Shown here one piece after another: positions 1 through 64,000 of a stretch of 64,000 bases of DNA. Under the pieces are notes generated by a model. It had not been told where the DNA came from. It worked only from the letters and a program-made list of their open reading frames with translations, and made no database searches. The stretch covers positions 1,426,001 through 1,490,000 of the forward strand of contig MU004183.1 of NCBI GenBank assembly GCA_010093605.1, in the 5' to 3' direction. Each line of letters begins with the position of its first letter. The first letter of the stretch is position 1. Source of the stretch: Lophium mytilinum. Its lineage: Eukaryota; Ascomycota; Dothideomycetes; Mytilinidiales; Mytilinidiaceae. Made by a program: the position numbers and the translations under genes.

Positions 1-1427
1 CTATAGCTGTGGGGCGATGGGTTCACCGGCTGCTCGACCCGAGGGCATAGGCACCATCTCGGGGTCTTTGTGAAGTTTATCGTGGAGGCAGGGATATGCT
101 TCGTGGGCATGATGGCCGAATGTGTCTATATGCGAGTGAATATCAACAAGGTTTGTCACCGATTTGGGCCCCTTGGGCGGAGATGGTTCCTCATTCACTG
201 CTCAAACGCGTGACACTCGCTTCACAGCACTGCCACCTCCTCGCGTTGCGAAACGAGCCCTGCCTTGCTGGTATAGATCCGGGGCTTGTCCTCGTCCAGC
301 ACACCTACTTCATCAATGTGAAAAGCCCGAGCGGGCCTCAGGACGTCTGGCTAAAGCCGAATTCGAAGCGACCTGGCGGCTTGCTCAGGGGCGGTCGAGC
401 GCCGGGAGAGCTGCGAACATGCAACCATCACCCGCGATCATGCAACCGTCACCCGCCGCATGCATGTTGAGTCGCCTCATGGGGCACAGGTCGATGCCGC
501 AGGGTCGATTCGTGGAGAGGACACAGGCACGCTCTCCAGCGAGACCCACGCGAAGGACGAGAGACAACGAGAACGAGCCGACTGCACGATTGGTCCCCTA
601 TCCAATTCTTTGACTAAACACTGCCAACGCTTGCTGGCAAAGGCCGCCGCCGTGCATCGTGTTCCCGTGGCCTCCTCCTTCCGAGTGGACTCCTGGCAGT
701 GGGCTTGAAACACCAGCTTGCCTTGTCGCCGGTGGGCATTTTTAGATACGGCGCTGCTGGCGGTCTCAGACCCCTCGCTAGGATCCTGTCAGGTACCCGC
801 GCACGGCTGATGCTCAGCCAAAGCGTCACATCCATGCGGCGGCATCGCTCAATGGGTAACATCAAGGCCCAAAGCGACGGCGTTGCGAGCAGAACAGGAG
901 AGGTGCGAGGGTCACCCAGGGCGGCACCGACGCGCTGGCCCTGGCAGCGGCAAGCAAAGACCCACGCCGAATGGCCAGTCGTGGCGTCGCGCCAGGATGC
1001 GGCTCGGTGGTGAGACAGAGGGGGCCGCCGCACGTGCCCTCCACACCAAGCCGACTGCGTCTTTCACGCCCGACAGCTACTCGCCGTGCCTAACAATGGA
1101 ACCCCATCGCGCGCGACAACGGCATGGCCAGTCACGCCGTGGGACCTCCGTGCTGTGCGGCCAAGCGAGTGGGGACCTTCACCATGTTTCGCCGCCGCTC
1201 GTTTCAAGAGGGGACGTCTGTATGTATAAGTGTGGCCCTGCCGGTGCTGTAGAACCATCATCTCCTCCATCACCGAGTTGTTTTCCTATTAAAAGCTTTG
1301 CAAGAGTCAGGTTCATTCGCTTGTCTGCTCTTGTTTTCATATTGTTTCTTTTCCACAGTCGCTAAAGCACTGCGTCCTTCGCTCTCTTCCTACTATCGTT
1401 CATTGATACCATCTATTCTCCGCCGCC
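1..1427. other. Left-edge non-coding stretch and CFEM gene 5' region
   Basis: GC-rich sequence in which all open frames are short, mutually overlapping and without recognisable protein features. I see no gene here. The last 200 bases hold the likely promoter and leader of the CFEM gene: a TATA-like TATGTATAAG near 1220 and a pyrimidine-rich leader running up to the ATG at 1428. Confidence 0.5.
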
Positions 1428-4052
1428 ATGAGGCTCTCTACTTCTACTCTTTTGATCTCTGGCCTGGCTGCCCAGCAGGTCACTGCTACCTGGGACCGCT
1501 ATGCTTCCGTCTTCAAGAACCCCACGAACTGCAACAACGAGTGCACGGACAAACAGAAGTCGGGCTATGGCTGGGGCGATCTCCCCACCGGCAAGTTCGA
1601 TTCTTATGACGACTTCAACTTCAGTGGAGGGTGGACTTGCGCCAACAGCTTCGGCAAGCGTGATGCCCTGACCAAGAGGACCTTCAACAGCAAGTGTGCT
1701 AAGACCTCGGTCTCCAAGACTGCTCCCGCGTCCTTCTCCTGCAGCAAGTCTTCCGGCTTCTCTGTGGACGAGCTGCAAGTGTCCGTCGAATTCAACTGCA
1801 ACCTCGAGTTCCACTACGGTATGGAGGATGGTTCCACCTGTAAGCAGGTGTCGCCCTGCCAAACGGAGGGCACCATCGTCAAGAACACCCAGTGTGGCGG
1901 CGCCAAAACCGTCCAAGTCTACCTCGGCGACCATGGCGAGCAGGGCAAGGACAGCTGCGAGATTGGTCTTCATCACATCGGCTTCAACTGCGACTCTCAC
2001 TCCAGCTCATCCGTTGTCGTTTCTACCCCCACCCCATACAGCACCGGATGCATCCCGGGCTCCTATGGCTGCAGCGTGTCTTCTGTGGTCGTTTCTACCC
2101 CAACGCCCTCCAGCATAGGATGCACCCCTGGTACCCCAGGCTGCGGCGAGTCTTCCGTCGTTGTTTCTAGCCCAACACCAGCTAGCTCTGGATGCGTTCC
2201 GGGTGCTTACGGCTGCGGCGAGTCTTCCGTCGTGGTCTCAACCCCAACTCCATCTGGAGGCGTTCCCTTCACCAGCGTTCCCGAATCGTCTGCAACCGTC
2301 GCTACTGAGTCTATTCCTTCGAGCATCGTTGCGACTACTTCGATCCCATGTGTTCCCGGGACATACGGATGTGGTTCAAGCTCTGCCTCCGTCCCTGGCA
2401 CTCCTGAGTCTTCTGTTCCAGTAGGACCTAGCTCTACCCCTAGCATTCCTGAGTCCAGCAGCTCCTCAGTTGTTGTTGCGACTACATCCGTTCCCTGTGT
2501 CCCGGGAACATACGGATGCGGCTCAAGCTCTTCGGTCCCTGGCACTCCTGAGTCGAGCCCTGCTTCTGTTCCTGGCACTCCCGAGTCCACTCCCGCTTCT
2601 GTTCCTGGCACTCCCGAGTCCACTCCTGTTTCTACTCCTGGCACTCCCGAGTCCACTCCTGTTTCTACTCCTGGCACTCCCGAGTCCACTCCTGTTTCTA
2701 CTCCTGGCACTCCCGAGTCCACTCCTGTTTCTACTCCTGGCACTCCCGAATCCACACCTGCTTCTGTTCCAGGTACTCCTGAATCTACTCCTGTTTCTAC
2801 GCCAGGCACTCCCGAGTCCAGCCCTGCTTCTGTTCCAGGCACTCCAGAGTCTACTCCTGCATCTGTTCCCAGCACCCCCGAGTCTACAGTCGTCGTTGCT
2901 ACCACATCTGTACCCTGTGTTCCCGGCGCGTACGGCTGCCAGGCGAGCACAGCTTCGATTCCAGGCACTCCTGAGTCCAGCGCCGCTTCGGTCCCGGGCA
3001 CTCCTGAGTCCAGCGCCGCTTCGGTCCCGGGCACTCCTGAGTCCAGCGCCGCTTCGGTCCCGGGTACTCCTGAGTCTACTCCCGTCACTATCCCTGCTAC
3101 GGTTCCCGGTGGATACACCAGCGTTCCTGAGTCTTCTGCGACCGGCGCAGTTGAGACTGGGAGCACCCCTGGCCCAGCGCCTTACACTTCTTCTCCCGTC
3201 GTGGTTGAATCCAGCACTGTTCTCTTCCCAGCTTCTTCTTCCTCCCCTTCTTCCGTTCCCTCCAGCAACTGCCCTGGCGTCCTGCCCAAGTGCTTGAACA
3301 CCTGGATCATCACTTCCGAGTGCAAGGACAACACCGACTTCAGCTGCTACTGCAAGAACGCCGGCTTCACCAAGAGCGTCATCGACTGTGTTTCCGCTTG
3401 GGGCGCCGATTCGTCTGAAGTTCAAGCTGCTCTCTCATACCTTGTCGGTATCTGCGCGCCGTTTGTGCCCCAGAACCCCGGTCTTATCACCAACTGCCCA
3501 AGCACCGTCACCCTCGGTCCCACTCCTGCTCAGACCCCGGCATACACCGCCCCTGCTGTCCCTGCTACCACTCTTCTTATCATCACCTCTTTCTCGAGCG
3601 CAGTCGTCCCTGGTGCCTCTACTCTCGCCCCAGTTGCCTCAACTCCTGCCGGCTACACTGCTCCGGTCACGACCATCACCCTCGTCGCTACCCAGACCGT
3701 GACCGTGCCGTGCGTACAGGGCGGAACCACGATCGCCGGCTCCTCCACTACTTCTACGACTGTCACCCAGACCGTCGTCACGGTTCCCCAGGTGGCATTC
3801 ACCACCAACACCAACACTGTCCCTGGCGCCACTGCCACTCAGCCAGTGGTCAACCTTGCACCTGGCACCCCGGCCCCAGTCTACGCCACCGCCACCTCTT
3901 CCTTTGGCACCATCGTCCAGCCCTACCCCACTGGCAACGGCACCATCAGCTCCCCCTCCGTTCCCCAGTTCACCGGCGCTGCGTCTGCTCTCAGCGCCCG
4001 CTCCTTCGCCTCAGTCGCCATCGGCGCTGCCATGGCTCTTTTCGTTTTGTAG
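1428..4052 (+). CDS. Secreted, GPI-anchored-type CFEM protein with Pro/Ser/Thr repeats
   Basis: Single-exon gene of 874 residues. Residues 1-20 form a signal peptide. Residues about 21-190 are a cysteine-containing secreted N-terminal domain I cannot name. Residues about 200-570 are a mucin-like Pro/Ser/Thr/Glu region with two repeat types: a cysteine-bearing unit containing PGxYGC, and a tandem 11-residue unit PGTPESTPVST (33 bp in DNA, about 2530-3100). Residues about 613-692 are a CFEM domain with the eight expected cysteines, starting at NCPGVLPKC. A second Ser/Thr/Pro region follows, and the last 20 or so residues are hydrophobic, as expected of a GPI-attachment signal. CFEM proteins sit in the cell wall or membrane; some bind haem/iron and some act at the host interface. 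The role here is not shown by sequence. The neighbour downstream is convergent. Confidence 0.88.
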   Translation: MRLSTSTLLISGLAAQQVTATWDRYASVFKNPTNCNNECTDKQKSGYGWGDLPTGKFDSYDDFNFSGGWTCANSFGKRDALTKRTFNSKCAKTSVSKTAPASFSCSKSSGFSVDELQVSVEFNCNLEFHYGMEDGSTCKQVSPCQTEGTIVKNTQCGGAKTVQVYLGDHGEQGKDSCEIGLHHIGFNCDSHSSSSVVVSTPTPYSTGCIPGSYGCSVSSVVVSTPTPSSIGCTPGTPGCGESSVVVSSPTPASSGCVPGAYGCGESSVVVSTPTPSGGVPFTSVPESSATVATESIPSSIVATTSIPCVPGTYGCGSSSASVPGTPESSVPVGPSSTPSIPESSSSSVVVATTSVPCVPGTYGCGSSSSVPGTPESSPASVPGTPESTPASVPGTPESTPVSTPGTPESTPVSTPGTPESTPVSTPGTPESTPVSTPGTPESTPASVPGTPESTPVSTPGTPESSPASVPGTPESTPASVPSTPESTVVVATTSVPCVPGAYGCQASTASIPGTPESSAASVPGTPESSAASVPGTPESSAASVPGTPESTPVTIPATVPGGYTSVPESSATGAVETGSTPGPAPYTSSPVVVESSTVLFPASSSSPSSVPSSNCPGVLPKCLNTWIITSECKDNTDFSCYCKNAGFTKSVIDCVSAWGADSSEVQAALSYLVGICAPFVPQNPGLITNCPSTVTLGPTPAQTPAYTAPAVPATTLLIITSFSSAVVPGASTLAPVASTPAGYTAPVTTITLVATQTVTVPCVQGGTTIAGSSTTSTTVTQTVVTVPQVAFTTNTNTVPGATATQPVVNLAPGTPAPVYATATSSFGTIVQPYPTGNGTISSPSVPQFTGAASALSARSFASVAIGAAMALFVL
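2530..3100 (+). repeat. 33-bp coding minisatellite in the CFEM gene
   Basis: About 15 in-frame copies of a unit encoding PGTPES followed by five variable residues. Several central copies (about 2600-2760) are almost identical in DNA, while edge copies have diverged at third positions. Every variant keeps the frame, so copy number can change without breaking the protein. Confidence 0.85.
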
Positions 4053-4506
4053 ATGGGGAGAGCATCATCTGTATGCATATAATATAGCATTGTTGCCTTG
4101 CATAATACCCGCGGCTTCATATTTTTCCTTGTTGTTGGGAGATGGGAAAAAGTTAATGTTGTATAACTCGAAGTCGAAACGAAGCATTGGCTGGGCGTTT
4201 TGCTTGTTAAGAGTCGAGGATTTTTGGCTTCATGACTCTCCTTAATTTTCTGTTTTGTGTGTAATATGTAGGATCATGCTCTTGAGCAGATCTCGAATAG
4301 CAATCAAGAGATTGGAAACTGATGTGGCTGCGCTTGATAAGTGAGATGATGTGAATTTGATTGGGAAGCGGTTGAATTCGAGAGGTCGTAGTATCATCTA
4401 AAACTTTGAATAACTGCTCCTCTTCAACAGATACCTCTTGGTCTACTGGTTTGTCCATATCTTTCTGGTCTTTTCCGTCTTTTCTCCCCACCTACATTTC
4501 AGCCCG
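4053..4506. other. Convergent 3' intergenic region
   Basis: Lies between the stop of the CFEM gene (+) and the stop of the CVNH gene (-). It is more AT-rich than the flanks, as expected of two 3' UTRs. I see no further feature in it. Confidence 0.5.
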
Positions 4507-5986
4507 TTACCCAAGTGGCAACCGCGAACGAATTGGCACCGCCGCCTCCTTCCATTCCTTTGGCACTGCTTCCCCAGCAGCAATCTTTACCAGTCTAAAA
4601 GAAACGTTAGTAAAATATCAGATATTGTCAGGTAACTTACTGATTCACAAGCTTGCTACCTGCTTCGTCTGATATGTGATCAATACTAAAAGTTCCAGCC
4701 TTCTTGATTACTTCGTTTGCCATTTTACTGACATAGGGTTTCGACAACTTGAGTACCCAAATCTTCAGTAGCTCACCACCACCTACTCCGGCCATTTCTC
4801 TAAGACCTTCAGCTACCACTGTTGCAATAGTCACTTTCTGAAACCGGTCAAGTGCTGTGGGATCGGCGAGAATCTCGTGCGCAACTTTGTTTTCCAATAT
4901 CATGGCATAAGGCGTTATGACCGCGGAGAAAAGGATAACGCCAATTGGCCCAGTTGCTGCTCCAATGAGGCCAGAGAGTATCGCAGTCGTAGATGAACGT
5001 ATTGCTTTTAGGGCTGCCGCCTTGGCGTGATCCTGTATATTCTGTTAGCACTCAAGCCTCTGCTTTCCCGGGTCAAAAATGATGTTTTACATAATTGTTG
5101 GCATTCAAGTGCAGGGCTGCCACAATCAAGCCGACAAGCGGAACGTCCTCCAGGAATCTGGCGAGAAAGCCGTTTCTTTCAAACAAGCCATCGCTGTTCC
5201 AGGCTGTCAGATTCTTGCTGTTAATTTCGGTTCTCAATGCTCGTACCTTGGCTCCCAAACGAGCATGCCGTCCTTGTTCAACAGCGCGAAAGACAAATTC
5301 ACTTGATTCTTCGGCTCGAACAAACGTCCGTGGGCATTCCTGAGCATGGCGTACATATACAGGTGACCAGCTTTTTTCTCAACACGAAGGCCGCTGACTT
5401 GATATGCGAGACCTGAGCCTCCCACAACAAACTCGCCATCGTCTACGCCAATGTGGTCATTGAGATCGATAGAAGATAGTCTCAATTTCCCGGATTTAGT
5501 GAGGCACAAAGCTGAAAATACTGTGCCCTTGAAATAATGGCAGGAAGCAGACAAGTGGATCGCGGAAGTCCTATCACACGTTCAATTAACTCTAATACTT
5601 TTATCCCACCTTTAAGCTAAGATAGGGGCAACGCCATACCATCTATTGAACTCAAGTTTTTCACCATAAACGGTGAGGAAAGCAGCCAAGTTCAGGCGGC
5701 GTTCAACGAAATTTCCTGGCCATGGTTGATATCTGACGACCAGGATATTCTCTTCAGTTATACGGACTGCAGAGGCTGTCCCCATACTGTACCATCCATT
5801 CCTCCATTCTGACAAGTCGAAGTCCCAGGTCTGTTCGTTCGTTGCAAACGCGCTATGGAAGCCTTCGTATTTCGCTTTTACGGTTCCATCGACAGTTGTA
5901 ATCTCGGCTATCAGGTCACAAGTCCCTACGCTGTGTTTTTCAAGGACCAGCTTTGTAGTTGCGGGAAGTGGCATTCGTAACGCCAT
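4507..5986 (-). CDS. Cyanovirin-N (CVNH) domain protein, five exons
   Basis: Model (minus strand): exons 5640-5986, 5247-5570, 5091-5193, 4641-5032 and 4507-4594, giving 417 residues. Introns are 46-69 nt with GT-AG ends; the third and fourth have clear CTAAC branch sites. Exon 2 begins WTSAIHLSASCHYF and contains SSIDLNDHIGVDDGEF, matching the CVNH pattern of a Cys pair followed by SxIDLNxxIxxxDG. CVNH domains are mannose/glycan-binding lectin folds in fungi. Residues 1-115 form a separate beta-rich-looking N-terminal domain. Exon 4 encodes a hydrophobic Gly/Ala stretch (about residues 270-300), perhaps a membrane-inserted helix, then a charged helical tail. An intron 2 acceptor giving a 29-nt intron also stays in frame, but the 53-nt form with a CTGAC branch site is more credible. 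The function of the combined protein is unknown. Confidence 0.75.
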
Positions 5987-7433
5987 GTTGAGCTACTGTT
6001 CGAGAAACGTAAAGCGAAGTGTGATTGATCTGAAGAGTTGATGCAAGGTATGAAATACAGGAGCGGATATGGTGCTCTGCCACAACTTATACCTGTACTT
6101 CTGCGGTTATCTTTCCACCGGAAGGAGCGACTGACAACCGGGTCACTCGACAGTGTGGCAATATGCTAATTGGCCTTGATCTAGAGCTTTATCGAGGTAC
6201 AGTCACCGCTGAGCTGAAAACATGGGTTTCAAACGGCAGTCGATGCTTGTGATATCTGCCGCTGTCATTCGATTCGATCTTTCGGCTAACAGTCGAGTCG
6301 CTCTACATGGCGCTCATATGCGATTCGCCTTGGCCCTCGCTTGTTTCCAGAGCGTTATCGAGATATGTTCACCAATGAGCGGAAAGCGTGGGTGCGGAAC
6401 GGCAGTCTATGCCCGCCATATCTGCCGCTATCACTTCATTGGAATCCCCGGCTAACAGTCGTGTCACTCAACAGTAGGTCAGTATTCTATTTGCCTTCGG
6501 CCTTCGCTTATGCCCAGAGCCTTATCCAGGCACAATACGCTATTTTCATTTGGCCCTCGTTTGTATCCAGAGCCTTGTCAAGGTGTGGTAGTAGCTGAGC
6601 TGAAAGCATGAGCGTCACGGAGTCCGCAAGAAGGGTAGGTCATTTTTGCAACAACTGATCGACTTTGCCCGTGAAAGATGGCAATCGGGGCGGTAACTTC
6701 TTGTCGTGTCCACATCCAGTACCAGGACAGAAGCTTGGGCACGTCGTCCTCTGATCTCTTCTAGTAGCATGATGATGTGCTAAAGCACCACAAACAGCCG
6801 CCAAGTAGGCCGACGGTGAGTGCATGGAAGCTCTCTGATTCAAGCTCTCAAAGATTTTGAGTATTATCGGAAGATTGTTAAGGGGCTGGGGCACCTCATA
6901 CGGTGGCGAGCGAGTGCCCGGACTTCTGTCAAGGCACTGTATCCTTAGCAGGCGATGTCAGGAGATGAAAACTTAAGTTACAGATGTAGAGATTTCGAAT
7001 TTGTTTCGTCAGAGAATGCCAGAGCGAAATAAATGTCTATCTGAAATGCCAATGTTCACGAGATTCAGATTATGTGAGCTAAGCGAGTTATAGTATTGAA
7101 AGTGTTGAAGCTCAAGCAGAAAGGACAGGGGCTATCTACTGAAGATAAACTAGCTAGCATGGGGGCAAAAACAGTAATGACAGTGAGTTTGTAACATTGA
7201 TGGGCGCATCAAAATGCCATGGTTTGAACTTTCCCTTCATGACCCCCCTATCTCTGCTCTTCCTTCAGGAGACAATTTCAAAAGTCGGCCAGGTAGCATT
7301 ATCACGAAACCAGACGCACCAAGATATTGTCGTGCCTCAAAGACTGATGAAATCGCTTTGGGGTCTCTCGGAGTTGTCCGTGGCATCCTAACGGAAAGGT
7401 CAGAGGAAGAGATTTGGAGACCAGAACAGCTCA
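5987..7433. other. Intergenic region with diverged tandem repeats
   Basis: Divergent 5' side of the CVNH gene and 3' side of the 7434-9104 gene. No coding region is supported. The segment 6125-6620 carries diverged tandem repeats, listed separately. The rest shows nothing I can name. Confidence 0.5.
6125..6620. repeat. About 165-bp diverged direct repeats
   Basis: Three units start near 6125, 6289 and 6454, with anchors such as AACAGTCGxGTC. Within each unit, AGAGCxTTATCxAGG recurs near 6183, 6348 and 6515, with a further partial copy near 6569. Similarity between units is clear but imperfect, so the array is old. Confidence 0.6.
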
Positions 7434-9104
7434 TCAGACCTCCTGTGGTGAAGACTGGTTGACAAACTTGCTCGCGGTGTGGCTGTAGCCGCCAGGAAGA
7501 AGCAAGCTCTTCTTCTTTTTCAAGATTGACTTCTGCTGAGATGGGGTGCCGTTGGGGGGAGCCTCGTTCAGTTTCTTTTGGCCGCCCTTTCCAGCTTTGT
7601 TGCCAACCAGGGATAGGATTTTGGGATTCAGGTTCTTCATCGCCGGTATCGTGTATTTAGGAAGTCCTGGCGCGATATCCGTCACGAACGTTGCAAGCCC
7701 CTCCATGATCCCCTCTTCTTCGAGCACTTCGATGGGAAGCTCCAAAAACGCTTGTAAGGCAGCCTCCCCTGCGATGGCCCTGCGCACAAGATCTCCACCA
7801 ATGCTACCGTTAGGTAGGCTAGTTTTACCGTGGGAAGAAGCTTTGGAGTTTTTGGTTTCGCTGACCATGGTGCTTTCGCCCAGAATATCGTCAATGATGG
7901 GGATCTTGAAAGGCAAACCAAACAATTCTTCGCCGCCCGCATCGCTGTCGACCATAGCGCTTTCGCCCATAACTGTGGTCAGGATTTTGGGGATTTTGGA
8001 GAGGAAATCGAACAGCCCCTCTTCGCCTGGTTCGCCATCGGCCATAGTACTTTCGCCCGTTCTGAGAATGTCGTCAAGGATTGGGATCTTGATCCCAAAT
8101 AATTCTTCGTCGCCGGCCATCTCGCTTTCAGTGCCCCCGGCTGCTGCTTTTTTGGCTGCGTTCCTCTTGTCCAGAACTTCCACTCCCGATCTCAAAATCT
8201 TGCCGCCAAGTACGCGGAGATGCTTCCACGGTATTTTGCTGAAGATGCTCTCCTCATCTCCATCTCCGGCCATACTGCTCTCTGCCTTCTTGTTCCCCGT
8301 CAAAACACCGTTGAGTAGTCTGCCGGCAACATTGATTATGGGCCCAGCCAGAGACCAAAGGAATTCTTCTTGGCCTTCACCGGGTGCAGGTGCATCTTTG
8401 TATGCTTGTATGAAACTATCCATAAGCTTGGTGCTCAATGGACCTGCCGCCGAGGGAATAGCAAGTCGAGAGTTTTTCCAGTAATGGTCATCAAACGAGG
8501 TGCCTTGATGGCAGTTGTGGCCTTTGGGACCAGGCCGCTTCAGCTGATCCAGCACGATTCGGAGAACTGGTTCTATGATCGAGTCCATGACAATGGGAGC
8601 TGCGGCCGCAACCTTGATGCCGATTGTGTCGATGTGGTGCTTCATGGCATCCTCGACCTGCCGATTGTAGGGTGCGTCCAGGTCAAGTCTTTCCACCACT
8701 CGAAATGCGGCTTCCGCAAGAATCGCTCGCTCAAGCGTGCCGGCAGGTGCCACTACTGACAATTGCTTCCCCGCTTGCGCCTCTCGAAGCAGCGCAGATG
8801 CAGCGTTCAAAGTGAAGCCTGCCAGAGCTGCAGCTGGATATCCAATTGGGCCTATGGAAGCTGGAGCAGAAGGGAAATCCAACTTTGCTGGATCGGGAGG
8901 AGAAGCCACGAAGATTGCACCCGACATAACTCGATTGTAAACTGCATCATGGTTGTGTTTTGATTCTTCGGTGTGTCGGGGCAGACTTTTAGGCACATTC
9001 TCTGGTGGAGGTGCAGGTGCAGGTTGCCCATTGCTGGAATCTCCATATTCGACCGTCTTTGTGTGCTTCTCATCGGTGGTGGTTTCCCTTTTGACGCCTG
9101 ACAT
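7434..9104 (-). CDS. Uncharacterised protein with repeated E-E-L-F / K-I-P-I-x-D-D-I-L modules
   Basis: Uninterrupted 556-residue frame with ATG at 9104. I do not recognise the family. Residues 1-50 are polar and disordered. Residues about 75-125 are Ala/Gly/Pro-rich and mildly hydrophobic (PIGYPAAALAGFTLNAASAL). Residues about 130-200 look helical. Residues about 270-410 contain three or four copies of a short module: an acidic Gly stretch, EELFG or EEGLF, then KIPIxDDIL, then a GESTMV-like end. The C-terminus is basic (KSILKKKKSLLL). There is no signal peptide and no catalytic motif that I can see. Start choice rests on the first in-frame ATG. The gene stands alone, 1.4 kb from the CVNH gene and 1.6 kb from the transposon. 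Confidence 0.7.
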   Translation of the reverse strand: MSGVKRETTTDEKHTKTVEYGDSSNGQPAPAPPPENVPKSLPRHTEESKHNHDAVYNRVMSGAIFVASPPDPAKLDFPSAPASIGPIGYPAAALAGFTLNAASALLREAQAGKQLSVVAPAGTLERAILAEAAFRVVERLDLDAPYNRQVEDAMKHHIDTIGIKVAAAAPIVMDSIIEPVLRIVLDQLKRPGPKGHNCHQGTSFDDHYWKNSRLAIPSAAGPLSTKLMDSFIQAYKDAPAPGEGQEEFLWSLAGPIINVAGRLLNGVLTGNKKAESSMAGDGDEESIFSKIPWKHLRVLGGKILRSGVEVLDKRNAAKKAAAGGTESEMAGDEELFGIKIPILDDILRTGESTMADGEPGEEGLFDFLSKIPKILTTVMGESAMVDSDAGGEELFGLPFKIPIIDDILGESTMVSETKNSKASSHGKTSLPNGSIGGDLVRRAIAGEAALQAFLELPIEVLEEEGIMEGLATFVTDIAPGLPKYTIPAMKNLNPKILSLVGNKAGKGGQKKLNEAPPNGTPSQQKSILKKKKSLLLPGGYSHTASKFVNQSSPQEV

Positions 9105-10665
9105 ATTGACGTAGTGGAGCTGGAAAGTGTAGTGGTCGAGGTCTTATGAATTGAAGTGCTTGAGGATGGTTACAAGCAAGAAGAATCGTCGACAGGTTGC
9201 TGATATCTTGCTCGAAGCAAGTCTCAAGCTTCGAACAGCCTTTTATACCTTTGCCATCAGAACGCGAGGGCTACAAACGAATGTCGAGCCCTGTACGCGC
9301 TGCGAACACATTCATCTGACCATGGTTGTGGCAACACATTGACCGGCTTGTCGAACCACTGCAAGACATTTCCTAAACTAGCAGCAGACATATTCCCGAG
9401 GACAAATTAACCGATGTGCTGCGCTCTAGATTGTCTCTTGCTGATCACGAAACTAGTTTCCAGCTGAGATGTGAACGACAATCCCAGCTATCTCGTCTTT
9501 CCATGGAAGCAGATTAAGCGATTGAGAGCTGTTGATACGCGTATGCATGACAGTGGAGGTGATTTCAAGGATGTATGGTGCGGAATTCGCTAATGCTGTG
9601 GTCTTTGGGCTTCGATGTAGTTGGAGGATAGCGTATTTCATAGATCCGAGTATACCGCGCGTCATACATGATACAGGCAAGCTGAAGTTGAGGGCCCTGG
9701 TCCACCTGATAGTACTCGTAGCGGAGCCGTGATAGCGTTGCCATTGAACAAGAAGACTGATCGCCATATACTAGACCCAATCCACCAGTTCGGGGGATGC
9801 CCTAGAAAGTTTTGACCGTTTGGCACAAGCGGGCAAGCGCTCAAGGACCCAATTTGGCGTGGAAGCAAGACTGGGGGCCGCGAAACGATAAAATTATCAC
9901 GCAACCTGACTTGAAGTAGATATTGGCTGCTTGATGCATAATCCAATTAAAGAACTGGCCTCACGTTGGGGGAGGATTCTTCTTGGTCATGTCCCCATCG
10001 GGGAAGCTGATCTGCAGCAGGGTAGGTGCCCAAACCAATCAGCACTTGAAGCGAAGGCTGGATGCCATTCTGGTCCGACTGCACCTTGTACCGTCTTACT
10101 ACCTCAGCTGAGAAGCAACAGATGGCTGCATCTCTATACGGCAGTGCAGGGGTCTTGTTTTCGGCGAGAAGTAGAAGCTTTGCACCACGTGCCTACGTGC
10201 ATGGTGGGTAAATTTCGAGCCGAGATCCAGGTAAACAGGCCCTCTCCGGCTGTTCCGTAGCGCAGAACCGAAAAAACCCAAGTAGTTGCAAGTTGGGATT
10301 CGGGTAGTTCCCCCTCTTTGGTGGTTCTGCAGCGCGGGCAGTGGCGAAGCGAATAGGTACGTGACATCTATTGCTGCCCAAGAAGAGATGGGCTTTGTGG
10401 GACCGGAGTGGGATGCAGCTTCTTACCGGATCGTCCTCATTGCAGTGGGTGGGTAGGTGGGACCAAGCCCATCATGACCATCCCATTACGTTCCGTTGCA
10501 GGACGAACCGGGCAAGGCGAGTGTGACGGAAGGAGAATGCGGTCATTGAGCGGCAAAGAAAGCCAGCATCGGACTCCAATCATGACGGCAATCGTCCCAG
10601 AGGGCGGGCGTTCGGCTTTAGAGCCGCATTAGAGGGGCGTTAGAGCCGCATGATAGCTCGCTTAG
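9105..10665. other. Intergenic region left of the transposon
   Basis: Contains the 5' region of the 7434-9104 gene. No coding region is supported in either strand. Near 10611-10652 the motif TTAGAGCCGCAT occurs twice just outside the transposon end. Base composition is normal up to about 10665 and then switches abruptly to AT-rich. Confidence 0.5.
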
Positions 10666-10860
10666 ATTTGTCGGGTGCAAAACAGCGTTCGTCTCTTGGC
10701 AAACGTCCCTGCCACACACACGTTAATTTGTATAAGGAACGTCGGGATCCTACCTAGAGAACTTAATTTTTTTACCGCATCTTAACGCCGCCTAACTTAA
10801 TAATTAGTAAGGCTATTAATACTATTATAGAGGCTATATACTAACTTTTTCTAGTATTAT
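10666..10860 (+). repeat. Left terminal inverted repeat of the transposon
   Basis: Pairs with 16290-16484 in inverted orientation. The outer 45 bases are nearly identical, and the inner part keeps blocks such as ACCGCATCTTAACGCCGCC. Differences are mostly C/T or G/A, as RIP would give. Confidence 0.88.
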
Positions 10861-10929
10861 AGTGCCTCTAAAAGCCCCTAATACCCGCATTCCCGCGCAG
10901 TTAACGCGTAGTAAAGCCCGCCACATCTC

Positions 10930-13370
10930 CTTTAATTAGAAGGCCTCTGCCTCTACTATTAGTACTCTAGATAAGGCTGTTTCTAATTCTCTAGGTATAT
11001 TAACGCCTGCTTCTAGAAAGGCGCTAAAGGCTTTAAAGGCTGCGGCAGCGCCTATAAAGGCGCCTACGCCTATAAAGGCTTCTATAAAAGTGCAGGCGCG
11101 CATAGTAGAGTAGGCCGCCTAATATAGAGAGAAGGCGCGCTTAATAGAAGAAAAAGACCTATTATAAGATAAAGTAGAGGCTTAAGTTACTAGATATCTA
11201 TTAGCTACTACCGCGTGTAAAGCTACAGGTAAGAAGCCTAAAGCTGCAAGAGGCTCTATAAGAGGCTCTATAAGAGGCGGCAGCGCCCTTTTAGATACTA
11301 TAGTAGCTTCTACTAGCTGTAGAAGAGGCTCTACTACTAGTTATAGAAGGGGCTCTACTACTACTAAGTTAGTAGCTAAGCGCCTAGCAGCTCTTAAGAA
11401 AAGGCGCCCTAATATTACTATTAATCCGCCCTAGGGCTAGAGTATTAGTAGCACTTTATATAACTAGTACCCTGGTTTACTTAAGGCTAGATATATATAT
11501 ATTAAGACTCTAAATAAGCGTAAGTATTAAAATATAGAGAATAGAATAGACTCTAATCTATTAAGAAACAGCAATAGTAAGATGCCGCCTGGCTAGACGC
11601 CGCGAGGCAGATACTGTAAGCGTCGCGCTAATAAGGTTGCAGTAGATATAGAGGAAGTAGATAAGAAAGAGAAAGAGAAGAATAATCTACTAATATTACC
11701 TAAGCCGGGCGAGGAGATAGATAAGGAGCTTAAGTACTTTATAGAATAGTTTATAGCGGAGTATCTTAATAGAACTAGTAGGCGCCTCTCTATAAACTAG
11801 ATAAATAAAATTAAGGCGAAGGCGTATATAAAGAAGAGGAGGTAGTTATTTACTAAGATAGACCTAACTATATCTAATATTAAGGTAATATTTATATCTA
11901 TAAAGTAGCTTATTAATAACTTTATTATACTTATATTATCTAAGTTATTTATAAATAGTAAGACTATTAGCTAAACTATATAGCTAAATAGCACGCGCGT
12001 TTAGCTTAATAGTAGAGTTATTAAGAAGAAGCTTAAGAAGATAGTAGAGAGAGCTATTTAAGAGGGTAACTATAATACTATTTATAGAGTTATTAAGCGC
12101 ATAGCTAGCGTTAGAATATCTACTAGAAGAGGAGGAACGCGCTATTACAATCTAGAGGACTTCTTAATAATAGAGTTTACCTAGGTGCACGCGCTAATAG
12201 ATATAATATAGAGGGACTATCTGCGCTTAATAATTATAGTTATTTTTAAGTATAAGGTCTTATGCAACGCCTAGGCGCCGCCGGCTAAAAGAAAGAGATC
12301 TAAGCAGCCTAATAGCTTGTCGCCTGCGCCTGCATTAGGTAGAAGGTACTATACTAGTAAGCTATTAAAGCAGTAGTATATCTAACTAGGTTACTATACT
12401 AATAGGGGAGATCTTAAGCTTAAGGTTATAAAGGACTAGATATATATAAGTAGTAATTACTTAAATAAGAATAATAGTTACTTTATTAATAAGGGTAAGT
12501 AGTACTATATTTTTCTTTTAAAGTACTATAAGATATAGGTAAATACTATACTTAGTAATAACGCTATAATTTATGCTCCTCCTGCAAAGCTACTCTAAGA
12601 GCTAATAGAAAACGGGCTAATTAATAAGTAATACTAGAGGCCCGCAAGGACTATATAGGCGCAGTTAGTATAGTAGGTAGTATAGAATACCTAGAATACT
12701 ATAGCCGGCTTTATAGATGTATAGATAAAGATAATATAGATAAAGATAGCTATATTAATATCTAAAATAGACTTTAACTAGCCTTTATAGTAGCTGTAGT
12801 AGGCCCCTTTCCCCTTCTATTACCCTTAGCCGCCGCTATACTAGGGGGCTTCTGCGCCGCTAAACCCCTATGCTATAGCTAGATATACTTCTTTTCTATC
12901 TACTTCTACTCTATAGCCTACTTCTACCCTATAGCCCTCCGCGGCGCCCCTTCCTCGCGCGCTAGTTATTTAACCTAGAAGCTTAAGCTTTATAGCGCCG
13001 GGCGTGGATAACACTAAACTAATAGAGGCCTTCTTCCAGTGGAAAGTAGATAATATAACTAACTAAATAGCGCGAGCAATATAGGTTAAGGCCGCCGGCG
13101 TCTACTTGCAGCAGGCCTGGACCTTAGAGTTCCTCTAGGAGATAGAGGATAGGTTCTTTAAGGCGTATAAGATAGCTATAGATAGAGAAATACTAGATAG
13201 AATAGCTATAAAGTTTATAGATAAGATCTATAGGTTTAAAGACCCCTATAGAACTATATAAGCAGTAAAAAACCTAGTAGATCTAGTAGATATATATATA
13301 AATGCGCATAGAGAAGGCTTTATTCTAGAGAGAGAATAGTAGTATATAGAGTATATATAGAGTATATAAT
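10930..13370 (+). pseudogene. Degraded second coding region of the transposon, function unknown
   Basis: Plus-strand sequence with a protein-like but heavily stopped frame. It shows a Lys/Glu-rich part (about 11500-12300), a Pro/Tyr-rich part (about 12780-12980), and a better conserved block at about 12990-13290 that begins PGVDNTKLIEAFFQWKVDN and includes FKAYKIAIDREILDRIA. I cannot assign a family. Its position inside the same terminal repeats and its identical RIP state suggest it belongs to the element as an accessory frame, but it could be an older passenger insertion. Confidence 0.5.
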
Positions 13371-13770
13371 TATATAGCCTTTCTATTTAATATATAGACT
13401 ATATAGCCTTCCTATTTTAGTATTTCTATTTTAAATTAGGGCTATTATAATGTGGGGCTTAAGTATTAGTGCGGGCGAAATGTAAAAATATATCTTAATA
13501 TTATAAGGCTTAAGTATTAGTAGTAAGAATCTAATTGTAATATTTTGCGGCTTAAGTATTAGTAGTAAGAATCTTATTTTAAGGCTTAAGTATTAGCGCA
13601 GAGGAAATTTACCCTGCGCTAATACTTAAGCCTTAAAATATTAAAATTAGATCCTTACTACTAATACTTAAGCCGCAAAATATTAAAATTAGATCCTTAC
13701 TACTAATACTTAAGCCTTAGGTTAAATTATATATAGAGTATATATAAAATAGAAAGGCTATATAGAGATA
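13359..13770. repeat. Palindromic insertion-like repeat inside the transposon
   Basis: Outer arms TATATAGCCTTTCTATT (about 13371) and its reverse complement (about 13750) flank a near-perfect hairpin centred near 13605. The hairpin arms carry the motif GGCTTAAGTATTAGTAGTAAG three times on each side. This looks like a non-autonomous MITE-type or foldback element nested in the larger transposon. Confidence 0.65.
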
Positions 13771-13899
13771 GAATCTATTACTTTATTATATCTTAGTAAA
13801 TATAAGTCTAATTTATATAAATAGATAGCTAAATTACGCGTCTAGACGCGTATATTTATATCCGCGTGCTAGATATATAGAAATATTAATTAGTAGTAA

Positions 13900-14950
13900 T
13901 AAACTTTTAAAGTTACGGTTATAGTTCCTAAGTATATAGTTAAATAGGCTTAATTCTCTACTTCTTTTTTCTAGTATAACTAGCCCTAGGCTTTAGAGCC
14001 TGTTTAAACGCCACTATATCTTCTGCAGCATTAACCTAAGTATAGCGCTTACTTCTAACCCTATATATACTATATTTACTACCTAGGTTATTATTAGTAT
14101 AGAAATTAATATTATACTAATAATAGCCCCTAGCAGGTATATTCTAGGCGCACTCTAGGTATACACCGCAGGCTAGGCCTGCCTAATTCTAGCTATATTA
14201 GCCGTTAATAAGCTCTATATAGGCGAGCTTAGCGCGGCGGGAGCGCTTTTAGAGGGCCGTGGCAATAGTAGAGGAGCTAAGGGCAGCGGCGAGGTTATTA
14301 GTATACTAAAAGAGAGTTAGCAGGCCTAGAATAATAGTAATAGTAAGGGAAGAGGGCAGGCGGTAAGCGCGGCGCTTTCTATATAAATAGGTTAGCTAGA
14401 TTCTTAAGCTACTATACTAGAAATTATATATAGCGGAGGGGGATTAGTTCTCTCTTCTTTATTCTTATTCTTATTCTTATCTTTATCTTTATCCTTCTCC
14501 TAGTTAGGTATATTGTAGATATCTCTACTAATAGTAAGAGTAGAAAGGGGGTGTACGGGCCTACTATGCACCGTATAAAGCCTCTAAGGGCTAGAATCCT
14601 CTAGGCTCTTACTAGAGGAAGCTTCTAGCTTCTTATCTTTAGCTTAAACGCCTATTATCTCCTCCTTAGTAAGGAGCGGCCTAGCCGCTACTACCTATAT
14701 TACTAGAGGATCCGGGCGAACCCTAAGGGGCCTAAAGGGGTGCGCGGTAAGAGGCGGAGAGAGGGAGGGCTCCGCAAGGACGTTGTTAATTAGGCTATTA
14801 ATAGAGCCCTAATTGCTAGTATTATTAGCTATAGTATTATTAGCTATAGTATTATAGAGGCAGTAATTAATAGTATATAGAGTCTAAAGAAAGAAGAGAG
14901 TTAAGAAAGAGGTAAGAATATATAGAAAAATAAATAATAGCTATTAAGCT
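13900..14950. other. Unassigned interior of the transposon
   Basis: RIP-affected sequence between the nested palindrome and the transposase remnant. The minus strand has a low-complexity Lys/Asp-type stretch (about 14455-14505, TTATTC/TTATCT repeats on the plus strand) preceded by a Pro/Arg-rich frame with stops. No family can be named. Confidence 0.35.
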
Positions 14951-14954
14951 TTAC

Positions 14955-15148
14955 TATATAACTTTACCCTGCACTAATATATAAGCTATAGATTATCCGC
15001 CAGCGCTAATACTTAAGCCTTAGCCTAGATAGTATATAAAAAATAGCAATACTAAAATAGTAATACTAAAATAGTAATACTAAAATAGTAATACTATATA
15101 TAGAGTATATATTAAATAGAAAGGCTATATAATTATATACTCCTTAGC
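14955..15148 (-). repeat. Partial second copy of the nested palindromic repeat
   Basis: In reverse orientation it shares the terminal AATTATATAGCCTTTCTATT and the CTTAAGTATTAGCGC motif with the 13359-13770 repeat. It also contains a short tandem array of AATACTAAAATAGT units. It lacks the second arm, so it is truncated or a diverged half-copy. Confidence 0.5.
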
Positions 15149-16250
15149 CTACTTCTTAGCCTATTTCTTAGCCTACTCCTTAGCCTACTCCTTCTTAACC
15201 TAGATATTAGTATCTTCTCTCTTATATATATCTAGCTTAGTATATACTTACGCTATATACTCTCTTACTATATATATTCTACTAGCCGCATACTAGAACT
15301 AGTAGGCAGTAAACCTATTATAGCAACTCTACTTAATTACTGCCCGTAAGAAAGTACTAAAGTTTAGATAGTAACAGCGCTTATAGTAGTAGTTATAGTA
15401 GATCTAGGCCTTAAGCGTTATAAAGGTTAACTTAATAGAATTAAAGTTAGAAGAGTATAGTAGAAGGTAGTATACTAGGTAGCCCTAGGCCTCTATAGCC
15501 TCTATAACGCAATTATTAGTATATATACCTAGATTATCTATTATAATTACCTTAGATCTACTATTAAATACCTACTGCAGCGCTAGCAGCAGGTAGTTAA
15601 TAACCTAGCTATAGAACTTATTGCTATTAAAGTATCCTTCTTAAACGCCTATGCACGGTAGCTAGCTCTTCTAGCTTATTGCCGCGTATATACTCTACGT
15701 CTTACCTCTTATTATATTACCCTAGTAGCGCGCAGGATTACTAATAGGTGCGTACATATAGTAGCGCCAACTAGTCTTCTTATTAAAGATAGATTTATCT
15801 AGAAAGATAAGATTATTAGCCTTATACTTAGAGAGCTCTACTAGGTAACTAAGCTGTAGCTCTTTACTTACTCTTAGTAACTCGCGCTTTACCGCCTTTC
15901 TACTCTAACTGCGTTGTTTTATTATCTAGGAGATAGTAGACTAAGAAATGTTAGCACCACGCTCCTTATTAAGCTAGACCGCTATCTTATCTTAATTGCG
16001 CTATTCTTCCGCCTTTAACTACTTAAAGAGCGCGTTCTTATCCGCCTATAAGAGCCTATACAGTTATTCTACGCGTAGTTAACGCGGCCTTATTAGAGTC
16101 CTGTATACTATTATATTACTCTTTATATTCTAGATAGTCTAGACGTTAATTCTAACCTTATACGCAATAGTATTAGAATACTAGCCTAGTTAAAGAAGTT
16201 ATACGGTCTGCATACATTAACGGGCGGTAACGCGGTGTTAATTATTGCCA
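15140..16250 (-). pseudogene. DDE_3 (Tc1/mariner superfamily) transposase remnant
   Basis: No intact frame remains, but conserved landmarks of the family can be read in order on the minus strand. NNLIFLDKSIFNKKTSWR followed by APISNPAR (about 15735-15830) corresponds to the first catalytic Asp and the usual 'FxDEsxfn...R..gwAP.G.p.r' block. VIIDNLGIYTNN (about 15505-15560) is the second Asp block, usually 'DNaxiH'. SSNFNSIKLTFITLKAWI (about 15380-15470) corresponds to the 'PdlNPIE..w..lK' block carrying the third acidic residue. Many TAG and TAA codons interrupt the frame, several where Gln or Trp would be expected, as RIP produces. Tc1/mariner enzymes cut and paste at TA dinucleotides. This copy cannot be functional. 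Confidence 0.8.
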
Positions 16251-16289
16251 GCGGACCTAGCGCTAGCAGTAACGCATAATTCTTAATCT

Positions 16290-16484
16290 ACTATACTAGA
16301 AAAAGTTAGTATATAGCCTTTAGAATAATATAAATAGCCTTACTAATTATTAAGTTAGGCGGCGTTAAGATGCGGTAAAAAAATCAAGTTCTCTAGGTAT
16401 AATCCCAACGTTCCTTATATAAATTAACGTGTGTGTTGCAGGGACGTTTGCCAAGAGACGAACGCTGTTTTGCACCCGACAAAT
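16290..16484 (-). repeat. Right terminal inverted repeat of the transposon
   Basis: Reverse complement of 10666-10860 with scattered transition differences and one or two small length changes. It ends in CCCGACAAAT. Confidence 0.88.
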
Positions 16485-16646
16485 AGCAAATGACCGTTTT
16501 GGGTTGGCCCTTCTCCAAGGCGGTCAGGCGAGTCACGTGGATTGACAATCTTTAACGACGACAGACTGCGGCGAAATTGAACAATTTGATGCGTACAGTC
16601 CTGGGCGTTGCGCCCATCCATCCTCTTGCCCTAGCAGCTCAGTCCG

Positions 16647-17834
16647 TCATGCTATGCTCAGGTTCAGCGATTTTCGAATCGCCGCGTTCGCTTCTGTCAG
16701 CAAGACGCTGCTCGACCCCGAGCTGTTACAGCAAACATTGCCCGAAGCCCATATCTCACACGGCTGTGCACTCATATCTCCTAGTACAGCTTCCTCCATG
16801 TCTGAGCCTAGGCTCGAAGGCGATCTTGCTTTCCGTTCGAGAAGCGTTTGACTTGTGCTCAAGAACCGACCGATAGTCTCCCACTTCGCCGAGAAATCTT
16901 GGTAGAATCTGATTTCCATCTCAACTACTTTCTGGTCCCTACAGCAAGCTAAATAGACCTTTGTTCGATACGCCGATGTAGTGATATGGAGTGCAGCGAC
17001 ATGCATGCCGAATCCGGCAATCGTGGAAATCATGTTCGGCAAATTTACGTCGTAGTGGCGATCGTAAGTCGAAAGATGAAATCGGTCATATCCTGCCCCG
17101 TCGGAATATGTGCTTCTCTCGCAAAAGTGGGTAGGCTCGACGGGGAGAGTGTGCTCAGGAATGCTTTGGATTTCGGGAATGTTTTGGATTTCACCTGGTT
17201 GTTCCTCAATGGCTGGCACAGGTTCGTTTCCATCCCCAGTGTGATACAAAGGCTGCGTTGCTGGTTGCACTTCTAGAGCCGGCTCTTGCGTTTTGCTTTC
17301 AAATGCTTTGATGGAAGTGCTGTACAAAGCCTCGTCAAAGTCGATCGTGAAATGAACGGCTTTCAATATGTTAGCGGCGCCGACTATAGAGTAACCCAGC
17401 GCATCTTACTGTAGTCCATGCCAATAGTTGACGGCCCTTCTTGTCGGATTCGAAAGAAATTGTCTGGAGCAGATAATACTCGACCAAAGGCTCTATTGCT
17501 TCCCCACGGGAAGCCACCTTCGAAGGACAACTGGAGCACCATCTCGTTCACCGCCTCAGGCTCCGCTCCAACATCCAACACATAGTTTACACAACCTTGT
17601 GCACCAGCTACCCCTAGTCGGATGTTAGACATGGCTTCGATAACTTGAAGGGGACTTTCCTCTCGCTTTCATTTCATGACTCTCTCCACATTTGATGGTG
17701 CTGGCGGGGGTAGAATTGGGAACCCAAGAACCTTGACTCAGGTAGTGGCTCTGGTAATTGAGATTAAGTGAAAGTTTGTTTGTGATCACGATACGGCACA
17801 ATTGCTCGTATGGCGATTTAGAGGATGCCATCAT
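16647..17834 (-). CDS. Uncharacterised protein; N-terminal half resembles lytic beta-sandwich folds
   Basis: Model (minus): exons 17690-17834, 17410-17634 and 16647-17359, giving 360 residues. Exon 1 could instead start at the in-frame ATG at 17861. The second intron (50 nt, GTAAGA...GCTAAC...AG) is solid; the first (55 nt, donor GTGGAG) is weaker, and if wrong the gene starts at 17632 with 311 residues. The N-terminal part reads CRIVITNKLSLNLNY, then QGSW, then GVAGAQGCVNYVLD and QLSFEGGFPWGSN. That order is reminiscent of actinoporin/aegerolysin-like folds, where a 'GxxGxxxY' strand precedes an '(L/F)xFxxPFxxxSN' strand. This is inference only. Residues about 230-330 (HVAALHITTSAYRTKVYLA, then WETIGRF) could be a beta-propeller lectin-like blade. 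There is no signal peptide. The gene lies 160 bp from the transposon edge. Confidence 0.55.
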
Positions 17835-18609
17835 GCTTTCACGATTAGATCTACGAGTCATCTTTTACGCTCATATATGAGAATTAGGTGGACGAGAGAG
17901 ATACATGAGTACTACTACTTGAGAAAATCGATGCGTATCCGTCATTATGGGTGTGTCTTTCTTGTTCCCAAAAGAGTTGACTAGTCAAAGATCTACGGTC
18001 ATAAGTGTAGTTCTTAGACTAGCCAAGATGCCTGTGGCTAGCTGAGGAGGAGGTGTTGCAAAGATTGATTCGCAAATAGCCTTGCCTCCGTACAATCCTA
18101 TGTAACATCATAGAAGGCAGCTGAAAGATGCGCCTGCATGATGTATCTCGGTACACCGGCTGTTCCTTGTCGGCATTGCCTGCGCTTTCGACGCTTTCGG
18201 AAACGATTTCTTCGATTCGTCTTGGCTTGCATTTACGTGATCAAATACGTTCATGTGTAGGTAGAACAGGCAAAGTCTCATTCATATTCAAGATCTGATT
18301 GCTGGAATTCGTGCTATACCAGGACGCAGTCATACCCCAGATGTTCATTTTAGCACCAAATTTCTCTCCATATGTCCGCTATTGTTCTATCAAAACACTA
18401 TGTTTCTCGTCCTTTCGAAGCGCTCAGAGCTTGGTCCAGATCAAAGTCATCTCATAAACACGAGCTCGTGTTAGACTGAGGGGTGATCGTCGCTGGTCTG
18501 GTGACGAGAGTCCCTGGTTGGTGTGGGGAAGTTACCAGCTGAATATCTGCATCATCAGTGGGGCATACCAAAGCACAAAAACCACGAATCCCGTCTTCTA
18601 ACCGAGCTT

Positions 18610-19215
18610 AGCCATGTCAAATGCTCCGTATCAACTGAGACGATGTGGAGTACAACGGGAGGCGAAGGCTTTGCAGACGATGGATCAGCAGTTTTTCTAG
18701 CTGCAGGAGTCGAGCTGCAAGCTGGGGGGGGCCAGCTGCAGTCTTCTTAGCGAACTCACTCGTATCAAAGGCTAATTGGCAACGGAGACGATGCGGAGTG
18801 TGATAAGGGGAGGAGGGTTCGCCGACGATGATGGATCAGCAGATTCTCTAGCTGCAGGAGTCGAGCTACAAGCTGGGGGGGGGCCAGCTGCAGTCTTCTT
18901 AGCGAACTCACTCGTATCAAAGCCCAATTGGCAACAGAGACGATGCGGAGTGCGACAGGGAGACGAAGGCTTTGCAGACGATGGATCAGCAGACCCTCTA
19001 GCTGCAGGAGTCGAGATGCAAGCTGGAGCAGACCAGCTGCAGTCCTTTTAGCGAGCCCAGCTGTATCAAAGGTCGATTGGCAAACGTAAACGATGCGGAT
19101 TGCATGAAGGAGGCGAAGGCTTTACAACCGATGGATCAGCAGATGCTCTAGCTGCAGCAGTCGAGACACCAGCCGGAGGGGACCGAGTATAGTCGTCTTA
19201 GCGAGCTCAATAGTG
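18610..19215. repeat. 150-bp tandem minisatellite, four copies
   Basis: The anchor CGATGxGGAxT recurs at 18641, 18789, 18941 and 19091, a spacing of 148, 152 and 150 bp. Each unit also contains GATGGATCAGCAG, CTAGCTGCAGxAGTCGAG and CTTAGCGA. The first three copies are most alike and the fourth is more diverged. Confidence 0.88.
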
Positions 19216-19406
19216 TCGAATCCCAGAAGCTGAGGTCTCGTGGATGTTCCGTGATACGAACTGTGACCCATCTACTCTAAGCCGTAAATATTTGCAAGGG
19301 GAATATGCCAGCCGATAGCCGTGCAAGCGACTTTCATTAGATCAGAGCACACACGATGAATCTTAGCATGTGCAGCCATGTATGACCGATCAGGAGCAGA
19401 TTCAGG

Positions 19407-19413
19407 TATAAAT
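19407..19413 (+). promoter_or_regulatory. TATA box of the protease/gasdermin-like gene
   Basis: TATAAAT lies 89 bp upstream of the ATG at 19502, followed by a CAACCAACCAACGACGAA leader. The position suits a fungal core promoter. Confidence 0.55.
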
Positions 19414-19501
19414 GAAAGACGTGAAACCCACATCAGAATCGAATATACCGCACTTTTTACCACAGCTTCGTTCCTCATAAGACCAACCAACCAACGACGA
19501 A

Positions 19502-22500
19502 ATGCCTTTCATCAACTCCCGTGTCGATCAATCCCATGACATCTTATCGAGTGCTTCGAATCTTCAAAACAAGGATTTTGAACTTCGTAGTCTCGTGGCA
19601 GGTGTATGGGATCTAGCGTCAGCTGAAGCAGAGGCTCCGGCAGAAGCCGACTGGGTGCAGTCCCTCAATCCGGGCTCAGAGTCGGTGGTTGGTGAGGATG
19701 AGCGCACGCCAGTGAAGCCGGAAGATTACGCCTCTGGAGGGAAGTATCGCTGTAAGTGTACACAAATGATGCCGTGTTTTGCCTGATTTGCGTACTTACA
19801 AGAATCTAGCAATCGTCAAAATCTTTGCGCAATACGAATATTCGAGTGGGTGGGCTATGGGAACTGGTTGGCTAATCCGCCCTGACCTAATGGTGACGGC
19901 TGGCCACATCGTCTTCAATCATTCACCCAAGTTTGGTCGAGCATCTGTTATCAAAGCGTACATCGGGTACACTGGTAAGAAGTCTATCGGAACTCCTGGC
20001 GTTCAGTTCCGCACTGGTGTCAGATGCGTCACCACAGCAGCCTGGCTCGGTCGAAAAGGGGCCAAACCATTCGATGTAGGATTTGTCAAACTTAACAAAC
20101 CCTTCGAAGGCATTGAGCCAATCGAGTTTATGGAAACTCCTACCAGTGGTAATGATGAGCTAGGAGTCGTCGGCTATCCTGGTGATCTCGAACATGATGG
20201 CGAAAGAGGCGCCCTTATGCATGAGATGTTCATCCCAGTGAGTGAGCCGGTTGTCTGAAGATTTAACTTATTGCTAACAACGCTTAGCAAGAGTTCAACC
20301 TCGCCGAGCAGGACTTGAGAATGTTGGAGTATACCATCGATACCTTCGGGGGTACGTGAATACCCTAAGCTTTGCTATTTGGCTTGCTGACCTTCTGTGC
20401 TTTAGGTAACTCCGGATCTCCGGTTTTTCTGAAAAGAGGCTCTTCCACGAAAGCTGTCGGAGTTCACGTTTATGGCGGCACAATCAATTCTGCTTCTGTC
20501 ATCGGCAAATGGGGCAATCCATTCGAAGATTATGTGTCCGTCATGAGTGCTCAGATCCCAGCTGATGGCGGTCTCCATTACTTGCCGGCTTCTCGCTCAA
20601 CGGCCGTTAGTCTCTCCGGCGATCCCAAAGACAGCAAGTCATTATACACTCCGCTTGAACATGGAGGGAAATACTTGTCAGACCAAAAGTCGCAGAGCTT
20701 TGGATCGTTCATCGATGATGTGTGGAGCAACTACACGACAACGGAGAGCAGAAATGAATGGAACAACAACTGGAGCAGTTACGACTACAACAAGAGTCAA
20801 GAATCTCAGGATACAAACAGTCGAACCGATGCTGACAAAGTTGTTCGCTTCCGAGACGGCGGCGAGACTTCCCGGGACCACGCTTCCCAGGACCACGCAT
20901 CCCAGGACCATGCATCCCAAGAGCACGCATCCCAGGACCACACATCAAGCAAGGGAAAAGTCACTAAGACGGTAGAAACACACACCACGACAACGACTAC
21001 TAAGATAGAGATAAATGACGGTGATGGGAGTGTCGAAGACTCAAATGGGGGGCTTGCTCGCGCAGATAGAGGGGGCACCGAACAGAAGTCTGGCGGTTCT
21101 AGTAGCAGGTCAGTGATTTCCTCGAAAGGCTCGACACAAGCGCTGACAGATACTAGCCAAAGCCAACTTGAGGACTCTGGTTCAAGTAGAACTGTGCGAC
21201 AGTCCGGGGAAGATACCGCACGGTCGGGGACGGACTCTGTCAACAAGGGCTTGTCGAGAACGGGTGAACAAGCTACCCATGATGGTTCAAGTAGCGCCTT
21301 GAATCAGACACGTCAGGACTCATCTCAAACCACGAACCGGGGCTCAAACCAGTTTGGCGGAAGTACCCAGAATGAAAACCAATGGTTTGGAGGACACAGC
21401 CAAACCTCGAATGGGTCCGACGGTTCAGGCAAGGCGCACAATACAGACACGACATCATCCCGAAGCCAACAAAATACAAACACGATATCGTCTCGAAGCG
21501 AACAAACCGCAAATCAATCAAGTGCGACAACTACTAGCAAAGGATTCTCGAGTAGCTCCACCAATCAGAACAGTCAGCAGAACAGTTCTTCTGGTAGGAA
21601 GGCCTTGTCCGATCATTGTTTCTCTTCCCAAGCAGGTTCAGCGATTTGCGCTGGCTGTGGAAAGAGTCAAAAAGATTGCTCTTCATCTGGCGCAATATAT
21701 GCTGACTTCAGACAACCTCAATCTACTACAAGTATAGGCATATCGGGGAGCAAGAGTGAGCTGACATCGGCGAGAGGTGGATATTGGTCTTCACAAGCGG
21801 ACACTAGAGGCTACTATCAGTCTCATGATACGACATTAGGTACGCTGGATGGAACGGATCCCAGAGGCTACTATGAGTCTCGGAATACGACGTTAGGTAC
21901 GCGAGATGGTGCGCGTGATCTCTGCATTGCGTGTGGACAGCCCGCCTGCCCATTTTCGCAAGGCATATTCCGGGACTTTCAACGACACTTCCCTGTTTCA
22001 GAGAACAAGGAAAACTTCCCTTACTTTTGGCCTGGATGTCTGCCACCAAATGAATTACACTCCAGGTAAGGCTTTGTCTTTCCAACATCCCTCTAACGCG
22101 ATTCAAGCCTTTTAAGCAAGCTTCCTAGATACAGTAACGCACATGACTGACTTGTACGCTCACAGTGGAACTGAAAGCTTTACATTGTTCGGCCCCAAGG
22201 GTCAACAATCGATCTATACCGAGCAGATGGCGGTATGGCAACTAGGCACCGCCCCTTGGCACCCTCCTTCCACAAAGGATGTGAAACTAGGACAACTTGG
22301 GTGTTTCAACGATGATGGGACTTGGCAAGTCATTGCCCAGATAACAGATCCAAAGGAAATCGCAAAGGCGAACCAAAGAGCCTACAACCGCCAGAAGCTT
22401 CTCAAACCCTTTTCCACTGGCGTTCCTGCCATCCGCTCAGCCAGCAACACCGAATGGAGCGCAAGAATCACTGCAAATGTCACGAGTACTGACCTTTCAA

Positions 22501-23203
22501 CTAACGCGAAGGTAGAGTAAGTATTACTTCCAGCTAAAGGAGTTGATCATGGTGACTAACGAGAATCAGCGCTGTGCTACCTGTGAACGCCGAGGTCAAA
22601 TTCGCCCTATCTAAGAAAAATTCCAAGGGAGCAATTCTGGTAGTAGAGAACCCCATTACCAAAACATGGTTCGAGTCAGGAGAGACGTCGTTCAAACGAT
22701 GGATCGACGACAACGTAGACGCACTCAAATCGAACTGGGCGAAGGAGCTGGACCGAGGCTTGTGGCTCATCAAATCTCTGATCACAACGAAAACGGCGTA
22801 TATCAGTGTTCTCAACAGTCAGAAGAGTGAGCTCACTATTGGGGGTCACGTGACAGTTCCGGGATATGGAGGTGGAGGCGCCAATTTCGGAAAGACAAGC
22901 TCAATGAAGGTTGATGGGTGGGAAACCCATACATCCGGCCCTGTAAGTTTTCAGTCAGTGAAAACATAAGTAATAGCTTACTAAGTCGTCACAGGATGAA
23001 CAAAGAATCGTGTTCATGTCCGCTTATCGTTATGACAAAGGGAAGCTATGGGGGGTAAGCAATTGAATCAGTGGCAAATATAACGGAGATACTAACATCT
23101 ATAGATAAACCAAATTGAAAGCGCATTGACAGAAGATGAAGAATGCATTGCCATGATAGATAGAGATGGAAATATTATCCGTAATCCCTGGGTCGTCAAT
23201 TGA
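19502..23203 (+). CDS. V8/trypsin-like serine protease fused to a gasdermin-like C-terminal region
   Basis: Eight-exon model: 19502-19751, 19810-20237, 20288-20351, 20406-22065, 22166-22516, 22570-22942, 22995-23054 and 23105-23203, giving 1094 residues. All introns are 50-100 nt, GT-AG, and phase-consistent. Residues about 84-290 are an S1-family protease: GTGWLIRPDLMVTAGH places His116, FDVGFVKL places Asp172, and GGNSGSPVF places Ser250. VGVHVYGG puts His268 where staphylococcal V8 protease has its Glu-specificity His. Residues about 300-800 are a Ser/Thr/Gln/Asn-rich linker with two Cys clusters (CAGCGKSQKDC and CIACGQPACPF). Residues about 801-1062 resemble gasdermin N-domains in motif order: KLGQLGCF, ILVVENPITKTWF, NWAKELDRGLWLIKSLITTK, a Gly-rich loop, and RIVFMSAYRYDKGKLWG. 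A 32-residue acidic tail ends the protein. There is no signal peptide. The protease call is firm; the gasdermin call is inference from motif order. Confidence 0.8.
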
Positions 23204-23811
23204 GGTGGAGATTGATGTTGTGATGAGTGGTAGAGGGGAAGAGTTGAAGCGTACAGCGGGGGCTGTTTGGTATCCATGGTGTTGTTGGTTGAGCAGGGAC
23301 GTACGTGTGAAGGTTTTGGCAGAACATGTAGGTGCGTCTGGAGGTTTTGTGCGACATTGCGACTCGCCAAGTGAGGGCGAACCAAGGTTGTGTGATGTCT
23401 TCAACCCGGGATGGAGTAGACATTAGCAGACGAAAAAAGACAAGGAGTGGAGTTGATCTGCCAGGCATCCCACTAATGAGGCTGTACCAACATGCTACCA
23501 TCCCTATTAGGTAACGCGTCGTTGGAAGTTAAGATTTCCCCCTCCTCCAACCACGACGCGTCCTGCAACCCCACGTGCAAAGATGTTCAACCAGCGTTCG
23601 TTGCGTCTCCCATCCATGGCGCAGTACTCTCGCCGAGCGCAGTCGTTCATCTCCGTCTGGCATGCTGTTCCTGACGTCAGTCCCTGTATATTCACCGCAA
23701 GGTAGGTCCCACGTGCTCCGTGGTATGTGCGCGACGAGTTATAAAAGAGCGCAGAGGCAACAGATAAAAGCCTGCACGTAACTTTGCACCTTCAATTGAA
23801 CATCCTTCAAG
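23204..23811. other. Intergenic region with the phytase-like gene promoter
   Basis: Non-coding between two genes on the same strand. Holds an E-box-like CCCACGTGC near 23708 and the TATA box listed separately. Nothing else is apparent. Confidence 0.5.
23740..23746 (+). promoter_or_regulatory. TATA box of the phytase-like gene
   Basis: TATAAAA lies 66 bp before the ATG at 23812, within GAGTTATAAAAGAGC. Spacing and context suit a strong core promoter for a secreted enzyme. Confidence 0.65.
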
Positions 23812-25481
23812 ATGCTATTCCACGCACTTACAGTCTTTTCCGCTATCGGCCTGCTGCAAGCCTCATTTGCGAATCCCATTACAGAGCGCGCCGATGCGCC
23901 TGTAGTCTCCCGGACGACCTGCAATGGCAAGACTTTCACCTACAAGGAGCTCGCTGGGTACGGTTTCCTGCCATCGGATACCCGGGACAAGACTGGAGAC
24001 ACGCTTGGTGGGATCGGGAGCTCCATTGCGCTCGATCTGAAATCGTGGACGAAGCTCAATGGAAGCCATGGGAAGGGTGATATATACGAGGGAATCCTGT
24101 ACGCCCTGCCAGATCGCGGATGGAATACCCTTGGGACACAGAATACGCAGTCGAGGATCCAAAAGCTCGCCATCATGCTCGAGCTCGCGAACAACGCGAC
24201 CGTTAGCAATCCGTCTGGCCCGAATTTCCACATCAAGTATCTCGATACGATACTTCTGTCTGGTCCTGATGGCACGCCGTGCACTGGACTTGATGCGGAT
24301 GTGACGGGCCATTTGTCCTTCCCTGGGTTTCCTGATCTGCCGGTTGCTACGTACTCTGGGGATGGCTTCGGTGGGCCTGGTAAGGGCGGCAAGCGTATAT
24401 CGGTCGATGCTGAAGGGTTGGTCCTAGCTAGCGATGGCTCATTCTGGGTCAGTGATGAATATGGGCCGTACGTGTATCACTTCGACAAGAAAGGAAAGAT
24501 GGTAGGCGCCATTAGGCCACCCGACGCCTTCATTCCATTCCGCAACGGCACGGAGAGGTAAGAAAATCCCAAGCAAGTATTGAACTCCCCTTTATACTCA
24601 CACTCTTCCAGCTTCAGTGCCGACTCCCCACCGTTATACGCCTTGAACAGCACAGTCACTCCCGCAGATCCCGATAGCGGCCGCCAGAACAACCAAGGCT
24701 TCGAGGGTCTGACAGCCAGTCCGGACGGCAAGTCTCTCTACGTGCTGATCCAATCTGCACTTGAGCAAGAAGGCGGCACGAAGAAGTCTCATCGCCGTAA
24801 CGCCCGTCTGCTCCAGTACAGCCTCTCCAAGCACGGCAACGCTGAATACGTAGCCGAGTACGTCGTGCAGCTGCCCATCTTCGGCGATAACCAGGTCACC
24901 GCCCAGTCGGAGATTCACTACATCTCGCCTACTCAGTTCCTAATTCTGGCCCGCGACTCCGGCGCCGGCCATGGGCAGCCCAACTCTGAGTCCGTCTACC
25001 GTCACGCGGATGTCTTCGACATCTCCAATGCTACGAATGTGAAGAGCGCTGCGGATGATGCTACTGGTGGTGCCATTGCGAGCACCAAGGGCGTGCTGAA
25101 CGCGGGTATCGTGCCTGCGACGTACTGCTCGTGGCTCGACTACAACGTCAACGCGCAGCTGAACCTTTTCGGAGTGCACAATGGTGGTGCGCAGGACGCG
25201 GGTCTGTTGAATGAGAAGTGGGAGTCTCTAGCTCTGGCACCAATTAGCAACATTCATAGGGATGAGTATTTCTTGATCTCGTTCTCGGACAACGACTTCA
25301 TTACCCAGAATGGTACGTCTTTCCTCGTATGAGCTCTTGACGCGTGCGGTGTTTTGCTAATGAACACGCAGGATTCATCAATTTCGGGAAGGATCCGTAC
25401 AAGGATAGCTCTGGGTTTAACCTCGACAATCAGGCGCTCGTGTTCAGGGTGAAGCTGCCCAAGGGATCGAAGCCGGCGTGA
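23812..25481 (+). CDS. Secreted esterase-like phytase-family protein
   Basis: Three exons, 23812-24557, 24612-25312 and 25372-25481, give 518 residues. Introns of 54 and 59 nt keep frame. Residues 1-20 (MLFHALTVFSAIGLLQASFA) are a signal peptide, perhaps followed by a dibasic-type pro-region. The body matches the Phytase-like beta-propeller family (Pfam PF13449): GIGSSIALDL near the start, YALPDRGWNT, DAEGLVLASDGSFWVSDEYG at about residue 205, NNQGFEGLTASPDGKSLYVL after the first intron, and a C-terminal WESLALAPI block with the SFSDNDFIT acidic cluster. Family members are extracellular six-bladed propellers whose substrates are poorly defined. No gene cluster is evident; a TATA box precedes it. 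Confidence 0.88.
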
Positions 25482-27689
25482 GCGATGAAGTTGCTCGTAT
25501 CATCGGGGGTTCCTTGCTATGATGAGGAAGGGGGTTGGTTTCAAGAAAAGTGATAAGCATTATGTCGGTCTCGCGCTTGCAGCGATTACCTTGGAATCAA
25601 CTGTCGAACCACATCATCCAACGTCCTATAATAAACGTGATGAATACAGCATCTCCTTGCACGACGAGTCTTGCTCACAAACAGCACTCGCACACCGATC
25701 ACAGCATCGAGGGCGCCGCAACACCCCCAACTCTCAGCAGCAATGCACCCGGGCATGCGGAGACCCAGGCCTCGACACATGGCACCCATTTCGTCGCGGC
25801 TGTCATGCCTCTCATGCACACGAATAATATCCCCTTGAGCGCTAGCTTCGTCTGACTCGCACTTTAGATGCCTCAATCTTTAAGCGGCGGAAACAGCAAC
25901 AAAAGTGGATGGATTCTGGGGATGCTCGGGAAGGGCCCGAGGAGGTGGATCATCTTCTCCGGATCAGCGTACTAATTACCCCAGCTTTTCTGCTCGGGGG
26001 CCCTAATTCTTTAGAGCATATCGGACCGCGGAGGGGAGTGTGGCCAACAGGTGCACTGCACGGGAGAATTTCGGTAGATGGAGGTGACGGTCACGGGAAA
26101 ATTATCAGGTGGGCGGTGAGCTAAGAAAACTGCGGGCGCTAAAGGATGCCTATCAATCCCCTCCTCTGTTTATGATTCAAGGTGTACTCTGCCTCTCAAA
26201 AGTTTACTGAATAGCAGACGCTAAACAGCGCGTGAACGACACTCAGTGGAAAAGCACAATCGTCTCAAAGATCTCATCTGGACATGTACGATGATTCACC
26301 ACCGACAAACTGCCGAAAATAGTCTTTGGACAGATGCACTACTGTATAAACTAGCATACCATCCGTCTGGACTTGACGACAGATGCAGCCCCGCGTCTGC
26401 TGTGGAAGATCTCCGGGGCCGACAACGTGGTCGATCAGATCTTTGAAGCTTCGTTTGGCCATGAGGGGTCTATTGGGAGGACGATCACAGTAGCGTGGTG
26501 CTATACAGGCCGATGCACGGATGGGGTCATACGCGGAAATCCAGACCAATCTGATATGCTGCGCAGGATCTTCACGGATACACCGACAGCTGCTAATCAA
26601 TCGGGCTTTCTTTCCTTCTTGACATCCAAAACGGCGTCAGCACTCAGAACCCAGCACACAAACCCCAGAGTTTCAGAAGACGATTGCATCGTGGGTGATC
26701 CCATGAACGCAGCCAGGGTCTCTCAGTCGTGGCATGACTGGTTTCAGAAGGTCGTCTCGAAGCGGTCTACGGCCGTGATGGCTGACCAGGAGCATGCATC
26801 TCATCTCACGGCCTCTCCCTGGCTGCTAGAACAGATCTGCTGCGCATCATCCGACTCCATGTCAGCGGCGGCACCGGTGTCTATGTCGATTACTCTCTCT
26901 AGATGGTGGTGAGGGGGATGAGCAGTCCCGTTCTGGATGGCGACGACACCGCACATGACGGAGACATACGAGGCCCACGAGAGCATCTGGAGGTCAGCGA
27001 CCCACGGGCGAGGCCATCATGGACCGCCGAGAAAGTGGCCGGCGGATGGCTGCAGGTCCAGCGCTCTTCTGGCTGGTCGCCCACGTTGTGTGCGCCGCAA
27101 CGAGAGCTGAGTCGCCAGCATTCGTTTTGCTGTGCCGCCCACACGACTCACGTTGTTCGCCAACAAAGAAAACCTGACTCAAAGAACCTGCCGTGCCCGC
27201 TTCCCAATCATGGCCTCGGCGGCATCCGCGTCCATCGTCCCCGTCTCCAGGTTCCCTAGCACCTCGTATGTACCCTTCGCGCTGTTTGGCCCTTCTCCCC
27301 CGCATCTTCCCCAACCTGCCCCATTCTTTCCCCATGATCTGGAAGCGACCCAGCCCGCCCGAGCTGGCCACCCAGAGCGCGCGTTGAGAGCAGGCCTCTG
27401 GGCTTTTGAGTTGACGCTTGCGACTCAGCGTCCGGCAGACCTTCTCCGTATCACGCCAAACCTCAAACACTATCTTGTGGAGGCGCGGGATATAAAACTG
27501 CTCCTTCCCCACATCCCTGGGGTTGTTGGCATCTCGATCATCTGCTTCGACCTCGACCTCTCCTCCCCGAAGGATACCAGCGGGCCTCTACCTGGTCTCG
27601 TCTCTCCTCTATTGTGCTGTCTTTCCGACGCCAATTTCCCTCGTCGTTCATATATTTCAATCGTCTATTTCTATCTTAATTGAGCATTC
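25482..27689. other. Long intergenic region without a supported gene
   Basis: 2.2 kb between two same-strand genes. Several frames of 100-180 codons exist on both strands (for example 26373-26912 plus and 26994-27512 minus), but they overlap one another, lack family motifs and contain improbable low-complexity runs. The last 400 bases are pyrimidine-rich (CTTCTCCCCC near 27290), consistent with the transporter's promoter and leader. Confidence 0.45.
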
Positions 27690-29677
27690 ATGGCTTTGAA
27701 CGAGAAGACCGAACCCGTCATCATGACTGAACATAACGAGAAGGGTTCCGAAACGCGATCGGTGGACAAAGTTGACGAAGTGCATGCTGTGAAGAAGGTC
27801 CACGCCGACGGCACTGTCGACTTGGTTGATACGCATGCCATTGGCGGTGCTATGGAAGAAATGCCAAAGGGGTACTACTACAGTCCTCAATTCATGGGAA
27901 CGGTGCTCGCGATATGCCTCAGTTCAATATGCGCATATCTTGGATGGGTGCTACCGGCGAATACACTGTATGTTGACACTTCAAGTTCTTGCGCCGTGGT
28001 GGAACCTAATAGAGCTATAGTTTGCTCATCAACGAAGATATCGGACCCTCGCCTAACCTCAACTGGGTCGCCACCGTCTGGACACTGGGCACTGCCGTTG
28101 CTTTTCTCCTTGTTGGACGACTCTCTGATATCTTCGGCCGCAAATGGATGGTTATGAGCTCGAACGCTCTGGGGCTCATTGGTTGCATCATCGGCGCAAA
28201 CGCGCACAACATTAACACTTTGATCGGAGCAAACCTTTGCAATGGGTTGGCAGCTGCTGGTCAGCTGTCCTTCGGCATTGTGTTGGGAGAGCTTGTGCCG
28301 AACAAGCACAGAGGGCCATGGGTCACGCTTGTGTTCCTCTCGTCGCTACCTTTTGCTGGTGAGTTCAACCTATCTTACCCAACATGTATCATCATACTGA
28401 CTCCCAATCCAAGTGTTTGGCCCCATCATCGCGAGGACATTCATCCTCCAGACTGCCGCCAAGTGGCGATGGAGCTACTATCTCGGAATCATCATGTCCG
28501 GCCTGACACTCATTCTCTATCAGGTTTTCTACCACCCCCCTTCATTCAGCCAGCTGCACGTGCACGGCAAGTCGAAGTGGCAGATGTTCAAGGAACTTGA
28601 CTTCATCGGCATCTTCCTCTACATCGCCGGTCTTGTCATATTCCTAATCGGACTATCCTGGGGAGGCGGAGTTTACCCCTGGAAGAGTGCTGCGGTCATC
28701 TGCTCGCTCGTCCTCGGAGCTCTCACTCTGGTCGCTTTTGGTCTCTATGGTATGTTTCATCTTATAGTCCCTGCGCCAGTTCTTCCGACTCTAACAACCC
28801 CACAGAGGCCTTCGTCTTCAAGGGCCAAGCCCTGATGCCCCTCCGTCTCTTCAAGAACATCGAATATGTCGCCATCGTCATGGTCGCCACCATTGCCGCC
28901 ATGGTCTACTACTCCCTCACCGTCCTCTGGCCCACCATCATCGGAACCGTCTACACCACCAACGTCATCAAAATCGGCTGGCAGTCCTCCGTCGTCGGCG
29001 GCGGCGTCCTCCTCGGCCAAGCCGTTGGCGGCTTCGCCATCAGCTACATCCCCAAGGTCAAGATTCAAGTCATCGTGCTCGCCTGCCTGGCCACCGCTTT
29101 CCTTGGTGCGCAGGCCGCACTGAGCGTCGACAGCCACACCCGCTTCATCACCCTCGGCGTGCTCGGCACCTTCGTCGTCGGCTGGATCGACAACATCACC
29201 TTCCCCGGCGTGACCATGATCTACGAAGCGCAGGACATCGGCCTCGCAACCGGCATCCTCGGCTCCATCCGCGCCGTCGGCGGCGCCGTCGCCCAGGCCC
29301 TCTACGTCTCCATCCTCACCACCAAGGTCACCCAGTACCTCCCCGAGTACGTCGTGCCCGCAGCTGTCGGCGCCGGGCTCCCCGCCTCCTCCATCCCTGC
29401 GCTATTCGCCGGCATCACCGCCGGCAACTTCTCCGCTGTGCCGGACATCACGCCCGAGATCATCGCAGCGACAGGTGCGGCTGTCACGCACGCCTACGTG
29501 TCCAGCTTCCACATTGTGTTCTACGCCGTCATTCCGTTCGGCTGCTTGCTCATCTTCTTCGCGGCGCTGACGCCGAACTTCGAGAAATACTTGACGCATA
29601 ACGTGAGTCGGCGGCTGCAACATATGGGCAAGTTGGCCGCGGAGGGCAAGGATATCGAGGGCGAGGCGAACGTTTAG
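27690..29677 (+). CDS. MFS transporter of the TRI12/siderophore-efflux type
   Basis: Four exons, 27690-27967, 28021-28358, 28414-28749 and 28806-29677, give 607 residues. Introns are 53, 55 and 56 nt. After a polar cytoplasmic N-terminus (about 55 residues) there are about 14 hydrophobic segments. NWVATVWTLGTAVAFLLVG followed by RLSDIFGRK is the family's TM2 and motif A region. ANLCNGLAAAGQLSF and LVPNKHRGPW are typical of Pfam PF06609 (fungal trichothecene efflux pump and siderophore transporters). Members export small molecules or import siderophores across the plasma membrane by proton antiport or symport. No biosynthetic genes lie next to it, so the substrate cannot be inferred. The unspliced frame in exon 1 runs into stops, which supports the splice sites. 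Confidence 0.88.
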
Positions 29678-29859
29678 TGGAACTTGTGCGGTTTGTTATT
29701 TCTGTATATATGAACGCCGCTGTAATTATTGAGATGGGATTATGTTATGATATGACAGCGAGTGTGATTGGATGGAAAATATACCCATGGTTTACTGTTA
29801 AGATTAATGCTTTGGTCTGAAGTGTGTGTGTTCATGGTTTGATGTGAAGAAGGGATGTC

Positions 29860-30460
29860 GTGATGGATCACGGATCGCTCACGCGGAGGGTTGCAGCTGG
29901 CTTCCAAGACAAAGAGTTTTCTCTCCACTGTCAAGGGGACATGGGAAATTGCGGAAAAGCGTTCGCTCTGCTCGAGCTCCAGGACCACCTATCATCAAAC
30001 ACTTTCGAAGACATCCTCGAGATTTCTCTCACATCCTACATTCGTCGTCGCCCACAAGACTTTCGTTATTTGTCCAACGCCGGACTGCGGTTACGTCTAC
30101 CGGTCAACGCCTGACGCAACGGCTCGTACCTGTCAGAACTGCCTCGAAGTCACCTGCGCCGCCTGTCATGGTCAGCATGGCGCACTGAGCTGTGCTGCTT
30201 ATAAGGACCTCAAATCTGGCGGCGTGGAAGCATTTGAGCAATACAAGAAGACAATGGGCATCAAAGACTGTCCAATCTGCAAGACTCCGATAGAGAAGAC
30301 TGAAGGATGCAATCATATAACATGCGGGGGCTGCAAGGCGCACATATGCTGGGTATGTTTGAAGACTTTCAGAGAAAGCGGGCCATGCTACAATCATATG
30401 ACGGAAGCGCATGGAGGGATTGGTCTAGGTCATCTACGCGATATTCGCGACGATTGGTGA
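29860..30460 (+). pseudogene. Truncated, frameshifted RBR-type E3 ubiquitin ligase fragment
   Basis: Two overlapping frames together read as the IBR-RING2 part of an RBR ligase. The first frame gives HCQGDMGNCGKAF, then LELQDHLSSNTFEDILEISL and RRRPQDFRY. The second gives CPTPDCGYVYR, CQNCLEVTCAACHGQHG and the RING2-like CPICKTPIEKTEGCNHITC followed by HICWVC. The switch occurs at GACTTTCGTTATTTGTCC near 30060, where one extra T relative to the expected DFRYCPTPDC coding breaks the frame. No RING1 is found upstream: the transporter ends only 180 bp away, so the 5' half is missing. RBR ligases transfer ubiquitin through a RING2 cysteine. This copy is most likely a relic, although a single-base assembly error cannot be excluded for the frameshift. 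Confidence 0.7.
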
Positions 30461-30511
30461 CTTGAATGATTTAAATGACGATGTATTTCCCGGTCTGTTG
30501 AGAGACCATTC

Positions 30512-32209
30512 TCAATCAAGAAAGACTATGGGTAAATTGAGGTAATGTAGACGGTCTTGTTGTTCTCGCCGATATCTTTCTCGAAATTCCTTATCTTCCA
30601 ACATACTCCACAGTTGCTTCTTCTTACATTTATCGTCGCCCATTCTGTGGTATCTCTTGTCGACCCTAGATTGTGATTTGACGCGTGCGGTTTCTTCCGA
30701 GCCTTTGCGCTTAGCTAGACGGGAATCAATGTTCAAAGGTCGTCTGTGGCTAGATGTTGGCTTTGTCTCTTTTTGCGGGTCACCAGTGTAGATTGTCTGG
30801 TGAACTGGAAGTTCGTCATCTGAGTTAAATGTTGGCAATTCCCATTCTCTCCCTAATCGGGTCCACGGCACCAGGTGACGGGTCACAAAGTCTCTGTGTT
30901 GATGCGTAGCCCAATATTGGATTTGGTCAATCAATGTCAGAAGCTCATATGCACGCCTTTGGGTGACGACGCGGCCGCTCCAGACTCTCTGGAAGATCTG
31001 GATCGGGTGTCAGTCACGCCGATGAGAAGGCGGTTGTCACTTACATAGACGTATTCGCTCACTCGCTTCTCCTCGACATGCACTGGGTGAACCCAATCGG
31101 CACATTTATGGTCTACCTGCTCTCGACGTCGCCGGTAGCCTACGTTGATATGCCACTGTGCACCATATGAGGTCAAAGCGAACACTTGGAAATTGCGGCT
31201 TCCGGGCGTTTGGTAGGTTGTAGGGACGCCTTTGAAGTCAGGCTTACGAGCCAGGCAGTCTAGCATATCGAGGTACGCAGCTCCGGCAGCGAGCGCTTGC
31301 CGCCGTGCGTCCCTACAGTCTCCAGCCCATCCTTTGGCCTCATACACACCCCATGGGAATATGAGGCTTGTGTCATCACGATCCATGCGGGGGTCCACGG
31401 CGAATTTGAATTCGGCATACAGTAGAGCGAGCTGATCCTCGCACAGTTGTCTGTCGGGGCCAGAAGCAGCCCGAGACTCTGGCGAGTCTTTCGGAAACAT
31501 TGAGAGACCAAATGTTGCATCAGGAATTCGTTTGACGGTATGAGACTCTCCGATGAGGGTGCCTTTGACTTCGTCGGTTTTGGCGACTTTAGCCCGAATT
31601 TCACGTTTGTCACTGCAACAGTGGTAAGCTTTGGAGTTCACCAAGAAATTGACTGATGGTGAACCTACGCTGCCAAATGAGGATCATCCCTGATTTTACC
31701 AAATACATCCGACCAAGCATCCGCTTCCCAGGCGTACTCGCTCTTAGTGAATCTTTCATTGTCCTGCATATGCTTTGCGAGGACTTCAGCACGCTTCGTT
31801 CGATCTACGTTGTTATCTCCATCTCTTCGAAGAGACGGGACGAACAACTTGCGGCCCTCGATTACACTATCCGGATCACAGGAGTCGTGGTAATATACTC
31901 CTTGTGCTTTCTGCGCGGCATCTTTCAGATCGTCTTTGTCGACATATCCGATGGGCTCATTCCTTAGCCAACGTGCAGTACTGTCATCTCATCAGTTCAT
32001 CTATCCACTCAATATGTTCCAGTACTACAGTACTTATCGCGTGCATAGTAGCTATCGATAGCCTTTTCAATATTTGTGTCGGACATTCCTGCAGTCATTT
32101 TCCGCATTGGAGGGAGATACGTGCTGAAGTTATCGCGGAATCCACGCAAGGCACGTCCCTCAAGCACATAACTCTCCCACGGGACATGATTTTTGTCTTG
32201 TCTATCCAT
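30512..32209 (-). CDS. Uncharacterised fungal protein with a PD-(D/E)XK-like core
   Basis: Model (minus): exons 31981 boundary model 32034-32209, 31669-31980, 31045-31612 and 30512-30997, giving 513 residues; introns are 53, 56 and 47 nt. The conserved core runs FAVDPRMDRDDTSLIFPWG then VYEAKGW (Asp near 236, Glu254, Lys256), the D...ExK pattern of the PD-(D/E)XK nuclease superfamily, followed by a helix rich in Arg/Ala (DARRQALAAGAAYLDMLD) and by FQVFALTSYGAQWHINVGYR. I recall similar uncharacterised proteins in many filamentous ascomycetes, often near HET-type genes. Catalytic activity is not established. The N-terminus is polar, with no signal peptide. It is convergent with the RBR relic. 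Confidence 0.72.
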
Positions 32210-33730
32210 ATCTGAAACTTCGGTCTACGTGTCTAATCAGTGAAGTGTCTTGAAATAGAACTTTCTGTCAAAGTAAAGGGTTTCTAGTTGGATGAGGCGC
32301 AGGAGTACTGGTGAAACGGGGAAGCCTCCAAGCATCCCCAACAACTAGAGGACTTATCTCTCCTAGGCAGCGATGGAGCAGATGAGGAGGTAGGGGCGGA
32401 GTTGCGGCACAGCTGTCCCCGTGATCTCTCATCCAAAGTGGCTAAGCGCGCGCGAATTTCTTCATGCATTAATGGCCCAGCGAGTACAAGTTCGACTATT
32501 ATCCTAAGTAACATATTGTAGAGACCACGTTCAAGGATAAGGTAGCTTCAAAGGGTTTGAGGATGTAAGTCGCGACTTCTTCAGTGTCGAAAGCCCTGAA
32601 GAGATGCATGAGGGCTTCACTGTAGTCTCAGGATCTAGACAGGGTAATTTCCTGGGCACGAATGCTCCTGATCCTTCGAAAGGAGGTGGCTATGGCAGCT
32701 CTTCTCTGAAATCTGAATTCTTCGCCTCTTTCTGGTCAGTGAAGCTGACCACACCCTTAGCTTCTTTCTCAATCTACCCCTTTACTAAACGTCACTGCTC
32801 TATCTTGATATCAGACAATGACGAACTTACGAAACTCATACTTAGAGATCCAGCGATCCATCGTCGCTGTCGGATGCTGTGCTTCTTTGGCCTTCCAAAA
32901 CATGCCCTGAACTTCCATGGAAGTCCCATACACTCCAACTCTTCTCCAGGACCGTTCATCTTCAGTCTTCAAGATCAACCTAAAAGGAGCTCAACCTGAC
33001 TGACGAGGGCAGATCTGCAAGTATCAGACCAGTAAGGCCTGCTCTCTTCGTTGGATAATTTTAGAGACGTCAAGAGCGGTGCTGATACGACATTGCTGCA
33101 AAGTCGATTCCATTCCCATTTCGCATTCTTTTCCTATCAGGTCTACCAGTCCAGGACTGTATCCGTGTCTATCCCATATCTCAACACCGTCTAATCCGCG
33201 TCATGAAGTTCTTCTCAGACCTTACAAGCATTCAAGATGCCGTCACTCTAATCATAATTATGTTGAGGTAAGACGTTGATATTTGAAAACTGAAACCCGA
33301 GCAGAAATCTGGAGTCAAAAAGGAGCCGCAGTCAACTTGGGCGGCTATGAAAAGAAGAATAGATGACTTTCAAAAGCTAGCGATAGACAATGCATAGGAC
33401 GGATTTTCTGAGGCGGAGTTGCGGCATTACCGCACTCTAGTTTGACAAAACCACAAGTTTATTCATACCTCATTAGCCTGGCCAATGGAACGGCATCTAA
33501 AAGGATAAAATGGTTTCAAGGCAGTATGAAAGGAAGGCATATGAGCCAGACTGATCCAAGGCCTTCCTTGCGATTCTAGGAATTGACGCCTGCAAGACTC
33601 TAGCGGTGATACGTGTCGTGGGTGCTGGTGGATCATTAGAGTCTTCCATCCCAGGTCTATGCCCGCTTATTCTACTGGATCTACCGCATGACATAATTCC
33701 TAACTTCGCTGATACATGTTGATGGACTTA
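32210..33730. other. Intergenic region, possible decayed coding sequence
   Basis: No gene model closes here. On the minus strand short protein-like pieces occur (for example 32284-32514 with EEIRARLATLDERSRGQL, and 33497-33694), but stops and frame changes separate them. GCCGCAACTCCGCC appears both near 32391 and near 33411 on the minus strand. It may be a decayed gene, but I cannot identify it. Confidence 0.35.
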
Positions 33731-44689: not shown

Positions 44690-45231
44690 ATGGTAGCAGC
44701 CCCCGTGGCAGTAAAAGAACCGCGACCTGGCGAAAAGATCCTCATCTGGATTCTCCAGATCGTTGGCTTCTTAACCGCACTCATCTTTGGCACCTTTTCC
44801 GTCCTATCGTGGAAGATCGCGCAACAAGCTACCGCAGAAGCTTCGTCTGCCAATCTGCTCTCCTTTATCGCCCTCTGTGAGCAGGCCTTGACCGACAATA
44901 GCCTTAGTATAGCTTGACCAGATTCAATCCGCAAGTCCTAGTTCTCATTTAGATTTAGTCCGAAGTAGCAGGCATATGCTTGGATGCCTCGAGCCAAGCA
45001 GCAGCATCATTGAGCTCATATGCCGCATCGACCTTCCCAACATTAGTGGGAACTGGGCTTCCAACTCCTAGCCCTGGAGGCGGACAGCATTTGAGCACCG
45101 GTGCGATTGCAGGGATTGTGATTGGCGTTTTTACCGCCCTTTTCACTGTTGGCTCTGCTTTCATCACGTTCTGTGTTAGAAGGCCAAGGGTCAGGGCTGT
45201 GGCCGTTTCGTCTGCTACCGGACTGCGTTAA
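44690..45231 (+). CDS. Small two-span membrane protein, uncharacterised
   Basis: Two exons, 44690-44876 and 44972-45231, give 148 residues. The 95-nt intron (GTGAGC...GTAGCAG) joins SFIALC to ICLDASSQAAA in frame. The first hydrophobic segment is at about residues 15-38 (ILIWILQIVGFLTALIFGTF), the second at about 105-130 (GAIAGIVIGVFTALFTVGSA). The second is preceded by Pro/Gly/Ser and followed by a basic CVRRPRVR stop-transfer. This layout is common in small fungal plasma-membrane proteins, but I do not recognise the family. An acceptor three bases earlier also keeps frame. Confidence 0.6.
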
Positions 45232-45799
45232 TGGATTGAGGCTTTTGGTGTGGAATTTGCGTTACCGAATAACCATCTATCCCGCGCGACATGTGACACC
45301 TGTACCTCATCTTCGCCATCTTCTCACCCATCTGTACTCTTTAATTTGATCCGCGGCGGATGTGATGGGAGAGAGCCCATGTAACGAGCTTCATTCGGAC
45401 CGAGGGGACTGTTGGAGAGTGTTGGTAATGAATGTTACTACGAGATGTATGAGTGATTCTCGTTCGTAGGTGCAGGTGGCGGAGCGGCTAAATGGCACTA
45501 TGTACTCTTTAAGTGGTATGAAATCAAACGCACGATCCATCCACGTCATCCCCCTTCCTCAACCTTCTACCTGTTCATTTCAACGATTTCGTTTATATAG
45601 CTTTCTTGTTTTCAAATGCGTAGGAATGCTATACACTGTTTGAGCTGAAGTATTTCAAGTCTGTCCGCCACTGAAAGGCTCAGGCTCGCGATTCTACAAG
45701 CCTAGTTCGCGTCCGAAAACTCAATATCACTTCAATGAATCAACGATAGTTCTTATTATCGTCTTCTCTTGCTTATTATGAATTATATAATGGTGCTAA
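45232..45799. other. Convergent 3' intergenic region with a short repeated motif
   Basis: Between the two-span membrane protein (+) and the kinase (-). At about 45488-45535 there is a segment, GCTAAATGGCACTATGTACT then TTTAAGTGGTAT, that closely resembles 54386-54425. Otherwise featureless. Confidence 0.5.
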
Positions 45800-48479
45800 T
45801 TACGGTGGATAGGTAGAAGTTAGATTATACGTCTCTCTTATGGTACCCAAGTCACGCATAATATTACTAGCGCTCTTCCGTCCTATTTTTCCCTCGCCTG
45901 GAACGTCCTTTTCAACAATGAGTAACCCTTGCTGGATTAGATTCAAGAATTCGCAGAAGAAATTGGAGTAGAGAACGTCAGACCGCATTTCGTTGATGAA
46001 CTGTTGTTTCATACGCGTCAGTAACACCTTCAACTTGATGTGGAAGAGACCATGTAAAAGGAGCAAGAACTGACCTTCGTGACCGATTCTTTTACCTTGG
46101 GCGTCCGCGTAACTGTCCCAGCGTCTTCATCCTTTACAATCGTAAAGAATGTATCGGTCTTCATACCACCCCAGAAGTCATCGAAAGCCAGTCGCTTTTT
46201 CTTGAATTCATCGACGTACGCCCAGCCGCCAAAATACCACGCAATAAACTCAAGATAGACGCATCCGAGCGTCCAAATATCGTAGGATATACTAATATCC
46301 GGGTTTGAGAGATCGCACTCGGGCGCTCGGTATGAGGGCGAGTTTGGGACCGTTCCACTACGAGTCGACACGGAGTGTTGAGTGCTGAAGTGAGAAATGC
46401 CGAAGTCTGTGATTTTCAGGATGCCTTTCCCGCCCTTGGGGTCTGGAAACCAGAGAATATTTTGGGGTTTGATGTCGCCATGGCGGCCATACAGTCGGAC
46501 GCTATTCATTCCTTTCATTCGTTCCCCTTGAGTAGCGATCACTTCCTTTTTCCATTTATCGTCTGGCAGAGAATTGGAATGATGCAGGTGAAGGAGAGAA
46601 CTTCCTGAAGTGGTGTTGTATTTGTGGATTTGTGAGAGCCCCTCTGCCAAACCTTGGCACTGTTCCACTAACCATAGAACGGTGTCTCTGTCTTTGGGTG
46701 GGTTGGAGTTTTTGAACTTCCAATATCCTAGGAGATCGGCTTCGGCCCAGGGAAATATGAGATGGTATCTTCCGGCTTGTTCATATGTTGCTAGCAGGGT
46801 TATGAGATGAGGATGGGCGTGGGCAGTGCTAAAGCTCTTCAATATAGCAACTTCCCGCTTAAAATCTGCTTTCTCAACCGAGGACAGCTCCTTGACGGCA
46901 AAAATATCTGCTGGATGCTTAGATCCCTAGCTCCCAATCAGCATCTATGATTTGGACACTTTGTAATAGATGCAACGGACCACATACCTCTGCCATGGGA
47001 AATCCGTGCTGATCGGAAGGAATCTCGACCCTATACACCTGGCCATTTCCCCCCGGAGGCGCTGCTATATTGTAAGAAGTGAATGGCAGAACGGTTTGAG
47101 GCTGGAGGCGGTAATGCGACACGCGCCTTCGGCCCTTGGGTGCAAAATAGGGAGCGAGAAAAGTCCACTGAGTCTCCTCGAAACGAGAGATGGTGCTGCT
47201 TCTCCATTTTTTGAAACATCGACATGGTGGAGACTCTGGGGCAGCATTCTTGCGCCGCATTTCTAATTTGAAAGGTTTCCGCGGTTTCGAAAGAGCAAGA
47301 GGGAGATCGGCATCACAGACGCCTTCCTCGACGAAAGAAGAAATTCTGTGGGATCTCTCAAGCAGTAACAAGATGGCAAATATCTTCCGGTACGATTTTT
47401 GTCTGGAAGGCATCTTAAGATGTTCATCCTCGGTGTCCGAACTAACTTCATAATACTGGAAGTCGCCACAGATTTTGGATGCCACTTCCTGGAGATTGGC
47501 TTTCGGTTTTCCCGGTTGAGGACGCTTGCGCAGCCATGAATCGTACGATTCGAGCGCCGGTTCGACTGTCTTGGGGATAATTAATTTCAATAACTTAGGG
47601 GTGGGCATGAATCCTCTGCTTTGGCCTTTCCAGTGATTCACCTTGACCGCTCCGAACACTTGATCAAGCAGTCGCGCGAGGGATACATCATAGCTCGAGG
47701 CAAGTGGAAATGAATCTGTCTGCCTTCTTTTGAAGTTTCGGTGGGCTGCCTCATCGCCCAGATCTGTGATTACTGTAATCGCTGTAGTCTCACTGAGCGC
47801 AGGCCGGCCGTGTTTAGAATCAGTTACCACTAAGAATTCCTGCCCGCGGATTGCAAGCCGGGCTGGGTCGTCAGCGGTAAGCGCATCCCGAGGACCAGGA
47901 GTGGTATATTCCTGAGAATGCTAAGTTATCAAATCGGCGCACAAGTTTGAGTTGCCTTACTGTGGGTCCTAGGTCTTCTTCGTCCAATTCGGGGTTTGGA
48001 TGTTCTATATCGCTGCCGCCGTCCCCTTCTGTCAGGCTAAGTCTATAGGGATCACGGTCCAAGTCCGTGGTGTCTATCGAAACGTTCTGAGTTGAGGCTT
48101 CTCTAGGCTGCTTGGATGTTGGCGCTTCGTGTTCATCGTCGAGTTCGATCGATACGACCACGCCAGGCGGAGTAACTGTAGCCTTGGGGAATTTGGCCCG
48201 CGAACGTGTGGCTAGCTCTGGCTCGAAGGCTGAAGAATGTTAAGACTACTATCTCCATTTTGTGGCTGGTTGTCTACCTAGAGGTGGTAAAACTTTTGGG
48301 GCTCCGTTCTGAGTCATCGCGCCGTTCATCGCAGCGACAAGGTCGTCAGCGTCCTCAAGGACGCCGACAGCCTTGCCGATACTTAGGCTCTCGAGGGACT
48401 GAAGTGGCTTAAATTGCGGCGTAAGTTCACCGGCACGGATTTTCGAGCCAGCAGGAGAACTATCCAGTAAGAAAGACAT
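45800..48479 (-). CDS. Protein kinase with a long N-terminal extension
   Basis: Five-exon model (minus): 48278-48479, 47961-48229, 46988-47911, 46075-46926 and 45800-46033 (or 46027), about 825 residues. The first three introns are 48-61 nt and clear; the last is only 41 or 47 nt, so its ends are uncertain. Residues 1-157 are polar. Residues about 200-440 form an N-terminal domain shared in outline with the kinase-HET protein at 50101 (KIFAILLLLERSHRISSF, EETQWTFLAPYF and VLPFTS). The kinase domain spans about residues 440-740: GGNGQVYRVEI loop, FAVKEL lysine, HGDIKPQNIL catalytic loop (Asp616), TDFGIS (Asp639), YRAPE and DIWTLGCV. All catalytic residues are present, so it is probably active. 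A minus-strand frame upstream (48383-48907) might supply a further N-terminal exon, but I found no good splice join. Confidence 0.75.
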
Positions 48480-48977
48480 GTAACAATAGGGCGACAGGCA
48501 GGCGGACGTGTTTGGTTGCCTTCCGGGATATGGACTGTCATAAATACTCCAGCTTCAGAACCTGGCGTTTCTGGCGGCGATGCCTGCTGGCCCCTCTGGC
48601 CAGCTCCCGAGTCTGATGACTTCAGTGCGGCGGATTTGACGAGGCTGTGGCATGATCCTTTCCTTTTCGGAATCCATGCATGGCCACCCCATTCAGCTGG
48701 TCCCTGTTTGAGGTGGTCACTGAACGAGGCTATTGCCTGGCGGTGTTGTTTTCCACCCCCAACTGGCGGCTCCCCGAATCCCATAATTGGGCGCCACACC
48801 GCTGCGGCTGATGGAGGCTTGACCAGGATACTTTCCCAGAAGACATACTTGGGGGCCTTGGGGATGAGTGAGTTCTGAAATAGCGCCCAGTGGTCTTCAT
48901 GGGACATTCATCTCGACCTAGATTTACCTCCGTAGCCTCGTCTATTATCTTGCCACCATTTCTCAGCCTCAAAAAGA

Positions 48978-49364
48978 ATGGGTGTAAGGAATTTAGTCGC
49001 TCGAACCCTCCGTGTGGCTCGACAACCCAAGGAGACGCTCCATCCGCAACATGATCGCGATCGTCCGCGACATGATCGCGAGCCTGAGCAGGACGTCTGC
49101 GTTGGAAAAATCAATCCGGTCAAGTTGGTCGAAAAGTTGCAATCCGCATTTGGCCCTGGATCCTTCGAAGTTCATGTAAGAAACCCCATATTGCTGATCA
49201 GTTATAGCTGCCAACAGCTAACCTTTCGAGCCGCAGATGATGCACAATGTGTACTGCATCCGAGCTCCAAGAGATCTGTTACCGGTAAGACATCACCCTG
49301 CGCCTTTCAAGTGAGCTTGAAACTGACTGACGGTATGAAGGATGAGCTTTCGGAGTGTCAGTAG
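48978..49364 (+). CDS. Small conserved-looking protein, 89 residues, three exons
   Basis: Exons 48978-49175, 49237-49284 and 49341-49364; all junctions are phase 0, introns are 61 and 56 nt, the first with a GCTAACC branch site. The spliced protein has a basic N-terminus with Arg/His/Asp repeats, then GKINPVKLVEKLQSAFGPGS, FEVHMMHNVYCIRAPRDLL and ends PDELSECQ. The block after GKINP has the feel of a short conserved domain I have seen in uncharacterised ascomycete proteins, but I cannot name it. It sits head-to-head with the 45800-48479 kinase and upstream of the kinase-HET gene. No signal peptide. Confidence 0.5.
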   Translation: MGVRNLVARTLRVARQPKETLHPQHDRDRPRHDREPEQDVCVGKINPVKLVEKLQSAFGPGSFEVHVRNPILLISYSCQQLTFRAADDAQCVLHPSSKRSVTGKTSPCAFQVSLKLTDGMKDELSECQ

Positions 49365-50100
49365 TTCCAAGCCGAGCGTATCAGTCGCCCTAAACAACAC
49401 ACGCGAACTCGAATATCGGAACCTAGCGTCTATGATAATGGTTTAGGACGGATCTTCGGGAGCCGACTAGTTGTTTTTTGTACCTGATCGGCGTGTAGTT
49501 CGCAGGAGTCAGCACGTCGTGTATAAGGATATTTCTCAGATCTTCTTTGAAGTTAGTTCATGCACGACTCCGGACTGTTTTTTTGATAGCCTTGAAGGCT
49601 GCGAGCAGATATTGTGGGCGGATGGTGGCATGTTCGGGAGAGGGAATGGGCGTTCAATTCACATGATTTTCCAGGTTTAGTTTTGTGCTCCGCCCCACGC
49701 CGTGCAGGAGGCGCTCGGCCCATGCAGAGCTCCCGCAAAACTTGCCCACCTATTCGCCGGCGGCACGAGGACATAATTGCTTTTGCATACAGGCAGACAG
49801 GCTGCCTTCTTGCAACGGGCTCAGCTCCGCCCAAAGCTGCATCCGATCGCCCCCATCCATCACGACGACGACCAATCGATGCCAAATTCAAGACATTTCT
49901 GTGCGGGGCCGCAGCAAGCGGGCTGCATCTCGAGCATGCTGCCGTCCATCGAGTTCAGTGAGGCTCTGCTAGAGCCTCTCTTTGTAGGATAAGTATGTCT
50001 GCCTTGTCAGGCTGGATTATGGGGGCTGTCCGCCCCTTCGAGCGCTATTTGGACTCTCTATCTCAGCCTTGTCCAGCTTTGTAGTCCATACGCAGGAGCA
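49365..50100. other. 5' region of the kinase-HET gene
   Basis: Non-coding; several short mutually overlapping frames without features. No clear TATA box. Confidence 0.45.
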
Positions 50101-53100
50101 ATGTCTGAATCGACAGACATATCGGAAATCCTGGTGCATGGAACTGTGGAGAGCCATTTCGACAGCCGACCTCAAAAGTTCGTGCCCGAAAGAAGCGTCG
50201 TCGACGATGTCATCAACAGCAAGTCTATTCTTGACAATGCCATCAACAGGGTCTCCATTCTGGAACAGATGGACGTAGACGAGCCGATCGAAGAAGAACA
50301 CAACCTGCTCGTTGACTACATCTTAAGAGGGGCGAAAAAGATCTTTGCCATCTCAATTAGTATCGGCCTCGAGGATGCGCCGCTGCGGAAAGCCATGTCA
50401 TTTTTCAAAGCTAACGGCTTCAACGATGAAAAACTTCCAATTACCCATAGACAATTAGACCACCTTGCTTCTCTCGAGATTGGCGTGAAAGTCCGCAAAA
50501 TCTGGTCTAGAGTCAGAATATCCCAATTTTTTGACAAACAGTGGGAATTCTCAGCACAAATCTTTTCGACAGCCGAATTCAACCATGATCTCCCACAGAA
50601 ATCCATCCTTCCCTTCACCTCAATGAAAAAAGTCGCCAAGGGCTCGTTCGGTGGGGTCTACAAAACTCAGATCCATTCTGCTCATTTTGTTGACCCACAG
50701 AAACCGGTGAGGATCTGCCGCACCACGTCGTTGCGGCGTTTGCTGATTTAGAATAGGGGACACCTTGCCCTAAATTTTTCGCAGTCAAGAAATTGGAGCC
50801 AGAAAACGAAAGTGACAGCCAGAAAGTGGCGAGAAATTGGGACATCGAAGTTAAAGCTCTAAGGAAAATGAACAACCTCAATCAAGATCACATTGTACGG
50901 TTTATCACCGCCTTCCGCCGCCGTGGTAAACCGGATCATGACGATCACACTAGCATTGAACACTGGTCTGAACACTGTCTCATATTCGAATGGGCTGAAG
51001 GCGGTAGTCTCCGTGACTACTGGAAAAATAACCCTCGTCCTTCCCTAACGGCATCGTTGGTGAAAGCTACGATCAAGCAGCTTCTTGGTCTCGCGGGAGC
51101 GCTTGAGAGAGCTCACAATCTCAACAATACTGGCGCGTCATATCGCCACGGTGATCTGAAACCAGAGAACATCCTTTTGTTCCCGGACGGTAGTGAAATA
51201 GGTATCTTTAAGATTGGCGACTGGGGTGTGGCCAAGGAGCATAACATCGTCACTGAAATGCGCTTTGGCAGTACTGGAGCTGAATACGGAACTCGTCGGT
51301 ACGAATCGCCAGAGGTAGAGACAGGCGTGAGGCTGACCTTCTTGGACCAGGCGCCGAAGCGCCGATCCCGCCTCTACGACATATGGGCCATGGGCTGCAT
51401 CACTCTTGAGTGGATCGTCTGGCTCCTTTATGGCTGGGACGGACTGAATACATTCAATCAAAACGTTAAAGGGGAGGTTTCTAACCACTCTCCGTTTTAC
51501 CAACTCACTGTCAAGAACAGCAAAAAGGTAGCTAGAGTGCACGACATTGTGGTGCAGTGGTTGAAACATATGGCTCGGGATCCCGTCTGCCAGGTGGGCA
51601 CGACCGCACTGGGAGATCTCCTCGAAGTGGTCCAGAGAGACCTCCTTGTGGTCAAGCTTCCACGAAGAATGGGCTCCACCTTAGGCATCACAGATTCCCA
51701 ACAACCGTTTACGATACCTACCTCCACACCCCTGAATCCAGACGAAACATTCTCGCCGGAGCCTCCCAGCCCACTAGAGCAGTCAACACGAAGCATCCCC
51801 CCGATCCCGTCAATTGACATCACCCCGGCAGCAGAGGCCCCAGCAGCAGCGCCAGAGCCGATCAGGATTCCCGTGCAGCAGGAGCCAGAGTCTGAAGGCC
51901 CGGCCCGCGTTCTCTCAGACGAATTTCGCCAAAGGTTGGATTTCATCTACTGCGAGGATGTGGATGAGGTGGACAACTACTGGTTCACGGCTAAGTCACC
52001 CTTACCCGCTCCCGTAGATCCTGATGGTAGCTCTCTGCGATCCTCAGCTCAGGATGGGTCTGAGTATTACACGACCGAGAGAACGCGAAGTGGGCGGTCA
52101 TCGAGGGATGGCCTATCTAGTACTAAAGGCCTCGTGGTACCCGATCAAGAGAAGGTGGACTATGCACACCCAAATCTTGACAACAAATGGGAATTTGACG
52201 TGGACAATGATTTCGCCTCCAGTCTGTTCTCCAGCTTCAGAAAATCCGGTTCATTTGAGGTAGCTCAGCCTCTCAAGTTATCAAGGCTCTGCAGAGAATG
52301 TCTAGATATGAAGGAAAGACTATGGAAACCAGCATTCAGCGTCACCTATGACCTGCCAGGTCTACGTATAAGGTCCGTTCGTAAGGAATGCGACTTGTGC
52401 GTCTTACTTTGGAATACCTGCGAGCGACATGGAGGCACGAAATACCCAACTGTACAGCTTGAGAAAAACAAGTTCTCGAAGTTTTCGCTCACGATGAATG
52501 GAGGCGAGCATTCCGTTCTCTCCATATTTCGGGCTCTAGGTAAGTCTTCTCCAACTCTGCAATTATCGGCGCGACACCTCTACTGACACACATAAAAGTA
52601 GACTCCAAAATCCCAACCGATAACAGTATCCCCATTGGCTTTGCTAAGCTTCCAGAAGCGGGCGAACATACTCATCTCGAAGTTATTCGACAATGGCTTA
52701 ACAACTGCGATGTCAAGCACAGTCACTCTGCATACCAACCCGCCACACAAGAAGACAAATCCCGGGACATACCAACGAAGAGGTTACCAACAAGGTTGAT
52801 TGATGTTGGCAAGTCTGACGACAAGACAGTTCGTCTCTGGGAGACCGGCCCCAAAGACATAGGAGAATGGATCGCTTTGTCCTATCAATGGGGCGCACCG
52901 CCGCATTTCGATACCAACCGCAGTAACCTTAAAAAGCATATTAATGGCATAGATTTCGAGACTCTACCGGCTACTTTCAAGGACGCTGTGATTGTCACGC
53001 GCGGTCTGGGCATCCGCTATCTCTGGATTGACTCCTTGTGCATTATCCAGGGGACGGGGGGAGACTTCAATCAAGAGGCCAGGCGTATGGAAGATGTGTA

Positions 53101-54248
53101 CAGTGGTGCTTATTGCGTAATTGCTGCTAGTTGTGCGACTGGCCACTACTCGGGCTTCCTCCAGGCGCGGAATGATAGGGACTACGTTACCCTGCAAAAT
53201 GAAAATCAAACGCCCTTCTACATCTGCCAGGCGATCGACGACTTCAATGCCCATGTATCGGAAGGGGCCCTTAATCGTCGCGGTTGGGTGCTTCAGGAGC
53301 ATGCTCTCGCTCGTCGATCAATCTTCTTCACAAAGCATCAGACATACTGGGAGTGTGGTGACGGGGTGCGATGCGAAACCATGACGAAAATGAGAAAGTA
53401 AGTGTCTTTGTGCCGCTGTTGGCGACAAACTCCTCTTTCAAACCTTGCTAATCCTGTATAGTAACCTGGCTGCCTTACTAGGCGACTCTAGTTTCCCACA
53501 AATTGTCGAAAACGCTCCGCAGGGAGAGAAAATCTTGCGTTATCAAGACTTCTACAAAAGATATTCTCAGCTCGGTCTTTCGAACCCCTACGATCGACCC
53601 ATGGCAATCGATGGACTCCAGCGACGTCTTCTTCGCACTATGAAGGCAAAGGGAGGGTTCGGAATGTTTGACGAAGAAGGCAATAAAGGTTTTCTTCGCC
53701 GAAGCTTGTTATGGCACCGCCTGGAACAAGACTCAGAGGGCAGACCAGTCGCAAATACCCTATCACGCATTAAGTTTCCTGCTGACCGTACCATCTCGGT
53801 GGTCCCTTCGTGGTCGTGGATGGCTTACACAGGCGCAATCGACTTTTTCAAGCTCGATTTTGGCGGTTTTGAGTGGGAGGAAATCCGGCCGCCCTGGTCA
53901 CGGAGCCCCAGCAACGGGCTTCAATCTGACCGAGGGGACTCTGTAGCATTGACCGCGGTGGTCAGGGGCTTTGATCCAGATGCTGCTGTGGAAGGAGAGG
54001 GCATACTCGTAATTGACAGTTTGGGAGGATCAGAGCAGTCCAAAACTATGTGTGTGGTGTTGGGGATTGAGAAGGATGTTCCGACGAAGAAAGTCAAGTG
54101 TGCGGAAGACAAAATTCACTTCTTCCTAGTTGTCACTCCCACGGGAGGACTGGATCGTAATGGGAGCAAGCGCTTTGAGAGAGTGGGAGCAGGTTATTTG
54201 CCTAGAAAGTGCATTGGACCTCCTGGCGACACTATCGTCATTCATTAG
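50101..54248 (+). CDS. Protein kinase fused to a HET domain
   Basis: Four exons, 50101-50706, 50757-52539, 52599-53397 and 53462-54248, give 1324 residues; introns are 50, 59 and 64 nt and all close in frame. Residues 1-180 are an N-terminal domain like that of the neighbouring kinase. The kinase domain spans about 180-480: AKGSFGGVYK glycine loop, FAVKKL (Lys213), RHGDLKPENILLF (Asp335), then IGDWGVAK where DFG is DWG (Asp357 kept), and YESPE. A Pro/Ser linker follows (about 500-700), then a Cys-rich block (SRLCRECLD and KECDLCVLLWNTC). The HET domain (about 885-1010) has IALSYQWGAP, RYLWIDSLCIIQG and RRGWVLQEHALARRSIF, ending with VVPSWSWMAY. Kinase and HET on one chain suggest phosphorylation-linked control of an incompatibility response, which is inference. 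Confidence 0.88.
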
Positions 54249-54799
54249 GAGCTTTTCCTTGTCCGGATGTGTGGCGGGATCTAGGACACGACGAGCGTAC
54301 TCTTCCTACTCAAACTTATAATACTGTTGACCCCGCTATAGTTCCCGAAAGGTGCTATTAACCCAACAAGACCGCAGGTGTCGAAGCTGCTAAGTGGCAC
54401 GCCATACTCTGTAAGTGGTATAAACAACTACATGTCCGATCCTCTGGGGTAAACAAAACAGGACAGCCACCTCTCTACGTCAAATAGCAGGCGCAGCAAC
54501 CTAGCACCACCAGTGGCTAACGACCAAAAGTCAAGGTACATGTATATTCTCGTCTTTGCACAATGTTTCGATCTTGTTTCTACGGAGTACTTCGGCATTC
54601 CTTTGCATCGCAAGTACTCAATGTCCTCTCACGTAGGGGATACACCTTTACCTTCACAAAGCGCACATTTGCCGCTTTCTCAAGTTCAAGAAAAAAGTTA
54701 AATACTTCCTCTAGCTTTTCTATCCCCATCTACACTACTACTACCGTTTGTGCCGATACCGCATCTTTCGAGACTCACAACCAGACAAACCCCGCCAGG
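54249..54799. other. Intergenic region and RING gene leader
   Basis: Holds the second copy of the short motif also seen at 45.49 kb (GCTAAGTGGCACGCCATACT then GTAAGTGGTAT, about 54386-54425). The open frame of the RING gene extends upstream to 54563, but residues before the ATG at 54800 are Ser/Thr/Phe-rich leader-like sequence. Confidence 0.5.
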
Positions 54800-55873
54800 A
54801 TGACGTCTCAAGATGAAGTAGTTCACAAAGAACGCGTCGACGCATGGGAAATGTTTGTTCTCGGATTGGAAGATGTCGACGGGGTGTCGGAGGAGCCGGC
54901 AGATCAATTCGAAGTCGTCAACTCAACATCGCTCGTGGTTCCGTTCCGTGAACTTATCAACTTGAGGGGTCCAACCAAGTTCTTCTGGAGGGGGTTCCAG
55001 CGCTTCCAAGAAGCAATGCGCTACGACCATGCCGGCACAGTAGATATGCTTGCATCGCACATCAACAATCGCATGGCCTTTTGCGATGAGTCGGATCTGG
55101 ACACGTACCGTAAGATTTGCGACTTGGAAGAGCTCATGGAACAACTTTGCGCGGCTCTTGACGACAAAGAGGACGTTTCTGAGGCCATCAAGTCTAGCAA
55201 CATCTTATCCTCCATGTACGAGGCTGGACAAAATGTACGCAAGCAGCTCGACGAGGGCGTGAGGATGTTAGCAGGCTGCAATGAGGTAAGCCGCACTTAC
55301 GTACCAGCCGGGTATCCAATACCTGTCAGCTCAGTCTCAACACGCTACGAGGGCCCACCAGAGAATTGCAGTATTTGTTTCGATATGGTTGGACCTCGTA
55401 ACGGCAGAGCAATCGCATGCCACCACGCCTTCCACTGGGACTGCCTTGAAGACTTGATAAACAGTGCTAATGACGGGAGCAATAAATGCCCACTGTGTCG
55501 AGACATCATATGCGACCGCCGAGCTCGCACTCCAGGTCCCGATGAGCATCACTTCAACCAACGCCTAGCCCTTGAAGCGATTCATTCCGTATACTACGCT
55601 CGGTTGAATTTAGCCACGCTTCGGTCGCTGTATAATTGTATTTTTGCGGAAGAGCCCCCCTGGGACTGGTTGAATCCGGACCATTCGTGGGAGGATTGGC
55701 CGCGAGATGAGTTAGACTACGACGATGAGGACGATGATGACGAAGAGAGCGATGAGGACGACCAACATGACGACGAGGGCAATGAGGACGATGATGAGAG
55801 CAGTTCAACGGGCTCCGGAGCTGCTTTCAATGACTTCGACGTCGAAATGAAGGACGTAGATGAAGAGCTCTAG
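54800..55873 (+). CDS. RING-H2 finger protein (paralogue 1)
   Basis: 357 residues from the ATG at 54800 (context GCCAGGATGACG); an in-frame ATG at 54563 would add 79 leader-like residues, which might otherwise be a mitochondrial presequence. Residues about 100-165 are helical. The RING begins at Cys190: CSIC, then ACHHAFHWDC and CPLC, a C3H2C3 (RING-H2) spacing. After it come RARTPGPDEHHFNQR, a helical region and a strongly acidic Asp/Glu tail (about 295-350). RING-H2 proteins are usually E3 ubiquitin ligases; nothing shows the target. Convergent with its paralogue at 56621. Confidence 0.82.
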   Translation: MTSQDEVVHKERVDAWEMFVLGLEDVDGVSEEPADQFEVVNSTSLVVPFRELINLRGPTKFFWRGFQRFQEAMRYDHAGTVDMLASHINNRMAFCDESDLDTYRKICDLEELMEQLCAALDDKEDVSEAIKSSNILSSMYEAGQNVRKQLDEGVRMLAGCNEVSRTYVPAGYPIPVSSVSTRYEGPPENCSICFDMVGPRNGRAIACHHAFHWDCLEDLINSANDGSNKCPLCRDIICDRRARTPGPDEHHFNQRLALEAIHSVYYARLNLATLRSLYNCIFAEEPPWDWLNPDHSWEDWPRDELDYDDEDDDDEESDEDDQHDDEGNEDDDESSSTGSGAAFNDFDVEMKDVDEEL

Positions 55874-56620
55874 GCCAACGCGTAGTTGTAAGATAGTTAA
55901 GTTGTGCTAATAAGACACCCTTTCTTCCAATTCTTACTCGTTTTCGTGAATAAATCTAGAAACTGACCCATCTATTACTATATACCCATTTGCATTGTTT
56001 CATCCACTTATACTCATGTCACTAATTTGTAACCTTGTTGTTCTTGTAAACATATTTCGAAATTGTGATTAGTTCTCCTACATGTAAATATGCCAGAATC
56101 AATGCTATCTAAACCTCCGGAGCACCTGTGTGAGCTGAGTTGACTGTTTGTTTTGCATGTCCAGATACCCTCTCAAGATACCTCTGCATAAGACAGGCTT
56201 CTCAAAAGTGCGATATACTGTTCCCGAGGCCGTGAAATAGCTATGTGCTAAAGGCTTCAAAGAATTCTACCAAAAGTTTAGAGCGCATAGATTACGTTTA
56301 CTTCGTTATGCGCTTGCGCAGCTAAACACATTTCTGAGATGACCCTGCATGAATTGGGTTTCCGGAGAGTAAGCTGTAAAGTTTCGAAGACTAAAAGCTA
56401 GATGTTACAAAAGTCAGATACAGCATTGGGCTAGGTAGGCCAGCTTCAAGGCTAGGTACTCTGATTACCAGCCTAGTATTATAGATCAACTTGTACCTTC
56501 TATATCAGCTTTGATGGGACGTTCGTCTGCAATTAACTAGGGATCTTGATATTGACTAATTGAAGATTTTCCACACTCCCGTTGGGTTGAATTGATTGCC
56601 CAAACTTCAATCATCTCAGT
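55874..56620. other. Convergent region between RING paralogues
   Basis: AT-richer 3' sequence between two converging RING genes. No coding region or repeat is evident. Confidence 0.5.
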
Positions 56621-57874
56621 TCAACGGTGTGACTGGTTGATGGAACGGTAGGCGGATAGTGTTATCAAGTTGAAACTCCCAGAACCCGCTATAGAGAGCT
56701 CCTGCTCATCCATATCTGCCACGAGGTCCTGCAACTCCTGACTTAGCTCCTCCAGCTCGTCCTCACTAACTTCCGAATCGCTTCCGTCCTCCATTCCGAT
56801 CTCAGTGCTCTCCCAAAGGAGACTACTCTCCGAGATTGCATCACCCTCAACCTCTTCTGACTTGTTGTCCTTAGGAACAAACTCTGGACCCTCATCCACG
56901 CCCCAGTCTTCCCAGGAGCACTGCTTCACGTCCTTAACAACCAGCCAATTTAGCTCAGGCGTGTCGCCGAAGATGAACTCATATAGACTCATCAACTGAG
57001 CATGTTCTTGCCTCGCGAAGAAGATCGCATGCATCCCCATGACCGTAGCGCGCTGATCGAAGAAATGCAGCGTTGGTCCCGGCACCCTCGTACGACGCTC
57101 GCATAGCTGAAGCCGGCAGTACGGGCACCGATTGCTGTTATTCGCCGTCCCATTCACCATCATGCGAAGGCACTTCCGGTGCACGACGTGCGAGCAGGGG
57201 ATGCTTACTGCGTCAGGTATGTCGGCATCCTCGAGGCATACGGCACAGTCCGCTGGGGGCCCGAAGTAGGGGACTGAGAATGGCTGGATAAGGATAGAAT
57301 CACCGGCCGCTTCGTAGGTGTCTTCGTAGGTGTGGCAATATCTAAGCAATTTGACGCCGTCGTTAATCTGCTCGCGGAGGGCTTGGCCAATCTCCCACAT
57401 CTCTTTCGGGATGCTGCTCGTGCGAATTGCGGACAGAAAATGGCCGCCGCGCTGCTTCCGAGACTCGGTAGGAAAGGACTTGACCTCCTCCAGCATTTCG
57501 TCAATCCGATCCCTGAACTCGTCCCGCTGGAACGTAGTCGGCTTCTTGGTGTAATCAGCCTGCACGTTCACTATGGTGATGTGGCTATTACACTCAGCCA
57601 CAGGGTGGTGCACCATCGCGCACTGGAATGCTCCGATTGCGAGTAGGAAGTCCTTAGCTTTCATGTCGATGGTTTCGCGACGGCGTGGGAGGAAGTGCCC
57701 GAAGTGACAGTCGCTGAAGTCGTCATGCTTGTCATTGAACAGATCGTGCTCGTATTGTTGGGCAGGGTCTTCATCGCGGTCCTTGAGTTCTTGGCAGGCG
57801 TTTCGGAGGCGACGCCAGGCTGAAAGATGATATTCGATCCCAGAGGGGCTGGGTCTATTTCTGACGGTCCGCAT
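56621..57874 (-). CDS. RING-H2 finger protein (paralogue 2)
   Basis: Intron-free 417-residue frame starting at the ATG at 57874. The N-terminal 130 residues have a DxDPAQQYEHD region and FLPRRRETIDMKAKDFLLA. The region MWEIGQALREQINDGVKLL matches the same position in paralogue 1 (YEAGQNVRKQLDEGVRML). The RING has CAVC, PCSHVVHRKC and CPYC, a C3H2C3 pattern with all eight ligands. Downstream RTRVPGPTLHFFDQR again matches paralogue 1, and an acidic tail follows. A role as E3 ligase is likely from family knowledge. It is inverted relative to paralogue 1 and in tandem with the broken paralogue at 58523. Confidence 0.82.
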   Translation of the reverse strand: MRTVRNRPSPSGIEYHLSAWRRLRNACQELKDRDEDPAQQYEHDLFNDKHDDFSDCHFGHFLPRRRETIDMKAKDFLLAIGAFQCAMVHHPVAECNSHITIVNVQADYTKKPTTFQRDEFRDRIDEMLEEVKSFPTESRKQRGGHFLSAIRTSSIPKEMWEIGQALREQINDGVKLLRYCHTYEDTYEAAGDSILIQPFSVPYFGPPADCAVCLEDADIPDAVSIPCSHVVHRKCLRMMVNGTANNSNRCPYCRLQLCERRTRVPGPTLHFFDQRATVMGMHAIFFARQEHAQLMSLYEFIFGDTPELNWLVVKDVKQCSWEDWGVDEGPEFVPKDNKSEEVEGDAISESSLLWESTEIGMEDGSDSEVSEDELEELSQELQDLVADMDEQELSIAGSGSFNLITLSAYRSINQSHR

Positions 57875-58522
57875 TTGCTTATGATGGTGTGTTTATAATG
57901 ATGTCGTTATGATGGTGTGGATATGATGGTGTGGATATGATGATGTGGATATGATGATGTGGATATGATGGTGTGGATATGATGGTGTGGTTATGATAGT
58001 GTGGAGACACGAAGTTGGAATTGGGTTGTGGAGACTGTCAAGCAGGACGTATATCTGAGCTAAGGATTTGAGTGGCATTGCCGGTAGCGAAAGTGAATGG
58101 ATAGAAGCGCGGTGGTAGACGTCGTGAAACTTACAAGCGTACGAAAAGGTGAACGCGTAAAGATCAAAGTAGGTATGAGAGCATATACTAAGTGCGGTCA
58201 CCTAGAGGCCGGATATATCATCTTCAAAATGCATGTTTTGAACAATAGCTTAGTGCTGCACCTCCGGGCTTCTATTTGCCCTAGGTATGTATAGCTCAAG
58301 TTAGGTAGAGGCAAGGAAACTTTTTTGAAGGGCTTTTTTGACGTTCTTGGAATTGACTAAGACTAATACGATCTTCAAATGACTTGAAGTGGCCTCTACG
58401 CTAGTTCAATAAGTTTCTTACCTAGTTTAAGCAAGCCTAATTGACTTGCCAGCCGTTAAAGAGCACGAGTTACGAGAAGCAAGAGATTCGCAGAAGCAAC
58501 CCATTCTATGGCCTACACAAAA
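57875..58522. other. Intergenic region with a 14-bp satellite
   Basis: Upstream of RING paralogue 2 and downstream of paralogue 3. Holds the 14-bp tandem array at 57911-58008. Otherwise featureless. Confidence 0.5.
57911..58008. repeat. 14-bp tandem repeat, seven units
   Basis: Seven consecutive units of GATGGTGTGGATAT with one or a few changes each (GATGATGTGGATAT twice; the last two units are more diverged). It begins about 36 bp upstream of the RING paralogue 2 start codon. Confidence 0.88.
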
Positions 58523-59416
58523 CTAATCCAACGCCCTGCGAAGAGAGGCAAGGAGTTTCCGTATTCCTTCAATTCGGAAATTATGAGCTTTAGCGGTCGT
58601 TTTCGTCTCTTTAATCCTCCAATTGGCGCCGATGGCCATTGAGGTCAGCCACAGGGTCGTTCTCAAGTTCGGGGGAATCCTCCAGTGTTGGCGAATGGTC
58701 TTCGAGGTCGGCCTCGGTGTTGTTCTCGGGTTCGGATTCAGCGTGCGCCCTCCAAGTTTCCCAAGCACAGCTCTCCGGATCCTCATCCGCCAACCAGATA
58801 CGGTGTGGAGGACCTCCAAAGACTTGCTTGTACAGTTCCCGGAGACGATTGAGGTCTTCCCGAGCGAACCATATGCTATGCATGCCAACAAGCGCGGAGT
58901 ATTGGTCGTAGTCATGTTGGGTTGGGCCGGGCCGACGAGACCGGCGCTCGCAAATGACGAGCCTACAAAGGGGCACAAGTTGGTGGAATCTGTGACTCCG
59001 TTGATCATTTGGCCCAGACAGCAAACGTGGAAGAAAAGTCCACAACCGATGACAACTGCGTCGGGCGCGCCCGTGCTTTCAAAGCAGATGCAGCAGTCTT
59101 CTGGCCCACCGCCATATGGCTTCGACACTGTCGATACCTGCATATTAGCACCCACACGCTCATAAGTGTCGGTTTGGGTGTAGCAGTTAATAAGCGTCTG
59201 CACCCCACGGTTGAGCTGACGGCGCAGCATTTGCCCAATCTCCCACATGGGCTTCGGAAGGAATTCAGAGACATAGGGTGGCCTGAGCTTACACATCCCA
59301 GTTGCCGTCTCAGAGTGCGTCGGGTGGTCGTAATCCTCTCGGTTTTGGTTTCTGTGAGAGACGTCAGCAAGGCGGTTGAACCCCGACTTCTGCTTGAGTC
59401 CTTGTTGACGTGGCAC
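58523..59416 (-). pseudogene. Broken RING finger paralogue 3
   Basis: The first frame (minus, from about 59416) carries PKPMWEIGQMLRRQLNRGV, PEDCCICFESTGAPDAV, FFHVCC and NLCPF. The homologous continuation is in another frame, 58611-59045: CRLVICERRSRRPGPTQHDY and LYKQVFGGPPHRIWLADEDP. The change occurs at TTGTGCCCCTTTGTAGG near 58975, where one base fewer than needed for the expected CPLCRL breaks the frame. The RING itself is also damaged: the expected CxH is CGL, so a zinc ligand is missing, and the N-terminal third of the family is shortened. It is a decayed tandem copy of the 56621-57874 gene. An assembly error could explain the frameshift but not the lost ligand. Confidence 0.78.
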
Positions 59417-59569
59417 AGCACTGCTTATGACACGCCACAGAGTACTGTAGGATTCCGAAAAGGCAACAGCTGTCTTGACTTGGACTGAGAGGTGCTCGAC
59501 TAATCACATTCGACCTTACCCACTATTGGAGACGCTACAGGCGGTGATGCCTAAGTGCAAGAGTCAACG

Positions 59570-61282
59570 CTAAAGCAAAAAGCTTGAAGCAGGATTGAAG
59601 TATCCTGAGCAGTACAGGCTCGCAAGGGCGCTCAGTCGGTAATCTGCACTCACCTCGCTGTCTAACGCCGTGCTGCCGTCTTCTTTCAGTGGGGTTTCCT
59701 GGCGAATGTCTTCGTCGTCTAAGATTTGGCCTGATTGATCAAACCTCAGAGCAGGAGGAAAGCCAGCTTGTGATTTTCCTGTCGGCCCTGCTCCGTGCTG
59801 ATCGACTTGTCCTGTATCCTCAAACTCGAGAGCTTGGGCAGCTCGAATAGCTCCACGGGCGATCCTCTCAACCGATTGAAGAATAGGGAACCCGAAATCG
59901 GAACGAGAGCTATAGTATGAATCGGACTCGGAGCTCTCCTCCTCTTCTTCATCGCTGCTAGGCACCTTGACACCCTCGCTCGCATAAAAGTCATCCAGCA
60001 AAGCCTTCTGAGCGGCGGCAAGGGCCCTGTCTGGAGGGCTGCCATCGGTCAACGGAACCTGAGATACGCCTTCTAGACGAGATGACCTTGAGGAGCTGGG
60101 CTCTTCTACGGTCTGCGACTCCCGGAGAAAGTCATAGTCGTGCAGGAAATCAATGGCGCTTCTTTCAAGTTCTTCAACCCTATTGCGGGCGTCCCTAGCC
60201 CTACCAGCAAGGTCGTTAGTCCTAAGCTGGAGGTGTTCTATCAGGTTGTGAACGAGGCGATATCGATGAGCGCTACGAAGTGAGCTCGAGTCGCCAGTGT
60301 CATGTAATGCATCCCAAGGGTGGACAGCAGACTCCGAGACCGGTGAGCGTTGCAGGCTGAGAGGGACTTCTAGCTCTTGTCTACGAGTAGGCAAATTACT
60401 GCGAGGATTAGTTGTTCGGCGGGGAACATGCGTTTTGGTACCTCTTAGCAGTCTGCTTTCCTGATCGCGTCTACTTTGCGTCTCTGTGTGAGCAGTGGGT
60501 GCCATCTCTTCGCATGGGGTCTGAGCTGATAGTTGAGGACTCACGAGTGCTGTCGTCAGTCTCGATACAAAACGGTGGCACGTGGCGCAGACACCAGTGA
60601 CAGGCCCTATTCCGCCACTGCCCGAACCAAACGGTACTCTACAGTCTGGACACTTCGGCGGTTGCATCTTCGCCCAGGCAGGAGACTTTACTAGACCCGG
60701 AAGAGGAAGAGCATTGGGGTTGGCAATTGTGGCCACGTTCCGAGAACTCTTCCGTGTTCCAGCAACGCTTGTGCTCCACGTCTCAATTTCCTGCACCATG
60801 TAATCAGCCGGTCTGACTGTCGGAAGGAGGCTTCGATCAGTTCCACCATCTGCTTCCATCCGAGCTCTTACCTGCTCGCCATGCTCCCTCCCTCGCTCCC
60901 GGAAATGACGAGTTAGGTCTGGCAGAGTCTTAAGGCTCTGCGGCGATGTTGGTAGAGATTTCGATCTACGGTGCTCTGGTTTCGACAGTGCTCCCGTCTG
61001 CTCATCCTCGTCCAGCCGCCGCTTTTGAAAGCGGCGAGACTGGCTCCGCACAGGTTCGGGGCCTTGGTGTTGTCGTCGAGATGCTTCCGGTACGGTATCA
61101 TTGCCGTTTCCTAGTAGAGGGTAAGTGCTCACAACTCCTAAGACTTTGAAATTGCTTTTCTGTGGGCGCTCCCGCCTACCTAGTCGAAGTGGGACATGTA
61201 GCCCCCGGAAAGCTACTATGCCATCAGAAATGCGATTCCTGAGTCGAGTGGTTCGAGATTCTGGTAATGTGCTATTGCCCAT
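59570..61282 (-). CDS. Disordered protein with a CxxC...CxxC zinc-ribbon-like element
   Basis: Up to 570 residues from the ATG at 61282; the frame is open further upstream to 61357 without an ATG. Most of it is polar and low in hydrophobics, rich in Arg, Ser, Glu and Pro. A possible zinc-binding element is CPDCRVPFGSGSGG followed by GVCATC at about residues 212-238. A helical segment follows at about 345-395 (NLIEHLQLRTNDLAG and ARNRVEELE), and then an acidic run (PSSDEEEEESSESDS). The 3' end may be spliced: GTGAGTGCAG after LDSE at about 59653 is a good donor, with TTTAG near 59573 as acceptor, which would end the protein shortly after LDSE. I do not recognise the family. Confidence 0.55.
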   Translation of the reverse strand: MGNSTLPESRTTRLRNRISDGIVAFRGLHVPLRLGRRERPQKSNFKVLGVVSTYPLLGNGNDTVPEASRRQHQGPEPVRSQSRRFQKRRLDEDEQTGALSKPEHRRSKSLPTSPQSLKTLPDLTRHFRERGREHGEQVRARMEADGGTDRSLLPTVRPADYMVQEIETWSTSVAGTRKSSRNVATIANPNALPLPGLVKSPAWAKMQPPKCPDCRVPFGSGSGGIGPVTGVCATCHRFVSRLTTALVSPQLSAQTPCEEMAPTAHTETQSRRDQESRLLRGTKTHVPRRTTNPRSNLPTRRQELEVPLSLQRSPVSESAVHPWDALHDTGDSSSLRSAHRYRLVHNLIEHLQLRTNDLAGRARDARNRVEELERSAIDFLHDYDFLRESQTVEEPSSSRSSRLEGVSQVPLTDGSPPDRALAAAQKALLDDFYASEGVKVPSSDEEEEESSESDSYYSSRSDFGFPILQSVERIARGAIRAAQALEFEDTGQVDQHGAGPTGKSQAGFPPALRFDQSGQILDDEDIRQETPLKEDGSTALDSEVSADYRLSALASLYCSGYFNPASSFLL

Positions 61283-62014
61283 GCTCAAATTTCTGTGAGG
61301 TAAGCGATGAGAGTCCAAAACGATATGAGAGTGTTTCCATTGGAGATGTGTGTGCAAATGGCAAAGTGATATATATGCATCTTCTCATGGAACGAACAAT
61401 GTGCTTACAAAGACGAACACTGTCTTGGCTCAGGCAAATGCAACAATGCTGTTGAGACATGGAAAGGACAAAGGAGCTCTTACGTCACCCACTGCAAACC
61501 CTCTTCACTGGAAAACAATTATGGCGGTGAAAGATTGGTGTACTTAGTACCGTACCATGGCGTACGTATGTGCACCCTTTCTTATCGCAAATTTTAGCCT
61601 TCCGCCCACACGTTTATTGCTGTGCGGAGCCCTACCTGAACGACATTTGTGGATGGTCGAGTTAGAAGCCCCTGAAATGACTCCGGCCTGCTCTGTGATT
61701 TTGTACCACCCTATCAGTGATTTGCAAGACACGCTCGCACAAGTGCTTTCATAGGTCCATGGCGTCGTTGTAGGACGACAGGCGAACAAGCTGTGTGACA
61801 CCTCCAATGATCGCCTACATCAGAACGCCATCTCGCAGCGCTTGTACCTCGTTCATATGTCAACTCCATCCATGCGATGTCCGCACCAACCGTAGTCTTT
61901 ATCGCATAGGCCCCAATCTTGATCATCATCCAGATAGCTCGATTGGCTCTGATGATACCATGGGCCAACGGCTGCAAAACTCCGAGAATATCCTCCGGTC
62001 CCGTTTCCTGTACC
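61283..62014. other. Intergenic region
   Basis: Between two minus-strand genes. Frames are short and featureless; no repeats are seen. Confidence 0.5.
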
Positions 62015-62664
62015 CTACTTCTTCTTTGTATCTTGTTTTTTCGATGCTTGCATAGATTGCTGTTTCTTCACACCTTTGCCCTTGGCGACAGTAGAGCTAG
62101 ACGCCGCCGGAGTGGGACTAACCTCGATCCGCCGGTATTGCTGCGGAAGCGCGTTAATATCCTCGGGCTGACGTCATTATAAAAGCAGCTTACCGTCCCA
62201 TCAGGCGTCCGATTCTCGATGCTCAAAGGTATCATGCCCAGGCCTAAGACGTAAACAGTGGCCGCGGCCTCGGTCGATGCAGTCACTAGAGCAGTAATGG
62301 GTGAAGACTCCGTCAAGCCAGGATTGTGTCTCGGCGAATCACGCTGATGGTCGCGCAGAGCCCCAGGGGTTATGAACGACTTCCCGCAGTCGCATCGGAC
62401 GGGCATCCAGGAATCCTTTCCTTCCAGGCGGGTAAGCATCGGGGAACGAAGGTTGTCAGCCGGCATGGTCGAAGCAGTCACTAGGTCAGTGGCCGGTGAA
62501 GGCTCCGTCAAGCCAGGTGATTTGTGTTTTGACGAGTCACGCTGATGGTCGCGCAGAGCCGCGGGGGTTATGAACGATTTCCCGCAATCGCAGCGAACGG
62601 GCTTCGAGAGATTCGCATCTTCCGGGCGAGCAAGTATCGGGGAACGGAGGTTGTCTGCCGGCAT
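62015..62664 (-). CDS. C2H2-type zinc-finger protein with a duplicated module
   Basis: Two exons (62194-62664 and 62015-62140) with a 53-nt intron give 198 residues. Residues 1-66 and 67-131 are near copies of one module: MPADNLRSP, then a variable stretch, PVRCDCGKSFITP, ALRDHQRDS and an LVTAST end. Each module has a CxC...H...H finger resembling a short C2H2 finger. Exon 2 adds QYRRIEVSPTPAASSS and a Lys-rich tail ending KKQDTKKK, plausibly a nuclear localisation signal. The start is the ATG at 62664. A DNA-binding role is likely but not shown. Confidence 0.7.
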
Positions 62665-63073
62665 GATGGACAATTGAGAATGAGATTGAACAGAAAAGAA
62701 AGAGAGAAACCTAGGTTGAGAGGGATGGCGGAGGGTGGAGCGGGACGTGGACGTGGGTTTCCCGCTAAGAAATTACGGCGTCACATGACTTCGCCCCCAA
62801 TCAGTGCTATTGCGTCTCCTAACTTGCGAAATTGAACGTGAAAGGAAACTTTATGCACTGAATCCATTGTTTAGAGTTGGCCATGCAAAAATGGGTTACA
62901 AATCTGCCATCATTCATACATACACACAGCAGCATCAAACCGTTCTGATTCCATCGCAAACCACAATGGATGTGTACTTAATCGCGGAGAAATACCTGCG
63001 CCCACAGGGAGCTTCTTCAGATGCCTCGCTGTGGCCTCAGTCTTCGTCATCAGTATGCGCAGCTTGATTGTCC
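62665..63073. other. Intergenic region
   Basis: 5' region of the zinc-finger gene and 3' region of the acidic protein. No feature is evident. Confidence 0.5.
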
Positions 63074-63376
63074 TCAGGGTCCGAATTTGTAGTCGACGCC
63101 GATGAGCTCTCCTGATCTCTCAAAGGATTCCTTAGATTCCTCGCAGTGGTTTTGGACTTCGTCATCGGCATGTGCAGTTTGAACGTCCTTAGGGTCCGAA
63201 TCTGTAGTCGACGTCGATGAGCTTTCCTCATCGGAGCTCTCCTCATCGGAGCTCTCATAAGATTCTTTAGATGCCTCGCTGAGGCTTTGGTCTTCGTCAT
63301 CGTCTCGGTTTTGGGCTGCAAGTTCCGCCTTTGTGGGCGCATGGCGGCGGAGCCTGTTTGGGTCTTTGTTCACCAT
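63074..63376 (-). CDS. Small acidic repeat protein, hypothetical
   Basis: 100 residues from the ATG at 63376 (MVNKDPNRLRRHAPTKAELA). After a basic start it is Ser/Asp/Glu-rich, with SSDEESSDEESSSTSTT. The DNA beyond the stop repeats the 3' part of the gene at about 100-bp spacing in a shifted frame (SDPxDxQxAHxDDE motif), so the stop may itself result from duplication. The open frame continues upstream to 63589 without an ATG, so further 5' exons are possible. No family is recognised. Confidence 0.4.
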   Translation of the reverse strand: MVNKDPNRLRRHAPTKAELAAQNRDDDEDQSLSEASKESYESSDEESSDEESSSTSTTDSDPKDVQTAHADDEVQNHCEESKESFERSGELIGVDYKFGP

Positions 63377-63585
63377 AATGGAGGAAGGTATGTAGTGTAT
63401 CCGATGCGTTGGATAGACGTTCTGCCAATTATGTCGGGACGCCGCAGTGATGGTTAAGGCAAATTGGGCATCCTTTGGAATCGCGCTGCGCCGCGTCAAA
63501 TGCCACTGATGATGCTCTTCTTCCACTCTTATAGCATTTCCGGGTAGCGATTCGTTTTGTGTTTGATCGTGCAGAACAACTTTCT

Positions 63586-64000
63586 TCACCCACCACCCTC
63601 CAAAATCCTTCTCCTCTCAACCTCTGCTTCCACCGCCTCAACAGTCATCGGAACCTTACCTCTCCCCTTCCCTTCGCCCCATCTCTCTTCTTCTCCCTTC
63701 ACAAAGCTTTCCATACTCAAGAGTCCCACTACCAAGAAGCCCAACTCTTCCCGGTCCGTATCAAATACCTCCCACCACTCATTATCCGGCAGCTGCACTC
63801 CTACCTCCCTCGCCGCGAGATATATCGCCGCAGTCGCGAGTGCCGGCGGTTGATGCGTGAGGTACAGTAGCTGCGGGCTCAACAATGCTGTATTGAGATG
63901 GGCGAATGCGCGTTTGGCGAGAGCGGACGCCTGTGGGTGCTGGAAGACGTCCAGCGTCTGGAGGTAATTGATGCACAGGGTGTATGGAAGCGCGACATGG
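63586..64000 (-). CDS. Cyclin-box protein (cyclin L-like), C-terminal part, cut by the window edge
   Basis: The gene enters from the right edge. The visible frame reads LPYTLCINYLQTLDVFQHPQ, then LAKRAFAHLNTALLSPQLLY, HQPPALATAAIYLAAREVGV, NEWWEVFDTDREELGFLVVG and LLSMESFV. This is the second cyclin repeat of transcription-type cyclins (L/T/K group), partners of CDKs that phosphorylate RNA polymerase II or splicing factors. Fungal cyclin L-like proteins carry the YLAARE and WWEVFD motifs. The stop at 63586 may be real, or a donor (GTGAAG) just before it could lead to another exon. The N-terminal cyclin box lies outside the window. Confidence 0.85.
   Translation of the reverse strand, partial: HVALPYTLCINYLQTLDVFQHPQASALAKRAFAHLNTALLSPQLLYLTHQPPALATAAIYLAAREVGVQLPDNEWWEVFDTDREELGFLVVGLLSMESFVKGEEERWGEGKGRGKVPMTVEAVEAEVERRRILEGGG

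Follow-up and report, generated by a model that had tools for sequence, protein, structure and literature searches.

A Lophium mytilinum gene predicted to join a glutamyl-endopeptidase-like S1 protease and a putative gasdermin-type pore domain in one polypeptide

The window analysed here is a 64,000-nucleotide stretch of contig MU004183.1 of Lophium mytilinum; elsewhere in this genome, a reading frame has 100% identity to the L. mytilinum protein BU16DRAFT_564930. The gene of interest occupies 19502..23203 on the forward strand and, with GT/AG splicing of 7 introns, comprises 8 exons (3285 nt, 1094 aa). Of ten ORFs of the window given to Pfam, two encode HET-domain proteins and two encode kinases. 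The features of the gene, all on the forward strand, are:

19502-19751, 19810-20237, 20288-20351, 20406-22065 (+): exons 1-4, by GT/AG splicing
22166-22516, 22570-22942, 22995-23054, 23105-23203 (+): exons 5-8, by GT/AG splicing
19502..19681 (+): candidate propeptide, residues 1-60, ending in Glu60, suggested by the alignment with 7uxg
19748..20563 (+): S1 protease domain, encoded by exons 1-4 (residues 83-300), from Trypsin_2 and 1p3c matches
19905-19907, 20073-20075, 20411-20413 (+): codons of the catalytic triad His116, Asp172 and Ser250, from the spliced translation
20564..22063 (+): low-complexity linker, residues 301-800, from the composition of residues 361-640 and the species alignment
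20870-20946 and 21440-21506 (+): linker repeats, from the repeat listing
21644..21715 (+): Cys module copy 1, residues 661-684, CxxCG...GAIYADF, from the translation and kept in the related protein P0001
21920..21988 (+): Cys module copy 2, residues 753-775, CxxCG...GIFRDF, from the translation and kept in P0001
22166..23116 (+): putative gasdermin-type pore domain, encoded by exons 5-8 (residues 801-1066), from PDB matches, a calibrated profile test and motif register, with an MSA-assisted model as compatibility only
23132..23143 (+): Glu-rich EDEE (E1072, E1074, E1075), where a Glu-specific protease might cut, from the sequence and the predicted specificity
23117..23200 (+): C-terminal tail, residues 1067-1094, candidate inhibitory peptide judged by its position, in analogy to microbial gasdermins, whose inhibitory tails are short (PMC10989679, in excerpt)

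The splicing put forward in a preliminary description of this DNA, including the intron at 22066-22165, came out identical on re-splicing at GT/AG sites. Its claim that the protease and the C-terminal region belong to one polypeptide is upheld by a protein of Mytilinidion resinicola, BDZ99DRAFT_479970 (P0001, 1132 aa; its gene model may be a prediction), which is colinear with the Lophium protein from residue 1 to about residue 1070, including the exon 4/exon 5 junction. M. resinicola is a member of the Mytilinidiales, to which Lophium belongs as well. Because P0001 is colinear across all seven splice junctions, the fusion is present in two species, and the one-chain gene model is very probably correct. 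Identity to P0001 differs along the chain: the C-terminal region (residues 801-1066) is the most conserved part of the protein (257/266, 96.6%), followed by the protease (194/218, 89.0%), the linker (residues 361-640; 230/265 plus 62 gap columns) and the tail (residues 1067-1094; only 13/26, with 29 gap columns).

The protease domain matches Pfam Trypsin_2 over residues 101-259 (E 5.7e-12) and Trypsin over residues 93-277 (E 5.9e-7). Its best PDB sequence match is the glutamyl endopeptidase 1p3c (E 1.2e-7), and nine of the ten PDB sequences at E<=0.01 are named glutamyl endopeptidase or V8 protease. The S1/V8-type assignment made earlier is thus confirmed, with the triad exactly at His116, Asp172 and Ser250, in the contexts TAGH, FDVGFVK and GNSGS. 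Two blocks common to the protease and 1p3c, YTIDTFxGNSGS and VGVH, hold the serine block, Thr245 and His268; the latter two residues presumably form the pocket for glutamate, as in glutamyl endopeptidases. Judged by these matches, membership of a glutamyl-endopeptidase-like S1 family is secure, and the predicted specificity is cleavage after glutamate. The alignment with the serine protease 7uxg covers residues 50-268 and includes the stretch SVVGEDERTPV. Mature enzymes of this kind begin in a similar way, so the first 60 residues could be a propeptide with Glu60 as its last residue, as in glutamyl endopeptidases, and the protease is possibly a zymogen.

The linker that follows contains short tandem repeats and indels between Lophium and M. 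resinicola, with a composition biased towards Ser, Thr, Gly, Gln and Asn over residues 361-640. At the other end of the protein, the tail of about 28 residues starts ESALTEDEEC and is proposed, by analogy, to be a putative inhibitory peptide.

The C-terminal 294 residues reach no Pfam family at the cut-off, and the region has no PADLOC match, no NCBIfam gasdermin match and a single weak NCBIfam match far under the cut-off. A search of 177,635 distinct PDB sequences returns three matches at E<=10, of which the top two are bacterial gasdermins (E 0.022 and 0.028); a two-species profile returns two matches, both of them those same bacterial gasdermins (E 0.012 and 0.015), although all of these E-values are weak. 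Profile-profile comparison with hhalign is not significant for the region, with a probability of 1.5% against the fungal and 0.8% against the bacterial gasdermin family (83% between the two families). Local hmmsearch gives 0.8 bits with the fungal profile, reached by 112 of the 3146 shuffles reported (5000 run), and 8.7 bits with the bacterial profile, reached by 2 of 3400 shuffles reported. Pairwise, the Smith-Waterman score against a fungal gasdermin of the same genome is reached by 30/1000 shuffles.

This genome encodes at least two stand-alone fungal gasdermins, one at C14 (P0002) and one at C16:1091182-1091934. The C14 ORF matches RCD-1 at 1.2e-5 and has 58 database relatives, 52 of which form alignment A2 (P0017, P0022, P0025, P0033, P0042 and P0052 were left out). 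A2 is genuinely a family of fungal gasdermins, since its profile finds RCD-1 (1.1e-23) and the HET-Q1 pores (2.7e-14). In the genome, PADLOC's model for bacterial gasdermins has a single match, at the C14 ORF (E 0.0025), and none at the fusion locus or at the second stand-alone gasdermin.

Domain-wide similarity was assessed by forcing the comparison to consume the whole fungal gasdermin core. At a permissive gap cost the region scores 28.2, compared with a mean of -3.6 (SD 5.5) for its own shuffles; this score is reached by 0/2000 shuffles and by 0/97 overlapping pieces of other reading frames. With the gap cost raised in two steps, 8/2000 and 15/2000 shuffles reach the score and again 0/97 pieces, so the strongest result belongs to the permissive setting. 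Against four bacterial gasdermins, the score is reached by 1, 13 and 135 shuffles (of 2000) at the three gap costs and by 0, 0 and 3 pieces (of 97), and at the strictest cost the reversed sequence outscores the C-terminal region. An earlier form of the test, in which the profile ends floated free, gave a null result (the score reached by 524/1000 shuffles for the fungal and 763/1000 for the bacterial profile); it was judged badly designed, and the redesign followed that result. Because the test was redesigned after the null had been seen, positive and negative controls have to carry the domain-wide argument. Calibrated on the fungal core, the region has a z of 5.4 (0/400 shuffles) and P0001 of 5.5, while three of the four bacterial gasdermins have 5.8, 3.6 and 4.0, a held-out fungal gasdermin has 38.8, and nine unrelated proteins, with no MACPF/CDC protein among them, range from -1.8 to 0.7. 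Under stricter gaps the region falls to 3.4 (2/400), the bacterial gasdermins stand at 4.5, 3.9 and 3.6, and the unrelated proteins range from -1.3 to 1.0. As these values are comparable, the region appears about as distant from fungal gasdermins as bacterial gasdermins are.

Motif register points in the same direction. In a MAFFT alignment of the region and 27 fungal relatives out of the 58 (alignment A4), PP..VKLGQL falls on PPEGPIRLGSI, TEW on TNW, IVFMSAYR on FVFAFRLR and YDKGKLWG on YNKGALYD; with all 58 relatives (A5), the helix region and the Gly-rich loop are placed differently than in A4. Of 39 positions that at least 85% of the fungal family conserve, the region keeps 11, compared with a composition expectation of 2.35, which is an unfair null because the alignment itself seeks matches. 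The gasdermin assignment, drawn originally from motif order, has thus gained PDB matches, the calibrated test and a register shared with 27 fungal gasdermins, and the C-terminal region is very probably of gasdermin type and a putative pore domain.

Structure modelling is less discriminating. Single-sequence AlphaFold gives no usable fold for the region. An MSA-assisted model reaches a pLDDT of 57 using A4, which was picked over A5 by eye, and because it is biased by that gasdermin alignment it speaks for compatibility only. Scored by Z, its matches to gasdermins (RCD-1, bacterial and animal) and to MACPF/CDC-type pores are about equal. Among the 50 matches listed, the first five are MACPF/CDC-type pores (Z 7.7-8.5), with the EaCDCL pore 9ccp aligned over 173/253 residues, and ten are gasdermins. 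The gasdermins 8jyz, 8sl0 and 9a84 are aligned over 162/214, 193/228 and 194/233 residues (rmsd 7.7-8.0), whereas most MACPF matches have a smaller share covered and a larger rmsd. Overall, MACPF/CDC pores match this gasdermin-biased model as well as gasdermins do.

The same domain pairing occurs in one other fungal protein: a full-length search scored on region 801-1094 found P0001 and no further relative among 3244 candidates. The C-terminal region alone has no protein match at E<=0.001 (565 candidates), no confirmed relative in 139 stretches of genome contigs, and none in 27 stretches of viral contigs, and neither it nor the protease reveals a second copy in the Lophium genome; all these searches, the full-length one included, depend on shared short words and miss distant relatives. 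One own-genome candidate (L005, E 0.017), which sits between glucosyltransferase-like and MFS-like frames labelled by eye, was rejected. The stand-alone gasdermins have neighbours of a familiar kind. The stretch adjoining the C16 gasdermin (L021) has patatin-like and S8-type motifs (labels by eye), and the C14 gasdermin (L020) has on one side a TPR ORF, identified by a match, with an S8-type ORF (label by eye) beyond it at a distance of about 3 kb. Because subtilisin-type ORFs lie near the stand-alone gasdermins, the usual arrangement and the fused gene coexist in one genome.

These features suggest how such a protein could work. Domains of the gasdermin type pierce membranes and bring about cell death in the immunity of animals, fungi and bacteria. 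The polypeptide would combine an S1 protease, possibly a zymogen, with a linker of about 500 residues carrying two Cys modules, a pore domain and a tail of about 28 residues. At rest, the pore domain would be held off by the tail. The trigger would probably be clustering of chains through the linker, whose rapid change and two CxxCG modules would make it a natural place for sensing. Once matured, the protease would cleave adjacent chains behind glutamate residues; the simplest site would be the TEDEE stretch past the last predicted strand. Pore domains released in this way would insert into the membrane and cause cell death. Specificity, cut site, inhibition by the tail, clustering, pore formation and cell death are all drawn here by inference from the domains. 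We favour, by a modest degree, the general reading that the gene encodes a self-triggered, one-gene form of the protease/gasdermin death unit of fungi and bacteria, with an S1 enzyme in place of the usual protease family. More tentatively, and rather against the odds, the gene could hold a complete pyroptosis-like pathway, in which self-association through the linker and Cys modules would lead to cuts after Glu60 (maturation) and in the Glu-rich stretch (pore release), with no second gene, beside the gasdermin/subtilisin pairs of the same genome.

Each layer of this reading has a rival. At the level of the gene, the DNA holds both reading frames of two adjacent genes: with the fourth intron unspliced, exon 4 runs to a stop at 22069, and a pore-domain gene could start from an ATG in the exon-5 frame at 22143. 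A Lophium protein with the C-terminal region is also absent from the matches of two protein searches, although lengths of 516-601 aa fall outside both. The gap between two such genes would be only 73 bases, the donor and acceptor of intron 22066-22165 are standard, protein-level conservation of exon 4 extends right up to the donor, and the same junction is joined in the M. resinicola model, possibly a prediction itself. A separate product from 22143 would be about 300 aa, inside the length range of the C-terminal-region protein search, which found none. As for internal starts, the stretch between residues 294 and 822 of the 1094-aa protein is free of in-frame Met, and P0001 has Met 677 and Met 725. 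We regard a two-gene arrangement as very improbable. Only a little less improbable is that the C-terminal region is another beta-rich domain, such as a remote MACPF/CDC-like pore former or a novel fold, whose gasdermin-like motif order arose by chance. The hhalign result, the lack of a database family and the Z of the MACPF/CDC-type pores, at least as good as that of gasdermins, speak for it. Against it, bacterial gasdermins rank first in the PDB from sequence alone, with no gasdermin input, the calibrated test groups the region with bacterial gasdermins and apart from nine unrelated proteins (again with no MACPF/CDC control), and the gasdermin structures 8jyz, 8sl0 and 9a84 are matched more fully than most MACPF entries.

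With one chain and a gasdermin-type domain granted, the activator could still be external. The S1 protease would then have no action on its own pore domain, and the protein would serve as a sensor or bait for other proteases; alternatively, the protease would trim other targets and the gasdermin-type domain would be only a membrane dock. The linker is repeat-rich, indel-variable and bait-like, subtilisin-type ORFs (labelled by eye) lie near the genome's other gasdermins, and the cut site in the Lophium protein is a candidate only. Against this stand the complete triad and the 89% identity of the protease between species, together with the genetic link that most fungal gasdermins have to their protease (PMC10197012, in excerpt). 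We consider external activation unlikely, though less so than the other two alternatives, and self-triggering by the protein's own protease remains the preferred reading.

If this reading holds, the gene matters in several ways. The link between proteases and gasdermins in fungi and bacteria has so far been drawn largely from gene neighbourhood, and finding the two fused in nature would be direct, physical evidence of the pair acting as one functional unit. The order of the domains would be reversed, so that the pore domain either works after about 800 preceding residues or must be cut free. Predictions on the cut site, on control of the zymogen and on self-association would follow that are simple to test, and the way gasdermins are kept off and released could be studied in a single gene. 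Its S1 glutamyl-endopeptidase-like partner would stand against the S8 or CHAT partners reported for fungi in reviews (PMC10197012, PMC10989679, both in excerpt). In the literature searched, a scope that excluded the primary study PMC8851545, no protein that unites a protease with a gasdermin is described, and no S1 partner of a fungal gasdermin.

Among known systems, glutamyl endopeptidases such as 1p3c and V8 protease have the protease domain, triad and S1-pocket region in common with the Lophium protein but lack a pore domain; they are secreted bacterial enzymes. Bacterial gasdermins, which share operons with caspase- or trypsin-like proteases, are the best sequence matches of the C-terminal region; the trypsin-like kind is listed among the genes of such operons (PMC9612521, in excerpt). 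There, however, the genes are separate, and the four bacterial gasdermins compared are stand-alone ORFs of 233-289 aa. Bacterial defence offers fusions of a similar design, since variants of HamA, Avs1a and LmuA carry a trypsin-like domain fused to an immune protein, as in Lophium (PMC12799240, in excerpt); the protease of P0001 itself weakly matches the PADLOC LmuA model (E 0.0014). In these bacterial fusions, the protease is joined to a defence enzyme, HamA being one example, and acts on a separate pro-nuclease (same source, in excerpt).

Among fungi, RCD-1 of Neurospora crassa has no cleavage control and acts when two alleles meet (PMC12881547, in excerpt). Closer are HET-Q1/HET-Q2 and the Q2-like pairs of Podospora and other ascomycetes, in which, as in Lophium, a serine protease is tied to a gasdermin-type protein with a short tail. 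HET-Q1 loses 40 C-terminal residues (PMC10197012, PMC10989679, in excerpt). The preliminary description had placed the subtilisin-like protease next door to HET-Q1; het-Q1 and het-Q2 are, however, idiomorphs and occupy a single locus as alternatives to each other (PMC12881547, in excerpt). The protease partners of fungal gasdermins are mostly subtilisin-type S8 or caspase-like CHAT enzymes on a separate polypeptide (PMC10197012, PMC10989679, in excerpt), and one review treats two-gene protease/gasdermin clusters as functional units (PMC10197012, in excerpt). The Lophium protease differs in being of S1 type, in the same chain and N-terminal to the putative pore domain. A Q2-like pair is defined by a separate S8 or CHAT gene, and the fused gene therefore resembles a protease/gasdermin pair yet falls outside that definition, while its pore domain is probably a member of the gasdermin family.

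Two copies of a short cysteine module (CxxCG ... G(A)I(Y/F)xDF), spaced approximately 90 residues apart, lie within the linker that joins the protease to the gasdermin-type domain:

21644-21715, Cys module, copy 1
21920-21988, Cys module, copy 2

Both are kept in P0001, the colinear Mytilinidion resinicola protein, and they could function in metal binding or self-association. The C-terminal tail (23117-23200), a putative inhibitory peptide by position, diverges between Lophium and M. resinicola past SALTE, with 13 of 26 aligned residues identical and 29 gap columns. This divergence reflects either an error in the M. resinicola gene model or fast change in the proposed inhibitory tail.

Immediately upstream of the gene, a 150-bp unit forms a tandem array of 3.9 copies (18632-19209). 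Pfam annotation of window ORFs identified two HET-domain proteins and two protein kinases (Pkinase), one of which directly precedes the second HET ORF:

34888-36510, HET-domain ORF (1.6e-26), ~12 kb from the gene
46033-46926, protein kinase ORF
50757-52583, protein kinase ORF
52544-53398, HET-domain ORF (1.6e-28), ~29 kb from the gene

Elsewhere in the same genome (G000), at least two fungal gasdermins stand alone:

C14, ~1626855-1632000 (L016/L017/L020), locus of gasdermin P0002
C16, 1091182-1091934 (L019/L021), second gasdermin

The P0002 locus is flanked on one side by a TPR ORF and an S8-type ORF, the latter ~3 kb away and labeled by eye. Directly next to the C16 gasdermin lies a segment in which patatin-like and S8-type motifs were recognized, both likewise by eye.
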